This document shows, one piece after another, positions 1-64,000 of a DNA stretch of 64,000 nt. Source of the DNA: Bacteroidota bacterium (GTDB lineage: Bacteria; Bacteroidota; Bacteroidia; B-17B0; Aurantibacillaceae); NCBI GenBank assembly GCA_013697245.1, contig JACCXH010000049.1, forward strand, positions 186,001-250,000, given 5' to 3'. The notes beneath the pieces are model-generated. The model made no database searches and was not told where the DNA came from. It saw only the letters and a list, made by a program, of their open reading frames with translations. The first letter of the stretch is position 1; each line of letters starts with the position of its first letter. Both the position numbers and the translations under genes were made by a program.

Positions 1-2
1 AA

Positions 3-470
3 GAGAATGTGAAGCTGCTTGAAAAAACATTAAGAAGTGTTGATGGGCCAATTAAAGCATTTCACTCTGATCTTGAGCAACCGGAAAGAGAAGAGATCAT
101 GCGCGACTTTAAAGCGAAAAAATTAAGAATATTAATAGGTACCGATATTTTATCGCGTGGTATTGATGTGGATGGAATTAGTTTAGTGATAAATTATGAT
201 GCTCCCGGCGATCCTGAAGATTATATTCACCGTATTGGACGTACGGCAAGAGCTTCAAAAGCAGGCGTTGCAATTACATTTATAAATCAATATGATCAGC
301 AAAAATTTGGCCGTATAGAAGCTTTAATGGGTTATGATGTAACAAAGATGCCATTACCTGAAGGTTTAGGTGTTGGCCCGGTTTACGATCCTCATGCTGT
401 AGTTAAAAAACCATCCAAATTTGGCTCTAAACCAAAAGGACGTTTTAATCAAAAAGACAGGAAGAGATAA
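3..470 (+). CDS. DEAD-box RNA helicase, C-terminal part only (5' end outside window)
   Basis: The reading frame is open from the window edge, so only the last 156 codons are present. They encode the end of the RecA-like helicase C domain of a DEAD-box ATP-dependent RNA helicase. Motif V is seen as TDILSRGIDVDG and motif VI as HRIGRTAR (bases 228-251), the arginine-finger motif that contacts ATP. After the helicase fold comes a short basic Lys/Arg/Gly-rich tail, typical of RhlE/CsdA-like bacterial helicases that remodel rRNA or mRNA. A GTG at 9 is in frame but lies in mid-domain and is not a real start. The gene converges on the next one, with no gap between the two stop codons. The exact subfamily cannot be decided without the N-terminal half. 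Confidence 0.93.
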   Translation, partial: ENVKLLEKTLRSVDGPIKAFHSDLEQPEREEIMRDFKAKKLRILIGTDILSRGIDVDGISLVINYDAPGDPEDYIHRIGRTARASKAGVAITFINQYDQQKFGRIEALMGYDVTKMPLPEGLGVGPVYDPHAVVKKPSKFGSKPKGRFNQKDRKR

Positions 471-1025
471 TTATTTCTTTAAGGCTTCTTTTATTTCAAC
501 CAGGACGTTTTTTATATCCTTAAGCAATTCTTCATTTAGAGTTGAAACGTTATTTTCACTTACGTTTGTAGTAAACTGGTATTTTTCTTTCATCACTTTT
601 TCGCGTTGATTTAAGATCTCTACTTTAAATTTTTCAGCGTCGATTATGCCTAACATGCTCATCATATTATTATCATGCTTACCACCGCCGCCACCTGCTG
701 TTTCAATACGTATCAATGTTAAGCCAAAAGAGCGGAGGATAGGCCCACCGTAAAAAGAAAGATCCTGTATATTCTCTAGTGGAATTGTTTTTTCGATATG
801 AAAGATCATACCTTTTGAGAAGCGTAGATTTTTTGTGGTCAATTGGCATTCTAACGTGTGAAAGAATTTGTTACTGATCCATTGCCCTAAGCCACATAAC
901 CAAAATGGTAATAGTAACCAACCAATAATTGAAATGAATAAATAAAATAATACAATTAAAAAAATGTATGTTTTTACCTTTGGATTAAAAACTGCTTTAT
1001 TTAATATTACTTCGTTGTCTATCAT
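471..1025 (-). CDS. PH-domain membrane protein (YdbS/DUF304-like)
   Basis: This 184-residue protein has one long hydrophobic stretch (about residues 17-50, enough for two close membrane passes). A bacterial PH-like beta domain follows (about 52-150), with the pattern LTTKNLRFSKG, then IPLENIQDLSF, then a conserved RIET strand. That arrangement is characteristic of the bPH2/YdbS family, whose biochemical role is poorly known. A Gly-rich loop (GGGGG, about residues 111-115) follows the RIET strand. The last 40 residues are charged and probably helical. The ATG start at 1025 is the only reasonable one. The gene stands alone, convergent with the helicase and separated from porU2 by a short repeat element. 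Function is not inferred beyond membrane association. Confidence 0.8.
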   Translation of the reverse strand: MIDNEVILNKAVFNPKVKTYIFLIVLFYLFISIIGWLLLPFWLCGLGQWISNKFFHTLECQLTTKNLRFSKGMIFHIEKTIPLENIQDLSFYGGPILRSFGLTLIRIETAGGGGGKHDNNMMSMLGIIDAEKFKVEILNQREKVMKEKYQFTTNVSENNVSTLNEELLKDIKNVLVEIKEALKK

Positions 1026-1040
1026 AATTATTCGTTATGC

Positions 1041-1097
1041 CATGGTGAGCTTGTTGAACCATTTTTCGTTTACCCGTCGACGGGCTCAGGGTGACCA
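1041..1097. repeat. Short interspersed inverted repeat
   Basis: The small gap between two minus-strand genes holds an imperfect inverted repeat. The left arm reads GGTGAGCTTGTTGAACC; the right arm, around CGACGGGCTCAGGGTGACC, is its diverged complement. Repeats of this GGTGAGC...GAACC type are, from general knowledge, widespread intergenic elements in Bacteroidota and other phyla. Here it lies between the stop codon of porU2 and the start of the PH-domain gene, so it could act as a transcript 3' structure. Confidence 0.55.
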
Positions 1098-1113
1098 AGT
1101 ATTAGTAAGTAAT

Positions 1114-4100
1114 TTACCGCATCAAAACCATCTTCCCAAAATCCTTCACGAAAAATTTATCGGCATCGTTCGCGGCTTTGTCAATGGTGTTGCCATTTAG
1201 TTTTGTAACAATCTTGTATAAATATACCCCGTTACCCAGTTTATCGCCATAATTGTCTTTACCATCCCAGGCATAATCTGTAATGTTTCTGCCAATATGC
1301 ACATTGCCCAATTCAGATCGCTGGATCTCTCTTACAATTTTACCGGTAATGGTCATAATTTGTATGGTGAATATTTCCGGCACTTCGCTCCCCGTTAGTG
1401 TAAATACAAATTTTGTACTGGTGCTAAATGGGTTAGGGTAGTTTAATATATTCGTAACAGTTGGTTTATTATTGATCTCAAACTGGATCTTATAATCCTG
1501 GCTGCCGGAGTTATTTCGACTTCTGTCTTTTGCCTGTACAATTAACAGGTATTTTCCATCCACAGGAAAGGTGGGATTATAAGTAATGCTGCAACTGTTC
1601 TTTGGCAAGTTGGCCGGTGTAAATTGTAAGCCTTGTGCAAAATAAATACGTTGTTGTAAGCTTTGATTGGGGGCCTGAATAAATACAGAAAAAGAACTTG
1701 TATCGTTCAATGCTAAAAATTTATTTTCATCTTTTAAGGTGACCAAAATAGAAGGTTTTGCAGAAACAATATCTCCGTTTAAAATTCGTATACCGTCAAA
1801 GGTCACATCCAGCAAAGGATTGGTAATGTCTTTTGAAACCTTAAAAGAATACCTGCCAATATTATTGAATTGCGTTTGCTCTTTTTGATATTTTGAATTG
1901 GCCAATGGATTAACATAGATCCATAAAGCATTATTACCAACATACTGGTAACTATTTATTTTTACTGTATCAATAAACACCTGACCTGGCAAAAAAGGTT
2001 TCGATTTCATTTTTTGTGGTAATGGTGTTTTATTACGACTGTTATCTTCTATCCAGTAAGTCACCACTAAACTATCATCAAAATTTTTAACGCCAATATT
2101 TTCAATCGGAAATCTAAAGGTTACTTCATCGCCTTCCTGCAAAGTATCGTTAATGCTCTTAAAGCCTTTTAAAGGATTAATGGCACACTCCGGAGCTTCA
2201 TCATAAATAACCTGCCATTTTTTTAATTGGGGCGAAGTAGTGTTTATATTATCCTTCATAAACGCTACTAATTTTAAATATGGATGCACGTTGGCGTCGG
2301 CATAATTATAAAGGTCTAAAATATCGGTGCTATCCTGAACAAAAGTTTTTAAAGTATCAATTTGCCCATTGGTTCTAATGCCAACAACTTTTAATACTGA
2401 AGTATCGCCGGCTAAAGCATCTACACTTTTTACACGCCAATGTAAACTGTTCCACTTATAAGATGGACCAATTATTTCTGAAGCAACAAAGCCATTACTC
2501 CATCTTGTTTTTATACTATCGTTCAATGTAATAATATCCTGTTTAGTATTTCCTTTTACTTCATGACCCTGGCCGGCGGTCATTCCTTTTTTCCCAAATA
2601 AGATATAAGGCACGGTATCTGAGGTGGTTCTAATTGATACAGCACCAATACTTTCAAAAGCATTATATAAAGAATTAGGATAGGTTGTTATTTGCGCATA
2701 ACCCGGTATTGTTGCACCCATTGTATATGCCAAAACATAATTGTTGGCTGGAATGGCATTTAAAAAATTTTGCATGCTGTTTTGCCAATTAGTAAATCCA
2801 CAATAATTAGATGCGCCAAATGAGTATACATGCAACACTTGGTTATCGACGCAAACACAATTACTGTAGGTGCCCGGGCCAGAAAGTGGCCAGTTAACAC
2901 TTACAACATCATCGGGTTTGCCGCTGATAGAATCAAATACGGCAAAGTTCCAACCGTCCGGCCCACAACCCCAGCTTGAAAGTGTAAGGTTATTAAAAAA
3001 GAAATTGATGCTCGTGGAAAAAATATTTGGGTAAATACCATTACGGCAAGCAATACTTTGCTTGTTATTTTCAAAAACAAATTTCCTCAAAGCTTTTTTA
3101 TAACTCACAAATTGATAATTATCATTTTTGAATTGATGAAAATGTGCCTGCGCCCAGCCACGTTTGGTACCAATTGTTTGGAAAGAGCTCTCACGCCAGA
3201 TAAATGGTGTGGTTGGCATAGTGCTATCTCTACTCACACGCCAAAAATAAACGGTGCTGTCGGCAAAGGGTAAATTAACCATCCATTCTATCACGCCGCC
3301 GCTGCTGGTTATTAAAGTTGATTGTATAGGACTTAAAAATTTATCGCAGGTGTCTAACTGAAAACGGTAAGATGCCACCGGTGCAAATGGATCGGTTGTA
3401 GAGGCTTTTAATGTTATGGAGCTTGTTTTGGGGACTATTGCATATTTGTATGGATATACCGGCACTACGTCACCGCCGGGAATAAATATATCAACGGTTC
3501 CGAGAGTGCTATTGTTTGTTTCTATACTTTCGCTTATCTCGTTAAATTCATCCAGCTTTACTTTAAATTTATTTAAACCAATGCCCCGGTTAAAATCTAT
3601 TTGGGTATAAAAAACCAGGCTATCTTTAAAGAAGGGAGCCAGTTTACGCTTAAATATAATATTAGAATCGCCGTTTGGAAAATAACGTTCTACTTTTACA
3701 AAAATAGAATCGCTTACAGCTTTTCCTAAATTTTTCATGTGAATGCTTAAACCCAAAGAATCAGTGTATTTTTTTGTATTAAAAACAACATCACTATTTT
3801 TAATTTGATAATCGGGTAGGGCACCAACACTTATTTTTAAAGATGGGTCACCATGCAGTGTCATATCAAGGCTTGTGAACTGTGTTACTTTATCAAAAGA
3901 AAGGGCATTATTAACTGCAGCTTCTTTAATTACATCACCAATACCTTTATTGTATTGTGTTTTTGAAAGTGCATTATAGAACCAATTATTGTAAGTGTTA
4001 AGTGCATGAACAAAACCAAGGGAGGTTGCTGCTAAAAACCCGATGCTGCCTTTTTGATTTGAAAAAACAAATTTTTCACTTACAGAGATCCGGCCGGGGA

Positions 4101-6132
4101 TATGAATATTACCGGAGTAACAAGAGTTAGCAATCACAAAGGGATATTTACCTGCGTTATTATAAAGTTCGGGATCGTCAATTGCTTGGTCAAATCCTTG
4201 TTCGGAGCCATGTCCAAAAAAATTGATCAAAGCCGCGCCATTACTAATAATGCCTTTTATACTATCGCTGATAGAGGTTTGAATGGGTGCTGTCGTATTT
4301 TTCTTAAATGTAAATACTTCGCCACCAAAAAGTGTATCCTTAATTATTTGTTCATAGCTTGCCATATAGGAGCTTAATAAATTGGAAAGGCTTGTTTCAT
4401 CACCACCAACAAAATGTAGTACGCGCTTTTTCCAATCAGCGGGAGCAGCACTTTCATGCTGTTGCACTTTAGCCAAATAAATATTTACATCCGTGTTAGA
4501 TACGGCCGCAATCCTTCCAATGGGTATCTCAGGTGCAAAAGTATTCAAGTTGGTAGGCGACAGAACAGAAGTTAACAGGTTATCGCAACTTGGTATACCC
4601 ATGGTGGGAACTAAATTTAAGGATTGCGTTGTGGCACCTAACGCATCGCAGCCAACAGCTTTGCCAATTATAAAAACATATCTTGGAGGGGCAGGTAAAC
4701 TATCTTTTAAAAATTTGCAAAAACGTTTAATAGCTATTGGATGTTTATTTACACCATAACCAAACTGTTCATACAACTCATCTACATTTGCCGAAATAAC
4801 GCTATAAGCGCCTCCTGCAAATGTTTGACGATAATTTTTATAGGCAGTTGCACCGCTTTGCAAACTTTTATGATAAATTATAACAAACGGATTTGCAGAT
4901 GGAAAATTCTTGAAATTTGTAAAAGTCCCGGTTTGATTTACCGGTCGTAACGAAGTAACGGCAATTGTTTGTGATTCGGCAGCTATAATACAAAGTTTGC
5001 GTCCCGTGCCATTTGGTATAACCACTCGTACTTGGGGTGTGGCTGTTATTTTGGTGGTGATCTTTTTATTATTACTTACGTCATACATTAAAACGTTAGC
5101 GGACGCAGCGAGGTTAAAATTTGAAAGATTAAAGAAGGTTTTAGGAAAAGAAGAATGATCATCTACAAATAATTTATAGAATGATTTGTTGTTTAGGTCA
5201 GGTAATTGTGGATGAAAATAATTAATATAATGCAACATGGTGCTGTTATTGATTAGCGCTAAAGAGGGAACAGCCACAGAGCTTAAAGAAATATTGGTGG
5301 TATTATTTGTGTTTTGCGAACTTAAAGTAAAGGTTCGCCTTACAGGTAAATAACCCTGAAAAATGGTGTCGGCTAATTGTATGCTTGTATTGTTCTGATC
5401 GGTATAAAATGTTTTTATTTGATGATCTTTATAATAGCTATAATCAATACTTAAACCTGAATAATTTATAGATAAATAAACCGGTAAATTAGTAGCTGTA
5501 TACGTATTTAAATTTGAAAAAGCGGTACTTATACTGTTTCCCTTATCAAACGAAAGTCCTTTGCCCTCTGCCTGCGTGTAGCATGGATTGCTGGCACCTG
5601 AATTATATTCAGCTACCGGATTATAAACGGAAGCGCCTGTAAATATTTTTTCTGAATAAAAATAATTACCGGTGGGATAAGAAGCGGCTGTTGTATCAGT
5701 TTCTAAAATGTAACGTTTGTTTGCTGTAAGATTATTTACTGTAAGAAAACCATAAATGGTATCATTAAAAATTGGCGCATAAGGATTTGGAAGATAATTG
5801 ATGCCCGTATAAATTAAGGAGTCAACTTCACCAATTGCAGGATTAACATAGAACTCCAAATAATCACCAATATTGATCTTATTATCTGCTTCGCCATTAA
5901 TGAAAAGATGTTTTTCTTTTCCTTTTACAAATAATTGTAAGTTTTTAGGATTGAGTGTATTTAAGTTAAAGTAAGTTGAAAGCGTTGTTGAATCAATTCT
6001 ATAAATGCCTTCTTTGGCAATTGGGAATTTATAATACTGCTGAGAATAGTTTATCCAATCATTACCATAACTCTGGGCTTTAATGGTAAATGCAACAAAA
6101 CAAAATATGCTTATTGCGAGTAGTTTTCTCAC
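1114..6132 (-). CDS. porU2: Putative type IX secretion sortase PorU2 (C25 peptidase)
   Basis: This 1672-residue secreted protein has a signal peptide (MRKLLAISIFCFVAF, cleaved after KAQ). An N-terminal beta-rich region is followed by a gingipain-type C25 cysteine peptidase domain at about residues 412-770. The catalytic pair is visible: His641 in FFGHGSEQGF and Cys671 in ANSCYSGN. A long CARDB/Ig-like region follows, and a FlgD-like beta domain ends the chain (WDGKDNYGDKLGNGVYLYKI). PorU sortases cut off C-terminal signals of T9SS cargo and attach A-LPS. At about 1670 residues this is longer than classical PorU (about 1100-1300) and fits the PorU2 class. The start is GTG, overlapping the porV2 stop by 4 bases (GTGA), so translation is probably coupled. 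The alternative, a C25 protease that is cargo rather than machinery, is less likely given the PorV-like neighbour. Confidence 0.85.
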   Translation of the reverse strand: MRKLLAISIFCFVAFTIKAQSYGNDWINYSQQYYKFPIAKEGIYRIDSTTLSTYFNLNTLNPKNLQLFVKGKEKHLFINGEADNKINIGDYLEFYVNPAIGEVDSLIYTGINYLPNPYAPIFNDTIYGFLTVNNLTANKRYILETDTTAASYPTGNYFYSEKIFTGASVYNPVAEYNSGASNPCYTQAEGKGLSFDKGNSISTAFSNLNTYTATNLPVYLSINYSGLSIDYSYYKDHQIKTFYTDQNNTSIQLADTIFQGYLPVRRTFTLSSQNTNNTTNISLSSVAVPSLALINNSTMLHYINYFHPQLPDLNNKSFYKLFVDDHSSFPKTFFNLSNFNLAASANVLMYDVSNNKKITTKITATPQVRVVIPNGTGRKLCIIAAESQTIAVTSLRPVNQTGTFTNFKNFPSANPFVIIYHKSLQSGATAYKNYRQTFAGGAYSVISANVDELYEQFGYGVNKHPIAIKRFCKFLKDSLPAPPRYVFIIGKAVGCDALGATTQSLNLVPTMGIPSCDNLLTSVLSPTNLNTFAPEIPIGRIAAVSNTDVNIYLAKVQQHESAAPADWKKRVLHFVGGDETSLSNLLSSYMASYEQIIKDTLFGGEVFTFKKNTTAPIQTSISDSIKGIISNGAALINFFGHGSEQGFDQAIDDPELYNNAGKYPFVIANSCYSGNIHIPGRISVSEKFVFSNQKGSIGFLAATSLGFVHALNTYNNWFYNALSKTQYNKGIGDVIKEAAVNNALSFDKVTQFTSLDMTLHGDPSLKISVGALPDYQIKNSDVVFNTKKYTDSLGLSIHMKNLGKAVSDSIFVKVERYFPNGDSNIIFKRKLAPFFKDSLVFYTQIDFNRGIGLNKFKVKLDEFNEISESIETNNSTLGTVDIFIPGGDVVPVYPYKYAIVPKTSSITLKASTTDPFAPVASYRFQLDTCDKFLSPIQSTLITSSGGVIEWMVNLPFADSTVYFWRVSRDSTMPTTPFIWRESSFQTIGTKRGWAQAHFHQFKNDNYQFVSYKKALRKFVFENNKQSIACRNGIYPNIFSTSINFFFNNLTLSSWGCGPDGWNFAVFDSISGKPDDVVSVNWPLSGPGTYSNCVCVDNQVLHVYSFGASNYCGFTNWQNSMQNFLNAIPANNYVLAYTMGATIPGYAQITTYPNSLYNAFESIGAVSIRTTSDTVPYILFGKKGMTAGQGHEVKGNTKQDIITLNDSIKTRWSNGFVASEIIGPSYKWNSLHWRVKSVDALAGDTSVLKVVGIRTNGQIDTLKTFVQDSTDILDLYNYADANVHPYLKLVAFMKDNINTTSPQLKKWQVIYDEAPECAINPLKGFKSINDTLQEGDEVTFRFPIENIGVKNFDDSLVVTYWIEDNSRNKTPLPQKMKSKPFLPGQVFIDTVKINSYQYVGNNALWIYVNPLANSKYQKEQTQFNNIGRYSFKVSKDITNPLLDVTFDGIRILNGDIVSAKPSILVTLKDENKFLALNDTSSFSVFIQAPNQSLQQRIYFAQGLQFTPANLPKNSCSITYNPTFPVDGKYLLIVQAKDRSRNNSGSQDYKIQFEINNKPTVTNILNYPNPFSTSTKFVFTLTGSEVPEIFTIQIMTITGKIVREIQRSELGNVHIGRNITDYAWDGKDNYGDKLGNGVYLYKIVTKLNGNTIDKAANDADKFFVKDFGKMVLMR

Positions 6133-7211
6133 TTGTTCATTTTTTTATTGATATCAATTTTTAATGAAAAAATATTTGAATACAAGGCAATTGACCTATC
6201 GCCAATATCGGTTAGTGCATAATCTAAAGTAAAGATCTTATATTTAACGCCTACACCAAAGTTGGGTTGAAAGGTAGTGATGTATTTAGTAGCATCATCG
6301 CTTAATTGTTTTTGAATGTTGCCAATACCGCCCCTTAAATACACAAAACCTTTATAACCAATTTCTGTTCCTAAGGCTGGCTCTAAACTCCAGAAATTAG
6401 TTTTAACCACAGTATTTCTTTTTCCGTCAAACGTATTTATTAAATTTAATTCTCCTAAAACAGAGATCCTGTCTTTCCAGAATAAAAAATTTCTAGCGGC
6501 TCCTAAAATTAATTTTGGGGCGGTTACTTCTACTGATGAGGATGGAATTTCGTTACCAGTTTGTTGGAAGGTAGCAATATCTTTATCGCTTAAATTATAA
6601 CTCCATGCATTAAAAGTTCCGGTTACATCTCTTGCCATAGCAGCAAATTTCCAGCTTTTATAATTGTATTTTGCCCCGGCATCTAAACCAAAGCCCCAGG
6701 CACCTCCAAATTGGCCAAGCTTACGGCGAATAATCTTAAAATTTCCGCCTACTTCAACACCTTTTAATTTTGGAATTTTGCGGGCATAACTTAATAAGGC
6801 AGCAAAATCAACAGCGTTAAAAGTGGTTATGCGGTTATAATCTACATTGCCATTCGCATCTACAAGATCAAGTGTATTTGGGATATTATCTACGCCAAAG
6901 CGCAAAATAGATATCCCCGCCACACTGTTACTGTCTATTCTTTTTGAAACACCTATGTAATCGTATTTAGCAATGCCGGCAAAGTATTCGGCATGCATTA
7001 AACTTACTTCAATATCACTTTTTTGTTTTAACAAGCCGGCAGGGTTCCAGTAACCTGAATTAACACCTTCAACACTGGCCACGTTAGCATTTCCCATACC
7101 AAGGGCACGCGCGCCAACACCAATATTTAAGAATTCGTTACTGTATTTACGAAATTGTGCTTTTGAAACCAGCGAAAACACTACTAAAAAGAGAAAAAGA
7201 GACTTTTGCAT
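6129..7211 (-). CDS. porV2: Putative T9SS outer-membrane protein PorV2 (PorV/PorQ family)
   Basis: This 360-residue protein has a signal peptide ending in SKAQ, then a FadL-like outer-membrane beta-barrel of the PorV/PorQ family. Family signatures are visible near the N terminus: GARALGMGNA followed by YWNPAGL, and a chain of alternating amphipathic strands to the C terminus. In classical T9SS, PorV shuttles cargo from the translocon to the PorU sortase. The direct upstream position and 4-base overlap with the C25 peptidase gene support a PorU2/PorV2 couple made from one transcript. The ATG at 7211 follows a short leader, so this is the first gene of the pair. It could also be annotated simply as a PorV/PorQ family protein. 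Confidence 0.85.
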   Translation of the reverse strand: MQKSLFLFLVVFSLVSKAQFRKYSNEFLNIGVGARALGMGNANVASVEGVNSGYWNPAGLLKQKSDIEVSLMHAEYFAGIAKYDYIGVSKRIDSNSVAGISILRFGVDNIPNTLDLVDANGNVDYNRITTFNAVDFAALLSYARKIPKLKGVEVGGNFKIIRRKLGQFGGAWGFGLDAGAKYNYKSWKFAAMARDVTGTFNAWSYNLSDKDIATFQQTGNEIPSSSVEVTAPKLILGAARNFLFWKDRISVLGELNLINTFDGKRNTVVKTNFWSLEPALGTEIGYKGFVYLRGGIGNIQKQLSDDATKYITTFQPNFGVGVKYKIFTLDYALTDIGDRSIALYSNIFSLKIDINKKMNK

Positions 7212-7252
7212 ATCCAGTTACTAAAATTAAGCTAAAAAAATGAAATTCTACT

Positions 7253-8197
7253 CTATTTTAACGAAATAGTAGCTATTTTATTGTTGAAAACTGTACAAAA
7301 ATAACGGGTATATTTTTCGGCTCCTAAATAGTTTAAATGATAATGGTCAATGAACAATTGCCGTTGGTTACAGAAGACTAAGGAGGAAAGATCGTAATAA
7401 CAGATGTTATTAATTTTGGCGATATTTTGCATTTGGTTTACGATCTGTTGCTTGTTGCAAAGGTCAATTTTACCTCCTCCAAAAATTGGTGAACTTACTA
7501 ATGTTACTTGCGTATTATTTTGCTTACAAATAGAGATGATGGAATCGATGTAATCGCGATTAGTCTTGTGACAGAATGAAAAATAAGGTTCAATGTGCAC
7601 AAATTTTAGAGCTGGCCGTAACGATTCTTTAAAATAACCTTTGTAATACAAACTATCTATTTGGTTTGGGATATTTAACCAACCATGCAAACTGGTACTT
7701 ATATTTTTGAAACCCGTAAACGGAAAAGAATAATAAGCATCGTAATAAAAATGATTCATGCGCGCATCGACTTTACTGAATTGGGAGCGCAGTTCTTTAT
7801 TGGATAAATAAGGAAAATAATTATTGAATTCTTTTATCTCAGTATTCTTATATTTTAAATAATGATAGTCTATCTCGTAAATTAAATAATGAGGCGCTTT
7901 ACTGTTTTGTAAATAGGTTTTTAAGGCAGCGAAAGCTATTTGAGGGTTAGCACCGGCTAAACTTAAATTAAAAGAGTTTGCACCCGTTAAACTATCAAAT
8001 ACACGGGTGTCGTAATGCATTTCTGCTCTTGATGAGCCGAGAAAAAGTACATTAAAATTATTTTTCTTAAAAAATGCGGTATTATATTTATCATAATAAC
8101 CTTCTTTTTGCTTTAATAAACCTTTGTAATGCAGGTATCTTAAGCCATAGAGCAGGGTAGTGGTAATTAAGAAATATATAATTATTTTTTTTATCAA
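7253..8197 (-). CDS. SGNH/DltD-like membrane-anchored protein paired with MBOAT
   Basis: This 314-residue protein has one N-terminal membrane anchor (about residues 3-20) and an extracytoplasmic SGNH-hydrolase-like domain. Block I is seen as FLGSSRAEMHYD, with the nucleophile Ser in GSSR. The Asp-His block near the C terminus is DHYHLN. Proteins of this kind (DltD, AlgJ/AlgX-like) commonly act with an MBOAT protein in O-acylating a surface polymer. The gene begins with TTG inside the MBOAT stop (TTGA overlap of 4 bases), so the two are translationally coupled. The acyl acceptor cannot be told from sequence; a cell-surface polysaccharide is the likely one. It could act as an esterase rather than a transferase. 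Confidence 0.75.
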   Translation of the reverse strand: MIKKIIIYFLITTTLLYGLRYLHYKGLLKQKEGYYDKYNTAFFKKNNFNVLFLGSSRAEMHYDTRVFDSLTGANSFNLSLAGANPQIAFAALKTYLQNSKAPHYLIYEIDYHYLKYKNTEIKEFNNYFPYLSNKELRSQFSKVDARMNHFYYDAYYSFPFTGFKNISTSLHGWLNIPNQIDSLYYKGYFKESLRPALKFVHIEPYFSFCHKTNRDYIDSIISICKQNNTQVTLVSSPIFGGGKIDLCNKQQIVNQMQNIAKINNICYYDLSSLVFCNQRQLFIDHYHLNYLGAEKYTRYFCTVFNNKIATISLK

Positions 8198-9600
8198 AAC
8201 TGGAAATAAATAAATGTGTTAGCCGAAAAATTGCCCAAAATAAATATGAGTATAACAAAAAAGATGTAAACTGTTGGCTTTAAAAAAGCATAAGTTGTTT
8301 TATGTTTATTAATTATAGCATATTCTTCGTTGACCTCTTTCATAAATAAAATAAAGATCGAAAAAGCCATGATCACAAAGTAAAGCCGGTCCTGGTATGA
8401 AAGTAAAGCCTGCAATGAAAAATTCCATGACCCGAAAGAGAAAATACTTTTATAAATAGATCTAAGATCTAAAAAAGAATTTGCCCTGAACGCAATAAGT
8501 GTTGCGGTGTGAAAGCCCAGTAAATATAAGTGTCCAAGGAAGGCAGGAACTTTTACCGCTGGAAATTTTTTGCGGAGCAAAACTTCTGCAATATAGAACA
8601 GCCCATGTAACGTGCCCCAAATAATAAAGGTAATATTGGCGCCATGCCAAAAGCTGCTAATAACAAACACTAAAAATATATTTAAGAGCCAGCGGTTGTA
8701 AGTTACGCGATTACCACCCATACCAATATATAAATAATCTCTAAACCAGGTGGTAATACTTATGTGATTTCGTTGCCAGAATTCGTGCAACGATCTTGAA
8801 AATAAAGGTCTGCGCCAATTTAGCGTTAAATTAATATTAAATAATTTGGCGACGCCGGTAGCAATATCGCTGTAACCGCTAAAATCACAATACACCTGTA
8901 TCACAAATAAAAAGCCGGCCAGTAAAAGCTCAAAACCACTAAAAGCTGTTACATTATTAAAAACGGGTGTTACAATTAAATTTAAATTATCGGCAATTAC
9001 CAGTTTTTTGAAATAACCCCAAATTACCAGTGTTGCAAATTGTTGCCAATTTATATTCTTAAAATAAGTAATGATCTTAAATTGAGGCATTAGGTCGTTA
9101 TACCTTACAATTGGCCCGGCTACCATGTGTGGAAAAAAAGAAACGAACAGTAAAAAATCTGAGAATTTATCGTCTGCCCTGTACTTTCCTCTATAAACAT
9201 CGATAGTGTAGCTAAGTGATTGAAAAGTATAAAAAGATAATCCTGCGGGAATAATGAACTGATTTAAGATAGAAGATTTAAGATCTAAGATTTCTACCGA
9301 GCTGTTATAAAAGAAAACAAAATATTTATAAATAAATAAAACACCCAGGTTACCGGCTAAGCTTAATGCTAAAAATATTTTCTTTCGCTTTTGTTTTTCG
9401 GTGGCTGAGATCTGTTTTGCTAATAGGTAATCTGCCGCTGATGTGCCAATTAAAAGCAAAAGAAACCAGGGATTGTAACTATAATAAAAATAATAGGAGG
9501 CAAGTAATAAAAAGTAATTACGGTATTTAGGTGGCGTGATCCAGTAAAGAATAAAAACAATGGGTAAAAAAACTGTAAATATGAGCGAGTTAAATAACAA
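8194..9600 (-). CDS. MBOAT family O-acyltransferase (AlgI/DltB-like)
   Basis: This 468-residue integral membrane protein has about ten hydrophobic segments and the AlgI/DltB hallmarks: HEFWQRNHISITTWFRDYLY in the middle and SSFWHGANITF with the presumed catalytic His319. The start is TTG followed by LFNSLIF, which matches the usual MLFNS opening of the family. Such proteins move an acyl group across the inner membrane for O-acetylation of exported polysaccharide. It overlaps the downstream SGNH/DltD-like gene by 4 bases and starts 1 base past the arfB stop codon, so the three may share a transcript. The family assignment is secure; the polymer modified is unknown. Confidence 0.92.
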   Translation of the reverse strand: MLFNSLIFTVFLPIVFILYWITPPKYRNYFLLLASYYFYYSYNPWFLLLLIGTSAADYLLAKQISATEKQKRKKIFLALSLAGNLGVLFIYKYFVFFYNSSVEILDLKSSILNQFIIPAGLSFYTFQSLSYTIDVYRGKYRADDKFSDFLLFVSFFPHMVAGPIVRYNDLMPQFKIITYFKNINWQQFATLVIWGYFKKLVIADNLNLIVTPVFNNVTAFSGFELLLAGFLFVIQVYCDFSGYSDIATGVAKLFNINLTLNWRRPLFSRSLHEFWQRNHISITTWFRDYLYIGMGGNRVTYNRWLLNIFLVFVISSFWHGANITFIIWGTLHGLFYIAEVLLRKKFPAVKVPAFLGHLYLLGFHTATLIAFRANSFLDLRSIYKSIFSFGSWNFSLQALLSYQDRLYFVIMAFSIFILFMKEVNEEYAIINKHKTTYAFLKPTVYIFFVILIFILGNFSANTFIYFQF

Positions 9601-9601
9601 A

Positions 9602-10012
9602 TCAGATTATTTTTTTTCTTAATTTTTTTTGCTCGCTTTTGTGTTTTTTACTTTCTACTTTTCTTTTAATAGATCCTTTAGTTGGTTTTGTAGCAAAACG
9701 TTTTTTAACCGGTTTTAAAAGTTTATTTAAAAGCACAAGAAGTTTTTCGGAAGCAATTTCTTTATTGCCAAGCTGTGAGCGATCGCTATTTCCAATAACC
9801 CGTATGAGTGTTCCTTCAATAAAATCCGGGTACTTTTTAAAGATGGTCTTTTTTTGTTCCGGTCTTAATGCTACAGAAGTTTGTACGTTAAACTCCAGTT
9901 CTACTTTTGTCTCAACTTTATTAACGTTTTGGCCGCCCTTTCCACCTGAGCGGGAAGTTTTAAAGCTGATCTCTTTTGTAAGGATGGTATTTGCCTGTTC
10001 TTCAGTTAACAT
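9602..10012 (-). CDS. arfB: Alternative ribosome-rescue factor ArfB (peptidyl-tRNA hydrolase)
   Basis: This 136-residue class I release-factor-like protein carries the GGQ catalytic motif (residues 26-28, in GGKGGQNVNKVETKVEL), which hydrolyses peptidyl-tRNA in ribosomes stalled at mRNA ends. It lacks codon-recognition domains. The C-terminal tail (RKVESKKHKSEQKKLRKK) is strongly basic, as needed to enter the empty mRNA channel. The ATG at 10012 is preferred over an upstream TTG at 10042, because family members begin a few residues before the first beta strand and the extra ten residues look like translated leader. It lies upstream of the MBOAT gene in the same direction. Confidence 0.93.
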   Translation of the reverse strand: MLTEEQANTILTKEISFKTSRSGGKGGQNVNKVETKVELEFNVQTSVALRPEQKKTIFKKYPDFIEGTLIRVIGNSDRSQLGNKEIASEKLLVLLNKLLKPVKKRFATKPTKGSIKRKVESKKHKSEQKKLRKKII

Positions 10013-10124
10013 AAAGGTTTTGATAACAATTTGAAAGTACAATTTTTTTTTGAGTGAATAATTTTAATTTTATAAACATGATGCGGCTACTATTAGCGAA
10101 ATTAAGATTTTTGATTTAGGATGA

Positions 10125-11426
10125 ATGATAAAAAATACTATAAATAAACATGGTCTGTCTTGCATCTTATGTCTTGTGTCTTTTATCTTCATGGGGCAAA
10201 CCGTTGTGCAGCAATGCAAATATCGGTTCGATAACTATCTTAATTTTAAAGGTTCTTGTAACCACCGAATTGAATTCCAGAAAGAAGTTATTTATATTTT
10301 AGATAGTAAGGGTAAAAAAGAGTTCGCAATCTATGCCTCTGAAATACCAATGCTGGCAAAGTTTTTTGCTAACAGTTCGTTCGCAAAACAGGAAAAATTC
10401 ATAAAATTTAAAGGTATAAAAAATTTAAAAGCTACACAGCGAGACAGTATTTTAGCAAAATTAAATGATAAAAAGATCATTATCCGACAAAACAAACTGC
10501 CCCTCTCTGGTTACCGCGTTGCTATTGATCCGGGGCATAGTGCTACAAATTTAATGGAAGCAGAAATAGAACAAAAATTTTTGTATTTTGTAAAGGATAG
10601 TATTAATCATCCTTTAGATTCTGTAAAATTATTTGAAAGTGTTTTAACTTTTAATACAGCACAATTGCTGCAAAAAATGCTGGAAGAACAGGGCGCTAAA
10701 GTTCTATTAACACGAAGCCAAAACAATTTTAATTCGTTTAACTGCACCTATACAACCTGGTTAACTAATCATAAAGATCGCGTTTTGGATAGTTTAAAGA
10801 ATGCCAATGTATTACCAAAAGCAAAATATGCTAAGCTCATGAAAATGAACGATCACGATGTTTTTTGGGAGTTCTTCAGAGATTATGAATTAACGAACCG
10901 CGCAAAAGTTATGAATGAATTTAACCCGCATGCCAGTGTAATTATTCATTATAATGTGGATGAAAAGAACGAACCTTGGAAACAATGTTCGAAAAAGAAT
11001 TTTACGATGGCTTTTATTGGAGGCGCTTTTACAGGCGATAACTTAGATAAACCCGAGAATTTGGTGCATTTTATTCGTTTGCTGGTAACAGATGAGTTAA
11101 ACCAATCAGAGATCTTAGCCTCCTTAACCGTGAATAATTTTAGTAATAACCTCGATATACCAAAGGCTTCACAATTTGATGCCAATTATTTAAAGGATAA
11201 TTGTTTGCTCCCAAAAAGCCCGGGTGTTTTTTCGCGGAATTTAAATTTATGCCGTTTGGTTAATTCGCCCTTGGTATATGGTGAGAGTTTGTATCAGGAT
11301 AATGAAAAAGAATGTGATGCTTTAATGAAAGACGACGTAAATTTTAAAGGCATAAAAACAAACGACCGGCTTTTGAACGTTGCAAAAAGTTATTATCAGG
11401 CCGTTTTAATGTTTTTAAAAAACTAG
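10125..11426 (+). CDS. N-acetylmuramoyl-L-alanine amidase (Amidase_3)
   Basis: This 433-residue exported protein has a signal peptide ending near FMGQ and an Amidase_3 domain starting at about residue 128. The expected zinc ligands are present: His138 in AIDPGHS, Glu171 in ESVLTFNTAQLL and His275 in IIHYNVDE. A candidate catalytic Glu387 lies in LVYGESLYQDNEKE. The enzyme would cut the bond between MurNAc and the stem peptide, for cell separation or wall turnover. Insertions between the metal ligands make the domain longer than the usual 180-200 residues. The gene lies 17 bases upstream of the response-regulator gene and may be cotranscribed with it. Confidence 0.85.
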   Translation: MIKNTINKHGLSCILCLVSFIFMGQTVVQQCKYRFDNYLNFKGSCNHRIEFQKEVIYILDSKGKKEFAIYASEIPMLAKFFANSSFAKQEKFIKFKGIKNLKATQRDSILAKLNDKKIIIRQNKLPLSGYRVAIDPGHSATNLMEAEIEQKFLYFVKDSINHPLDSVKLFESVLTFNTAQLLQKMLEEQGAKVLLTRSQNNFNSFNCTYTTWLTNHKDRVLDSLKNANVLPKAKYAKLMKMNDHDVFWEFFRDYELTNRAKVMNEFNPHASVIIHYNVDEKNEPWKQCSKKNFTMAFIGGAFTGDNLDKPENLVHFIRLLVTDELNQSEILASLTVNNFSNNLDIPKASQFDANYLKDNCLLPKSPGVFSRNLNLCRLVNSPLVYGESLYQDNEKECDALMKDDVNFKGIKTNDRLLNVAKSYYQAVLMFLKN

Positions 11427-11443
11427 TATATTAGAGTTTTAAT

Positions 11444-12082
11444 ATGGCAAAAAAAATAACAATATATTTAGTAGACGATCATCAAATGCTGATAGATGGT
11501 TTAAAGGCCATCATTTCAAGTGAAAAAGATTTTGAAATCGTGGGTGAATGCACTTTACCTTTATTAGCGTTTGAGCAGATACAGTTATTAAAGCCCGATA
11601 TTGTTTTAACCGATATTAATATGCCCGAACTAAGCGGCATTGAATTAGTGCGTAAATTAAAACCACGCATGAGCAACACTAAATTTATTGCTTTAAGCAT
11701 GTTTGGCGAGCGCAGTTATATTAAAGATATGCTGCAGGCGGGAGTTAGTGGTTATATTTTAAAAAATACAGGCCGAGAAGAGTTAGTAAAAGCCATTAAT
11801 CTGGTCATGCAAGGACATCAATTCTTTAGCGAAGAAGTAGAGCAGGTAATAGAATCAAACCCGGTAAACGATGAAAAGATAAATACCATACATTTAACCG
11901 AGCGCGAAGTAGATATTATTGATTGTATTGCAAAAGAAATGACCAATGCGCAAATTGCCGAAACGCTTTTTATAAGCGAACGAACCGTTGAGACCCACCG
12001 TAAAAATATCTTTAGAAAAACAGGCATCAAAGGCGTAATAGGTCTTGTGAAATTCGCACTGGATAAGGGGTTTATTAAGTAG
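11444..12082 (+). CDS. NarL/LuxR-type response regulator
   Basis: This 212-residue two-domain regulator has an N-terminal receiver (residues 4-122) with the acidic pair D11/D12 and phospho-acceptor D57 (in LTDINMP), the conserved Ser/Ala switch region and Lys in ILKN. A C-terminal LuxR-type helix-turn-helix (about 148-208) is seen as LTEREVDIIDCIA followed by ISERTVETHRKNI. It should bind DNA as a dimer once phosphorylated. No histidine kinase gene is adjacent, so it is an orphan within this window. It follows the amidase gene by 17 bases and converges on the DUF4173-LRR gene. Confidence 0.95.
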   Translation: MAKKITIYLVDDHQMLIDGLKAIISSEKDFEIVGECTLPLLAFEQIQLLKPDIVLTDINMPELSGIELVRKLKPRMSNTKFIALSMFGERSYIKDMLQAGVSGYILKNTGREELVKAINLVMQGHQFFSEEVEQVIESNPVNDEKINTIHLTEREVDIIDCIAKEMTNAQIAETLFISERTVETHRKNIFRKTGIKGVIGLVKFALDKGFIK

Positions 12083-12089
12083 AGTTAAC

Positions 12090-14726
12090 CTAATAAATTT
12101 CTATTACTTCTGTATTTGGCAATATTTTCTTTAATTTTAAGATCAGGGCAGTATTTGTACTAGATACCTTCAAAATTTTTAGTTTCAAACTTTTAAATTG
12201 GGCAATATCTTTTTGTTCAAGATGAGACACGTAGAGGGTTTTTAATTGTTTAAATTCTTTTATTCCTTCAAATGATTTGATCCTACAGCCTTCTAAATGC
12301 AACTCTTCCAACGTTAATGCGCTTAGGTCTAAGAGATCATTAAAATCTGTATTTGACAGGTTGAGCGAAAGAAGATTTGGCAATTTTTTAAAAGTTTTAA
12401 AATCCCGTATTGATTGATTATTTGCGATGTTTAATTCTTTAATTTGCACAAGACTATCTAAAAAATGAATGTCACGCAGGTCATTATTATTTATGTAAAG
12501 TCTTTTAAGATCTTTTAGGGCAGCCATTGAAGCAATGTATCGGATCTTGTTATTGGTTAAATTTAATGTTTCGACGCTTGTTAATAGGTTTATCTTATTT
12601 ATAGAATAAAGATCATTAGACTCTAAATGAAGTTCCTTTAACTTCTTAAATTTTATTGTTGTAATGTTCTTATTGTTTGTTGCTTCAAATAAAACATCAA
12701 TATTTTTTAAACTATTTGAGTTAAGATTTAAATGTTCAATATTGATAGGTGCTTTCAATTTTAACAGATTTTGCAAAGCCGGCGAGCCAGAAATGTTTAG
12801 ATATTTAAGTGATCTTAATTCAGGGATCTTATCGGGGTAGGTTTGTATATTAATTGCAGATAATGACTCAAGTTTAGGAAAAAACTCTAAGGGTGTTAGG
12901 TCGTTTATCTTGTTGCCATTTAACAAGAGCTCCTTAAGTTCTTTTAAAAATGATATATCGTTTATGTGTTTTAAATTTGTATTAGAAACATCTAATACTT
13001 GCAAATGTTTTGTGTTGTCAAGATGGTTTAATTCTGATATCGGATTGTTAGCTACAGATAAATGAGTAAGGTCTTTCAATAACGGTAACGAATCTAGTGA
13101 TAATAAATAATTACCTTCCAGATCGAGTTTTTGAAGTTTTGGAAAATTATTTAGATCGTTAAGACTCGCAAGCCTCCCATTTTTCAATATCAATTCTTTT
13201 ATGTTGAATATTGAAAATATTGGCTTTAAACTGTAAATGCATGAAGAGGATAGGTCGAGGCTCGTAATTAATTCTTTATTATTCAGGTCTTTTATTTCGC
13301 TTAAAACTCTTTGTTTTCTATAGTTGAATGATTTCCAGTCAAGTTTAGCATTATTTTCAAAAAAGCGATAAAGTTTATAATCAAGCCATCGGGCATTTTG
13401 ATAACCATAGCTGTACTCAAAATGATATAAGGAATCTGTATTAAAATCTTTATCATTTTTTATAGTATATAACTGCGCGAGATTAGTTTCTGATAAACTG
13501 ATCAAATACTTTTTATCCAAAGAAGCTATGTATTTTATTCTTGACAAATTTTGATCACTTATATATTTATCCCAATCAATGGCAGCGCTTAATACTAATA
13601 TTATATAAGCAAATAACGAATTGCTTTTAAATAAATACCAGGCAGATCTTGTTTTATATATTTTAATAAAAGTAGTAATAAGCCCAATGGAGGCCAATAA
13701 TAGCCAATAGTAAACGCCTATACGCTTGTAAGTGAATAGCGCTTCGTCAACATACATATGGTTCCGTAACCCTGTAGAAACAACCATTATTAAATTCTGC
13801 CCGATCCAAACATAAACAAGTATCCTAACCAGTTTATTGTTTTTATCAAAATTCAAATTCCCTCTAAAAAAATAAAGAATTGTTGTTATTGCCAGTAAAA
13901 TTGAAAGTATTAACATGCCAACCCCATTATGTACAAACTCTTTATGTGTAATTCCTTTCGGCATTCCATCGCCCAGGTATAAATAATTAACATCTAGGAC
14001 ATTAATAAAAATCAGCATAACATTTAGTAATACAAATAAAACGGTTACGGCTTTTTTTTCATCCCACTTGTTTAAATTTTTTGAATTTTCCGATTTTGAA
14101 AGAATTAATGGAAGTTTATTTTCCCATTGGTCTATAGGCTCAATTCGTTTATGATAAAAAACACCATACACAATTAAAAAGCCAACGAAGGTGAATAATA
14201 CCCATTCCAGACTTATAAAATCAAGGTTAATTTTTTCGGTATAATTTGCAAATAAAGGGTTGGCGCTTTTATAAATAATAAGAAAAATAAATGCAATAAT
14301 TACGGGCACAACAAAAGTTAGAAAAATGGAAAGAATGCTCTTTTTACCATTCTCAGTTTTATTTTTTGTTGTGATATTTTTTGTTATAAAAACAAAGGAA
14401 GAAAACACAGAATATAGGCTTTGCATCAAATTAATGATCACCGAAGATCGGTCGCTAATAGAATAGGAGGATAACAATAACAAAGAAATAATAGTTGCAA
14501 GTATTGCTAATGATGAGCCATACATTAGAACAAAAATTGAAGATAATATTGTTAATGCAGAGAAAAATACCCATTTTCTTTTTTTAATATGCGCCGGATT
14601 AGATGCCAACATTAGAATAATGATGAGCAATGTTAATACAAGAAAATTCAACCCCGGATATTGATGATAAAATAAAAAACTAAAAGCCGTTGTGGCCAAC
14701 AGAGTTGCCCAATCATTTTTTTTCAT
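12090..14726 (-). CDS. Multi-spanning DUF4173 protein with leucine-rich-repeat tail
   Basis: This 878-residue protein is in two parts. The first half (about 1-380) has about ten hydrophobic helices and the DUF4153/DUF4173 character, including FVLLNVMLIFINVLDVNYLY. The second half (about 460-870) is a run of leucine-rich repeats of the LxxLxLxxN type, each about 22-24 residues and rich in Asn, Leu, Lys and Ile, as in bacterial SDS22-like repeats. The LRRs probably bind a protein partner. Neither half has a known reaction. The gene is monocistronic and convergent with the response-regulator gene (7 bases between stops). The fusion itself, not either half, is the unusual point. Confidence 0.75.
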   Translation of the reverse strand: MKKNDWATLLATTAFSFLFYHQYPGLNFLVLTLLIIILMLASNPAHIKKRKWVFFSALTILSSIFVLMYGSSLAILATIISLLLLSSYSISDRSSVIINLMQSLYSVFSSFVFITKNITTKNKTENGKKSILSIFLTFVVPVIIAFIFLIIYKSANPLFANYTEKINLDFISLEWVLFTFVGFLIVYGVFYHKRIEPIDQWENKLPLILSKSENSKNLNKWDEKKAVTVLFVLLNVMLIFINVLDVNYLYLGDGMPKGITHKEFVHNGVGMLILSILLAITTILYFFRGNLNFDKNNKLVRILVYVWIGQNLIMVVSTGLRNHMYVDEALFTYKRIGVYYWLLLASIGLITTFIKIYKTRSAWYLFKSNSLFAYIILVLSAAIDWDKYISDQNLSRIKYIASLDKKYLISLSETNLAQLYTIKNDKDFNTDSLYHFEYSYGYQNARWLDYKLYRFFENNAKLDWKSFNYRKQRVLSEIKDLNNKELITSLDLSSSCIYSLKPIFSIFNIKELILKNGRLASLNDLNNFPKLQKLDLEGNYLLSLDSLPLLKDLTHLSVANNPISELNHLDNTKHLQVLDVSNTNLKHINDISFLKELKELLLNGNKINDLTPLEFFPKLESLSAINIQTYPDKIPELRSLKYLNISGSPALQNLLKLKAPINIEHLNLNSNSLKNIDVLFEATNNKNITTIKFKKLKELHLESNDLYSINKINLLTSVETLNLTNNKIRYIASMAALKDLKRLYINNNDLRDIHFLDSLVQIKELNIANNQSIRDFKTFKKLPNLLSLNLSNTDFNDLLDLSALTLEELHLEGCRIKSFEGIKEFKQLKTLYVSHLEQKDIAQFKSLKLKILKVSSTNTALILKLKKILPNTEVIEIY

Positions 14727-14819
14727 GAATTTAATTGTAATTTGTTAGACGATATTATTCCAACGTTAAGTAATAAAAAATATTGTATTGCTTTAAAAAT
14801 GATAAACAGTTGGCACTGC

Positions 14820-15473
14820 TTAAGGAATATTCATGTACTTATGCGTCTGTAAACTTATCATCCATTTTGGATTATTTTTTACATACTCAATAATTTGCGG
14901 GATCAATTCAATGTGTTTGCTCCACTCGGGTTGTAAATACAAAAAACAATCTTTGCCAACTTTTGCTGCTTGTTCTTCGGCCCATTTAAAATCGTGTTGA
15001 TTAAATACAATTACTTTTAATTCATTAGCTTTTGCATAAACTTCCGGCAAAGGCGTCATAGTTTTTTTTGGACTTAAACAGATCCAGTCCCAATTACCGC
15101 TTAATTTATAAGCGCCTGATGTTTCAATAAACGTTTCAATATTTTTCTTTTTTAACTCAGCAGTTAAAGCATCTAAATTGTATATCAAGGGTTCGCCACC
15201 GGTAACCACCACACTTGGTGCTTTCCATTCCAATACATTCGTAATTATTTTTTCAATTGATGTAAGCGGGTGGATGTTGGCATCCCAGCTTTCTTTAACA
15301 TCGCACCAATGGCAACCTACATCGCAACCACCAATACGAATAAAATACGCGGCCTTACCTGTATTAAACCCCTCGCCCTGGATGGTGTAGAACTCTTCCA
15401 TTAAAGGCAAAAGCTTTCCTTCGTTTAAAGCGGCTTCGTCGGTAGGTTTTAAACTATGTAATTTGTAATTCAA
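14820..15473 (-). CDS. queE: 7-carboxy-7-deazaguanine synthase QueE
   Basis: This 217-residue radical SAM enzyme would convert 6-carboxytetrahydropterin to 7-carboxy-7-deazaguanine in queuosine synthesis. The cluster-binding cysteines Cys50, Cys54 and Cys57 are in GGCDVGCHWCD, preceded by the QueE-typical MEEFYTIQGEGFNTG; the SAM-binding VTGGEPL follows. A TTG start at 15473 is chosen: an in-frame stop lies just upstream, and starting at the internal Met25 would remove a segment present in related proteins. No other queuosine genes are nearby. Confidence 0.92.
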   Translation of the reverse strand: MNYKLHSLKPTDEAALNEGKLLPLMEEFYTIQGEGFNTGKAAYFIRIGGCDVGCHWCDVKESWDANIHPLTSIEKIITNVLEWKAPSVVVTGGEPLIYNLDALTAELKKKNIETFIETSGAYKLSGNWDWICLSPKKTMTPLPEVYAKANELKVIVFNQHDFKWAEEQAAKVGKDCFLYLQPEWSKHIELIPQIIEYVKNNPKWMISLQTHKYMNIP

Positions 15474-15494
15474 GGCCTAAAGATATTACTAAAT

Positions 15495-15675
15495 TCTTAA
15501 AGCCACCAATTTCACTAATTGCTCGAATTAAAAAAGGAGTTTGCCTAATTACTTTTTCGTGTAATCCTTTCCTTAAGCAATTATTCTTAAGGAAATTAAA
15601 TTGACACAAAACGATGATTTTTTAATATTAATTCAATTAAATATTTGCGAAATTGGTGTAATTAGTGACTTAAAA
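15495..15675. repeat. Interspersed element with terminal inverted repeats (copy 1)
   Basis: The 270-base gap before bshA holds two inverted arms of about 28 bases: left 15495-15523, right 15646-15675. Both are built from a 9-base unit of the form CAC(C/T)AATT(T/A), for example CACCAATTTCACTAATT. The left arm is close to the right arm of a second copy at 27383-27537. The roughly 120-base interior has no long open frame. It looks like a non-autonomous palindromic element. It probably does not encode anything. Confidence 0.6.
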
Positions 15676-15747
15676 CATATGGTTTGTTAACATTATTCCA
15701 ACCGAATAATTCGTAAATTTAAAGCTGGTAATTAGAGAACTTATTTT

Positions 15748-16887
15748 ATGAATATAGGAATGGTTTGTTTTCCAACCTACGGTGGAAGCGGTGTTGTAGC
15801 AACAGAATTAGGCAAAGCTTTAGCGAAAAAAGGCCATAAGGTGCATTTTATGTCGTACAGCCAGCCTTTTCGATTGAACCTGTTTGATGAGAATTTATTT
15901 TATCACGAGTTCAACGTGAACGATTATCCTTTATTTGAATACCAGCCTTACGAAAGTGTTTTAGCAAGTAAAATTGTAGATGTTGCCATTTACGAACAGT
16001 TAGATGTGTTGCATGTGCATTACGCCATTCCACATGCTTCTGTGGCTTATATGGCACAACAGATCTTAAAATCGAAAAAAATTAATTTACCTTATGTTAC
16101 CACTTTGCACGGCACCGATATTACTTTGGTTGGCCGAGATCCTGCATTCGAGCCGGTGATACGCTTTTCGTTGAACCATAGTAATGCCATTACTTCGGTT
16201 TCTGAAAGTTTAAAAATGGATACTTTAAAAACGTTTAAGATCGATAATAAAATTACGGTTATCCCTAACTTTATCAATATTAAAGAATACGAAATGCCGC
16301 AAGAGCATTGCGTTGCCCGTAAATACGCCCCACATGGCGAAAAAATATTGGTGCATATCAGTAACTTTCGTAAAGTAAAGAGAATTGAGGATGTCGTTAA
16401 GATCTTTGAAAAAGTAAAAGATAAATTCCCCGCAAAATTAATATTGGTGGGTGATGGTCCCGAAAAAGCTGCCATTGAACAGCTTTGCAGGCAATTGAAC
16501 CTGAACAATGATGTTATTAATCTTGGAAAGATTGCTGACCCAAAAGAGATATTAAGTGTTGCCGATCTATTTATTTTACCTTCAGAAACAGAAAGTTTTG
16601 GTTTAGCAGCTTTAGAAGCCATGGCCATGAAAGTGCCTGTAATTAGTACCAATGGCGGTGGTTTGCCGGAAGTTAACATACATGGCAAAACCGGTTATTT
16701 AAGCGATGTGGGTAATGTTGAAGAAATGGCAGCCAACGCCATTAAATTATTAGGAGATAAAAAATTGTTTGCTCAGTTTCGCGAAAATGCGTTTGCCCAG
16801 GCTAAAAAATTCGATATCAATACTATCTTACCAAAGTACGAAAAGCTATACCAGCAATTGGTTTCAAGCCAGGTAATACCTACATAA
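15748..16887 (+). CDS. bshA: N-acetyl-alpha-D-glucosaminyl L-malate synthase BshA
   Basis: This 379-residue GT4 glycosyltransferase joins GlcNAc from UDP-GlcNAc to L-malate, the first step of bacillithiol synthesis. The opening MNIGMVCFPTYGGSGVVATE is diagnostic of BshA, as is the HVHYAIPHA segment. The donor-binding E-x7-E region is seen as PSETESFGLAALEAM. Length matches the family. The gene is monocistronic, with an inverted repeat directly after it; bshB and bshC are not in the window. No other GT4 family fits as well. Confidence 0.95.
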   Translation: MNIGMVCFPTYGGSGVVATELGKALAKKGHKVHFMSYSQPFRLNLFDENLFYHEFNVNDYPLFEYQPYESVLASKIVDVAIYEQLDVLHVHYAIPHASVAYMAQQILKSKKINLPYVTTLHGTDITLVGRDPAFEPVIRFSLNHSNAITSVSESLKMDTLKTFKIDNKITVIPNFINIKEYEMPQEHCVARKYAPHGEKILVHISNFRKVKRIEDVVKIFEKVKDKFPAKLILVGDGPEKAAIEQLCRQLNLNNDVINLGKIADPKEILSVADLFILPSETESFGLAALEAMAMKVPVISTNGGGLPEVNIHGKTGYLSDVGNVEEMAANAIKLLGDKKLFAQFRENAFAQAKKFDINTILPKYEKLYQQLVSSQVIPT

Positions 16888-16920
16888 AATTGTTAAATTA
16901 ACGAGATTCTACAATTTTAT
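16885..16920 (+). terminator. AT-rich inverted repeat at the bshA 3' end, possible terminator
   Basis: The sequence ATAAAATTGT (16885-16894), which begins inside the bshA stop codon region, is perfectly complementary to ACAATTTTAT (16911-16920) across a 16-base loop. The stem is A/T-rich and is not followed by a strong T-run, so termination would be weak; it may instead protect the mRNA 3' end. Confidence 0.35.
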
Positions 16921-16951
16921 TAAAAAAAACGGTTTAATATTGTAATATCTA

Positions 16952-17338
16952 ATGGTAAAAACAACCACACATAATATTGAGATCTCGGTTGAAGTAAAAT
17001 ACCTGGCAGACCAAAGCGTGCCAAGAGAGAACCATTATTTTTTTATTTATTTTATTACCATCGAAAACAAGAGTGATTTTTCTGTTCAGCTTTTAAAAAG
17101 ACATTGGGATATTTTTGACAGCGTTGGCGAAAAGCGTGCTGTTGATGGAGAAGGTGTAATAGGTGAGACCCCAATAATAGAGCCGGGACAAAAATTCGAA
17201 TACAACAGCGGTTGTAATTTGATTAGTGAGTTAGGTTATATGGAAGGTTTTTATGCCATGACCCGTTTAATTGATGAGACCGAATTTAATGTTCAGATCC
17301 CAAGATTTGAATTGGTAGTGCCTTCAAAATTAAATTAG
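16952..17338 (+). CDS. apaG: ApaG domain protein
   Basis: This 128-residue ApaG protein is a single fibronectin-III-like beta sandwich. The diagnostic features are RHWDIFDSVG followed by VDGEGVIGETPIIEPG, with the Gly-x-Gly-x-x-Gly loop, and later GYMEGFYAM. The length matches the family (about 125). Loss of ApaG affects Co/Mg resistance in enterobacteria, but the molecular role is uncertain; a pyrophosphate- or nucleotide-binding role has been suggested. It lies alone between bshA and a repeat. Confidence 0.93.
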   Translation: MVKTTTHNIEISVEVKYLADQSVPRENHYFFIYFITIENKSDFSVQLLKRHWDIFDSVGEKRAVDGEGVIGETPIIEPGQKFEYNSGCNLISELGYMEGFYAMTRLIDETEFNVQIPRFELVVPSKLN

Positions 17339-17352
17339 ACTTTATTTTTTGT

Positions 17353-17437
17353 TCTATTCCCACTTTGGAAAAGGGGGACAGAGGGATTTTTACAAAGACT
17401 TCAATCCTCATAACCTCCTTTTCAAAGTAGGAATAAG
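17353..17437. repeat. Interspersed inverted repeat, CCC-TTTG-AAAAGGGG type
   Basis: An 85-base inverted repeat fills the gap between apaG and the convergent TPR gene. The left arm (from 17354, around ATTCCCACTTTGGAAAAGG) pairs with the right arm (around CCTTTTCAAAGTAGGAAT, ending about 17434). The left arm is followed by a GAGGGATTTTT tail. A related single arm occurs at 59755-59790, so this is an interspersed family. Placed between two convergent stop codons, it may also act as a bidirectional terminator. Confidence 0.6.
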
Positions 17438-17442
17438 AAATG

Positions 17443-18513
17443 CTATTTACAGTATTTATCAATTATCTGCGCGGCATGTTCATTACCCAAACCATCTGCC
17501 TTGTTTAGATCTTCGCAAGCGCCATATTTATCTTTAATGGCCATCTTTGTTGCGGCCCTGTTGTAAAAGGCATCGGCGTAATCAAATTTAAGTTTTAATG
17601 CCATATCATAATCCTTTAATGCTTCCTGAAAGGCTTTGTTCTCAGATTTTGCAACTGCCCTGTAACAATAACTTACTGCATTCTTTGGATTTAATTTAAT
17701 AGCTTCATCAAGATCTGCAATGGCACCGGTATTATCTTTAACATTTATTTTTGCAGCTCCGCGGGCTATCAAAGCTTCCTCTTCGCCGGGTATCCCATCC
17801 AAATAAACATTCCAGTCGGTAACGGCACCTTTAAAATCCTTTACCTCGAATTTTGATTTTGCCCTGAGCTTGTAGGCTGCATAATCAGGCTTTTCGGCAG
17901 GCATTTTTTTAATAGCCTCGTTTAATTCTTTTATGGCATAATTATATTCTTTTGTTACAAACCTTATTTCGCCTTTTAGTACAATTGCTTTAATGCATTT
18001 GGGTGCTAATTCTGTTACTGACTCCAGGGCTTCAAGGGCTGTTTTATAGCTTTTACCTTTGTACATGAGCAAAGCGCGGTAATAGAACAATTCCCAATCG
18101 TCGATCTTTTCGTCTTTTGCAATTTCAAGAGCTGTATCAATTGCGCTTTTACTGTCGTTAAACTTATTGTTTAAGTAAAAATTTATACCTTTTAATTTAG
18201 AGGTCTCAAAATTTATGGGTTGTATCTTTTCAGCTTTTTCGAGATCCTTTTCGGCATCCTTATATTTTTTTTGCTGAATTTTTATGTAGGCTAATTTATT
18301 GTATGCCTGCCAATAATCTTTTTTTTCTTTTAGAGCAAATTTTAAGAGCGGTACTGCATCATCATACTTTGCAGAGTCAATAAGTTTTACCGCTTTATTA
18401 AAAGACTTTTGGTACTCAGGAACGCTATCTACAGCCACTTCCTGACATTTTAATGTGGTCGAAAAAAACCAAATCAGCATCAAAAACAGCCACTTATATT
18501 TGTTTTTTACCAT
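17443..18513 (-). CDS. Exported tetratricopeptide-repeat protein
   Basis: This 356-residue protein has a signal peptide (KYKWLFLMLIWFFSTTLKCQ, residues 5-24) followed by about eight TPR units. Examples are YDDAVPLLKFALKEKKDYWQ, and near the end YDMALKLKFDYADAFYNRAA. It ends on a Cys-containing helix pair (YGACEDLNKADGLG). TPRs form protein-binding superhelices; no catalytic domain is present. The ATG at 18513 is chosen over an upstream GTG at 18660, because the extra 49 residues overlap the divergent SPFH gene and look non-coding. A TAnnTTTG-like -10 box lies about 48 bases upstream of the start. Cys23 in LKCQ is not a clear lipobox. Confidence 0.82.
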   Translation of the reverse strand: MVKNKYKWLFLMLIWFFSTTLKCQEVAVDSVPEYQKSFNKAVKLIDSAKYDDAVPLLKFALKEKKDYWQAYNKLAYIKIQQKKYKDAEKDLEKAEKIQPINFETSKLKGINFYLNNKFNDSKSAIDTALEIAKDEKIDDWELFYYRALLMYKGKSYKTALEALESVTELAPKCIKAIVLKGEIRFVTKEYNYAIKELNEAIKKMPAEKPDYAAYKLRAKSKFEVKDFKGAVTDWNVYLDGIPGEEEALIARGAAKINVKDNTGAIADLDEAIKLNPKNAVSYCYRAVAKSENKAFQEALKDYDMALKLKFDYADAFYNRAATKMAIKDKYGACEDLNKADGLGNEHAAQIIDKYCK

Positions 18514-18526
18514 TTCTAAAAACGAT

Positions 18527-18568
18527 TTTGAAACAGGGAAAAATTTTCCTACATTTATACAAATATAA
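18527..18568. promoter_or_regulatory. Overlapping divergent promoters, TPR gene and SPFH gene
   Basis: On the plus strand TTTG (18527-18530) is 20 bases before TACATTTA (18551-18558), close to the Bacteroidota -33 TTTG / -7 TAnnTTTG pattern, and is followed by the SPFH start at 18575. On the minus strand an exact TATATTTG (18568-18561) serves the TPR gene start at 18513, but no clear -33 box goes with it. The two -7 regions are 2 bases apart. Confidence 0.4.
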
Positions 18569-18574
18569 ATCTTT

Positions 18575-19501
18575 ATGGGGCCAATTGGGTTAATTATTAT
18601 TATCGTTTTTGTTTTTTTAGTGATATTGTTGTCATTCGTTTCTGTACAACAAGGAACCATTGCTATTACAACCGTATTTGGAAAATTCAGTCGAATCTTA
18701 CGGCCGGGTTTAAACTTAAAAATTCCTTTTATTGAGAAGGTTTTTAAAAAAATCTCTGTTCAGAACAGAAGTTCTGAACTTGGTTTTCAGGCTGTTACAA
18801 TAGATCAGGCAAATGTAAACTTTACCGCCATGTTATTATATTCTGTAATTAACAGCGACGAAGAGACCATTAAAAATGTGGCTTTTAAATTTATTGATGA
18901 GCGTAATTTTATGCAGGCTTTGGTACGTTCGGTTGAAGGATCAGTGCGTGCTTATGTTGCTACAAAAAAACAATCAGAAGTTTTAATTTTAAGAAGAGAG
19001 ATCGTAGAGGCTGTTAAAGAGCAACTTGATCAAACCCTTGAACATTGGGGTTATCATTTGATAGATCTGCAGTTGAACGATATTACGTTTGACGAAGAAG
19101 TCATGCGCTCAATGGCAAAAGTTGTGGCGAGTAACAACTTAAAATCAGCTGCTGAGAATGAAGGACAAGCTTTATTGATCACAAGAACAAAAGCGGCCGA
19201 AGCTGAAGGTAATTTTATTAAGATCTCTGCGCAAGCAGAAAAAGACGCATCTCAATTAAAAGGAGAGGGTATTGCTTTGTTCCGTCAGGAAGTAGCAAAA
19301 GGTATGGCCGGCGCTGCAAGAGAAATGCAGGATGCTAATTTGGATTCTTCACTGATCTTATTTAGCATGTGGACCGAAGCAGTTAAGAACTTTGCACAAG
19401 AAGGTAAAGGAAACGTTATTTTCTTAGATGGAAGTGTTGATGGAATGCAAAAGACCATGAAGGATATGATGGCATTGAACCAGGTAAATCAAAAAAAATA
19501 A
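18575..19501 (+). CDS. SPFH/Band 7 (stomatin-like) membrane protein
   Basis: This 308-residue protein has one N-terminal membrane anchor (residues 4-24). A Band 7/PHB domain follows (about 25-200), opening with VQQGTIAITTVFGKFSRILRPGLN. A coiled, Ala/Glu-rich C-terminal half includes AENEGQALLITRTKAAEAEG. SPFH proteins oligomerise as membrane-scaffold rings, often with proteases or NfeD-type partners; no NfeD or FtsH gene is adjacent. It is divergent from the TPR gene and 18 bases upstream of the metalloprotease. HflC/QmcA-like is the closest description. Confidence 0.9.
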   Translation: MGPIGLIIIIVFVFLVILLSFVSVQQGTIAITTVFGKFSRILRPGLNLKIPFIEKVFKKISVQNRSSELGFQAVTIDQANVNFTAMLLYSVINSDEETIKNVAFKFIDERNFMQALVRSVEGSVRAYVATKKQSEVLILRREIVEAVKEQLDQTLEHWGYHLIDLQLNDITFDEEVMRSMAKVVASNNLKSAAENEGQALLITRTKAAEAEGNFIKISAQAEKDASQLKGEGIALFRQEVAKGMAGAAREMQDANLDSSLILFSMWTEAVKNFAQEGKGNVIFLDGSVDGMQKTMKDMMALNQVNQKK

Positions 19502-19519
19502 ACACATAAAATAAGTAAA

Positions 19520-21712
19520 ATGAAAAAACAATTATCTAAAATAGCTCTAGGGGTTGCTTTACTAACAGCGGTTACTGGCTTTTCTCAAGGTGACAAAATT
19601 CAACCATGCAACACGTATGCTGCTATGGAATACTATTGGAAAACCACTCCGGGTGCAAAAGAAAAATTTGATGCTGCTCAGGCCGATCTACAGGAAAAGT
19701 ACCTTCAGGCTGAAAAAGCTAAAGCCTCAGGAACTAATAAGACTGCAGCTGTTCAGTACACAGTACCGGTTGTTTTTCATGTTTTACATAAAGGCGGTCC
19801 CGAAAATATTACCGATGCTCAATGCATTAGTGCATTAAACCAAATGAACAGTGATTATGGCAGAATGAATGCCGATACAAATACAATTTTTGCACCGTTC
19901 AAATCACTTTATATCAACTCAGATATTAAATTCATGTTGGCACATAAAGACCCTAGTGGAAATTGTACCTCAGGAATTGAACACATATATAATTTAAAGA
20001 CAGATTGGGATCAAACAGGCGCTAATAGTGCTTCATACTATAGCGGCATTTGTTGGGACCCTACAAAATACCTTAACATTATTATCGTAAAACAAATAAT
20101 TCCAACCGGTACCGTTACCGGGGGTGGAACGATTGTTGGTTACACGCATTTACCTGGACAATATGCTGCTGGCGATTTACGTGATGCAATTGTTTACAAT
20201 AATGGTTTTTTAAGCGGTACAAATGCACGTTCATTATCACATGAAGCAGGCCATTGGTTTAGCCTTGCCCATACTTTTGGTAATACAAATAACCCGGGTG
20301 TTGTTTGTGGTTCTTCCGCCGGTGGCGATGGCGTTTCCGATACTCCCGATACAAAAGGTAATTTCAGTACTTGTCCTGCCAGTTCAACTAATACGAATTA
20401 TATCTGTACTTCGCCAAATCCGGGTAATCCCAACAACTACTATCAAAATGTAGAGAATATCATGGATTATTCTTCTTGCCCTAAGAATTTTACAAGCGGC
20501 CAAACTACCAAAATGAGAACGGCCTTAGCGTCGCCAACAGCAGGAAGATCAAATATAATTTCGGCCGGCAATCATATAGCAACGGATGTTGATGGGCTTG
20601 GTAATTGTACACCAATTGCTAATTTTTTACCATTCTTAAACTCTAACATTTCTTATAGTGTTTGTTCTGGTGGCTCTTTGGTAATGAAAGATTTTTCATA
20701 TAATGCAGTTATAACCGGTTATGCATGGGCTGCAGATAATGGAGCAGTTATTGCAGCATCTACTGCATCTACAACGTCTATATCATTCCCTAACCAGGGC
20801 ATTACTACAATAACATTAACGGTTAGTAACGCACAAGGAAGTAACGTTAAGGTTATACAGGTTATGGTATTAAACGGTACAGCTGTTATTACAGGTAATT
20901 ATATGGAAAGTTTTGAAACACCAAATGTTACACCTCCAAACTGGAGCGTTGGTAACCCTGATGCTGCTGTAACATGGGCGCAAAATACCCTTTCTGCAAG
21001 AAATGGAGTTGGTTCTTTCTATATAGATGGAAGTACTGATCAATTTGGCCAAGTAGATTATTTATATATGCCGGTAATGGATGTAGTAAATAATCCAAAC
21101 AACATCTTTACTTTTTCATATGCTTATGCCCGTAAAACCTCTGCCTACATGGATAAATTAGTTCTTCAAGGTTCATTAGATTGTGGTGCTAACTGGAAAG
21201 ATGTAGTTAATTTAAATGCTGCTTCTATGGCAGCAAATTCAGGTGGTGTTGATCCTAATCCTTTCATTCCCGGAGCTTCACAATGGGTAGATGTTGATGT
21301 AACTCAGTATCCATACTGGTCGGATTATATGAACACGCCAAGTGCTTCTTTCCGTTTTGTATTTACAGAGGATCCTTTAAATGGTAATGGAAATAATATT
21401 TTTCTAGATGCAGTTAATTTTACTAGTCCAAACGGATTAAATGAATTGACCAAGATCTATAAATTAAACATATTCCCAAATCCATCTAACGGTGAGGTTA
21501 CAATTAAATTTAATTTAAACGATGCAGCAACAGTAGGCGTAAATGTAGTAGATGTTTTAGGTAGAGATGTATTACCCGCTACCAGCGCTAATTATGGTGG
21601 TGGTGATCAATCGATCGCTATTAACAAGAACAGCACCCTTTCTAAAGGTATTTATTTTGTAAACCTTAATATTAACGGCACTAAATTGTCTAAAAAATTA
21701 GTGATCAATTAA
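19520..21712 (+). CDS. Secreted M43-type zinc metalloprotease with PKD and T9SS type A sorting domain
   Basis: This 730-residue protein has a signal peptide (ending in TGFSQ) and a pappalysin/cytophagalysin-like metalloprotease domain. The zinc motif is HEAGHWFSLAH, with His241, Glu242, His245 and His251, and the Met-turn follows in NIMDYSSC. Next comes a PKD-like Ig domain (about 365-450), a jelly-roll-like region (about 455-640), and a C-terminal T9SS type A sorting domain (about 650-730, IFPNPSNGEVTI through GIYFVNLNINGTKLSKKLVIN). It should be exported by T9SS and attached to the surface or released. It lies 18 bases after the SPFH gene and ends in a clear terminator. Confidence 0.92.
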   Translation: MKKQLSKIALGVALLTAVTGFSQGDKIQPCNTYAAMEYYWKTTPGAKEKFDAAQADLQEKYLQAEKAKASGTNKTAAVQYTVPVVFHVLHKGGPENITDAQCISALNQMNSDYGRMNADTNTIFAPFKSLYINSDIKFMLAHKDPSGNCTSGIEHIYNLKTDWDQTGANSASYYSGICWDPTKYLNIIIVKQIIPTGTVTGGGTIVGYTHLPGQYAAGDLRDAIVYNNGFLSGTNARSLSHEAGHWFSLAHTFGNTNNPGVVCGSSAGGDGVSDTPDTKGNFSTCPASSTNTNYICTSPNPGNPNNYYQNVENIMDYSSCPKNFTSGQTTKMRTALASPTAGRSNIISAGNHIATDVDGLGNCTPIANFLPFLNSNISYSVCSGGSLVMKDFSYNAVITGYAWAADNGAVIAASTASTTSISFPNQGITTITLTVSNAQGSNVKVIQVMVLNGTAVITGNYMESFETPNVTPPNWSVGNPDAAVTWAQNTLSARNGVGSFYIDGSTDQFGQVDYLYMPVMDVVNNPNNIFTFSYAYARKTSAYMDKLVLQGSLDCGANWKDVVNLNAASMAANSGGVDPNPFIPGASQWVDVDVTQYPYWSDYMNTPSASFRFVFTEDPLNGNGNNIFLDAVNFTSPNGLNELTKIYKLNIFPNPSNGEVTIKFNLNDAATVGVNVVDVLGRDVLPATSANYGGGDQSIAINKNSTLSKGIYFVNLNINGTKLSKKLVIN

Positions 21713-21731
21713 TTCATTTCTTTTTATAAAT

Positions 21732-21769
21732 GATCCCGTCTGGTTAATACCGGGCGGGATTTTTTTTTA
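21732..21769 (+). terminator. Rho-independent terminator after metalloprotease gene
   Basis: A GC-rich stem (ATCCCGTC pairing with GGCGGGAT, with one G-U pair) is followed by nine T residues. It starts about 20 bases after the stop codon and ends just before the ComEC start. Confidence 0.85.
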
Positions 21770-21779
21770 GTTTTACATT

Positions 21780-23816
21780 GTGATAAAGGTTTTTACAAAT
21801 ATTCCTTTTTTTAGGATACTTATTCCTTTTGTGATTGGTGTTTTGTCGGGCATTCATTTCTCACTGAATAAAGTAAATCTTGTTTTCTTTATTCTCTTAA
21901 TGGCTTTGACGATTATTACAAAATTTACAAAAAAACAAAATGCCTTTACTAAACGTACATTCTTAATTTGTTTGGATATTTTCTTTTTCCTTTTAGCAGT
22001 TAATCTTGTTTACACAGTCAATACAATTAACAAAAGCAATTATTACGGTAATTTTGTGCAGGCCGACTCATCAAGGTGTTTGATCGTTACGATTAGTGAT
22101 CTTCCGGTTCAAAAAGAAAAATTTGTAAAATGCCAGTTAATGGTAAACGAAGTAAGAACCGATTCGGGCTATAAAAAAACAGAAGGAACTATCAATGGCT
22201 ATTTTAAAAGATCAGAACTGGACAATATTTTAACCCCCGGAACAACCTTTATTGTAAAAACAAAATTAATTTCGGTTACAGAACCGCAAAATCCTTATGA
22301 GTTTAATTATAAGAATTACCTCTATAACAAACACATTTACCATACCGCTTTTATTGATAAAAATGCTTTTGAGGTATTAAATGTTCCCCAACAATTAAAT
22401 GCAGTTTGGTATTATGGTTTACGCGTTAAACAGTATGTTCTTCATCAATTAATGAATAGCGATCTAACGCAAGATGCTTACGCTGTTTCGGCAGCATTAT
22501 TAACCGGTTACGATGATGATATTGATAAACAGGTAGTAGAATCGTTCTCACATTCCGGCACGCTGCATGTATTATCAGTTTCTGGTTTACATACCGGTTT
22601 GATCTATCTTGTGCTAAGTTTTTTATTTGATCTTATCGACAAAAAAAGAAAATACAAATTTCTTAAATTTTCTTTGATCACCATTTTGTTATGGTCTTTT
22701 GCACTTATCACGGGCTTTTCGGCACCGGTATTGCGCGCCGTTATTATGTTCAACCTATTAGGTTTTGGCAAGATATTTTTTAGGGCCGGCCAACGAAATC
22801 AAATAAATATTTTATTGGTCTCGGCATTTATTTTATTATGTTACGATCCTTTTTTTATTACAGACTTTGGTTTCCTTTTAAGTTATTTTGCTGTATTTGG
22901 TCTACTGTATTTTCAACCAAAGCTTGAGGCGAACTGGCAGCCCGAAAATTATTTTATAAAAAAATTCTGGCAAGCAACAACCGTTTCGTTTGCAGCTACA
23001 CTAAGCACTTTGCCGCTTACCTTGTTCTTTTTTAAACAATTTCCTTTATGGTTCTTTATATGTAACATTATTGTTGTACCTGCCAGTTTTGTTATTTTAT
23101 TGCTGGCTGTACTTATTATTTTTAAACTTGGTTTTGCAGCAGTACTGGTCAATTTTCTTGTTAACTGCTTAATTACGTTTATTACTTTTTTTAATTCGGC
23201 AGAGTTTGGTTTTATTGATAGTATTGATTTCAGTTTTTATGATGCTTTATTCTTATCCGTTTTTATTATTATCGTTTCTTTATCTCTTCAAAACCGTTCG
23301 TTCAGATTATCTGCTTTTTGCCTTATTTTATTGATCTGGTGGCAGATCTCTTCGTTATTTGTATCATTTGCTTCCAAAACCCGCGAACAACTCTCTGTTT
23401 ACCAAATAAACAAACACAACATCATTAGTGTCAAAAACAAGCAGTTGTCAACCATTAATCGTTTAGATTCTTCTAACTTTATGTTTCATGTAAAGCCACA
23501 TGTTATTTCATTTAATAATACCAGGTTGAACGTTGCAGATTTTAATTATTTGCAGAAGAACAAACAACATATTTTGATCCTGGATAAACAAAACCATTGG
23601 CCCAACATTTCTTTAGCTAAAATTAACGTATTGGTACTTGCCAATAATTTTAAGCTAAGTGCTAATAATATAGAGGGTTTTAAGGTACTTAAGACCATCA
23701 TAGCTGATGGTTCAAATAATAATAATTCCCTTAAAAAAACAGAGGAATTATGTCGTAAATTTGAAATCGAATTAATTAAAACAAAACAACAAGGAGCGTA
23801 TATCCTTAATTTATAA
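21780..23816 (+). CDS. comEC: ComEC/Rec2-family DNA uptake membrane protein
   Basis: This 678-residue polytopic membrane protein has an N-terminal pair of helices with a DUF4131/OB-like external region (about 1-190). The Competence domain core follows (about 225-500), with the signature SHSGTLHVLSVSGLHTGLIY. The last 150 residues are hydrophilic and are not a recognisable metallo-beta-lactamase domain; many Bacteroidota ComEC proteins also lack it. It should form the inner-membrane channel for single-stranded DNA in transformation. The start is GTG at 21780, right after the previous terminator. Its stop codon abuts the next ATG directly, so the two genes are coupled. Confidence 0.9.
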   Translation: MIKVFTNIPFFRILIPFVIGVLSGIHFSLNKVNLVFFILLMALTIITKFTKKQNAFTKRTFLICLDIFFFLLAVNLVYTVNTINKSNYYGNFVQADSSRCLIVTISDLPVQKEKFVKCQLMVNEVRTDSGYKKTEGTINGYFKRSELDNILTPGTTFIVKTKLISVTEPQNPYEFNYKNYLYNKHIYHTAFIDKNAFEVLNVPQQLNAVWYYGLRVKQYVLHQLMNSDLTQDAYAVSAALLTGYDDDIDKQVVESFSHSGTLHVLSVSGLHTGLIYLVLSFLFDLIDKKRKYKFLKFSLITILLWSFALITGFSAPVLRAVIMFNLLGFGKIFFRAGQRNQINILLVSAFILLCYDPFFITDFGFLLSYFAVFGLLYFQPKLEANWQPENYFIKKFWQATTVSFAATLSTLPLTLFFFKQFPLWFFICNIIVVPASFVILLLAVLIIFKLGFAAVLVNFLVNCLITFITFFNSAEFGFIDSIDFSFYDALFLSVFIIIVSLSLQNRSFRLSAFCLILLIWWQISSLFVSFASKTREQLSVYQINKHNIISVKNKQLSTINRLDSSNFMFHVKPHVISFNNTRLNVADFNYLQKNKQHILILDKQNHWPNISLAKINVLVLANNFKLSANNIEGFKVLKTIIADGSNNNNSLKKTEELCRKFEIELIKTKQQGAYILNL

Positions 23817-24809
23817 ATGAAACTCAGGATAGGCGATAAGGTTAGATTTTTAAACGAGACCGGCGAAGGTGTTGTATCCCGCATGAAAGATAAACTCACC
23901 GTTTTTGTTGAGATGCCCGATGGTTTTGAGATCCCGTATTTAGCTTCGCAATTAGTGCCCATACATACGGAATTGATAATTGATAAGGATGCTGATAATA
24001 TTGAGCTTAACCCTGAAGGTTACGTTAACGATGCCATCTATCTGATCATTGAACCGGACCATGAACTAACGGCATTGGTAAATGATTATAAGATCTATTT
24101 ATATAATTCTTCTTCTTTTAATATTTTATTCTCTTATTCCATAAAGGATGAGGAATATTTTCAGACACTGAAGCATGGTGACCTTGGCGCTTATCAAAAA
24201 ATACTTTTAAAGCAAGTAAAGATCCAGTTCTTTAAAGATTATAATTATCATAAAATAGAATGTTTATTTTATAAGAACATACATTTTAAAACTCAAATGC
24301 CCGTCGTAGAAATTGTCAACGTAAGCCACAAAACCCTTGCCGAATCAAAATTAATTAAACACGACGAATTTAAATTTCCGGTTTATGGTTTTTTACTAAA
24401 GGATGAATTTATTACTCAGGCCAATGTAGAGCAGGAGTTAAGCTTAATTGATATTGCCAAACTAAAAAGTATTAAGGAATTTAATTCGCGTAGTAAGATT
24501 TCTAAATCAAATAAAGAATACTTACGGTCATTAGAAAAAGAGGTAGACCTGCATATTACCGAATTAATTGAAAATCCGGAAGGTTTGAGTAATTTTGAAA
24601 TGTTGAACATACAATTAGAGCGATTTGAGAACGAATTAGATGCTGCCATTACAAAGAATATGAAAAAACTGGTTTTTATTCATGGTGTGGGCAACGGAAG
24701 ATTAAAACAAGAAATAATTGAACGCTTAAAAAAAACAAAAGGAGTTACCTACCAGGATGGATCTTACAAAGACTACGGTTTTGGCGCAACGCAGGTAAAC
24801 ATACTATAA
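23817..24809 (+). CDS. DUF2027 protein with C-terminal Smr domain
   Basis: This 330-residue protein has an N-terminal DUF2027 region starting with a KOW/SH3-like segment (MKLRIGDKVRFLNETGEGVV) and a central beta-rich domain (about 75-215). The C-terminal Smr/MutS2-like domain (about 255-330) contains VDLHI and then FIHGVGNGRLKQEI, the H-G-x-G-x-G-x-L motif. Smr domains are associated with nicking nuclease activity or ribosome-related RNA cleavage; this architecture is specific to Bacteroidota and its task is not established. The ATG follows the comEC TAA with no gap. Confidence 0.9.
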   Translation: MKLRIGDKVRFLNETGEGVVSRMKDKLTVFVEMPDGFEIPYLASQLVPIHTELIIDKDADNIELNPEGYVNDAIYLIIEPDHELTALVNDYKIYLYNSSSFNILFSYSIKDEEYFQTLKHGDLGAYQKILLKQVKIQFFKDYNYHKIECLFYKNIHFKTQMPVVEIVNVSHKTLAESKLIKHDEFKFPVYGFLLKDEFITQANVEQELSLIDIAKLKSIKEFNSRSKISKSNKEYLRSLEKEVDLHITELIENPEGLSNFEMLNIQLERFENELDAAITKNMKKLVFIHGVGNGRLKQEIIERLKKTKGVTYQDGSYKDYGFGATQVNIL

Positions 24810-24837
24810 AAATTTTAATTTAAATCCAATTTCAAAT

Positions 24838-26049
24838 ATGATCCCATTTTCACCACCACGAATTGACGATAAGATCTGTAACGAAGTAGTTGCTGTTTTA
24901 AAAAGCGGTTGGATAACTACCGGGCCACGCACCAAATTATTCGAAAAAAAGGTTACAGAATATTGTGGTAATAAAAATACTATTTGCTTAAATTCCGCTA
25001 CGGCCGGCCTCGAGATCATGCTGCGTTGGTTTGGCGTTAAAGAAGGTGATGAAGTTATTTTACCTGCTTATACTTATTCTGCTACTGCAAATGTTATTAT
25101 TCATGTGGGCGCTAAACCTGTTTTTGTAGATGTAAATGCCAATGATTTTAACATCTCTGTTAGCGAAATTGAAAAAGCCATCACGTCAAAAACAAAAGTG
25201 ATTATGCCGGTTGATTTTGCCGGTTGGCCTTGCGATTATTTGGAAATGAACGAGCTGGTAATAAAACATAAAAATAAATTTGTTGCCGGAGATAATGTCA
25301 ACCAGCAAAAATTAGGCCGGATATTGATCCTTAGCGACTCTGCACATTCTTTTGGTGCAACGTACAATGGTAAAAAAACGGGCTCATTAACTGACGTTAG
25401 CGTATTTTCTTTTCACGCGGTAAAAAATTTAACTACTGCCGAAGGCGGTGCGGTTGCTTTAAATTTGCCGGCACCATTTGATAATGAAGCGGAATATAAA
25501 AAATTATGCGTCTCCACGCTTCATGGCCAGGATAAAGATGCTCTTGCAAAAACACAAAAAGGTAATTGGCGATACGATATTATTGAAGCCGGTTATAAAT
25601 GCAATATGACCGATATTTCTGCGGCTATTGGCTTGATCGAACTGGAGCGTTACGATAACGATACCTTAATTAAACGTAAACACATTGTAGATTCGTACAA
25701 TAATTTATTAAAGAACGATGCGCGTTTAGAATTACCCGTTTTTGAAACTGCAAATAAAAAAAGCTGTTATCATTTATATCCTTTAAGAATAAAAGGGGCT
25801 ACTGAGGCTCAACGTGATGCTATTATAAAACATATTTTTGATGCGGATGTAAGTGTGAACGTACATTTTTTACCTGTGCCCGGTATGAGCTTTTATAAGA
25901 GCTTGGGTTATAATGTAAACGATTATAAAATAACTTGCGATAACTCGAGCCGTGAAATTTCTTTACCGATTTTTTATAATCTTACTGACGAACAAATTAA
26001 AACAGTCGTAAATGCTGTTATTGAAGGTGTAAATAAAGTAATTAAATAA
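24838..26049 (+). CDS. DegT/DnrJ/EryC1/StrS aminotransferase
   Basis: This 403-residue PLP-dependent sugar aminotransferase transfers an amino group to a keto sugar nucleotide for surface glycan synthesis. Family marks are SGWITTGPRTKLFE near the start, LPAYTYSATANV, and the Schiff-base Lys196 in FHAVKNLTTAEGG. An insertion (about 140-160) lies between the central strands. Its stop abuts the start of an initiating sugar transferase, a classic pairing in O-antigen, capsule or protein-glycosylation loci (PglE/PglC-like). The sugar product cannot be named from sequence. Confidence 0.93.
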   Translation: MIPFSPPRIDDKICNEVVAVLKSGWITTGPRTKLFEKKVTEYCGNKNTICLNSATAGLEIMLRWFGVKEGDEVILPAYTYSATANVIIHVGAKPVFVDVNANDFNISVSEIEKAITSKTKVIMPVDFAGWPCDYLEMNELVIKHKNKFVAGDNVNQQKLGRILILSDSAHSFGATYNGKKTGSLTDVSVFSFHAVKNLTTAEGGAVALNLPAPFDNEAEYKKLCVSTLHGQDKDALAKTQKGNWRYDIIEAGYKCNMTDISAAIGLIELERYDNDTLIKRKHIVDSYNNLLKNDARLELPVFETANKKSCYHLYPLRIKGATEAQRDAIIKHIFDADVSVNVHFLPVPGMSFYKSLGYNVNDYKITCDNSSREISLPIFYNLTDEQIKTVVNAVIEGVNKVIK

Positions 26050-26700
26050 ATGCTTGAAGAAGTAATAGCCGAAGGTGGTGGATTTGCTTTAGAAGTAATG
26101 TTACATTCAAAACCAAAACGCATAATTGATTTTTTTCTTTCCATAATTGGTTTATTAATTCTGTTGCCCTTTTTTTTAATAATTTCTTTATTTATTATTC
26201 TTAGCAGTGGTTTCCCGGTTTTTTATGTGCAGCAACGGGTAGGGCGGGGGAACGAAGATTTTGGCCTATTAAAATTTCGCACCATGAAAAAAAATGCAGA
26301 TAAAGCAGGCCTATTAACTGTTGGAGGCCGCGACCCGCGCATCACCGCCGTTGGTTATTATTTACGAAAATATAAACTGGATGAATTGCCGCAGTTATTA
26401 AACGTTCTTGTTGGTGATATGAGCCTGGTTGGCCCAAGGCCCGAAGTGCGCAAATATGTTGATCTTTACACAGCCGAGCAAAAAAAAGTATTATTGGTAA
26501 AACCCGGCATTACCGACCTGGCATCTTTAGAATATTTTAACGAAAATGAACTATTAGCTATGTCTGCCAATCCGGAAGACACTTATATTAAGGAAATAAT
26601 GCCTGCAAAACTGGAACTCAATAAAAAATACATTTCGCAAATGAGGGTGGGCACAGATCTTAAACTTATTTTTAGAACACTTAAGAAGATCGTTTCTTAA
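26050..26700 (+). CDS. Initiating sugar transferase (PglC/WcaJ-type phosphoglycosyl transferase)
   Basis: This 216-residue monotopic phosphoglycosyl transferase has a re-entrant hydrophobic helix (about 27-50) and the catalytic and binding motifs of the family: GLLKFRTMKKNAD, then KYKLDELPQLLNVLVGDMSLVGPRPE, then KPGITDLAS. It loads the first phospho-sugar onto undecaprenyl phosphate. The ATG at 26050 directly follows the aminotransferase stop. An internal ATG at 26098 would start closer to the usual family N terminus, because the first 16 residues are not typical. Either start keeps the full domain. Confidence 0.93.
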   Translation: MLEEVIAEGGGFALEVMLHSKPKRIIDFFLSIIGLLILLPFFLIISLFIILSSGFPVFYVQQRVGRGNEDFGLLKFRTMKKNADKAGLLTVGGRDPRITAVGYYLRKYKLDELPQLLNVLVGDMSLVGPRPEVRKYVDLYTAEQKKVLLVKPGITDLASLEYFNENELLAMSANPEDTYIKEIMPAKLELNKKYISQMRVGTDLKLIFRTLKKIVS

Positions 26701-26707
26701 TAATTAT

Positions 26708-27346
26708 TTAATTCAAAGCTTTACTAATCTTCTCCTTTGATTCCTTGCTCACCGGAGCATTATTACGATTTATCCACTCGTTAATGGTAACTAAAAAATT
26801 AGTTTTATCACTTATATGTATGAGCTTTATTTCAAAGGTCTTTTTATCTTTTTTTACAAAGTAAAAGATCTCGTGTCTGAATTCAATGATCTCAATTTCC
26901 GAAGCAAATATCTTTTTTAAGCGGCTTTCTGCAAACAATAAATAGTTGGCGTAAATGCTTATGAAACAAAGTCCTTTTTTATATTTAATAAATAATACAA
27001 TTAGCTCTGTTAACGCAATTATTAAACAAATAACATATAAATATTTGGCGCGGCTGCCCGATGTGTATAACATTAAGGCAAAGGTTACAAACACGCCAAC
27101 TTTTAAGATCCTGAGCGCAACTAAACTAAACGTAAAATAAGAGAAACGTTGCACGGGTAAAGCGGCTTTATAACTTGCATTTAACACCTCGTAACAACTT
27201 AAAAAAATGTAGGCCAAGCCAAAGATAAGTTGGATCTCTAATAATTCGGTCCAGTTAAACCAGCTATAAAAAAAATTAAAGGCAGATAAAACAACAATAA
27301 CAATAAGTAAAAGGTTTTTTCCTATGGAGGCAAGCGCTGAGTTCAT
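26708..27346 (-). CDS. Membrane protein of unknown function
   Basis: This 212-residue protein has four predicted membrane helices in the first 130 residues and a soluble, mixed alpha/beta C-terminal domain (about 130-212) with a strand pattern such as IEIIEFRHEIFYFVKKDKKTF. The latter resembles a small PH-like or regulatory domain, but no family is recognised. The ATG at 27346 is preferred over a TTG three codons upstream. It converges on the sugar transferase with 7 bases between stops. No function is assigned. Confidence 0.65.
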   Translation of the reverse strand: MNSALASIGKNLLLIVIVVLSAFNFFYSWFNWTELLEIQLIFGLAYIFLSCYEVLNASYKAALPVQRFSYFTFSLVALRILKVGVFVTFALMLYTSGSRAKYLYVICLIIALTELIVLFIKYKKGLCFISIYANYLLFAESRLKKIFASEIEIIEFRHEIFYFVKKDKKTFEIKLIHISDKTNFLVTINEWINRNNAPVSKESKEKISKALN

Positions 27347-27382
27347 GTGGCACAAACTTAGTAATTTTGCCGTTATGTATTA

Positions 27383-27537
27383 CTTAAAATAGCCACGAAT
27401 TCCACTAATTTCTCTAATAGGATTACTTTTAACCAATTAATTCAGAATTTGTGAAATTTAGGCTTTGCTCTAAGAGCAAAAGCCATTAATTACACCAACC
27501 ATTTGTGAAAATTAGTGAAATTGGTGGCTTTAAAATG
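27383..27537. repeat. Interspersed element with terminal inverted repeats (copy 2)
   Basis: The gap before the BatA-like gene holds a second copy of the element seen near bshA. The left arm (27383-27413, AGCCACGAATTCCACTAATT) is inverted relative to the right arm (27504-27537, AATTAGTGAAATTGGTGGCT). A small internal hairpin, GGCTTTGCTC then GAGCAAAAGCC (27461-27484), sits between the arms. No coding potential is seen. Confidence 0.62.
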
Positions 27538-27601
27538 TAATTTGGTAAAAATCCAAATTTACCATTTGTAAACCCGTTACTATTTTGTATTTTTATACCC
27601 T

Positions 27602-29653
27602 ATGATGTTTGTTTATCCCGCATTTTTATGGGCTTTGGCGGCGGTTACAATTCCAATTCTTATTCATTTATTTAATTTCAGGCGTTATAAAAAGGTTTAC
27701 TTTACTAACGTAAAATTTTTAAAAGAATTACAGCATCAAAGTAAATCCAAATCACGCTTAAGAGAGATCCTTGTTTTAATTGCCCGTTGTCTGGCAATAG
27801 CTTGTCTTGTTATGGCTTTTTGCCAGCCGGTGCTTTTTGATAAGAACACGGTTATTACCAATACAGGTGCAAAGGCAATTAGTATTTATATTGATAACTC
27901 TTTTAGCATGGAGAATGTTAATAAGCAAGGCCCTTTATTGGAAATAGCAAAGAGTAAAGCAAAAGAGATAATCAAAGCTTTTGGTAACGGTGATAAATTC
28001 CAGATAATCACCAACGATTTTGAAGGCAAACACCAGCGTTTTAACTCTAAAGAAGATGCTGTAAATGTTGTAGATGAAGTAAAGATTTCTAGTGCCACTC
28101 GGTTGTACAGTGATGTTTTAAAACGTCAGACTGAATTTTTAAACACATCTAATTTAAACGATCAAAAAGTATATGCTTTAAGCGACGTTCAGGAAACTAC
28201 TTTTAATTTAGCCGCCATTCAAAACGACACCGTAGTTAAAATAACGCTTGTGCCTTTAAAAGCTAACGAGGTAAATAATATTTATATCGATACTTGCTGG
28301 TTTGAAACACCGCTTCAACAAAAAGGCTTCATTCAAAAATTACATGCAAATGTTATAAATTATGGCAATACCAACCTTGAAATTGGCTCGGCAAAATTAT
28401 TTTTAAATAAACAACAAATTGCCATTAGCTCTTTTTCGGTAGAAGCTAATTCAAAAAAAGAGATACAATTTACTTTTGAATGCAAGAAAGAGGGCATTAA
28501 TTATGGGTCTATTAAAATAGAGGATTTTCCAATTACGTTTGACGATGAATTATTTTTTGCCTTTAATTCTAAAGTTAATGTTTCCGTTTGTTTAGTAAAT
28601 GGTAAAGATCAATCATTGGATAATCCCATTGCTACTCTTTTTAAAACGGATAGTTTATTTAAATTAAATTCTTTTTTAGAGCAGGCCATTGATTTCAGCG
28701 CTTTTAAAACTAGCGATGTTATTATTTTAAACCAGCTTGGTGAACTTAGCAGCGGCTTAATGGCCGAGTTACTTAAGTTTACCGGCAATGGCGGCTCGGT
28801 AGTGTTCATCCCTTCGCAAACAGCTAATTTAACTTCTTACAACCAAAGCCTGTCAATGCTACAGCTACCAAATCTGATCTCGGCAGATACTTCTCATTTA
28901 AAAGTTGATAAAATAGAACTCGCCTCTAAATTTTATGCCGGCGTTTTCGAAAAAGTAAACGATCGTTTGAATTTACCGCTTGTGGCCAACCATTATAAAC
29001 TCGCAAAAACAAATAAAATGGATTTTGAAACCATTTTAATGCTGCAAAATGGCGATGCCTTATTTGGTCTCAGTAAAAAAGACAACGCTTCGGTTTACCT
29101 TTTCTCTGCGCCGTTAAATGAAAAATGCACCAATTTTCCGAAGCACGCATTGTTTGTACCTACTTTTTACCAGGTTTGTTTTAATAGCTTAAGATCTGTT
29201 CCACTTTCTTACCATGCAAGCTCAAACATAGTTATCACTATTAAGAACGACCTGGCCTCGATCGATCAGCCGCCGCACATAAAGCAGGTAAATGGTCTCT
29301 TAGATATTATTCCCGAATCAAGAGCATTAAATAATGGTGTTTCACTTTATACACAGCATCAGGTTAATGTACCCGGTTTTTTTGAGGTGGTAAGAAATAA
29401 CCAGGTATTATTGCCATTGGCCTTTAATTATTCGCGAAAAGAGTCTGATCTTAAATGTATGGTTCAGGAACAATTAAAGAAAGTTATAGCAGATAAAGGC
29501 TTTAAGAACATAAAGTTAATAGAAGATACAAGCAGCGATATAACAGGTCAGGTGCAGCAAGGGGCAGAGGGTAAGAAACTGTGGAAAATATTTATTATCT
29601 TAACCTTGTTGTTTATAGGAATAGAAATAGCTTTACTAAGATTTTTAAAATAA
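27602..29653 (+). CDS. BatA-domain membrane protein with vWA-like fold
   Basis: This 683-residue protein opens with the BatA N-terminal membrane domain (MMFVYPAFLWALAAVTIPIL, then IHLFNFRRYKKVYFTNVKFL) and a second helix at about 56-75. A von Willebrand A-like domain follows (about 88-260) with DNSFSMEN, a form of the DxSxS metal site. A long extracytoplasmic beta region comes next, and a final membrane helix lies at about 663-680. Such proteins occur with MoxR/Bat stress systems in Bacteroidota; no moxR or other bat genes are adjacent. It starts 8 bases ahead of the dihydroorotase-like gene. Confidence 0.85.
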   Translation: MMFVYPAFLWALAAVTIPILIHLFNFRRYKKVYFTNVKFLKELQHQSKSKSRLREILVLIARCLAIACLVMAFCQPVLFDKNTVITNTGAKAISIYIDNSFSMENVNKQGPLLEIAKSKAKEIIKAFGNGDKFQIITNDFEGKHQRFNSKEDAVNVVDEVKISSATRLYSDVLKRQTEFLNTSNLNDQKVYALSDVQETTFNLAAIQNDTVVKITLVPLKANEVNNIYIDTCWFETPLQQKGFIQKLHANVINYGNTNLEIGSAKLFLNKQQIAISSFSVEANSKKEIQFTFECKKEGINYGSIKIEDFPITFDDELFFAFNSKVNVSVCLVNGKDQSLDNPIATLFKTDSLFKLNSFLEQAIDFSAFKTSDVIILNQLGELSSGLMAELLKFTGNGGSVVFIPSQTANLTSYNQSLSMLQLPNLISADTSHLKVDKIELASKFYAGVFEKVNDRLNLPLVANHYKLAKTNKMDFETILMLQNGDALFGLSKKDNASVYLFSAPLNEKCTNFPKHALFVPTFYQVCFNSLRSVPLSYHASSNIVITIKNDLASIDQPPHIKQVNGLLDIIPESRALNNGVSLYTQHQVNVPGFFEVVRNNQVLLPLAFNYSRKESDLKCMVQEQLKKVIADKGFKNIKLIEDTSSDITGQVQQGAEGKKLWKIFIILTLLFIGIEIALLRFLK

Positions 29654-29660
29654 AAATAAG

Positions 29661-30926
29661 ATGAATATATTAATTAAACAAGCACGAATTTTAGCAACTA
29701 ACAGTCCGTTTTACGATAAAACAATGGATATATTAATTGAAGGAGGCGTGATTGTTGAAATTAAAAAGAATTTAACTCCAAAAGGAGTTGTAAAAATAAT
29801 TGAGGGAAGTGGCCTGCACGTTTCTAACGGGTGGGTGGATATGCAGGCCGTATCCTGCGATCCGGGATATGAACATAAGGAAACATTAGAAACAGTTATT
29901 AAAGGCGCAGCTGCCGGTGGATTTACTTCGGTTTGCATTCACAGTTATAATAACCCCGCATTACATAACAAATCACAAATAGAATATGTAATTAATAAAA
30001 CAGAAAATAAACTGGTAAATGTTTTACCCTTTGGAACCATTACCGTTGATGGTAAAGGAAAAGACCTTGCCGAAATGCACGATATGAAAAAATCGGGCGC
30101 CATTGGCTTTAGCGATTATAAACATGCTATAAACGACGCTGGGATGATCATGCGGGCATTGCAATATTCCGATAACTTAAATTCTTTTATCGTTACGCAT
30201 TGTGATGATGAAAGCATCTCTAATGGCGGGCAAATAAACGAAGGCGAAGTTTCAACCGCGTTAGGCTTAAAAGGCATACCTGTTTTAGCCGAAGAACTTA
30301 ATTTACAACGCAACCTGGCAATTTTAGAATATATCGGCGGTAAGCTGCACATTCCAACCGTAAGTACAAAGGGTAGTGTAGAACTCATAAAAAGAGCAAA
30401 GGCAAATAATTTAAATGTAAGCTGTGGTGTTGCCGCAGTAAATCTGTTTCTGGATGATACAAGCTTAACCGAGTTTGATACAAATTATAAACTTAACCCG
30501 CCGTTACGTTCTAAAAAAGATGTACAGGCTTTGCGAACTGCCATTACGACCGGTGTAATTGATGTGATCGTCAGCGACCACTTACCGCAGGATGTTGAAA
30601 GCAAGGACCTTGAATTTGACCTGGCAGATTTTGGAATGATCAACCTGCAAACAGCCTTCTCATGTGCTCTTGAAGCCTTAAAGGATAAAAATATTGATAC
30701 CATTGTTAGATCAATGTCTGATAATGCCTATAACATCTTAGAGATCAAACTTCCAATAATAGCCGAAGGCAGTAATGCCAACCTAACTGTTTTCTCACTT
30801 ACGGATAGTACTACTTTAACCGAAAAAACAAATCTTTCAAGATCAAAAAACTCGCCTTTCTTCGGTAAAGCCCTTGCGGGTAAAGTTGTAGGCATGGTTA
30901 ATGGCAGTAAATCTTTTTTTAATTGA
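29661..30926 (+). CDS. Dihydroorotase-like amidohydrolase lacking the HxH metal site
   Basis: This 421-residue protein follows the type I dihydroorotase fold from end to end, including the C-terminal small domain (NLTVFSLTD...SPFFGKALAGKV). The metal-binding D-x-H-x-H is replaced: Asp60 is kept, but the two His positions are Gln62 and Val64 (GWVDMQAVSCDPG). The later His of the usual HVST is Thr (HIPTVST). His in THCDDE and Asp in SDHLPQD remain. It is therefore probably not an active zinc dihydroorotase. Non-catalytic dihydroorotase homologues are known to scaffold aspartate carbamoyltransferase, which is a reasonable role here. It probably shares a transcript with the BatA-like gene. Confidence 0.85.
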   Translation: MNILIKQARILATNSPFYDKTMDILIEGGVIVEIKKNLTPKGVVKIIEGSGLHVSNGWVDMQAVSCDPGYEHKETLETVIKGAAAGGFTSVCIHSYNNPALHNKSQIEYVINKTENKLVNVLPFGTITVDGKGKDLAEMHDMKKSGAIGFSDYKHAINDAGMIMRALQYSDNLNSFIVTHCDDESISNGGQINEGEVSTALGLKGIPVLAEELNLQRNLAILEYIGGKLHIPTVSTKGSVELIKRAKANNLNVSCGVAAVNLFLDDTSLTEFDTNYKLNPPLRSKKDVQALRTAITTGVIDVIVSDHLPQDVESKDLEFDLADFGMINLQTAFSCALEALKDKNIDTIVRSMSDNAYNILEIKLPIIAEGSNANLTVFSLTDSTTLTEKTNLSRSKNSPFFGKALAGKVVGMVNGSKSFFN

Positions 30927-30958
30927 AAAGTAATCCTGAGTGATTTGAAACTTAAATA

Positions 30959-32581
30959 ATGAAAAAAAAATTAATACTTATTTTAGTTTTATTTAATTGT
31001 TTATTTTTTTATGCTCAAGATAAAGCAAGTTCTAATTCGCTCGAAAAAACGAAAGATTCTCTTAAGGTTGCCATTAAAAAAGCACAAAATGATACCACCC
31101 GCTGCAATCTTTTAAGTAGGCTGGTGGAACTCGAATATAACGATTCTATTTGGCCGGCCTATTCTGAACAAATTATAAAAATATCAGAAAAAAATTTGGC
31201 ATCTAAAAATTTAAAATCTGATGAAAAAAACAAATTCTTATACTACATAGCATTAAGTTTAAATGGTTTAGGTACTTATGCCAATCAAAAAGGCGACATA
31301 CCACTTGCTCTTAAAAGATTTGAAGAGGCTTTAAAGATCTGTCAAATTCAAGGCGATAAAAAAGGGGTTGCCAATTCATATAATAACCTTGGTTCCATGT
31401 CTCATTACAAGGGCAATATAAACGAAGCCATTTCTTATTTTACTAAGAGCCTAAAAATAGGTGAAGAAATAGGAGATGATATATTGAAAGGAAATTCGTT
31501 ACATAATTTAGGTGTTATGTATGAAATTCAGGGCAACCTGCCAAAAGCCCTCGATCATTTTCATAGAAGTTTTAAAATAAGGTCACAAAATGATGAAAAA
31601 GCCGGAGTTGCTTCAGATCTTAATAGTATTGCCAATGTTTACCTCACGCAACATGAATATCCCAAAGCACTAAGTTATTTTCTTAAAAGCTTAAAATTAT
31701 ATACCGAAAAAGGCAGTAAAAATGGAATGAGCGTGGTGTTACTTAATATTGGAACTGTTTATAAATACAAAGGAAAATTATTAAATGCCCGTTATTATTA
31801 TAACAAAGGGTTAGAAATTTGTACAAGTGTTGATAATAAACTTGGTATGGGCCGCGCCTTTAATTATATAGGAGCAACCTATCAAAATGAGGATGAATTG
31901 CACACATCCCTGGAGTTTTACGAGAAAGCTTTAAAAATATTTAATGAAATTAATTATAAAACCGGCATCGCAACGGTTTCAGGTAATATTGGCAGGATTT
32001 ATTTCAAACAAAAAAATTACAACAAAGCCAAGCAATATGCTTTAGAATCGCTGCGATTGAATAAAGAATTGGGGTACGTTGAAACTCTTTCTAACTCAGC
32101 AAGTCTTTTATATGATATCTATAAGTCTGAAAACAATAGCGCGGCAGCACTAGAAATGCATGAGATGTATACATTTTATAAAGATAGCCTTTTGCATATG
32201 GGCAATAGAACAGAAAGCATAAAAAAAGAATATCAATTTGAGTATGAAAAAAAATTAACAGCCGATAGTGTAAAAACTGTTGAATCAAAAAAGGTTATTG
32301 CAGCACAGTTTAAAGAAGAAAAAACAATGCGCTATGCATTGTACAGTGGTATTGCCCTGGTTGCCATATTCGCTTTATTTATGTTCAATCGCTTTAGAAT
32401 ATCACAAAAGCAAAAGAGTTTAATTGAAATAAAAGAAAAGGAAACTCAAAGACAAAAAGACCTGGTAGAAGAAAAACAAAAAGAGATTCTGGCTAGTATC
32501 CGCTATGCCAAACGCATCCAGGATTCGTTATTGCCTTCAGAAAAATATATTGACAGGAATTTTAAGGAATTAAAAAAGTAA
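30959..32581 (+). CDS. TPR protein with membrane helix and coiled coil, no output domain
   Basis: This 540-residue protein has a signal peptide (ending in FFYAQ) and about seven TPR units between residues 95 and 390, such as GVANSYNNLGSMSHYKGNIN. A membrane helix lies at about 458-476, followed by a Glu/Lys-rich coiled coil. It ends in ASIRYAKRIQDSLLPSEKYI plus a dozen residues. In related proteins this linker leads into a SpoIIE-type PP2C phosphatase or a histidine kinase; here the chain simply stops. The TAA is followed at once by a convergent gene, so no lost domain lies downstream. A role in binding another signalling protein is plausible. Confidence 0.8.
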   Translation: MKKKLILILVLFNCLFFYAQDKASSNSLEKTKDSLKVAIKKAQNDTTRCNLLSRLVELEYNDSIWPAYSEQIIKISEKNLASKNLKSDEKNKFLYYIALSLNGLGTYANQKGDIPLALKRFEEALKICQIQGDKKGVANSYNNLGSMSHYKGNINEAISYFTKSLKIGEEIGDDILKGNSLHNLGVMYEIQGNLPKALDHFHRSFKIRSQNDEKAGVASDLNSIANVYLTQHEYPKALSYFLKSLKLYTEKGSKNGMSVVLLNIGTVYKYKGKLLNARYYYNKGLEICTSVDNKLGMGRAFNYIGATYQNEDELHTSLEFYEKALKIFNEINYKTGIATVSGNIGRIYFKQKNYNKAKQYALESLRLNKELGYVETLSNSASLLYDIYKSENNSAAALEMHEMYTFYKDSLLHMGNRTESIKKEYQFEYEKKLTADSVKTVESKKVIAAQFKEEKTMRYALYSGIALVAIFALFMFNRFRISQKQKSLIEIKEKETQRQKDLVEEKQKEILASIRYAKRIQDSLLPSEKYIDRNFKELKK

Positions 32582-32582
32582 C

Positions 32583-32990
32583 TTATAATTTCTTGAGCGC
32601 TTCCAATTTATAATGCACGTTCATATCAAACTCATTTTCTGTATGACTATTTTGAATGAATTTGTAAAGACTTAAACATTTTGCTTTTAGTTTTTCGTAC
32701 TTTTCTTCTTCGTTCCTTACAATATACAAATTCATGCGTTCAAAGAGTAGGTCGGCTAGGATCTTTAGCTGGTCTAGTGTTAAAGCAGGGTTGCTAAGTA
32801 CTTCCTTTTCAAAAGCTTCTTCATTTAAACCTTCAACGTGGTTTATTTCGAGTGAGGTAAACTTTAAAGAAGCTTTGTAAATTTCTTTTTCAAATTCTTC
32901 CCAGTCCAATTGTTTCTTAAAACCCAGAATAACGGCCATTACTTTGCCAAATTCTTCCAGTTGTCTTAATATATAATCTTTTCTAAGCAT
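32583..32990 (-). CDS. DUF6483 family protein
   Basis: This 135-residue helical protein starts with MLRKDYILRQLEEFGKVMA, which is typical of the DUF6483 family. The remainder is predicted all-alpha and has no catalytic motif. The ATG at 32990 is used; a TTG 24 bases upstream would lie deep in coaE. It overlaps the end of coaE by 8 bases, so it is the last gene of the DUF1573-yajC-ybbR-coaE cluster. Its function is unknown. Confidence 0.75.
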   Translation of the reverse strand: MLRKDYILRQLEEFGKVMAVILGFKKQLDWEEFEKEIYKASLKFTSLEINHVEGLNEEAFEKEVLSNPALTLDQLKILADLLFERMNLYIVRNEEEKYEKLKAKCLSLYKFIQNSHTENEFDMNVHYKLEALKKL

Positions 32991-33561
32991 TTTTAAATTT
33001 ATCGTACACAGCAATTACCTGTGTAATTAAAAAATCTTCTTCGTTATTATAAATTATTTCATCTGATCTTAATATCTTTTCATCCTGAGGCAATTGCGCT
33101 TTCATTTTTTGAATAACTTCTTCACGGCTTAATCCATCGCGTTCCATAACGCGCGCTATTCGCAGCTCATCCTTTGCGGCCACTAAAACTATTTTATCTA
33201 CCTGCGCTTCTAATTTTGCCTCAAACAATAAAGCCGTTTCTTTTACGATTAGTGTGCCTTTATGAAGCTCTTTAAATTCTTTAAATCTGTTAATAACAGC
33301 TGGGTGTATGATCTCGTTTAATTTGTGCAATAAAATTGTATCGGAGAATATTTTTGAGCTAATGTGTTTTTTATTTATTTCGATGGCAGAAATATATGCT
33401 TCATTACCCAAAAGTGCAATTACTTTTGGTTTAATATCCTTGTCAAAATAAATATCTTTCGCAACATCATCACTGTAAAAAACAGCGCAGCCAATTAGCT
33501 CAAATACTTTAGCCACTGTGCTTTTGCCACTACCAATACCACCTGTTAAACCTATGATCAT
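32983..33561 (-). CDS. coaE: Dephospho-CoA kinase CoaE
   Basis: This 192-residue P-loop kinase catalyses the last step of coenzyme A synthesis, phosphorylating the ribose 3' hydroxyl of dephospho-CoA. The Walker A motif is MIIGLTGGIGSGKST (residues 1-15). The substrate-binding region includes the conserved VKETALLFEA and a lid with RVMERDGLSREEV. The length is normal. It follows ybbR by 1 base and overlaps the DUF6483 gene. A CoaD-like domain lies about 6 kb away at 39.2-40.2 kb. Confidence 0.95.
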   Translation of the reverse strand: MIIGLTGGIGSGKSTVAKVFELIGCAVFYSDDVAKDIYFDKDIKPKVIALLGNEAYISAIEINKKHISSKIFSDTILLHKLNEIIHPAVINRFKEFKELHKGTLIVKETALLFEAKLEAQVDKIVLVAAKDELRIARVMERDGLSREEVIQKMKAQLPQDEKILRSDEIIYNNEEDFLITQVIAVYDKFKNA

Positions 33562-33562
33562 T

Positions 33563-34519
33563 TTATTTAATAATTAGTATTTCTACTTCCTTTGGATCGA
33601 TACTTAAAATATTTACATTTTTTGGAACTTCATTTAAGAACACAGGGCATTTATTGTTAGAGTTTATCTTAGAGGGATCAACACTTACTTTAAACAGAGT
33701 GGTGTCTGCAATGCTAAAGGCATTTTGTATGCTCGTAAATTTTACATTTACTTTTGCCGGGAAAACATTTACCTGTTTAAAACTCTGGCTGTTTAGGGCA
33801 CTTATAGGTAAAGTAATGGTATGCTCTATTAATCTATCTACCTCAATGTAAATCTCAACTTCCATATCAGAGGTACTAATTGTGGCGCTAGGCTTTATAA
33901 TAACCAGTTCGGATGTGTAGCTTTTATTTAGATTAACTAAATTAAGTGGCTGAGAATAAATAGTATCTATTTTATTAATTTCAGTTGTATCACCCCAAAT
34001 TGTAATAAATTCAGGTGTAATAATTGGTTGCCTGGAACCATATCCTTGTAAACATTTTAAATACAAGGGCACCTTTACCGGTATTTTTTTTTGGTAGCCA
34101 TTCTTTTCTGAAAAATAAAGTGTATCCGGTGTAATGTGTTTTATTTGTGTTTCAAATTTAAAACTACTTTTAAAATTAATGGCGTTGCTGCTTAAAATAT
34201 AGGTTTGTTGTTTGTTTACAGCTTTTAAAGCATTAAAATCAATTTCAACCGGTTTAAACGGCTGATTTGCCAATACTAAAAATAATTTTAATCCCGATGC
34301 CTTAATATCTACCGAAAGCTGATTAGGTATTTGCGTTAATGGCTTTTTATTTTGCGGTAAATTCTTAAATGCTACAGGCACCGTAACGGTATAAGTATAA
34401 ACTGTGTTTAAGGCTTGTAATATCCACAATGTGGAGGCAATGCCAATACAAATAAAAAAAGCCGTGGCTTTACCAGGCTTTAATTTTTTTTCTGAATATG
34501 TTGTGTTTGAATTATTCAA
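33563..34519 (-). CDS. YbbR-like (CdaR family) membrane-anchored protein
   Basis: This 318-residue protein has one N-terminal membrane helix (about 18-38), then YbbR-type beta repeats facing outward. Each has the pattern TVPVAFKNLP and, later, the ITLPISALN...VNVFPAKVNV type. In Firmicutes CdaR regulates the diadenylate cyclase CdaA; no cdaA gene is adjacent here, so that link is not shown. It lies between yajC and coaE, the usual Bacteroidota order. Confidence 0.85.
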   Translation of the reverse strand: MNNSNTTYSEKKLKPGKATAFFICIGIASTLWILQALNTVYTYTVTVPVAFKNLPQNKKPLTQIPNQLSVDIKASGLKLFLVLANQPFKPVEIDFNALKAVNKQQTYILSSNAINFKSSFKFETQIKHITPDTLYFSEKNGYQKKIPVKVPLYLKCLQGYGSRQPIITPEFITIWGDTTEINKIDTIYSQPLNLVNLNKSYTSELVIIKPSATISTSDMEVEIYIEVDRLIEHTITLPISALNSQSFKQVNVFPAKVNVKFTSIQNAFSIADTTLFKVSVDPSKINSNNKCPVFLNEVPKNVNILSIDPKEVEILIIK

Positions 34520-34529
34520 ACGTTTTAAA

Positions 34530-34850
34530 TTACGGTTGGTTTAAAGTTGCAGTAGCATCTTGCGAAACAGCGTTCTTAGAGATCTTCATTTTGCTGCCAT
34601 CTTCAACTTCCATAATAATTGTACCGTCTTCTTTTATATCGGCAATTTTACCATAAATACCGCCAATGGTCAATATTTTATCACCCTTTTTTAAAGCCTC
34701 AATGTATTTTTTTTGATCTTTTGCTTTTTTCATTTGAGGACGGATCATAAAGAAATAAAATACAACAATAATTGCTACTAAAGGTAAAAATTGCATTAAA
34801 GGATTTTGGCCGGCTGCAGGAGCGCCCATTAAAATTACTAGTTGGTTCAT
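34530..34850 (-). CDS. yajC: Preprotein translocase subunit YajC
   Basis: This 106-residue protein has one N-terminal membrane helix (MQFLPLVAIIVVFYFFMIRP, about 19-38) followed by a basic QMKKAKDQKK segment and a small soluble beta domain with GDKILTIGGIYGKI. That is the standard YajC layout. It associates with SecDF and the SecYEG translocon in the inner membrane. It is the second gene of a DUF1573-yajC-ybbR-coaE operon. Confidence 0.96.
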   Translation of the reverse strand: MNQLVILMGAPAAGQNPLMQFLPLVAIIVVFYFFMIRPQMKKAKDQKKYIEALKKGDKILTIGGIYGKIADIKEDGTIIMEVEDGSKMKISKNAVSQDATATLNQP

Positions 34851-34939
34851 GTTTTGTTTTTTTGTTAATGATAAACGTTTTATTCGTTTACCTGATTTAT
34901 GTTTAATTTATGGTAATTGATCTTGATCTACTTTACTGG

Positions 34940-35392
34940 TTATTTTGCAGTTTCTGCTACAATTATTTCTGTTTTTATTTTTAAGATACGTGTTGCCGGT
35001 TCGCAATTGGTAACTATGGTAATAGTTTTTTCCTGTAAGCCGCTTTTTCCTTCGCTGCTAAAAACAACATTAATTTTATTTTCTTCGCCTGCCTTTATTG
35101 GTTCTTTAGGCCAGTGTGGCACAGTGCAACCACAGCTTCCGCTGGCGCTGCTAATTATTAAATTGCTTTTGCCGGTGTTTTTAAAAGTAAAGGCGTGACT
35201 TACAATTTCTCCCTGCGTTATCTTTCCAAAATCAAACTCTTCTTCTTCAAATTTAATATCAGGGAGGTTTGTATTTGCTTGTCCATCGGCACTGGCAGTA
35301 TTATTTACAATATCGGTGCCAATTGTACCATCCTCTTTAGTATTACAGGCACAAAGCGAAATAATAAAAGCGGCAATTAATATTCTTTTCAT
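34940..35392 (-). CDS. DUF1573 lipoprotein
   Basis: This 150-residue protein has a lipoprotein signal peptide (MKRILIAAFIISLCAC, modified Cys16 most likely). A single DUF1573 immunoglobulin-like domain follows, with FDFGKITQGEIVSHAFTFKN and SGSCGCTVPHWPKEPI. The ATG at 35392 is preferred over a TTG 24 bases upstream, because it gives a clean lipoprotein signal. In many Bacteroidota DUF1573 precedes yajC, usually after nusB; nusB is not in this window. The molecular function is unknown. Confidence 0.87.
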   Translation of the reverse strand: MKRILIAAFIISLCACNTKEDGTIGTDIVNNTASADGQANTNLPDIKFEEEEFDFGKITQGEIVSHAFTFKNTGKSNLIISSASGSCGCTVPHWPKEPIKAGEENKINVVFSSEGKSGLQEKTITIVTNCEPATRILKIKTEIIVAETAK

Positions 35393-35432
35393 AATAGGGC
35401 ACAAATATAAGTACATTAAAGAGGTTTTAAAA

Positions 35433-35460
35433 CAAAAAAAATCCCAATTGCTTGGGATCT
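35433..35460 (-). terminator. Rho-independent terminator of DUF6089 gene
   Basis: Read on the minus strand, ATCCCAA and TTGGGAT form a perfect 7-base stem with a 4-base loop, followed by seven T residues. It lies just after the stop codon of the DUF6089 gene and upstream of the DUF1573 start, separating the two transcription units. Confidence 0.82.
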
Positions 35461-35476
35461 TTATATTTTATTAGGT

Positions 35477-36391
35477 CTAGAATTTAGCCCTGATCTTTCT
35501 CATTTTTCTTTTCTTACCTTTTCCGAAGAAACCATGTCTTGCGCGGTAAAAGCTACTTTTACCTCTAATTACATAACTGTAACTTAAACTCATGGTCATG
35601 TAAGCATCTTTATGGGTTTTATCACCCCTTTTAGCACCCCATGTATGAGAACCGTAAGCACCGGCATTATCAGAAAGGCCTTGTGCTCCTAACTCAGTAG
35701 TTCTTAAAATTAAACCCTGTGTATAGGCATCGCTTGGCGGCGTGCTTGGATAATTACCACTAATATCATCTAAATAATCTGTAAAGGTTTTTCTGTAATT
35801 CATTTCAAAACCAATACGGTGTTTTTTATCCAATGTAAAATAAAAACCACCACCCATTGGAATGTTCAATCCAATTTTTTTATACTGAACACCTTCTGAT
35901 GCATATGGCTGCATTTTTACGTATTCGCCTTTATAAAGACTTTTTGGATTAGTAAAATATCCACCAATACCACCAAATAAATAAGCCCTGAAACCATTCC
36001 TATAACGGTAAGTATTTCCAAGGTCATTATTCTCGTAAAAAAACCATTCGCCGGTAAATGCAAGATCAAAAATATCGTTACGGAAATTAAAATTCCTGTA
36101 TTTTCTGCCCGGGTTAGTAGATAATTTATCGTCACCTTCAATTCTTAAATAATCAAAAGCCAATTTTAAAGAAAGTTTAGGCCTCCATTTATAACGGACA
36201 AAAGCACCGCCATTCCAACGGGTTTTGGCCAGTTTCATATCCGCAACAAAATCTCTTCTTGTTTTTTCTTTACCGCCAATATCACCAAGGTAATTTGAAG
36301 CACCGATCGATCCGCCATAATCCCAAAGCCACTGCGACTTTAAAGAAAATGTAGATGAAATAATAAATAGTAAAAATATAATTCTTTTCAT
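35477..36391 (-). CDS. DUF6089 outer-membrane beta-barrel protein
   Basis: This 304-residue protein has a signal peptide (ending in SLKSQ) and an 8-10-strand outer-membrane barrel of the DUF6089 type. The first strands include YGGSIGASNYLGDIGG, a family hallmark. Alternating aromatic residues continue to a basic C-terminal tail (GKGKKRKMRKIRAKF). Members occur in gliding and T9SS bacteria, but no function is established. It is a single gene with its own terminator. Confidence 0.85.
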   Translation of the reverse strand: MKRIIFLLFIISSTFSLKSQWLWDYGGSIGASNYLGDIGGKEKTRRDFVADMKLAKTRWNGGAFVRYKWRPKLSLKLAFDYLRIEGDDKLSTNPGRKYRNFNFRNDIFDLAFTGEWFFYENNDLGNTYRYRNGFRAYLFGGIGGYFTNPKSLYKGEYVKMQPYASEGVQYKKIGLNIPMGGGFYFTLDKKHRIGFEMNYRKTFTDYLDDISGNYPSTPPSDAYTQGLILRTTELGAQGLSDNAGAYGSHTWGAKRGDKTHKDAYMTMSLSYSYVIRGKSSFYRARHGFFGKGKKRKMRKIRAKF

Positions 36392-36535
36392 ATGAAGTTC
36401 AAATCTCGTAAAAATACCCCCAAATATAGTAAAAAATTCTTAAAATAAAGCAACATTTTATATACGAATAACTTTATTGTTTGGGTTTTGGTTTAAAAAC
36501 ATAATTTTATACCAAAATTCATCAATTTACCTGCC

Positions 36536-37480
36536 ATGAAAAATAACCGGATCTGCGAGCTGTTTAACATTGAAAAACCAATTATTCAGGCCGGTATGAT
36601 CTGGTGCAGCGGATGGGAGCTCGCCAGCGCGGTAAGCAATGCAGGCGGCCTTGGACTGATAGGTTCAGGCAGCATGTACCCGGATGTTTTAAGGGCCCAT
36701 ATCCAAAAATGTAAACAAGCTACGGGTAGACCTTTTGGCGTAAATGTGCCACTTTTATATCCCAATATTGAGGAGCATATTAAAATAATTATTGAAGAAG
36801 GTGTTAAAATTGTTTTTACTAGTGCCGGCAACCCTAAAACATGGACCAATCACCTAAAACAACATGGAATAACGGTTGTTCACGTAGTTAGTAATGTAAA
36901 ATTCGCCTTAAAATGCCAGGAAGCAGGCGTTGATGCTATTGTTGCTGAAGGTTTTGAGGCCGGTGGGCACAATGGCAGAGAAGAAACAACCACGATGGTA
37001 TTAATACCCCAAATAAGAAAAGCAGTTACTTTGCCTTTAATATCGGCCGGTGGAATAGGTTATGGAAGCCAGATGGCTGCGGCTTTTGCTCTTGGGGCAG
37101 AAGCAGTGCAGGTTGGAAGCCGTTTTGTAGCTACACCTGAGAGCAGCGCGCATCAAAACTTTAAAGACGCAGTAATTAAAACCAGCGAAGGCGATACCGT
37201 TTTAACTCTAAAACAATTAACACCGGTAAGGTTAATAAAGAACCATTTTTTTAATTTGGTTGAGAACGCAGAAAAAGAAGGTGCTTCTAAAGAAGAACTA
37301 GAGCAATTGTTGGGTCGTGGAAGAGCAAAAAAAGGGATGTTTGAAGGTGACCTTAACGAAGGTGAATTGGAAATTGGGCAGGTAAGCTCCGCCATAAAAG
37401 ATATTAAGCCGGCAGCACAGATTGTAGACGAAATTATGGAAGAGTTTAATATAACAATAAAAAGATTAACTGCTCTTTAA
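36536..37480 (+). CDS. Nitronate monooxygenase / FabK-like flavoprotein
   Basis: This 314-residue TIM-barrel flavin enzyme of the NPD family opens with the substrate-facing EKPIIQAGMIWCSG. The FMN-phosphate loop region is seen as GFEAGGHNGREE, LISAGGIGYGSQMAAAFALG and AVQVGSRF. Nitronate monooxygenase and enoyl-ACP reductase II (FabK) share this fold and cannot be separated with confidence here. It converges on the next gene with only 3 bases between stops. Confidence 0.85.
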   Translation: MKNNRICELFNIEKPIIQAGMIWCSGWELASAVSNAGGLGLIGSGSMYPDVLRAHIQKCKQATGRPFGVNVPLLYPNIEEHIKIIIEEGVKIVFTSAGNPKTWTNHLKQHGITVVHVVSNVKFALKCQEAGVDAIVAEGFEAGGHNGREETTTMVLIPQIRKAVTLPLISAGGIGYGSQMAAAFALGAEAVQVGSRFVATPESSAHQNFKDAVIKTSEGDTVLTLKQLTPVRLIKNHFFNLVENAEKEGASKEELEQLLGRGRAKKGMFEGDLNEGELEIGQVSSAIKDIKPAAQIVDEIMEEFNITIKRLTAL

Positions 37481-37483
37481 ATA

Positions 37484-37906
37484 TTATTTTCCGGCAGCTT
37501 TAGCCTGCATTTCACGTAACCACTTTTCTGCTTCATCCTCATCCTTAAACATTTTTGTAGGCACAGGCGGTTTATGGAAATTTATAAATACACTACCTAT
37601 TAATTTTGCCGAGATAGATTTTACAATAATAGCCTTTGCAATGGCATTTTTATTCACTGCTATAGACGCAGACAGTTCGCGGGCCTCTTTAGAAATATTG
37701 CCATATTTTGGAGTTCTGAAAATAACAACGTGTTCATGATCGCCCAGCAGTTGCTTCTTGGCTGCTTGTACCTGCAAAATATCTTCTACTTCTACCTGGG
37801 AGTTCTCTATAATAATAATTCGTACCAGATAATTATCATATAAGATAACGTCAGATTTAGCGAGAGAAATAACATTCTGCTCAACCATATTGTTTTCTTT
37901 TACCAT
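37484..37906 (-). CDS. Small STAS/SEC14-like protein of unknown role
   Basis: This 140-residue cytoplasmic protein has alternating strands and helices consistent with a STAS/SEC14-like fold (VRIIIIENSQVEVEDILQVQ, then HVVIFRTPKYGNIS). It ends in an acidic-basic helix (FKDEDEAEKWLREMQAKAAG), common in small Bacteroidota proteins of this type. No catalytic residues are recognised. The ATG at 37906 is preferred over the TTG at 37927; an ATG at 37888 is also possible. The family assignment is tentative. Confidence 0.6.
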   Translation of the reverse strand: MVKENNMVEQNVISLAKSDVILYDNYLVRIIIIENSQVEVEDILQVQAAKKQLLGDHEHVVIFRTPKYGNISKEARELSASIAVNKNAIAKAIIVKSISAKLIGSVFINFHKPPVPTKMFKDEDEAEKWLREMQAKAAGK

Positions 37907-38000
37907 CGTATTTAAGCTAATATACAAAATTCTTTACATTTAATAAGCGCTTTTTTGATAAGATATTATGGTTTTATAATTCGTAAATTAGCGGCTTGTT

Positions 38001-39242
38001 ATGATAGAGTTTGAAAAGTTTACACTAGAAAATAATTTAAGGGTTATTGTACATAAAGATAATAGTACCCCATTGGCTTGTTTAAATATCCTGTATGATG
38101 TTGGTGCGCGTGATGAAGACGAGAACAAAACCGGTTTTGCTCATTTGTTTGAGCATTTAATGTTTGGAGGAAGTGTTAACATTCCTAATTACGACGAGCC
38201 ATTGCAAATGGTAGGCGGAGAGAACAACGCCTTTACTACAAATGATCTTACTAATTATTACTGCACAGTTCCTGCAGAGAATATTGAGACCATGTTTTGG
38301 TTAGAAAGCGATCGTATGCTTAGTTTAGCCTTTACCGATAAAAGCTTAGAAGTGCAGCGCAACGTAGTTATTGAAGAGTTTAAGCAACGTTATTTGAACC
38401 AGCCTTATGGCGATGTATGGCTAATATTACGGCCTTTGGTATATGAAAAACACCCTTACAAATGGGCAACCATAGGTAAAGAGATCGCTCATATTGAAAA
38501 TGCTACCATGGATGATGTACGTGGTTTCTTTAAAAAACATTATACGCCAAGCAACGCCATTATGGTAGTGGCAGGTAATGTAGATGTTGAGGAAGTAAAA
38601 CAATTGGCAAAAAAATGGTTCGAGCCAATTCCTGCAGTAAATAAACCGGTTAGAAACTTACCGGTTGAACCAAAACAAACAAAACCAAAACGCCTAACGG
38701 TTGAAAGAGATGTGCCAGCAAGTTCTATCTACAAAGTGTATCACATGTGTGCCAGAACAGATAAGGAATATCACACAGTAGATATTATTTCGGATATTTT
38801 AAGCAGAGGTAACTCATCACGTTTATACAAGACCTTAATAAAAGAAAAACAATTATTCAATGATATAAATGCATACGTTATGGGAGATCTTGATAAAGGT
38901 GTGTTTGTGATCAGTGGAAAAGTGCCTGATCATGTAAAAATGGAAGATGCTGAACAAGCCATTATTGATGAAATTGAAAAATTAAAAACAGAATTGGTTG
39001 GTGAAGTTGAATTACAGAAATGTAAAAATAAAGTAGAGTCGAGCTTAACTTTTAGCGAAACCGATGTGCTGACAAAAGCCACCAATCTTGCCATATCTGA
39101 GCTTTTAGGAAATGCAGAACTAATTAATGAAGAAATTACAAGATACAGTGAAGTTACTGCCGAAAAAATTAAAGATCAGGCCAACATAATTATTAACGAA
39201 AATAATTGCACCACTTTGTATTATTTAGCTAAAAAGAAATGA
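38001..39242 (+). CDS. M16 family zinc metallopeptidase (catalytic subunit)
   Basis: This 413-residue M16 peptidase has the inverted zinc motif HLFEH (His48, Glu51, His52), followed about 75 residues later by the third ligand region NVVIEEFKQRY. The second, non-catalytic half of the fold is also present. It lacks a signal peptide, so it is probably cytoplasmic or inner-face. M16 enzymes of this length work as heterodimers with an inactive partner; the likely partner is at 43941-45224, separated by three unrelated genes. Its stop overlaps the HD-CoaD start by 4 bases (ATGA). Confidence 0.93.
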   Translation: MIEFEKFTLENNLRVIVHKDNSTPLACLNILYDVGARDEDENKTGFAHLFEHLMFGGSVNIPNYDEPLQMVGGENNAFTTNDLTNYYCTVPAENIETMFWLESDRMLSLAFTDKSLEVQRNVVIEEFKQRYLNQPYGDVWLILRPLVYEKHPYKWATIGKEIAHIENATMDDVRGFFKKHYTPSNAIMVVAGNVDVEEVKQLAKKWFEPIPAVNKPVRNLPVEPKQTKPKRLTVERDVPASSIYKVYHMCARTDKEYHTVDIISDILSRGNSSRLYKTLIKEKQLFNDINAYVMGDLDKGVFVISGKVPDHVKMEDAEQAIIDEIEKLKTELVGEVELQKCKNKVESSLTFSETDVLTKATNLAISELLGNAELINEEITRYSEVTAEKIKDQANIIINENNCTTLYYLAKKK

Positions 39243-40192
39243 TCGATAAGAAATATATCTTAGAGCGTTTGCAAAAACTGGGCCTTTCCGATTCTGTTTT
39301 AAACCGTTATGAAGAACATCAACGTTTTTATCACACGACTTCTCATCTAATAGATCTGCTTGATCAATTATCTCAGATCAGCGATCCGGATGATGAATTG
39401 TTTCTTGCCGCAGTATTTCATGATGCAGTTTATGATCCGCAAGCTGGCGATAACGAAGAACGATCGGCCAATTTATTTTTACAGGAAGCGAAAGATACAA
39501 AGCTTACAAAAGAGCAAAAAAATAGTATCCACCAAATGATCCTGGATACAAAAACACATAAATCCTCAAATAGCAAATCGCAACTATTAATTAAAGCTGA
39601 TCTTAATATTTTAGAACAACCTCTTGATAAATTAATTGAATACGAACACCAGATCTTTAAAGAATACCAGTTTGTAGATTACAAAACCTATCTTCCAAAA
39701 CGAATTGAAGTATTACAAAGTTTAAATACAAAAGGCAACTTAAATGCTTTGATCGATTACGTAAAATACCGCAAACCCTTAATTGGACTTTTTTGCGGAA
39801 GTTTTAATCCTTTTCATAAAGGGCACTATAATGTTTTGCAAAAGGCCGAACGTATATTTGATAAAGTAATTATTTCATTCGGTAAAAACCCGGATAAAAA
39901 AGACAGAACATGGGATGTACCCAAGTCTATTAAGAATCGTCAATTAACTGAATACAATGGCTTACTTACAGATCATGTTGAGTCGTATGGCTACGATGTA
40001 GTAGTGATAAGAGGTTTACGTAACTCTACCGATTTTCAATACGAACAAAATCAATATCGTTATATACAAGAGTTAATGCCACAAATAAAGATCATTAATA
40101 TTTTTTGCGATAAAGAATTTGAGCATATTAGCTCTTCAGGCATAAGAACCTTAGAAAAATACAACAAACATCAATCTTATTTATTGGATTAA
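39239..40192 (+). CDS. HD-domain hydrolase fused to CoaD-like nucleotidyltransferase
   Basis: This 317-residue protein has two domains. Residues 1-170 resemble predicted HD-superfamily phosphohydrolases, with YHTTSHL and FHDAVYD (His61, Asp62). Residues 180-315 match pantetheine-phosphate adenylyltransferase: GLFCGSFNPFHKGH (His193 and His196 of the (T/H)xGH motif), VVIRGLRNSTDFQYE and ISSSGIR. CoaD makes dephospho-CoA, and CoaE in this window completes CoA. A fused HD domain is not part of ordinary CoaD (about 160 residues). The enzyme could be the cell's CoaD with an added phosphohydrolase, or a paralogue. It overlaps the upstream M16 gene by 4 bases. Confidence 0.85.
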   Translation: MIDKKYILERLQKLGLSDSVLNRYEEHQRFYHTTSHLIDLLDQLSQISDPDDELFLAAVFHDAVYDPQAGDNEERSANLFLQEAKDTKLTKEQKNSIHQMILDTKTHKSSNSKSQLLIKADLNILEQPLDKLIEYEHQIFKEYQFVDYKTYLPKRIEVLQSLNTKGNLNALIDYVKYRKPLIGLFCGSFNPFHKGHYNVLQKAERIFDKVIISFGKNPDKKDRTWDVPKSIKNRQLTEYNGLLTDHVESYGYDVVVIRGLRNSTDFQYEQNQYRYIQELMPQIKIINIFCDKEFEHISSSGIRTLEKYNKHQSYLLD

Positions 40193-40195
40193 TAA

Positions 40196-42067
40196 ATGAG
40201 TAGTTTTTTGGAAAAATATTTTATAAAGCTGTATTTGATCATTTGTTTTTTGGTTTTTATTGTAATTTGTTTAAGGGCATTTTTTATTCCATTTAGTCAT
40301 GATGAATCGTTAACTTTTTTCTTTTATATACAAAACAGTGATTATTTACCTTACCTGTCCCATGTGTATACAAATAACCATGTGCTAAACAGCGCCCTTG
40401 CAAATGTATGTTTTAAAATTGCCGGTTCGCATAGTTTTGTTTTAAGATTACCAAACATATTATCTTTTGTGATTTTATGTTATGCGGTTTTTAAATATTT
40501 CAGATATTTAAAGAGTGTATGGTCGAAAATTCTTTTAACAACATTTTTTATTTTAACATTCAATTTCTTGGATTTTTTTGAATTATGCCGGGGTTATGGT
40601 ATTTCTATTGGTTTCATGCTCTTAGGGTTGGTTTATCTGCAGGATTATTTCGGTGAAAAAAAAATTCGAACTTTAACTTTGTCATCAATATGCTGGCAAT
40701 TAGCAGTAGGTGCTAATCTTATATTAGTTATTACTTTTGCATTAATATTATTATTCATTTTTATCTTTCAACTTAAAAATAAATTATTTTTTTCTATTAA
40801 AAATTTTTTATTACTGACTGTTAATTATTTGCTATTATTTTTCTGGATTAAATTCTCTTTCTTTTATCGCGATCACGGATCTTTAGATAGCGGTATTGGA
40901 GACGATTATTGGCAGGTTTCATTTAAATCATTAATGGTGCTTATCTATGGAACAGATTATATTTGGATGCAGGGTTTGCTTGTTTGTGTATTTTTAGTTA
41001 TTTTATTATTTTCCATATTTAATTTTTTTAGATCTCGTTTTTGGTTCGACACAATATTTAAACCACAATTCTTTTATTTAATTATATTTTCGAGCCTGAT
41101 TATTATTTTCTATTTACAAAAAAAAATATTAAACGTTAATTATCCCGAGGATAGAACAGGTTTGTTTTTCTATCTACTATTCGCACTGCAAGTTGTTTTT
41201 TTCTTTGATTTTTTTTTAAAAAAAATATTGCCCACAATTTCTATTACTTTTATTTCTGCAAGCATCATTTATTTTATTATTTCTTTTAATGTAACAAATT
41301 TTTCATATTGGTTCTATCATGTCATTCCTAAAAAAATATATTCTCATTTGGAAAATGAATATAAAAAAGATCCTCGCTTATTTACCATTGGTGGGATTTC
41401 TTATCGCGAAATGAACTATGCATTTATGAATTACAGAGCCAAATCCCATCTTAATCTTATGAATACTTCAGAGGCTATGCAAATGAATTGTGATTATTAT
41501 TTTGCATCAAAGGAAGAAAAACCTTATTATAATTTTTTTTATGACGAAATAGACTACGATGAAATATATGATAGAGTATTATTAAAAAGAAAACAAAAAA
41601 TTGAAAGAATAGAAAAAATTCAATTTTCTATTGCTTCGAGAGAATTTAAGGGAAACAATGAATGGTTTGAGTTCATCCGGTTTAATGATAAGGAATTAAA
41701 TACTAGAAGTTGTATTGAAGCAGACCTGAAAGTTAATTTTAAAAATGTGCCAAAACCATTTAAAGCATGGTTGGTTCTACAAATAAATGATGTCGAAAAT
41801 AATATTTTGTATTATAAAAAAATACCTTTTAATTGGATTGGTGATGACTTAAATGGGCATTCACATCATTTTAAGTTAACAAGTGGGCCACTCTCCGAAA
41901 AATTTGCGAATGCGAATGTTCATATTTGGAATGTAGATAAAGAAGAAGTTGAATTTAGTATAAGTGATTTAAAAATTTATGAACTTAAAGCGCCAGGAAT
42001 AAACATGGTCATTCCAAAAGAATATTATTCATTAATTAGAGATATAACGAAAAAAAGGTTATTTTAA
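40196..42067 (+). CDS. GT-C-like membrane glycosyltransferase, tandem copy 1
   Basis: This 623-residue protein has about eleven hydrophobic segments in the first 400 residues and a soluble C-terminal domain (about 430-620). An acidic loop after the first helix (PFSHDESLTFFFY) is positioned like the Asp/Glu motif of GT-C enzymes, which take sugars from polyprenyl-phosphate donors. NNHVLNSAL and FFELCRGYG are conserved with the next gene, a paralogue of exactly the same length. Substrates are unknown. Its stop abuts the next ATG. Confidence 0.72.
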   Translation: MSSFLEKYFIKLYLIICFLVFIVICLRAFFIPFSHDESLTFFFYIQNSDYLPYLSHVYTNNHVLNSALANVCFKIAGSHSFVLRLPNILSFVILCYAVFKYFRYLKSVWSKILLTTFFILTFNFLDFFELCRGYGISIGFMLLGLVYLQDYFGEKKIRTLTLSSICWQLAVGANLILVITFALILLFIFIFQLKNKLFFSIKNFLLLTVNYLLLFFWIKFSFFYRDHGSLDSGIGDDYWQVSFKSLMVLIYGTDYIWMQGLLVCVFLVILLFSIFNFFRSRFWFDTIFKPQFFYLIIFSSLIIIFYLQKKILNVNYPEDRTGLFFYLLFALQVVFFFDFFLKKILPTISITFISASIIYFIISFNVTNFSYWFYHVIPKKIYSHLENEYKKDPRLFTIGGISYREMNYAFMNYRAKSHLNLMNTSEAMQMNCDYYFASKEEKPYYNFFYDEIDYDEIYDRVLLKRKQKIERIEKIQFSIASREFKGNNEWFEFIRFNDKELNTRSCIEADLKVNFKNVPKPFKAWLVLQINDVENNILYYKKIPFNWIGDDLNGHSHHFKLTSGPLSEKFANANVHIWNVDKEEVEFSISDLKIYELKAPGINMVIPKEYYSLIRDITKKRLF

Positions 42068-43939
42068 ATGAAATTTATTTCCGGATTTTTTTTTAATAGA
42101 TTTTACTGCCTTCTATGTTCAATTATTTTTGTAATTGTTGCATTAAGAGCTTTTTTTATACCGTTTAGCCATGACGAGGCAGCCACTTTTTTCTTTTATG
42201 TTCAAAGTGATAATTACTTACCATACAGCGCACATATTTATACTAATAATCATGTGCTAAATAGTGCGCTTACCAATATTTGTTATCATATTTTAGGTTC
42301 ACATCGTTTTGTTTTAAGAATACCTAACCTTATCGCATTTTTAATAATGTGTTATGGTATTTATAGGTTCTTCAGGCATTTAAAAACTATTTCTTCCAAA
42401 CTAATTTTAATTGCTTTCTTTTTACTCACTTTTAATTTTCTCGACTTTTTTGAGCTTTGCCGGGGTTATGGATTGTCTTTTGGCTTTATGACGCTTGGAC
42501 TTTCTTATTTAATGGATTATTTTTTAAAGAAAGACTTTAGTTATATTTTATTGTTTTCGCTTTGTTGGCAATTAGCCCTGGCAGCAAATTTGATATTAGT
42601 GGTTTGCTTAACTATTTTACTTTTTTATGTGCTTGTTTTTCAAATTCGTTACAAGTTATTTTTAAACATCAAAAATATCCTGTTGCAGGCAATAAATATT
42701 TTCTTATTAATTTTCTGGATCAAATTCTCTTTCTTTTATAAAGAGCAGGGCGTGCTCGATTATGGCGTTGGCACTAATTACTGGGCGGTAACATTTAAAA
42801 CATTGATCTTATTTTTGTTTGATACCGATCAGCTATGGATCCAAATTATTAGCCTTACTGCTTTTGCATTTATCTTTATTTTATCCCTCATTTCCTTTTT
42901 AAACAAACCCTTCTCTGTATTTAATGTTTTTAAAAAAGATTTGTTTTTTCCGGTGATATTAATTACTTGTTTACTTGCATTTTATTTTCAAAAAAAAATA
43001 TTGAATGTCAATTACCCTGAAGATAGAACAGGATTGTTCTTTTATTTGTTCTTTGTTTTAAGCTTTGCTTTTTTACTGGACGGTTTGCCTAAAGTACCAG
43101 CACTTGCAATTGCCTGCAGCATTTTAACAGCCTCTTGCATTTATTTTTTTAGGAGTATAAATCTTACGGATTACACTTCTTTGTATTATCATACCATGCC
43201 TAAAGCAGTTTTTGATAAACTGACAGATGAGTATAAAAAAACCAAACAGATCTTTACCATTGGTGGTCACCGTGTGCGTGAAATGAACTATGCCTTCCTC
43301 AATTACCGTGGCGGAGCTATATTAAATCATATGGATGATGCCGAACAAATGATCATGAATTGTGATTTTTATTTTGCCATGAAACGTGAGAAACCTTATT
43401 ATGAGAGATTTTATGATGAGATAGCTGAAGATAAGACATGGGACAGGGTACTTTTAAAACGAAAAGAAAAAATAAATAAAACCCAATTAATTGCGCTTCC
43501 CGATGTTCCAAAAAATTACAGCGGTAATAAAGAATATTTTGAATTCCTGAGGTTTGATAATAAATTGGTAAATTCGGCTAATTGCCTTGAGGCTGAAGTG
43601 GCTATAAAGTTCAATAAAATGCCTCAACCTTTTAATGGCGAATTAGTTTTTAATATCGTTAACGAAAAAAACGAAATGGTCTATTTTAAACGCGTACCTT
43701 TAAACTGGTTAGCAGACAATTTAAGCGGCGAAACAAAATATTTTAAATTAACCACAGGCCTTACACCTAAAAATGGTTTTACGGCTGTGGTATTTATCTG
43801 GAATATTGATAAACAAGAAGTGGATTTTACTTTAAAAGATCTTAAGATACACGAACTAAATGGTAGAGGCGTCAATTTTTCAATCCCTGCAAACTTTTAT
43901 CCTTTAATTGAAACAATAACTAAACAATCTCTTTTATAA
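42068..43939 (+). CDS. GT-C-like membrane glycosyltransferase, tandem copy 2
   Basis: This second 623-residue copy is clearly homologous to the preceding gene throughout its length (for example PFSHDEAATFFFY, TNNHVLNSALTNI, LNVNYPEDRTGLFFYL). It keeps the same membrane topology and C-terminal soluble domain. The pair arose by tandem duplication, and divergence is spread evenly along the chain. Both copies keep the acidic loop, so both may be active, perhaps on different sugars. It starts directly after the stop of copy 1 and ends 1 base before the second M16 gene. Confidence 0.72.
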   Translation: MKFISGFFFNRFYCLLCSIIFVIVALRAFFIPFSHDEAATFFFYVQSDNYLPYSAHIYTNNHVLNSALTNICYHILGSHRFVLRIPNLIAFLIMCYGIYRFFRHLKTISSKLILIAFFLLTFNFLDFFELCRGYGLSFGFMTLGLSYLMDYFLKKDFSYILLFSLCWQLALAANLILVVCLTILLFYVLVFQIRYKLFLNIKNILLQAINIFLLIFWIKFSFFYKEQGVLDYGVGTNYWAVTFKTLILFLFDTDQLWIQIISLTAFAFIFILSLISFLNKPFSVFNVFKKDLFFPVILITCLLAFYFQKKILNVNYPEDRTGLFFYLFFVLSFAFLLDGLPKVPALAIACSILTASCIYFFRSINLTDYTSLYYHTMPKAVFDKLTDEYKKTKQIFTIGGHRVREMNYAFLNYRGGAILNHMDDAEQMIMNCDFYFAMKREKPYYERFYDEIAEDKTWDRVLLKRKEKINKTQLIALPDVPKNYSGNKEYFEFLRFDNKLVNSANCLEAEVAIKFNKMPQPFNGELVFNIVNEKNEMVYFKRVPLNWLADNLSGETKYFKLTTGLTPKNGFTAVVFIWNIDKQEVDFTLKDLKIHELNGRGVNFSIPANFYPLIETITKQSLL

Positions 43940-43940
43940 T

Positions 43941-45224
43941 ATGCTAAACAGATCAGAAGCCCCGGCCTTTAAAACCATCGATAAGATTGATATTATTAAA
44001 GCTGCAAAACAAAAATTAAATAATGGTATAGATTTTTTTTCTATAAACGCCGGCAGTCAGGAAATAACAAAGATCGAATTTGTATTTAAAGCAGGTATGT
44101 ATTACCAACCCGCGTCGTTAATAGCTTCGAATTCAAATACGCTGATAGAAAGCGGTACTAAATCGTTTACCGCTAACCAAATTAGCGATGGTGTTGATTT
44201 TTTTGGCTCATTCTTAGAATTAGAAGTCGGACAGGATTTTGCAACCGTTACGTTATATTCCTTAAACAAATACCTAGATAAAAGTTTAAAATTTGTGGAG
44301 GAAATATTAAAATGCCCAACTTTTCCGGATGATGAATTTAAGATCCACGTCACTAATAAAAAACAAAAGCATCTTATCAATTCACAAAAAGTTGATATTA
44401 TTGCTCGCCGCGAATTTTCTGAATTGATCTTCGGAAAAACTCATCCGTATGGCTTACAGGTTAAAGACAGTGATTTTGACAGGGTAAGTGTTGAAGAAAT
44501 CAAAACTTTTTTTAATGAACATTACAATTCGGCGAACTGCACGATTATTGCCTCGGGCCATCTTCCCAATAATATTAGTAATGTATTGAACGGCTTTTTT
44601 GGCAACGCAGCCTGGGGAACTAATAAGGAAAATGTTTCCAAGAAGATAATTGCACCTGATCCTTCTAAACAACAAAAGCATTTTATTGAAAGACCGGATG
44701 CTATTCAATCATCTATAAAAGTTGGGCGTTTGTTATTTAACAAGACAGATCCCGATTATTTTAAATTTCAGGTTTTAAATACCATTTTAGGAGGTTATTT
44801 TGGTTCTCGTTTAATGGCTAACATCCGCGAAGATAAAGGCTATACTTATGGTATTGGCAGCGGGTTGGCCTCATTTGTAAATGGCGGTTATTTTGCTATT
44901 TCTACTGAGGTGGGCGCCGATGTTACTAAACAAACTTTAGAAGAGATTTATAAAGAACTGGCTCTTTTACGAAAAGATCTTGTTTCTGATAATGAGTTAG
45001 AAACCGTTAGGAATTATATACTTGGCCATTTTTTAAGAAGTGTAGATGGACCATTTTCTTTAGCCGATAAGTTTAAAGGTATTTGGGAATTTGGTTTGGA
45101 TTATTCTTATTTTGATAATTATTTTGCAGCTGTAAAAACCGTAACACCAAAGGAATTGCGCGATCTTGCCAATAAATACCTCAAAGAAGAAGACCTAATT
45201 GAATGTGTGGTTGGCAAAATGTAA
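43941..45224 (+). CDS. M16 family peptidase, non-catalytic subunit
   Basis: This 427-residue M16-fold protein does not contain HxxEH: at the expected position the sequence is SNTLIESGTKS. It keeps the rest of the fold, including GGYFGSRLMANIREDKGYTY, the R/Y motif of the inactive partner. Heterodimeric M16 peptidases need such a subunit for substrate binding. The catalytic subunit is at 38001-39242. Between the two lie HD-CoaD and the two GT-C-like genes, all on the same strand with tight junctions, so all five genes probably share one transcript. Confidence 0.92.
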   Translation: MLNRSEAPAFKTIDKIDIIKAAKQKLNNGIDFFSINAGSQEITKIEFVFKAGMYYQPASLIASNSNTLIESGTKSFTANQISDGVDFFGSFLELEVGQDFATVTLYSLNKYLDKSLKFVEEILKCPTFPDDEFKIHVTNKKQKHLINSQKVDIIARREFSELIFGKTHPYGLQVKDSDFDRVSVEEIKTFFNEHYNSANCTIIASGHLPNNISNVLNGFFGNAAWGTNKENVSKKIIAPDPSKQQKHFIERPDAIQSSIKVGRLLFNKTDPDYFKFQVLNTILGGYFGSRLMANIREDKGYTYGIGSGLASFVNGGYFAISTEVGADVTKQTLEEIYKELALLRKDLVSDNELETVRNYILGHFLRSVDGPFSLADKFKGIWEFGLDYSYFDNYFAAVKTVTPKELRDLANKYLKEEDLIECVVGKM

Positions 45225-45284
45225 CCGAAACAGCTATTAAACTTAATTTTTTATTCTTATTTTTGAACCTATTACAATTAAGCT

Positions 45285-46268
45285 ATGAGAGTTATAGAAT
45301 TTAGAGAAGCCTTAAGAGAAGCCATGTCGGAAGAAATGCGACGTGATGATAAAATATTTTTAATGGGTGAAGAAGTTGCCGAATATAACGGTGCTTACAA
45401 AGTTAGTAAAGGCATGTTAGCTGAATTTGGCGAGAAACGTGTGATTGATACACCTATTGCTGAGCTAGGTTTTGCAGGTATAGCTGTGGGTGCGGCATCT
45501 AACGGTTTGCGCCCAATAGTTGAATTTATGACCTTTAATTTTAGTCTTGTTGCTATTGATCAGATCATAAACAGTGCGGCTAAAATGTATAGTATGAGTG
45601 GCGGCCAATATAATGTGCCTATCGTTTTTCGTGGCCCAACAGCCAGTGCGGGTATGTTAAGCTCGCAGCACTCACAAGCCTTTGAAAATTGGTTTGCGAA
45701 TTGCCCCGGTTTAAAAGTTGTGGTGCCAAGCAATCCATACGATGCTAAAGGTTTATTAAAAAGTGCCATTCGCGATAATGACCCTGTGATTTTTATGGAG
45801 AGCGAGCAAATGTATGGTGATAAAGGAGAAGTGCCTGAAGAAGAATACATCATCCCAATTGGCCTTGCTGATATTAAAAGAGCAGGAACAGATGTAACCA
45901 TTGTTTCTTTTGGTAAGATCATAAAAGTGGCTTATGCTGCTGCAAAAGAATTAGAAGCTGAAGGAATAAGTGTTGAGATCGTTGATCTCAGATCAGTTAG
46001 GCCAATTGATTACGCAACGGTTATAGAATCCGTTAAAAAAACAAACCGCTTGGTTGTTCTTGAAGAAGCGTGGCCATTGGCAAGCATCTCCAGCGAAATA
46101 GCTTTTAAAGTACAAAAAGATGCATTTGATTATTTAGATGCACCTATCTTAAGAATTACAACTGCAGATACACCTTTACCATATGCACCAACTTTAATTG
46201 AAGCAAGTTTACCCAACGTTGCAAAAGTTATTAAAGCTGTAAAGGAAGTTATGTACGTAGATAAATAA
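45285..46268 (+). CDS. pdhB: Pyruvate dehydrogenase E1 component, beta subunit
   Basis: This 327-residue protein is the beta chain of the thiamine-diphosphate-dependent 2-oxoacid dehydrogenase E1. The N-terminal MRVIEFREALREAMSEEM and GEEVAEYNGAYKVSKG, the central QHSQAFENWFANCPGLKVV, and the C-terminal transketolase domain (VDLRSVRPIDY) are standard. It forms a heterotetramer with PdhA, which is not in this window. A TATTTTTG box lies at 45258-45265, about 20 bases before the start, but no clear -33 box goes with it. Branched-chain 2-oxoacid E1 beta is less likely. Confidence 0.93.
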   Translation: MRVIEFREALREAMSEEMRRDDKIFLMGEEVAEYNGAYKVSKGMLAEFGEKRVIDTPIAELGFAGIAVGAASNGLRPIVEFMTFNFSLVAIDQIINSAAKMYSMSGGQYNVPIVFRGPTASAGMLSSQHSQAFENWFANCPGLKVVVPSNPYDAKGLLKSAIRDNDPVIFMESEQMYGDKGEVPEEEYIIPIGLADIKRAGTDVTIVSFGKIIKVAYAAAKELEAEGISVEIVDLRSVRPIDYATVIESVKKTNRLVVLEEAWPLASISSEIAFKVQKDAFDYLDAPILRITTADTPLPYAPTLIEASLPNVAKVIKAVKEVMYVDK

Positions 46269-46275
46269 AATTGCG

Positions 46276-46860
46276 ATGCAATACCGGTTGCCAGTAGTTA
46301 AACCCTCAAACCCAAAATGGATAGAGACGGTGATGGCAAATTTTTCTTTCTTTTTACAAGATCATGCCGGTTGCGAGCGTAAAGCTTCTGCTTCGGCCAT
46401 GAGCCTGGTTGCAAAATATCCAAATAGAGTAGAAATAATTCCTGAATTAATAGATACAGCGCTTGAAGAAATGGAGCACTTCAGGGATGTTTACAAACTA
46501 TTAAAGGCACAAGGATTACAATTGCAACATGAGATTACTGAAGACCTGTATGTAAAAGAACTTTTAAAATTGTGTCGTACCGGGCGTGATGAACATTTTA
46601 TGGATCGCTTGCTTTTAGTATCTATTATTGAGAATAGGGCAGCAGAGCGTTTTAAATTGATCTACGAACATTTACCCGAGGGTGATCTAAAAAAATTTTA
46701 TCATCAGCTTTGGGCAAGTGAAGCAAAACATGGCGATCTTTTTGTGAAAATGGCGTTGAATTATTTTGATGAAGAAAGTACTTACAAACGTTTGAACGAA
46801 TTAAATAATGCCGAAGGCGAAATATTAGAAGCTATGCCAATTACGGGCAAGCTTCATTAA
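46276..46860 (+). CDS. miaE: tRNA hydroxylase MiaE-like protein
   Basis: This 194-residue ferritin-like diiron protein matches tRNA-(ms2io6A37)-hydroxylase MiaE. Carboxylate and His ligands are seen in DHAGCERKASASAM, ALEEMEHFRDVY, ENRAAERF and SEAKHGD. It would hydroxylate the isopentenyl group at A37 in certain tRNAs with O2. It lies 7 bases after pdhB, which suggests cotranscription, but not a shared pathway. The length agrees with Bacteroidota members (about 195). Confidence 0.9.
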   Translation: MQYRLPVVKPSNPKWIETVMANFSFFLQDHAGCERKASASAMSLVAKYPNRVEIIPELIDTALEEMEHFRDVYKLLKAQGLQLQHEITEDLYVKELLKLCRTGRDEHFMDRLLLVSIIENRAAERFKLIYEHLPEGDLKKFYHQLWASEAKHGDLFVKMALNYFDEESTYKRLNELNNAEGEILEAMPITGKLH

Positions 46861-46863
46861 TGC

Positions 46864-48006
46864 ATGAAAATAGCTTTAATTACAGATGGGATTTGGCCTT
46901 ACGTTTTGGGCGGCATGCAAAAGCATTCGTATTACCTCTGCAAGTATTTAGCGCAAAAAAAAGTTCAGGTACATCTTTATCACTTTAACCAAAGTACTTA
47001 CGATATTCCAAAACTTGAATTTTTTACCTTGGAAGAAAAACAATACATCACTTCTATAATTGTTGATTTTCCAAAGGGTGGTGCTTTGCCCGGTCATTAT
47101 ATTCGCAACTCTTATGCTCATTCAAAATTAATTTTCGAAGCTTTAAAAGATAAGTTACAATCTTATGACTTTATTTATACCAAGGGCTTTACAGGTTGGT
47201 ACTTAATAGAACAAAAAAATGCAGGTAAAATTAAATGCGCTAAAATTGGTGTAAAATTTCATGGTTACGAAATGTTTCAGAAAGCGCCAGATCTTAAAAC
47301 CAAATTGCAGCATGTTTCTTTATTAAGAAAACCTGTAAAAGAGATCTCGCAAACAGCAGATGTTGTTTTTTCTTATGGCGGAAAGATCACAGAGATCATT
47401 CTGTCAATTGGAGTTGATCCAAAACATATTATTGAATTGCCTTCGGGTGTAGAGCATAATACTGTTTTAAAAGAGATAAGGCCAACCGGAGAAACTTTAA
47501 AATTTTTATTTCTTGGCCGATACGAAAGGCGAAAAGGTATTGAAGAATTAAACTCTGCTATACAATTACTTTCAAAAGATCATAATCGTAAAACAGAATT
47601 TCATTTTATTGGCCCGATTCCAACCGAGAAACAATTAAAAGACATAAGAGTTATTTATCATGGAGAAATAAGGGATAAAATAAAACTAACAGAACAAATA
47701 AAAAATTGTGATGTATTGATCTGTCCAAGCTGGAGCGAAGGTATGCCAAATGTTATATTGGAAGCAATGGCAAACGGTTTAACGGTTTTGGCTACGGATG
47801 TTGGTGCGGTAAATGTTTTAGTTAATGATAAAACAGGTTATTTAATTAGCAACTCAAATCCGGAAGTAATAAGAAGTATGCTTGATAAAATTATCACTTC
47901 AAGAGATAAAGAAATTGATGCAAAAAAACACAATGCTTTAGATCTTATTAAAGAGAAATTTGTGTGGGAAATTTTGATTGAAAAATTAATTAACTTTGTT
48001 AAATGA
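46864..48006 (+). CDS. GT4 family glycosyltransferase
   Basis: This 380-residue GT-B enzyme is of family 4. It opens with MKIALITDGIWPYVLGGMQK, the Gly-rich start of GT4 proteins, and has the donor-binding ending CPSWSEGMPNVILEAMANG. A central FLGRYERRKGI marks the linker into the second Rossmann domain. It would extend a surface or exported glycan. Its stop overlaps the following lipoprotein gene by 4 bases (ATGA). The sugar transferred is unknown. Confidence 0.92.
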   Translation: MKIALITDGIWPYVLGGMQKHSYYLCKYLAQKKVQVHLYHFNQSTYDIPKLEFFTLEEKQYITSIIVDFPKGGALPGHYIRNSYAHSKLIFEALKDKLQSYDFIYTKGFTGWYLIEQKNAGKIKCAKIGVKFHGYEMFQKAPDLKTKLQHVSLLRKPVKEISQTADVVFSYGGKITEIILSIGVDPKHIIELPSGVEHNTVLKEIRPTGETLKFLFLGRYERRKGIEELNSAIQLLSKDHNRKTEFHFIGPIPTEKQLKDIRVIYHGEIRDKIKLTEQIKNCDVLICPSWSEGMPNVILEAMANGLTVLATDVGAVNVLVNDKTGYLISNSNPEVIRSMLDKIITSRDKEIDAKKHNALDLIKEKFVWEILIEKLINFVK

Positions 48007-48482
48007 AATATTTGATAGTTTTTTTCATAACGTTAAGTGTGTTATTTAGTTGCACAAAAAAGGTAGCTAAAGACCCCACCTTAGCCTATAGCGATCTGGC
48101 TCTTCTTGATAGTATTAATAATGCAGGTTCAAATTATTATAAGAACAATCCTAATATACTTGCTCCTGCCGGAGGCAGCCCACATGGAAATTTTAAATTA
48201 AGGTTTAATAAGATTGGTTTAAACGCTCTTACAAACAGCGGTAAACTGCCCGTTGGCGGTACAATGCCGGACGGATCGTTAATTGTTAAAGATGTTTACG
48301 ATGGGAATGCGAATATTACTTTGCATGCGTTTATGTATAAAAAATCAGGCTCGTGGTTATGGGGCGAAATAAAGCCAAATAAAGAAGTACTTTATAGTGT
48401 TACAAAAAATCCTTCAACTTGCACAGGGTGTCATTCGCAGCCCGGTAATATTGATCTGGTAGTTTCTTTTAATTTACATTAA
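48003..48482 (+). CDS. Cytochrome P460-like haem lipoprotein
   Basis: This 159-residue lipoprotein has its signal ending in LFSCTKK (Cys17). The remainder resembles the cytochrome P460 fold, with a GTMPDGSLIVKDVY segment and a single C-type haem site CTGCH (Cys140, Cys143, His144) near the C terminus. P460 proteins can oxidise hydroxylamine or bind NO, but small lipoprotein members are uncharacterised. The cross-linking Lys of true P460 cannot be identified here. It is coupled to the GT4 gene by an ATGA overlap and converges on the propeller gene. Confidence 0.7.
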   Translation: MKYLIVFFITLSVLFSCTKKVAKDPTLAYSDLALLDSINNAGSNYYKNNPNILAPAGGSPHGNFKLRFNKIGLNALTNSGKLPVGGTMPDGSLIVKDVYDGNANITLHAFMYKKSGSWLWGEIKPNKEVLYSVTKNPSTCTGCHSQPGNIDLVVSFNLH

Positions 48483-48485
48483 AAC

Positions 48486-49523
48486 TCAATCCGCCCAATC
48501 CGCAATAAACAGATTGGTATCTCTTGTGCCGCCGTTATTTCTATTAGAAGAAAAAATTAGTTTTTTACCATCCGGCGAGAACATTGGGAAAGCATTAAAT
48601 ACACTTTGATTGGTAATTTGTTCTAAATCTGTTCCATCTTCATTCACCATAAATAATTGAAAATCGTAACCCTTTTTACTATGGTGATTACTTGAAAAGA
48701 TTATTTTCTTTCCACCCGGGTGAAAAAATGGCGCCCAATTTGCTTTGCCCAAATGCGTTACCTGTTTTAGATTGCTGCCATCAACATTACAGGTATACAA
48801 TTCCATACTTGTTGGCGCCACCAAGCCCTGTGCTAACAGTTCTTTGTATTCTTTTACCTCCATCTCTTCTGTAGGTCTGGAAGCCCTGAAAACAATCTTC
48901 TTTCCATCGGGCGAAAAAAAAGCGCCACCATCATAACCAAGACCAAAAGTAATTTGTTTTTGGTTCTTGCCATCTACATCCATAGTCCATAATTCAAGGT
49001 CACCGCTTCTATCACTTGTAAAAACGATCTTGTCTCCTTTTGGTGACACCGTTGCTTCAGCATCGTATCCATCCGTGTTGGTCAATTGCTTGCTAATATT
49101 CCCTTTAAGGTCGGCAACATAAATATCAAATGTTTTATAAACTGCCCATAAATATTTTCCTTTTATTTCCACTACTGCAGGGCAATCATCTCCACCTTTA
49201 AAAGTAGAGGCAAACAAAATGTGTTTGTTGTCTTTTAAAAAATAGCTGCAGGTGGTTCTGCCTTTGCCATTGCTTATCATATTGGGTTTGTAGGTAGAAT
49301 CTTTTTCTGCGTTAGCAATATCCAGATTAAAGATCTGATCGCATTTTAAGTCCCATTTTTTATTATTGCTTTGAAACGAGGCATGTTTACCATCAAAACT
49401 AAAATAGGCTTCTGCATTGTCGCCGCCATGCGTTAACATTTTAAGATCTTTAAGATGTTTTTCTTCCTGCGAATAAAATAAATGCCCTGCAAGGCACATA
49501 GCTACTAATAAATTAACTTTCAT
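48486..49523 (-). CDS. Exported TolB-like beta-propeller (PD40) protein
   Basis: This 345-residue protein has a signal peptide (MKVNLLVAMCLAGHLFYSQ) followed by about six PD40/WD40-like blades. Repeated motifs are FSPDGKKIVFRAS, FSPDGKKLIFSSN and VSPKGDKIVFTSDRSG. The fold resembles TolB or the non-catalytic propeller of peptidases; no peptidase domain is attached. It is divergent from the MarR operon across a 100-base region that holds a palindrome. Binding of glycan or protein is likely, but the partner is unknown. Confidence 0.87.
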   Translation of the reverse strand: MKVNLLVAMCLAGHLFYSQEEKHLKDLKMLTHGGDNAEAYFSFDGKHASFQSNNKKWDLKCDQIFNLDIANAEKDSTYKPNMISNGKGRTTCSYFLKDNKHILFASTFKGGDDCPAVVEIKGKYLWAVYKTFDIYVADLKGNISKQLTNTDGYDAEATVSPKGDKIVFTSDRSGDLELWTMDVDGKNQKQITFGLGYDGGAFFSPDGKKIVFRASRPTEEMEVKEYKELLAQGLVAPTSMELYTCNVDGSNLKQVTHLGKANWAPFFHPGGKKIIFSSNHHSKKGYDFQLFMVNEDGTDLEQITNQSVFNAFPMFSPDGKKLIFSSNRNNGGTRDTNLFIADWAD

Positions 49524-49578
49524 ATAAATTAAAAACTGACGTTAAAAAGCGTTAAAGTACAACTTTAAGGGCAAAAAT

Positions 49579-49601
49579 AATAGTTACATTTATAAACTAT
49601 T
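49579..49601. promoter_or_regulatory. Candidate MarR operator palindrome
   Basis: AATAGTT (49579-49585) and AACTATT (49595-49601) form a perfect 7-base inverted repeat with a 9-base spacer. It lies 22 bases before the marR start, between this gene and the divergent propeller gene. The spacing would suit a winged-helix dimer of the MarR type. Other AT-rich palindromes are common in such genomes, so this is only a candidate. Confidence 0.4.
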
Positions 49602-49623
49602 GTAAAAATAAACTAATTACAAA

Positions 49624-50127
49624 ATGTCACTAAAAAAAGAAACTCCCATTCCTGTTGGAACTAAAGCGCTTATTTTATCTAAATTTTATTACGGAGTTTT
49701 AAGCAAAAGTCTTGAAAACATTGATGTTGAGAGATATTATGCCGCTCTTTATTTTTTAAGCCAAAATAATGGCTGTAACCAGCAATGTATCTGTAATAAT
49801 TTAGCTATTGATAAAACGGCCATGGTGAAGGTGATCGATTACCTGATGAAAGCCGACATGGTAGAGCGGGATATTAATCCTCAAGACAGACGCGAACATT
49901 TTATTAAGCTTACAAAAAAAGGTTTAAAACAAACAGAAGAGATTGTAAAAGCTTTTACGGCCATTGATACAGAGATCTTTTCGAACATCTCTAAAGAAGA
50001 TCAGGAAACATTTACAAAAGTGTTATCTCAATTATCTTCTAACTTGAAGAACCTTCCGGCAAACGACTTGTTTTTTAACTATAAAAAAACTAAAAGAAAA
50101 AGAACAACCACTTTTAAAACGCATTAA
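49624..50127 (+). CDS. MarR family transcriptional regulator
   Basis: This 167-residue winged-helix regulator has a DNA-binding helix and wing seen as NGCNQQCICNNLAIDKTAMVKVIDYL (helix-turn-helix at about 60-80) and the MarR-typical wing NPQDRREHFIKLTKKG. N- and C-terminal helices would form the dimer. It lies 1 base before the RND adaptor gene and probably represses its own efflux operon until a ligand binds. The Cys-rich NGCNQQCICNN segment is unusual and could sense thiol-reactive compounds, but that is inference only. Confidence 0.9.
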   Translation: MSLKKETPIPVGTKALILSKFYYGVLSKSLENIDVERYYAALYFLSQNNGCNQQCICNNLAIDKTAMVKVIDYLMKADMVERDINPQDRREHFIKLTKKGLKQTEEIVKAFTAIDTEIFSNISKEDQETFTKVLSQLSSNLKNLPANDLFFNYKKTKRKRTTTFKTH

Positions 50128-50128
50128 T

Positions 50129-51199
50129 ATGAAAAAAATTCCAAATTGGATAATTGTGGTTGTTGTAATAGCTTTATTAATTGCTTCAAAATTTGTTTTC
50201 TTTTCAAAAAAAGAAGATAAACAGGCTGCAGGCGCTAAGAACAAGAACAGCTTACCGGTGGCAGTAAATTATTATGTGGTACAGTCAACCGATCTCAATA
50301 ATAATTTATTTACAACAGGGAAAATTGGTGCCTTGAATCAGATTGAAATTATGCCGGAGGTAAGTGGAAAAGTTACCGCCATTTATTTTAAAGAAGGCGA
50401 AACGGTAACTAAAGGTTCTGCTTTAATAAAATTGAACGATGCCGATCTTCAGGCACAATTACTAAAATCAAAAACACAATCAAAATTATCTGAACAAAAG
50501 CTCGATCGTTTAAAAAAATTAATGGCAGTTAATGGTATTAGTCAGGAAGAATTAGAGATACAGGAAAATGAGTTGAATAGCTACAAGGCCGATCAGGCTT
50601 ATATTGCAGCCCAACTGGCAAAAACCAGTATAAGCGCGCCATTTACAGGTGTGGTTGGATTAAAGAACATTAGCGAAGGCTCTTTTGTAAGTTCTACAAC
50701 ACCAATTGCATCTTTGGTACAATTAAATCCGCTTTATGTAGAGTTCTCTGTTCCGGAAAAATACAATGCGTTATTTAAAAAGTACGTTACCATTAATTTT
50801 TCGAGCGATAGTGATGACGCAGCGAAAACCTATTCTGCTTCTATTTACGCTATTGAACCCAAGGTAGACGAAACAACCAAAACTATTAAAGCACGAGCGA
50901 TGTATTCGGGTAACAAATCCTTTTACCCTGGCAGTTTTGTAAAAGTGTATGTGAATTTAGATGAGACAAAGAATACATTAATGGTGCCCACTCAGGCCGT
51001 GATCCCAACATTAAAAGGACAAAAAGTTATTTTAAATAAAAATGGCGTTGCTACCGAAACAATGATAACTATTGGGGTTCGTACAGATGAAAAGATACAG
51101 GTACTGGAGGGTTTATCTGTTGGCGATACCGTAATTACAACAGGTTTGTTGTCCATCAGAAAAGATTCTAAATTAAAACTTTTAAAAGCAGCTAACTAA
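50129..51199 (+). CDS. RND efflux periplasmic adaptor (membrane fusion protein)
   Basis: This 356-residue HlyD/AcrA-like adaptor has an N-terminal membrane anchor (about 6-22). The lipoyl domain shows LFTTGKIGALNQIEIMPEVS and VTAIYFKEGETV. A coiled-coil hairpin runs from about 120 to 160. The beta-barrel and membrane-proximal domains end in VGDTVITTGLLSIRKDSKL. It bridges the inner-membrane pump and TolC. It is the second gene of a marR-adaptor-pump-TolC operon. Confidence 0.94.
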   Translation: MKKIPNWIIVVVVIALLIASKFVFFSKKEDKQAAGAKNKNSLPVAVNYYVVQSTDLNNNLFTTGKIGALNQIEIMPEVSGKVTAIYFKEGETVTKGSALIKLNDADLQAQLLKSKTQSKLSEQKLDRLKKLMAVNGISQEELEIQENELNSYKADQAYIAAQLAKTSISAPFTGVVGLKNISEGSFVSSTTPIASLVQLNPLYVEFSVPEKYNALFKKYVTINFSSDSDDAAKTYSASIYAIEPKVDETTKTIKARAMYSGNKSFYPGSFVKVYVNLDETKNTLMVPTQAVIPTLKGQKVILNKNGVATETMITIGVRTDEKIQVLEGLSVGDTVITTGLLSIRKDSKLKLLKAAN

Positions 51200-51200
51200 T

Positions 51201-54200
51201 ATGGATCTGGCATCACTTAGTGTAAGACGCCCTGTATTGGCAATAGTAATGTCTATTATTATTGTTCTGTTTGGCGCTATAGGTTTTAATTATTTAGGCA
51301 TTCGCGAATTTCCTTCTGTCGATCCACCGGTTATTACCGTGCGTACAAGTTATACGGGTGCCAATGCAGATGTTATTCAATCACAAATTACCGAACCTTT
51401 AGAAAAAGCAATTAATGGTATTGATGGTATTCGCTCTATTTCTGCATCTTCCAATCAGGGTTCAAGTGTTATTACAATTGAATTCAACTTAAGTTCTAAT
51501 TTAGAAGCTGCAGCTAACGATGTACGTGATAAAGTTTCACAGGCTTTAAAACAATTGCCGCAGGATATTGATGCATCGCCGGTTGTTTCTAAAGCAGATG
51601 CAAATTCGGATGCCATCATTTCAATGACGATATTAAGCGACACGCGTTCGCTATTGGATGTAAGCGATTATGCCGAGAATGTGATCTCACAAAATCTTCA
51701 AACTATTTCGGGTGTTAGTTCTATTCAGATCTGGGGCCAACGTAAATACTCTATGCGCATTCGTTTAAAGCCCGATCAACTGGCTGCTTACAAACTTACT
51801 CCTTTAGATGTAAAACAGGCTTTAGATCGCGAGAATGTGAATTTACCCTCAGGAAAAATTGAAGGTAACAGCACAGAGCTAACAGTTAATACTATTGGCA
51901 GATTATCTACAGTATCTGAATTTGAGAATATGATCTTAAAAGAAGATGCAAGTAATATTGTACGTTTAAGAGATGTTGCCAAAGTAGAATTAGGAGCAGA
52001 GAATGAAGAAACTATTTTAAAAGAATCGGGTACACCCATGATAGGCCTTGGATTAGTGCCACAACCCGGCGCTAATTATATTGATATTGCCAATGAATTT
52101 TATAAGCGCTATGAGCTGATCAAAAAAGAACTTCCAAAAGATTATACTGTAAATATTGCTTTGGATAATACACTATTTATTAAAAAATCTATTATTGAAG
52201 TAGGAGAGACCCTTGCCATTGCTTTGGTTTTGGTTATTCTTATCATCTTTTTATTCTTTAGAGATTGGTTAATTGCATTTCGGCCTTTAATAGATATTCC
52301 GGTTTCCCTTATTGGTTCTTTTTTTATAATGTACTTAATGGATTATTCTATAAATGTACTTACGCTTCTGGCAATTGTGCTTGCAACGGGTTTAGTAGTT
52401 GATGATGGAATTGTTGTTACCGAAAATATTTTTAAGAAACTGAAAAAAGGTTTATCGCCAAAACAAGCAGCCATTGAAGGCACAAAAGAGATCACAACCG
52501 CTGTTATTATTACTTCGCTTACGTTAGCGGCTGTATTTATGCCGGTAATATTTCTGGAAGGTTTTGTTGGCCGTTTATTTAGAGAGTTTGGGGTTGTGCT
52601 GGCAGGGGCAGTTCTTATTTCAGCTTTTGTATCATTAACATTAACACCAATGTTAAATGCAAAACTGGTAAGAAAAGATCCTACCAAAAAAAGTAAATTC
52701 TATGTATGGTCCGAAAAGTATTTTGTGGCACTGGATGTCTGGTTTAAAAGCATGGTTACTTCTTTTTTACAAAAAAGATGGTGGGCTCTTATCATTTTAG
52801 TTGTTTCGTTTGCAGCAATTTTTATTTTTGGTTCACAGGTCCCGTCAGAACTTTCACCTTTAGAAGACCGTAACTGGCTTAGGTTAACAGTTAGTGCGCC
52901 GGAAGGCACTTCATTTGAATCAACTGATGCTTTAATGGATAAGATCTCTACTTTTATTGGTGATTCAGTTCCTGAAAAAAGAGTTTGTTTAACGGTAACG
53001 GCTCCGGGCTTTGCAGGTTCTGGCGCTGTAAATACCGGTTTTGTTCGTTTAGCTTTAAGTCAGTCGGGCGAGCGTAAGCGAACACAAGCAGAAATTGCCG
53101 CTTACATTACAAAAAATATTTCGCAATTCCCCGAAGGTAAAGTGTTTGTTATCCAGGAGCAATCTATCTCTTCCGGTGGTGGACCAAGAGGAACCCTACC
53201 TGTACAGTTCGTACTTCAAACAAACGATTTTAATAAGATCCGCGAAAAATTACCCAAGTTCCTTGAGCTGGCAAATAAAAATCCAACCTTTCAAGGAGTT
53301 GATGCTAATTTAAAATTCAACAAACCTGAATTAATAATTGAGATCCTTCGCGATAAAGCAAAGACCTTGGGAGTGTCCATTGCTGATGTTGCCCAAACAA
53401 TTCAATTAGCATTAAGTGGTCAGCGTTTTGGTTATTACATCAAAGGTGATAAACAATACCAGGTATTAGGCCAGGTAAACCGCCAGAACAGGGACGATCC
53501 CAATGATATTAAACAATTGTACGTTAGAAATAATAAAGGTGAAATGATCCAATTAGACAATATCATTACGATCGAAGAACAAAGCAGTCCGCCACAATAC
53601 TACCATTACAACCGTTACCAATCTGCCACAGTTTCTGCAGGCTTGGCTCCCGGCAAAACAATTGGTGATGGTATTGATGCTATGAACCAAATAGCTGCAA
53701 AGGTATTGGATGATAGCTTTAATACTGCTTTAACCGGTGCGTCTCGCGATTTTTCTGAAAGTTCTTCTAATATAGTTTTTGCATTTGTGTTAGCACTTAT
53801 TTTAATTTATTTATTATTGGCGGCACAATTTGAGAGTTTTGTTGAACCACTAATCATTATTTTATTTACGGTACCAATGGCTTTAGCAGGCGCCTTATTT
53901 GCGCTTTGGTATTTTAATCAAACCTTAAATATTTTCAGTCAAATTGGTATGATCATGTTAATTGGTTTGGTGACAAAAAATGGGATCTTAATTATTGAAT
54001 TTACCAACCAGCTTCGCAAAAAAGGAATGAACGTGCGCGAAGCTTTAATTGAAGCGTCTACGGCTCGTTTACGCCCAATTTTAATGACGAGCCTGGCAAC
54101 TGTATTGGGCGCATTACCAATTGCAATGGCTTTAGGTGCAGGTTCTAAAAGCAGGATGGGTATGGGTATTGTTATTATTGGTGGTTTACTATTATCCATG

Positions 54201-54278
54201 ATGTTAACTTTATTTATTGTTCCGGCAATGTATTCTTATTTAGTAAAAGATAAAAAAATTGAGGATGAAACTGTTTAA
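51201..54278 (+). CDS. RND efflux pump, inner-membrane transporter (AcrB/HAE1-like)
   Basis: This 1025-residue RND transporter begins MDLASLSVRRPVLAIVMSII and has twelve membrane helices and two large periplasmic loops. The proton-relay Asp pair is in GLVVDDGIVVTENIFKK, as in AcrB (Asp407/Asp408). REFPSVDPPVITV and GSKSRMGMGIVIIGGLL are typical of the HAE1 family. It pumps amphiphilic compounds by proton motive force through the adaptor and TolC. It starts 1 base after the adaptor stop and overlaps the TolC start. It is full length, with no disruption. Confidence 0.96.
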   Translation: MDLASLSVRRPVLAIVMSIIIVLFGAIGFNYLGIREFPSVDPPVITVRTSYTGANADVIQSQITEPLEKAINGIDGIRSISASSNQGSSVITIEFNLSSNLEAAANDVRDKVSQALKQLPQDIDASPVVSKADANSDAIISMTILSDTRSLLDVSDYAENVISQNLQTISGVSSIQIWGQRKYSMRIRLKPDQLAAYKLTPLDVKQALDRENVNLPSGKIEGNSTELTVNTIGRLSTVSEFENMILKEDASNIVRLRDVAKVELGAENEETILKESGTPMIGLGLVPQPGANYIDIANEFYKRYELIKKELPKDYTVNIALDNTLFIKKSIIEVGETLAIALVLVILIIFLFFRDWLIAFRPLIDIPVSLIGSFFIMYLMDYSINVLTLLAIVLATGLVVDDGIVVTENIFKKLKKGLSPKQAAIEGTKEITTAVIITSLTLAAVFMPVIFLEGFVGRLFREFGVVLAGAVLISAFVSLTLTPMLNAKLVRKDPTKKSKFYVWSEKYFVALDVWFKSMVTSFLQKRWWALIILVVSFAAIFIFGSQVPSELSPLEDRNWLRLTVSAPEGTSFESTDALMDKISTFIGDSVPEKRVCLTVTAPGFAGSGAVNTGFVRLALSQSGERKRTQAEIAAYITKNISQFPEGKVFVIQEQSISSGGGPRGTLPVQFVLQTNDFNKIREKLPKFLELANKNPTFQGVDANLKFNKPELIIEILRDKAKTLGVSIADVAQTIQLALSGQRFGYYIKGDKQYQVLGQVNRQNRDDPNDIKQLYVRNNKGEMIQLDNIITIEEQSSPPQYYHYNRYQSATVSAGLAPGKTIGDGIDAMNQIAAKVLDDSFNTALTGASRDFSESSSNIVFAFVLALILIYLLLAAQFESFVEPLIIILFTVPMALAGALFALWYFNQTLNIFSQIGMIMLIGLVTKNGILIIEFTNQLRKKGMNVREALIEASTARLRPILMTSLATVLGALPIAMALGAGSKSRMGMGIVIIGGLLLSMMLTLFIVPAMYSYLVKDKKIEDETV

Positions 54279-55566
54279 ATATCTTTTTATTGTAATTGGC
54301 TATTGTAATTATTTGGTGGCGCAAGACCTTTTAACTCTAAACGATGCTATTAAAATTGGCCTTGAAAAGAATTATTCTGTTTTGATCGTAAAAAATAACC
54401 AGGAAATTGCCAAAGCACAAAATAATTTCGGTAATGCCGGTATGTCGCCAACCGTTAGTTTAAATGGCGGATTAAATGCTGCTAATATAAACTCCCATCA
54501 GGAATTTAATACCGGTGTAGTGCAGGATAGAACGGGGGCAAAGACCAATAACCTGGCCGCGTCGGTTAACGCTAACTGGCTTATATTTGACGGTTTAAGA
54601 ATGTTTGCTATTAAAAAACGGTTAGATCTTAATGAAGGGCTTTCGGCCATTCAATTAAAACAGCAAATGGAAAACTCGGTTTACGATATTATTGTAAACT
54701 ATTATAATATTGTAAGAACAGTAGAACTTATAAAAGCGGCAAAACAAAATTTAGCTATTTATGAAGAGCGCAAAAAAATTGCCAAACTTAAATTAGAGAT
54801 CGGTTCTGATTCAAAAGTTGATTTTTTGTTAACGCAATCTGATGAGAACAAAGCTAAAAGTGCTATCATACAATTAGAGATCGCTCTTTTAAATGCAAAA
54901 ACAGCACTCAATAAACTTATCAGTAAACCAATTGATTCAGATTTTAAAACAAGCGATTCTATCATTATTAATTATGAGCCAAGCCTTGAAGAATTAAAAA
55001 AAAGTGTTTCTAATTCAAATTCTTCTATTCTTATTTCAAAACAGAACGAATTAATATTTACGCAAAGTATAAAAGAGGCCCGTTCGGCTAATTTACCTTT
55101 TGTAATGCTAAATGGCGCGTATAATTTTACACGTAACCAAAGCCAGGCTGGAATTGTGTTTTTGAGTCAGCAAGCAGGATTAAACGCTGGTATCACTGCC
55201 AGTTGGTTAATTTTTAACGGTAATAAAAATAACCGTCTCGTAAAAGAGCGAAATATTCTTGCTTTAAATCAAAAGTATGTTACTGAGCAAACGCAATTAA
55301 ATGTTGACGCTTTGGTTTACAACAATTATAAAACATATCTATTGAACAAACAGATTGTTGATTTAGAGTTTCAGAACTTAAAAGACTCTAAAGAGGTTTT
55401 GGATGTTTCTTTAGAAAGATATAAAATTGGCAAGGCAAATTTATTAGAGACCATTGAAACGCAAAAGAATTTAGAGGACGCGCAAACACGTTACATCAAC
55501 GCGTTGTATTCTATAAAAGTAGCTGAAACTGAGTTACTGAGAGCAAATGGAAGTTTGGTTAAGTAG
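54265..55566 (+). CDS. TolC family outer-membrane efflux protein
   Basis: This 433-residue TolC-like protein has a signal peptide (MKLFKYLFIVIGYCNYLVAQ) followed by two outer-membrane-efflux repeats. The opening LTLNDAIKIGLEKNYSVLIV is typical, and long coiled helices with ARSANLPFVMLNGAYN follow. The ATG at 54265 is chosen; a TTG six bases upstream is possible but less natural. It overlaps the pump gene by 14 bases. As the last gene of the operon it completes the tripartite efflux system. Confidence 0.93.
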   Translation: MKLFKYLFIVIGYCNYLVAQDLLTLNDAIKIGLEKNYSVLIVKNNQEIAKAQNNFGNAGMSPTVSLNGGLNAANINSHQEFNTGVVQDRTGAKTNNLAASVNANWLIFDGLRMFAIKKRLDLNEGLSAIQLKQQMENSVYDIIVNYYNIVRTVELIKAAKQNLAIYEERKKIAKLKLEIGSDSKVDFLLTQSDENKAKSAIIQLEIALLNAKTALNKLISKPIDSDFKTSDSIIINYEPSLEELKKSVSNSNSSILISKQNELIFTQSIKEARSANLPFVMLNGAYNFTRNQSQAGIVFLSQQAGLNAGITASWLIFNGNKNNRLVKERNILALNQKYVTEQTQLNVDALVYNNYKTYLLNKQIVDLEFQNLKDSKEVLDVSLERYKIGKANLLETIETQKNLEDAQTRYINALYSIKVAETELLRANGSLVK

Positions 55567-55575
55567 TAGTCTTAC

Positions 55576-55600
55576 TTTAACACATAGACTCATAGAGTTT
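55576..55600. repeat. Left inverted repeat of GxxExxY cassette
   Basis: TTTAACACATAG at 55576 is followed by a second CATAG unit. It matches the reverse complement of 56023-56044, apart from a few differing bases and a 2-3-base size difference. The out-of-frame tail of the GxxExxY gene stops inside this arm (TGA at 55590-55592). Confidence 0.75.
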
Positions 55601-56016
55601 CTGGTAAATTTCTAAAATATTCATTTACCAGTGTTTTTTGACCTTCCGCAAAAATATTTTTGCAATTAAAATTAATTAAAACTCCTTTTTGGTGCTTTTA
55701 AAAAGTTCATATAGGTTAGAAGCTGCGCTTCAAACACTGAGTGTATTTCATGTGTTGCCTTCAATTCTGCAACCAAACAATTTTCAATAAATAAATCGCA
55801 CCTCAGATCAATATCCAGCAGTTTGGATTTGTATAAAACGGGAATTTTTAACTCTGTGGAAAAATTTATTTTTCTATGCTTCAACTCTTCCTTCATACAT
55901 TGATGATATACATTTTCTAATAACCCGCTACCCATGGGTTTATGGACTTCGATGGCAGCACCAATAACCTCATAAGTAAGCTCGTCAAGAAATTTTTTGG
56001 TAATTGGCCTTTCCAT
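55590..56016 (-). pseudogene. GxxExxY protein gene, frameshifted near the 3' end
   Basis: The main frame (55672-56016) gives 114 residues with the family motif G31-x-x-E34-x-x-Y37 (GSGLLENVY) and a PD-(D/E)xK-like pattern (DLRCDLFIENCLVAELKA). It ends early at MNFLKAPKRSFN. The other frame continues the family's normal ending without a stop: GVLINFNCKNIFAEGQ followed by KTLVNEYFRNLPETL, up to a TGA at 55590. The shift is at a run of five A residues (minus strand; T at 55686-55690), where four would restore the frame. It may be a natural mutation, slippage or a sequencing error. The gene is flanked closely by inverted repeats. The function of the family is not established. Confidence 0.85.
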
Positions 56017-56022
56017 AATAAC

Positions 56023-56044
56023 AACTATGTGCCTATGTGTTAAA
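56023..56044. repeat. Right inverted repeat of GxxExxY cassette
   Basis: AACTATGTGCCTATGTGTTAAA is the inverted match of 55576-55600. It ends 6 bases before the GxxExxY start codon on the minus strand and 4 bases from the stop codon of the DPM1-like gene. Each arm is itself built of two CACATAG-like units. Confidence 0.75.
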
Positions 56045-56048
56045 AAAA

Positions 56049-56756
56049 TTAGCTACTAAACCGCATTTGAATAACACCTAAAAATGCTTCTTTAAAGATC
56101 TTGGTGCTCATTTTACTTTCGCCTAAAACCCTATCTGTAAACATAATTGGAACCTCTACAATCTTAAACCCTTTTTTGTAAGCACGGTATTTCATCTCTA
56201 TCTGGAAAGCATATCCCATAAAGCGAATAGCATCCAGGTTTATTGTTTCCAATACTTTGCGCTTATAACATTTAAAGCCTGCTGTTGTATCTTTAACAGG
56301 GATCCATAAAATAAAACGAACATATACAGAGGCAAAATAGCTCATTAAGATCCTGCCAAACGGCCAGTTACTGATCTTTCCTCCTTTGCAATAGCGTGAG
56401 CCAACAGCTACATCGGCTTTGGTTTCACATGCCTCTAAAAGCCTTACAAGATCTTTCGGGTCATGACTAAAATCACAATCCATTTCAAAAATATAATCAT
56501 AGTCGCTGGCCAATGCCCATTTAAAACCATGAATATAAGCGGTTCCCAGGCCAAGTTTTCCTTTACGTTCTTCAATGTGTAATTTTCCGGGGAACTCTTT
56601 TTGAAGTTCTTTTACTTTATTTGCGGTGCCATCCGGCGAGCCATCATCCACAATTAGTAATTCAAATTCACGCGTTAACGAGAAAACAGCGCGCACCATT
56701 TTATCAATGTTTTCAATTTCATTGTAAGTAGGTATTATTACTAAATTCTTGCCCAT
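56049..56756 (-). CDS. Polyprenol-phosphate mannose synthase-like GT2 enzyme
   Basis: This 235-residue soluble GT2 enzyme matches DPM1-type synthases that move mannose (or a related hexose) from a nucleotide donor to a polyprenyl phosphate. It shows LVIIPTYNEIENI, the donor motif IVDDGSPDGT, the catalytic MDCDFSHDP and GSRYCKGGKISNWP. No C-terminal membrane helices are present. The ATG at 56756 is chosen over an upstream ORF start at 56798 because family members begin right before the first beta strand. It could feed lipid-linked sugar to GT-C enzymes such as the pair at 40-44 kb, but that is inference. Confidence 0.93.
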   Translation of the reverse strand: MGKNLVIIPTYNEIENIDKMVRAVFSLTREFELLIVDDGSPDGTANKVKELQKEFPGKLHIEERKGKLGLGTAYIHGFKWALASDYDYIFEMDCDFSHDPKDLVRLLEACETKADVAVGSRYCKGGKISNWPFGRILMSYFASVYVRFILWIPVKDTTAGFKCYKRKVLETINLDAIRFMGYAFQIEMKYRAYKKGFKIVEVPIMFTDRVLGESKMSTKIFKEAFLGVIQMRFSS

Positions 56757-56881
56757 TAACGCCACTAATATAACTATAATGCTTCTAAATAGTAACAAAA
56801 AAAAGTCAATTATATTGTTCTTTTAAATAATTTTACCAATTAGCGGTATTTATAAAAACACCTGCTTTTAAATTTAACTGC

Positions 56882-57982
56882 TTGATCGTTTTAAAGAAAC
56901 ATACAAAACAACTTTTTGTTCTGCTTTTACTATTCGCCTGTTCTCATTGCTGTTTCTCTCAATTTGATTCTTTACGACCAAAAAAACGGTATAAAATCTC
57001 CGGCTTTCCGGTTATATTCTATACTCCCGAAACCAGATTTGCTTTTGGCGCTGCCGGTATCTGCACGTTTAATTTTAAAAAAGACAGCCTTCATGCACCT
57101 TCATCTAGTTTTAACCTTGGTTTTGCTTATACACAAAACAACCAGGTGTTATTTTATTTACCTTATTTTTTATTCTTTAAAAACCGTACTTATCAGGTTT
57201 ATGGCGAGTTAGGTTATAACAAATACACGTATAATTTTTACGGTGTTGGCAATGATCAGCCGAAAGATTATGTAGAAAAATATGGTGTAGAATTTCCGCG
57301 CTTAAGAATTACGGCACTAAAAAAACTGTCGAAGCATTTTTATGCTGGACCAAGATACGCCTTCGATAATTTTAGTTTATTTAAATTAGATACAGCAGGG
57401 CAATTGATCAAAAGAGAGATCAGCGGATCAAAAGGAGGTTATGTTTCGGGTGTTGGAATAGTGAATGTGTATGATAGCCGTGATAATATCTTTTATCCAT
57501 CGCGCGGTTTTTATGGCGAATTAGTAGTGTATAGGGATGATAAGCTTACAGGAAGTTCTTTTAACTATACGCGAATTGCGCTGGATGTAACAAAGTATTT
57601 TAGTTATAAGGAGAATATCTTAGCGCTGAATCTTTATACTATTTATTCCGATTCAGATCTTCCGTTCTTCCAGATGGGAAATTTGGGTGGTATGAAAAAA
57701 ATGCGTGGCTTTTATGAAGGCAGATACAGGGATAACAACCTTTTGGTTTTTCAGGCAGAATACCGCAGACATCTTTTTTGGCTTTTAGGTTTTACAGTTT
57801 TTGCAGATGCCGGGCAGGTTGCTAAACGTTACGACGCTTTTAATGATAAGAACTGGCGTTATACATACGGCGGCGGTTTACGATTGACCATTGATAAGGC
57901 ACAAAAGATCAATCTTAGGATAGATGTGGGCGTTGGCGACAAAAAAGTACTTCCGTATTTTACGATTGGCGAAGCATTTTAA
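56882..57982 (+). CDS. BamA/TamA family outer-membrane barrel (D15-like)
   Basis: This 366-residue protein has a signal peptide (KQLFVLLLLFACSHCCFSQ) and a 16-strand-type Omp85 barrel without POTRA domains. Barrel signatures are YDSRDNIFYPSRGFYGEL and a final turn with GGGLRLTIDKAQKINLRIDV. The start is TTG at 56882, giving a good signal peptide; no in-frame ATG is nearby. It may be an outer-membrane transporter or exporter; the role is not known. Confidence 0.88.
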   Translation: MIVLKKHTKQLFVLLLLFACSHCCFSQFDSLRPKKRYKISGFPVIFYTPETRFAFGAAGICTFNFKKDSLHAPSSSFNLGFAYTQNNQVLFYLPYFLFFKNRTYQVYGELGYNKYTYNFYGVGNDQPKDYVEKYGVEFPRLRITALKKLSKHFYAGPRYAFDNFSLFKLDTAGQLIKREISGSKGGYVSGVGIVNVYDSRDNIFYPSRGFYGELVVYRDDKLTGSSFNYTRIALDVTKYFSYKENILALNLYTIYSDSDLPFFQMGNLGGMKKMRGFYEGRYRDNNLLVFQAEYRRHLFWLLGFTVFADAGQVAKRYDAFNDKNWRYTYGGGLRLTIDKAQKINLRIDVGVGDKKVLPYFTIGEAF

Positions 57983-58017
57983 GAAAGTAAAAGTATAAAC
58001 CCGCTTTTTTCCTTTCA

Positions 58018-58044
58018 TTTGCTTCTTTTTTTTTACTAAATTTG
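58018..58044 (+). promoter_or_regulatory. Candidate Bacteroidota promoter for the 58066 gene
   Basis: TTTG (58018-58021) and an exact TAnnTTTG box, TAAATTTG (58037-58044), precede the start codon by 21 bases. The spacer is 15 bases, a little shorter than usual. Confidence 0.45.
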
Positions 58045-58065
58045 GTTAAATCAAACAATAAACCT

Positions 58066-59106
58066 ATGAAAAAAATCTACTCATTAATTTTATTAGTTAC
58101 AGTGGCTTTTTCTGCTAAAGCCCAATACACCTTAACCAGCGCTAATAATGCCGTAATTGGCGAGATCGAAAAAACATGGCCTGCAGATACATTAACTCCA
58201 AATGGTTTATACCCGGCAGGTGGTACTAACCAAATATGGAATTACAGTGGCATTATTATCTCACCAACAGTTTCTGCAGTATCTAATAGCTATGTGGCTG
58301 TTTCTGCCGCACCAAATGCAAGTCTTTTTAGCGCTGCTAATATTGCAAAAACGAGCGATAATATTAATTACGAACTAAGTAATAATAGCGCTACGAGTAT
58401 TACCAGTTATGGGTCGAGCAATAGCAGCGTTACCATTGTATACCAAAATCCGGAGCTGATAGCTACTTTGCCGTTTACTTATGGTACTTTGTGCACTGAT
58501 ACTTATTCTGCAAGCTATACTTCAAACAGCATCCCTGTTTCAAGAACCGGTACCGTTACAACTTCGGGCGATGGTACAGGAACTTTAAATATGCCGGGCA
58601 ATAAAAATTACACCAATGCATTACGCGTTAAACTTCAACTTAAGCAAATTGAGAATTTCGGAAGTGCAGGATCTCAAACAATTACCGTTAAAGCTTATGT
58701 GTACTTTAATGCCGCCAGCAAATTCTCTTTACTTTCTGTTAATGTTTATACTGTTAACCAAATTTCCGGTACTACAACCGCTACTTTCTATGGTAAATCA
58801 ATAGATGTAGGCGATGTGCTTTTTGCAGGCATTAAAGAAAATACCAATGCCGCTAACTTTAATATCTATCCAAACCCTTCTTCAAACAAAGAGGTTTCGG
58901 TGCAATTTAATACTACAGCTAATGAAAACTATGAATTAACTATTTATAATGCATTGGGGCAACAGGTAAAAGCACTTCATTATAGTAATTTACCGCTTGG
59001 CGATCAGAGCGAAAAAATTAGTTTATCGGAATTGAATAGCGGTTTGTATACTATTAAATTAAAAAGCAAGAACCACGAAAGCACTAAAAAATTAGTGGTG
59101 GATTAA
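58066..59106 (+). CDS. Secreted protein with T9SS type A sorting domain
   Basis: This 346-residue protein has a signal peptide (MKKIYSLILLVTVAFSAKAQ) and a Ser/Thr/Asn-rich beta region without recognised domain (about 25-260). A C-terminal T9SS type A sorting domain closes it (about 270-346, FNIYPNPSSNKEVSV through GLYTIKLKSKNHESTKKLVVD). The ATG at 58066 is preferred over a GTG or ATG-like upstream start, since it gives a regular signal peptide. It has its own promoter and terminator. The function of the mature part is unknown. Confidence 0.87.
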   Translation: MKKIYSLILLVTVAFSAKAQYTLTSANNAVIGEIEKTWPADTLTPNGLYPAGGTNQIWNYSGIIISPTVSAVSNSYVAVSAAPNASLFSAANIAKTSDNINYELSNNSATSITSYGSSNSSVTIVYQNPELIATLPFTYGTLCTDTYSASYTSNSIPVSRTGTVTTSGDGTGTLNMPGNKNYTNALRVKLQLKQIENFGSAGSQTITVKAYVYFNAASKFSLLSVNVYTVNQISGTTTATFYGKSIDVGDVLFAGIKENTNAANFNIYPNPSSNKEVSVQFNTTANENYELTIYNALGQQVKALHYSNLPLGDQSEKISLSELNSGLYTIKLKSKNHESTKKLVVD

Positions 59107-59130
59107 AACAACAACTTATTTCATTTTACA

Positions 59131-59162
59131 AGAGCCAAAACACATTTTTGGCTCTTTTTTTA
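59131..59162 (+). terminator. Rho-independent terminator after the 58066 gene
   Basis: AGAGCCAAAA and TTTTGGCTCT form a ten-base stem around a short loop, followed by a run of T residues. It is 24 bases after the stop codon. Confidence 0.88.
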
Positions 59163-59240
59163 TGCCATTTGTTATAAATACATGTAAAAACATCTTGCAA
59201 TAACCTGTTTTAGTAGTTGGCTTTATGTTAATTTTAGCAT

Positions 59241-59684
59241 GTGGTAAAAAAATTTAATGTACGTGTATATGGTATTTTAATACAGAACAATACTGTTTTA
59301 GTATCTGACGAATACATTAAAGGCAATAAGATCACCAAATTTCCCGGTGGGGGGCTTGAATTTGGCGAGGGCACTAAAGATTGCCTTATTCGCGAATTTA
59401 AAGAGGAGTTGGACCTTGACATAGAAGTACAAGATCATTTTTATACTACCGATTTTTTTGTGGCTTCGGCATTTCATACTAACAGCCAGGTAATAAGTAT
59501 TTATTATTTGGTAAAAGCAAAAAGTAAAGCCAATTTTAAAGTTAGTCTTACCGCGCATAATTACGACAAAAAAGAAGGTGCGCAAGCGCTACGTTGGCTG
59601 GACCTTAAACAATTAAAAGAATCTGATCTTACCCTGATCATTGATAAAAGAGTAGGGGAATTGCTGATCAAAAAATTTGGGTAA
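59241..59684 (+). CDS. NUDIX hydrolase
   Basis: This 147-residue protein has a Nudix box of the form GGGLEFGEGTKDCLIREFKE followed by EL; the usual Gly after EE is Asp. The metal-binding Glu residues are present. It would hydrolyse a nucleoside diphosphate linked to another moiety; the substrate is not predictable. The start is GTG at 59241, because the nearby ATG at 59239 is in another frame and meets a stop at once. It is monocistronic. Confidence 0.9.
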   Translation: MVKKFNVRVYGILIQNNTVLVSDEYIKGNKITKFPGGGLEFGEGTKDCLIREFKEELDLDIEVQDHFYTTDFFVASAFHTNSQVISIYYLVKAKSKANFKVSLTAHNYDKKEGAQALRWLDLKQLKESDLTLIIDKRVGELLIKKFG

Positions 59685-59723
59685 TATACTATTTCTTTGA
59701 GTTCAACTCAAATATACTATTTC
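59683..59723. repeat. Direct repeat around a short palindrome after the NUDIX gene
   Basis: AATATACTATTTC occurs at 59683-59695 and again at 59711-59723. Between them TTGAGTTCAACTCAA forms a palindrome. The first copy overlaps the NUDIX stop codon. It may be a terminator or a small duplication. Confidence 0.45.
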
Positions 59724-59734
59724 GGTAATTTTTT

Positions 59735-59790
59735 TTGCGTAAGCACGCAAAGCAATTCCCCGTTTGTAAAAAGGGGTTAGGGTAATTTTT
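59735..59790. repeat. Interspersed palindromic repeat
   Basis: TTGCGT and ACGCAA (59735-59750) form a perfect hairpin. Next to it, ATTCCCCGTTTGTAAAAAGG and the TTAGGGTAATTTTT tail (to 59790) match one arm of the element at 17353-17437, so this is a second, partial member of that family. It lies in the gap between convergent genes and could also stop transcription. Confidence 0.5.
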
Positions 59791-59819
59791 GCGATCTAGC
59801 AAAAAAAAGAGTACAGACA

Positions 59820-60998
59820 TTATCGAGCAATCACAAAGCGTTTACTAACGTTTCCTGATTTGTCGCTGTAAAAATTTAATAAATAAACTCCGTTTGGCAA
59901 ATCTTTTATATTAATTGAATTATTCTTTAGATCTTCCTCTCTTATTAATTGTCCAAGATTATTTCGGATTGTGACCTTAGAAAATAGATCTTTATCTTGT
60001 AAACTAAAGTTGATATTTAAAACATCATTTGCAGGATTTGGAAATAAACTAATACTATTAAAAATAGTTTCTTGCTCACTTAAACCAGTTGCGCTTGCAT
60101 AAACAATAACCGTATCGTATTTTATATTACCACAAATATCCTGCTTTACCATATAGGTTTGTGTAGTTGCTGCAACAGTAACTATTATACCCGCAGCTGT
60201 ATCTATTGCTGTGGTTGCATTAGGCAGTTTATACCACATGCAAGCCTCATCAATAACCACATCCTGCGGCCTACCTAAATAAACCGTATTTGTTGGGATG
60301 CCCCAAATATCAGGGCCTGCGTAGGCAGGCAAATTAATGTCAATACAACTAATGTCATCAATAAAATACTCGCTAAAATTGCCTGTTGCTGTTGAATTTG
60401 CAACAGCAGTAGTTGTGGCAACATCACTTTTAAAATTTGCAAGTACCATAAATTTCTCTGTACCATTGGCAACAAAAGTTCCTGATATTAATACCCAATT
60501 CATTGTATCAGTAATAGCATTGCCAATTGGATTTTGTATTTGTGGAGTTAGAAATGTTAATGCTTGGTGCGAATTATATTTAATAGTATCAACACTATTA
60601 TCACCAAAATAAAGTCCAATAGCGTCAATTCCTCTAGGAGCAACGTCCTCTACGGTAACGTACATTTTAACGCAGTAGGTTATACCGGCAGTTAGCGTTT
60701 GTTTCAAACGATTTTTAACATTTGATCTTTTAAATATATTTGGACACGAGGGACAATACAATTGAGAGCGTAAGTAGCCATTTCCGGATTTTGGCCATTG
60801 ATAACCAGAACCTGATATAGGTACATTTCCGAAGCCGGTGTGTAAGAGTGGCGCCGAAACTTTTAATGAATCTAAACCTGACCAGCCAATTGCCTTATAT
60901 TCTATAAAAGGATTATTAAAGTCAATTGTATTTTCAAATCCCCCATTGTTCACATAATTTGTTATTTGACCTTTTGAAATTAAAAAAGAAAAAAACAT
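59820..60998 (-). CDS. Secreted protein with T9SS type A sorting domain; probably 5'-truncated
   Basis: This 392-residue protein has a jelly-roll-like N-terminal domain (about 10-225, shared with the 601-residue protein upstream: NGYL, RLKQTLTAG, FVANGTEKFMVLANF, FIDDIS). A short linker follows, and a T9SS type A sorting domain ends it (about 318-392, LFPNPANDVLNI). The only start is ATG at 60998, which gives an 11-residue leader (MFFSFLISKGQ) without the positive n-region of a signal peptide; an in-frame stop lies upstream. The sequence before the start is the tail of another sorting domain, so the original 5' end was probably lost. Export may be impaired. Confidence 0.8.
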   Translation of the reverse strand: MFFSFLISKGQITNYVNNGGFENTIDFNNPFIEYKAIGWSGLDSLKVSAPLLHTGFGNVPISGSGYQWPKSGNGYLRSQLYCPSCPNIFKRSNVKNRLKQTLTAGITYCVKMYVTVEDVAPRGIDAIGLYFGDNSVDTIKYNSHQALTFLTPQIQNPIGNAITDTMNWVLISGTFVANGTEKFMVLANFKSDVATTTAVANSTATGNFSEYFIDDISCIDINLPAYAGPDIWGIPTNTVYLGRPQDVVIDEACMWYKLPNATTAIDTAAGIIVTVAATTQTYMVKQDICGNIKYDTVIVYASATGLSEQETIFNSISLFPNPANDVLNINFSLQDKDLFSKVTIRNNLGQLIREEDLKNNSINIKDLPNGVYLLNFYSDKSGNVSKRFVIAR

Positions 60999-61003
60999 TA
61001 CCT

Positions 61004-61193
61004 CTATTTGGCAATAACCAATTTTTTAGTAATGCTTTCATTGTTTTTATTATTAATTGAAATTAAGTATAAACCGTTAATTAAATTTAAATCTAATTTA
61101 CCAATAAAATTGCTGGTTTGCAAGTTGTTTTTGTAAACTACTTTGCCGGTGTAGCAGGGTTAGGAACATTTTCTAACGTTTTCGGGATTGTTA
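61004..61193 (-). pseudogene. Remnant of a T9SS type A sorting domain
   Basis: One minus-strand frame (61159-61004) encodes GKVVYKNNLQTSNFIGKLD, then NLINGLYLISINNKNNES, and ITKKLVIAK before a stop, a typical sorting-domain ending. Another frame just upstream (about 61070-61050) encodes NVPNPAT, the usual start of this domain. About 20 residues that should lie between them are missing, and the frames no longer agree. No start codon or body is left. It is therefore a decayed piece of a third cargo gene. Confidence 0.85.
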
Positions 61194-62999
61194 TTAGCGT
61201 ATCAACATAACATTTCCTTTAAACGTTTTCTGTTCACCGTTTTCGGTTACAGAAACAACATAAAAATAAATACCCTCGCTACATTCCTCACCACTTATGG
61301 TATGACCATCCCAGCGCACAACTTTTATTTTTGAATTTTCCGGTAATAACAAATCGCTATCAATACTATAAATTAAAATACCCCAGCGGTTATATACGTA
61401 AACAGCATTTAATTTTGTGCCATACGGCATTGTAAATTTCCACACATCATTTACATCATCATAATTAGGTGTAAATACTGTTGGAATGATCAAAGGTTTT
61501 TGACAGGTATCGGGCATTGAAATATAAATACTGTCTTTTTTAACAAACGGGCAATAACTTCCGGTATTGCTGTTATTAATGGTTACATAATAATAAGAAT
61601 TGTTTTGTATTATGGCTTTTGTGGTAATTGTTGGCGTAGAAAGAAAGGTGTTTTGCGGTTGCCAGTTATAAGTTATATCATTTGCTATCGGTCCGTTTAG
61701 GATCACAAATTTTAAAGTGTCAAATAAACAGTTAATTGTATTTGTTAAAGTAATTTTTGGCGTTAGTGTAAATGTTGGTTTTATACTTACGTTAACTGTT
61801 TCTGTATTACTAAAACCGCAAGCGCTTTTTGTAAGCGTATAAGTAATAGGCGTAATTGGGCTGGCAATTGGTTTTGGACAATTTGTGCAACTCAAAGCTG
61901 TTGGGGGTTGCCAGATATAATTATAAAAATTGTTACTATCGGCGCTTAATGTAGTTGTATTTCCTGCACAAATAGTTGCATTGGTTAATGGTAATATATT
62001 TACTGGGCCGTTATATATTTTTATTACAACTGTATCTTTTGTAGTTGCGCTGCATTGCTGTTTGGTTAAATAATAAACGGTGTTGGAAGTAGGCGTAATT
62101 ACTGGATTTGGGCAATTAGTACAACTTAAACCTGTTATTGGCTGCCACTGATAGGTTGCATCCCATGTACTATCTGTACCTAATGTAAATGTTGTGTTGG
62201 AGCATATTAAAACTGTGTCTTTTGATGCGGCCATTGCCGGGTTAATCTCTAATACAGATACATCATCGAGGTAATAATAAGCATAATCACCATACCATGC
62301 TCCCAATGGTTTTAATTGCGTTTTGATGGTGCTGGCATTTGAATTAAAATTTCCAATTAACATAAAATTCTCATCCCCATTTGCAACATAGCTAAATTGA
62401 ATTTTCGTCCAATTAATAGAATCTAATATGATACTTGTTGTTTCATAAACCGGTGTTTGATTAATATATTGATTAACTCCGGGATAGGCATGATCTATGA
62501 GAGAATCTTTTTTAAAAACTACTCCCATATTTGCACACGCAAATCTGCTGAGTTCAGCTAAACTAACATAAAAAGTAACACAGTAACTTTTATTTTTGCT
62601 TAAAGTTTGTTTTAATTTATTCTCCAAATATTCTTTATTGTCATTTGCAATAGCATTTTGAAAAACCTCCATCCCTAGATAGCCATTACCATCCTTTGGG
62701 ACTTGATTACCTATTGCATTTATTGGCGTTGTATACAAAGTAGTGGTGGCACATGAATTAAAAAGATCAGGACTACTCGCATAAAATGGGGAAAACCAGT
62801 CTTTACAAAGAGATAAAGGCAATACTGTACCGTTTGGGCAAGAAAAATAGTCTTCCGCGGAAAAATTTTTTATGAGATTTTGCGTTGTTTGACTTGAAAT
62901 AAACGATGAAAACAAAACACAAAAACCCAAGGCGAAAGCCTTGAGTTTTTGTGCGTAAAAAAAACATATATATTTAAATATGATATTATAGTTTATCAT
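61194..62999 (-). CDS. Secreted protein with T9SS type B sorting domain
   Basis: This 601-residue protein has a signal peptide (about 18-37, ending in SSFISSQ). The jelly-roll-like N-terminal domain (about 40-235) is homologous to that of the next gene (KLKQTLSKNKSYCVTFYV, YVANGDENFMLIGNF, YYLDDVS). Ig-like repeats contain L-SCTNCPNP/LSCTNCPKP twice (about 245-410), and a T9SS type B sorting domain (gliding-motility CTD type, about 515-601: PTVFTPNYDDVND through GNVMLIR) ends it. The ATG overlaps the previous stop by 4 bases. A strong hairpin lies in its signal-peptide coding region. Confidence 0.87.
   Translation of the reverse strand: MINYNIIFKYICFFYAQKLKAFALGFCVLFSSFISSQTTQNLIKNFSAEDYFSCPNGTVLPLSLCKDWFSPFYASSPDLFNSCATTTLYTTPINAIGNQVPKDGNGYLGMEVFQNAIANDNKEYLENKLKQTLSKNKSYCVTFYVSLAELSRFACANMGVVFKKDSLIDHAYPGVNQYINQTPVYETTSIILDSINWTKIQFSYVANGDENFMLIGNFNSNASTIKTQLKPLGAWYGDYAYYYLDDVSVLEINPAMAASKDTVLICSNTTFTLGTDSTWDATYQWQPITGLSCTNCPNPVITPTSNTVYYLTKQQCSATTKDTVVIKIYNGPVNILPLTNATICAGNTTTLSADSNNFYNYIWQPPTALSCTNCPKPIASPITPITYTLTKSACGFSNTETVNVSIKPTFTLTPKITLTNTINCLFDTLKFVILNGPIANDITYNWQPQNTFLSTPTITTKAIIQNNSYYYVTINNSNTGSYCPFVKKDSIYISMPDTCQKPLIIPTVFTPNYDDVNDVWKFTMPYGTKLNAVYVYNRWGILIYSIDSDLLLPENSKIKVVRWDGHTISGEECSEGIYFYVVSVTENGEQKTFKGNVMLIR
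62918..62953. terminator. 36-base near-perfect hairpin inside a signal-peptide coding region
   Basis: CACAAAAAC pairs with GTTTTTGTG, and CAAGGC pairs with GCCTTG around a GAAA tetraloop (TTTC on the other strand). Only one position, 62927/62944, is mismatched (T-G on the coding strand). It is 47 bases downstream of the 601-residue gene's start codon and is followed on the coding strand by a T-rich tract. It looks like a terminator or attenuator between the two genes of this operon, but it is also translated. Confidence 0.6.
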
Positions 63000-64000
63000 T
63001 TATTAATAATCAGCTTATCAACTTTAATAATCTTATTATCTTTTACAATTTTATAAATGTATGTTCCATTTTTTAACTCGCTTACATTTATTTTGGTTAA
63101 AGTGTTTAGTTCATTTTCTATAAGCAACTGCCCCATGATGTTAAAGATAAGCAATTTTGCGCCATCTACATTAGTCGTAACTGTAATTTCGGTACTTGCG
63201 GGGTTAGGATAAACCAAAGTTGCTAAGGTTTCTTTAGTAGTATTCGGTTCTGTATTAGTACTTAAAAATCTATTGCTGCTTATCGGTGCATTATATTCAC
63301 AAGGATTTACAAAAACCGTTGTATCATAACGCCTCACTAAAGCCCTAGCCTGATATACAGATGTTCCATCCGTAAACGGACATAATGCGGCGATACTTTT
63401 TAAAGTGTTGATTTGCGAAGTTGTAACTAAAACCGGATCTTTCATATAGGCATGATAGATGGTATTAAAGTTTTTTTGGTTTGTTTCAAGATTTCCACTA
63501 GGCATTAATCCTGCATTCATGACCTTGGCTTGGTTTAAAGTAGCTGTGTTACCTGTTGCTGCAAACAAATGTACCAAACTATCCATTTTATAAAACTTAC
63601 CAATTGCATTATTCGCATTGGTATTCATAAAACTAGATGCGCCTGTTATGCCGTTTGTATTAATAGCGGATTTACGTACTAATTCAAAAACACTTTTATT
63701 TGCAATAGCTAAAGCATTAGAATTATTGGCGCTAAAACTTAAACCATTATTCATAATAACTGGTATACCAGCACTTAAATTATTAGTAGAAGAACTGGGT
63801 TGAGCACTCATTGCCATCATAAAACCGCTACTGCCACAACCAGCTTGGTTTATGGTACTGTTTGAAACGAGAGTAAAAGGTGTTGCCCATCCAGTTGCTG
63901 GAAAAGGTATGTTTGTATTCGTAAATGGACAATATTGATTTGAGCTTGTATAAGTACCCGGATAATCAATCGTAGAGCCAGCCGATGCGTTTTGGGCATA
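62996..64000 (-). CDS. T9SS type A sorting-domain protein, N terminus outside window
   Basis: The frame is open to the window edge (335 codons seen), so an ATG at 63820 is only internal. The visible part has an Asn/Ser/Thr-rich body with repeated Ala/Asn stretches and no known catalytic domain. It ends in a T9SS type A sorting domain (about the last 75 residues: LVYPNPASTEITV through NGTYIYKIVKDNKIIKVDKL). The stop overlaps the start of the next gene by 4 bases, so the two cargo genes are coupled. What the N-terminal part does cannot be told here. Confidence 0.85.
   Translation of the reverse strand, partial: YAQNASAGSTIDYPGTYTSSNQYCPFTNTNIPFPATGWATPFTLVSNSTINQAGCGSSGFMMAMSAQPSSSTNNLSAGIPVIMNNGLSFSANNSNALAIANKSVFELVRKSAINTNGITGASSFMNTNANNAIGKFYKMDSLVHLFAATGNTATLNQAKVMNAGLMPSGNLETNQKNFNTIYHAYMKDPVLVTTSQINTLKSIAALCPFTDGTSVYQARALVRRYDTTVFVNPCEYNAPISSNRFLSTNTEPNTTKETLATLVYPNPASTEITVTTNVDGAKLLIFNIMGQLLIENELNTLTKINVSELKNGTYIYKIVKDNKIIKVDKLIINK

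Follow-up and report, generated by a model that had tools for sequence, protein, structure and literature searches.

Small nuclease-type genes between inverted repeats are described in the REP/RAYT (REPtron) and TIRYT/TIRtron systems; many gene-less palindromes accompany them, singly or in arrays, and the repeats are lineage-specific (PMC3733652). The intervening sequences (IVS) of 23S rRNA that carry an S23 ORF consist of a small ORF with terminal inverted repeats, are distributed sporadically, and are suspected to be mobile (PMC4990558).

Here we describe a GxxExxY gene between inverted arms, found within a window of 64,000 nucleotides from a genome of the phylum Bacteroidota (the window is the whole stretch of DNA analysed). 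We know of no established function for GxxExxY genes. Our main reading, to which we give a probability of about 60%, is a selfish element resembling a REPtron, in which a Cas4-like nuclease takes the place of the HUH transposase found in REP/RAYT systems. Open-access literature searched on GxxExxY, PF13366, REP, MITE, and intervening sequences yielded, by title or opening of the abstract, no description of such an element; subscription papers and preprints were outside the scope of that search.

The window cassette and its copies in the same genome

The cassette lies on the minus strand, between the convergent 3′ ends of two flanking genes. Its 5′ arm (56,025..56,044, minus strand) reads TTTAACACATAGGCACATAG on that strand, and its 3′ arm (55,576..55,595, minus strand), a match to the arm pattern, carries two CATAG-type words. 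The arms are 20 nt long, 90% complementary, and 429 nt apart, and the GxxExxY gene on the minus strand is the only gene between them. The flanking genes are presumably a TolC-like gene (54,259..55,566, plus strand), with its stop 10 bp from the arm, and presumably a glycosyltransferase-like gene (56,049..56,798, minus strand), with its stop 5 bp from the arm. Thus, the bracketed gene with nothing else inside, as put forward by the initial annotation, was found as described. Its inverted arms are real too, but the length of about 22-25 bases given there is slightly long, and the start codon is 8 bases away from the arm instead of 6.

The arm pair scores 15.0 by the ungapped inverted-repeat score. 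A chance origin is unlikely, because none of the 530 displaced control intervals (240 + 290) reached a score of 14.

The reading frame (55,672..56,016, minus strand) encodes 114 aa and ends early at a frame break. It is a member of the GxxExxY family (PD-(D/E)XK, Cas4-like), since both profile scores exceed the curated cut-offs: TIGR04256 with E 6.5e-31 and 107.1 bits (cut-off 35), and PF13366 with E 8.5e-30 and 104 bits (cut-off 22). It retains residues E34, D74, E84-x-K86, and Q98xxxY102 of the family alignment. The C-terminal part is out of frame. Near an A5 run (55,686..55,690, minus strand), one frame ends with ...NFLKAPKRSFN and a stop; the conserved family end, KGVLINFNCKNIF...NLPETL and a stop, is read in another frame (KGVLINFN...NLPETL, 55,590..55,688, minus strand). 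The frame break is there in the present sequence, as had been claimed, and the original stop does sit inside one arm: the TGA that would close the family frame occupies 55,590-55,592, within the 3′ arm. In one relative (G013), the ortholog at this site is broken too, but at a different place. We consider it rather probable that a selfish element of very small size is present at the window locus as a decayed copy.

Arms of this kind recur in the genome. CACATAG arm pairs also flank a second GxxExxY pseudogene (contig C70), and six gene-less pairs span 126-144 bp (C6, C29, two in C44, C47, and C52), which is too short for a GxxExxY gene. These gene-less copies are terminal inverted repeats without coding capacity. 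A seventh gene-less pair (C50) has one degenerate arm, and a broader pattern listed, as pattern matches only, inverted CACTAAG-type pairs in C33, C36, and C41, with a span of roughly 93-161 bp. Most of the gene-less elements in C6, C29, C44, and C52 (L031-L036) present an inner hairpin besides the outer arms, often TTCTTCGC..GCGAAGAA, located between CATAG and ATGTG-type words.

The genome contains six GxxExxY matches in different states: two are open (C37 and C53:27317), the window copy is frame-broken, two carry stops (C70 and C41), and one is partial (C46). Genes of the four-helix bundle family (TIGR02436) are present as well, three in C33 and two in C23.

Inverted word arrays and the GxxExxY protein

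We sampled 198 genomes from the phylum of the window. GxxExxY genes were present in 101 of them, with up to 12 per genome, and TIGR02436 in 153. The four-helix protein of the latter family is related to the 23S rRNA intervening sequences and to the retroelement accessory protein Avd. The inverted-repeat score reached 12 or more in 24 of the 30 listed GxxExxY loci of the phylum vs. 0/120 displaced controls, and in 17 of the 30 listed four-helix loci (L141-L170) vs. 0/120. The inverted repeats of the four-helix loci use other words than those of the GxxExxY loci.

Shuffling each locus's own flanks (40 shuffles each) never equaled the observed score in 23/30 GxxExxY and 17/30 four-helix loci. When flanks of other loci served as the control, 16/30 GxxExxY and 7/30 four-helix loci exceeded the 95th percentile, and only 2 and 0, respectively, exceeded the 99th. 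We read this control as being raised by shared words and by near-identical orthologous loci; for the selfish-element reading, it is the weaker one. Chance arms were rejected on the basis of the 530 displaced control intervals and the own-flank shuffles, and the other-locus control is much less clear-cut.

Beyond this sample, we took the best 80 of 570 confirmed loci from named genomes; four were cut by contig ends, leaving 76 testable. Arms were present in 56 of the 76 vs. 0/290 displaced controls: at a score of at least 14, 28/44 Bacteroidota loci vs. 0/170 controls, and 28/32 other named loci vs. 0/120. These loci come from about ten phyla according to taxon labels that we assigned from the record titles, one Rhizobium bin being possibly misassigned. 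In a few named loci (e.g., L216 and L225), the best repeat was not a word array.

Pooling 124 loci, of which 99 had arms scoring at least 12, we found that most arms are built from a single 7-nt word, C[AG][CT]NNAG, repeated as an array. Among 57 loci with at least two words in register, the spacing was 9 nt 45 times, 8 nt 33 times, 10 nt 10 times, and other values 9 times. Conservation beyond the first word covers about six bases (TTnAAC) and then fades (66/86 loci). Because a pattern match in either arm was enough to define a word position, the unbiased comparison is between the free NN letters and the spacers: the former mismatched between arms in 43/308 cases (14%) vs. 74/182 (41%) for the latter. 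Spacers mismatch far more often than words; therefore, it is the repeated words that are kept and not a perfect stem, and a constraint acting solely through perfect pairing, in RNA or DNA, is not supported. The agreement of the NN letters was 0.59 within an arm, 0.60 for non-partner words of opposite arms, and 0.17 between loci. A word that is kept, repeated, and inverted suggests, at the level of sequence, recognition by a protein rather than pairing alone.

The word also follows the protein lineage. For 82 loci (3321 pairs, after dropping 15 same-site pairs), word sharing rose from 0.01 at 40-45% protein identity to 0.14 at 50-60% and 0.52 at 60% or above, the local-alignment identities being generous. 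The Mantel r was 0.587, and none of the 1000 permutations was as high. Different gene copies within one genome carry different words, which means that the choice of word is not dictated by the host alone.

Regarding the protein, E34, D74, K86, Q98, and Y102 were invariant in 26 sequences, and E84 nearly so. E, D, ExK, and QxxxY are the motif names of Cas4/RecB-like PD-(D/E)XK nucleases. The predicted structure of an intact relative (L087) had a mean pLDDT of 93.9, and its best solved match was Cas4 SSO0001 (Foldseek E 1.1e-3, Z 9.3, 99 residues, rmsd 3.6, 22% identity). Foldseek returned no match for this model at E ≤ 0.001. Other matches, including Hjc resolvases, had Z 7.5 or below and may reflect only a common fold. 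By its residues and the predicted fold of the intact relative, GxxExxY falls within the Cas4/RecB-like branch of PD-(D/E)XK nucleases. A search for solved relatives by sequence gave only 4ic1, at E 0.92.

Purifying selection acts on the intact copies, and others decay. Eleven intact copies of the genus presented dN/dS values of 0.07-0.24 where dS was defined, which argues that the protein does something that is selected. A defence origin and a phage origin were considered and rejected: for two proteins, PADLOC gave only a weak Cas4 match for one (E 0.0065), and PHROGs one weak CRISPR-associated match for the other (E 0.0012).

Site occupancy and gene-less palindromes

We looked for the DNA of the window site in the 40 genus genomes and chose twelve of the loci listed for comparison; both flanks could be placed in 11. 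The window element was present in one of the 11 relatives (G013), and seven had no element at the site (G023, G037, G017, G039, G015, G012, and G029). G003 had an 839-bp gap with other sequence and G021 an unclassified 196-bp gap. In G031 (L080), the same gap contained a different gene-less palindrome of another word type, with CCACTAATTTCACAAA arms and a central hairpin, so this gap has been used repeatedly. Elsewhere in the relatives, a CACATAG arm pair was the best inverted repeat in 14/22 gene loci, some of which share a site. The initial annotation had looked to empty sites in relatives as support for mobility and to unique arms, or an ortholog at the same place in all of them, as evidence against it; the arms recur and seven of the 11 sites are free of insert, so neither is the case. 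Together with the recurrence of the arms, this variable occupancy supports a unit that moves as a cassette.

A second site was compared among eight close species. The unit was present in G093, G139, G065, and G202, reduced to a remnant in G077, and absent in G214, G108, and G104. In the occupied species, a GxxExxY frame lies between the same two genes and on their strand. Among the empty ones, the stop and start codons overlap by four bases as ATGA in G214 only, and are separated by 3 nt in G108 and 2 nt in G104. Roughly 20 bp differ at the junction, and a duplication is not evident. In G077 (L295), what is left of the cassette is a remnant from the 3′ part of the gene and pieces of the arms, separated by other sequence; it is possible that this remnant is a step towards gene-less copies. 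We infer that the differences in presence and absence are gains rather than losses.

No target-site duplication was detected in 66 coding loci, where the longest flank repeat was at least 6 in 9/66 vs. 11% in mispaired flanks; this test covered the coding copies. Plasmids did not provide near-identical empty sites: with one query, the gene was found in 8 of 72,556 records, all below 60% identity to the query, and one of these records was read.

Most copies are oriented with their neighbours. Simple open frames allowed both neighbours to be called in 78 of the 86 armed GxxExxY loci, some of which are orthologs: 56 had both on the strand of the gene, 4 both on the opposite strand, and 18 were mixed, vs. 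30, 11, and 49 for control genes of these loci. GxxExxY genes without detected arms showed the same sense bias (11 vs. 0). In two sets without control genes, four-helix loci were 25 sense vs. 1, and the GxxExxY copies of the genus were 9 sense vs. 0 opposite, with six mixed. The median distance from the outer arm edge to the facing stop codon was 9.5 bp (78 cases, 47 of them within 20 bp). Such a bias is what one would expect either of a gene that lacks a promoter and is read from the host operon or of an RNA step.

Palindromes made of these words but lacking a gene are found elsewhere in gene-carrying genomes, also in arrays. In G001 and G002, the words form palindromes, single and in arrays, one of the arrays directly following a GxxExxY gene. 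The shortest ones are 83-84 bp long and consist of four words, a short loop, and four words. A spacer series of 1-2-3 between words was read in two G001 cassettes and in most G002 palindrome arms; thus, the word spacing of the two cassettes examined is that of the palindromes in another species. From the 99 arm matches listed in G001, we kept 91 after dropping two overlaps and six that were not word-like; eight of these have a GxxExxY gene within 250 bp, and the other 83 are farther away from one. RNA folding of eight gene-less examples gave z values from -5.0 to -7.9.

Across the 40 genus genomes, we counted 1044 arm matches vs. 132 for the reversed pattern. The mean number of arms was 2.0 (control 3.0) in six genomes without the gene, two of which are incomplete (81% and 73%), 13.4 (control 3.2) in 14 genomes with one or two genes, and 42.2 (control 3.5) in 20 genomes with three or more. 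The Spearman correlation between arms and gene copies was 0.71 on the full counts and 0.51 once two arms had been subtracted for each gene, both uncorrected for relatedness. Within the genus, arms were in excess of the control only where the gene is present, but several gene-carrying genomes had no such excess (e.g., G004, G008, G018, G022, and G036).

In the wider phylum, where the arm pattern covers CAC-type words only, the link between arms and gene was weaker: an arm excess of at least 8 was seen in 24/100 genomes with the gene vs. 3/97 without it. After subtracting two arms per gene, the mean excess was -2.5 with the gene vs. -0.2 without it, and 8 vs. 3 genomes had an excess of at least 8. 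Of the three exceptions without the gene, only G146 has clusters of true words; these are CACAAAG/CACTAAG arms (C70, C120, and C21), and the genome has no GxxExxY match. G137 and G152 were dropped as gene-less arm-rich genomes, their matches being scattered and not word-like.

Explanations and comparison with known systems

Under the selfish-element reading, an intact unit would measure about 450-650 bp and consist of TTnAACC, two to four 7-nt words (C[AG][CT]NNAG, 8-10 nt apart), the nuclease gene, and the inverted word array. The nuclease would be the mover of the unit. It would bind those word arrays that belong to its lineage, probably in the form of extruded or single-stranded hairpins, and cut them. 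As in REP/RAYT, the unit and the gene-less palindromes would then be copied to gaps that follow a stop codon, with the cut unit or its copy joining such a gap and the gene-less palindromes being served in trans by the nuclease. Expression of the gene would probably rely on read-through from the operon of the host, a dependence that would favour insertion in sense, and the TTAA-type ends would supply stop codons on both strands.

Other explanations account for part of these observations. The palindromes could be ordinary REP or MITE elements spread by RAYT (Y1) transposases, the gene having merely landed between two of them. Y1 matches do occur in 29/40 genus genomes, the organization in arrays is REP-like, and one or two words were seen in both flanks of 4/20 Y1 loci. 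However, the best inverted repeats of Y1 loci are other sequences, with a CACNNAG array as the best repeat in 0/20 Y1 loci opened, so arms made by RAYT/Y1 transposases are not supported. Moreover, the arm-rich G002 and G013 lack a Y1 match, the GTAG tag is rare at arm ends, and loci of about ten phyla have the gene enclosed by arms. We regard this explanation as highly improbable. Several Y1 genes of the genus (L305-L324) have their own palindromes, for example GCCCCGGAGGGGC and CTCCGTAGGAGC. A gene that is not mobile at all, a host gene with arms that act as mRNA processing or attenuation stems like the RNase III-cut 23S rRNA intervening sequences, would agree with arms that are inverted, sense-oriented, and near stop codons, and with gene-less copies that fold strongly as RNA; the 23S IVS elements have such a design (PMC4990558). 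Presence and absence at orthologous sites, copies at many places, dispersed gene-less arrays, and the 41% spacer mismatch make this improbable, if less so than spread by RAYT transposases.

The alternative that keeps most weight also assumes a mobile cassette, with the nuclease as cargo or accessory. It and the four-helix (TIGR02436) cassettes would have a different enzyme in common that moves both kinds (such as a reverse transcriptase, a transposase, or host recombination), and the sense insertion would point to an RNA step. We retain it mainly because four-helix genes also sit between short-word inverted repeats (17/30): two non-homologous families would share this arrangement, and both are sense-biased (25 vs. 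1 for the four-helix loci). The G146 arrays without a GxxExxY gene agree with it as well. On the other side, the word type follows the GxxExxY lineage and arms track the gene in the 40 genus genomes. No Y1 (RAYT-like) match was found in G002 and G013, with 50 and 51 arms, and the Y1 loci opened do not have the CACNNAG array as their best repeat. Movement by a shared enzyme thus appears unlikely to us, although it deserves more weight than the two explanations above.

In its broadest form, the selfish-element reading would define a new mobile class, in which a Cas4-like PD-(D/E)XK nuclease reads lineage-specific arrays of a 7-nt word and spreads itself and gene-less palindromes, in sense, into operon gaps of about ten phyla, next to a parallel four-helix class of the same design, perhaps with an RNA step. 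We advance this broad form tentatively, at somewhat below even odds. If true, a large gene family that is annotated but empty would gain a role, many intergenic palindromes would gain an origin, and a PD-(D/E)XK nuclease would fill the place of the HUH transposase in REP systems. Since the words vary with the protein lineage, recognition is directly testable by swapping. The design in common with the four-helix cassettes also brings back an old question, the way in which 23S rRNA intervening sequences are moved.

Compared with known systems, the element is closest to REPtrons in its gene-less palindromes, dispersed and arrayed, which are related to those at the GxxExxY gene. It differs from them in that the gene (PF13366) is a Cas4-like PD-(D/E)XK and not an HUH Y1 (TnpA-REP), in arms that are arrays of 7-nt words with the GTAG tag at only 1/132 arm ends, and in that Y1 genes exist separately in the genus, with best inverted repeats that differ in sequence. 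With the 23S rRNA IVS it shares a small ORF between terminal inverted repeats and a sporadic distribution. However, the window gene matches only TIGR04256 and not the S23/TIGR02436 four-helix family, and the window site is a gap between two protein-coding frames instead of a 23S rRNA helix.

MITEs are linked to a DDE transposase. Like them, the gene-less elements are short, have terminal inverted repeats, and lie in intergenic DNA; unlike them, they have arms of repeated words, no target-site duplication detected at the coding copies, and a link to a PD-(D/E)XK gene. Finally, GxxExxY resembles Cas4/RecB-like nucleases in its predicted fold (SSO0001, Z 9.3) and in the E, D, ExK, and QxxxY residues, but it is much smaller, has 22% identity over 99 aligned residues, and is located between inverted word arrays.
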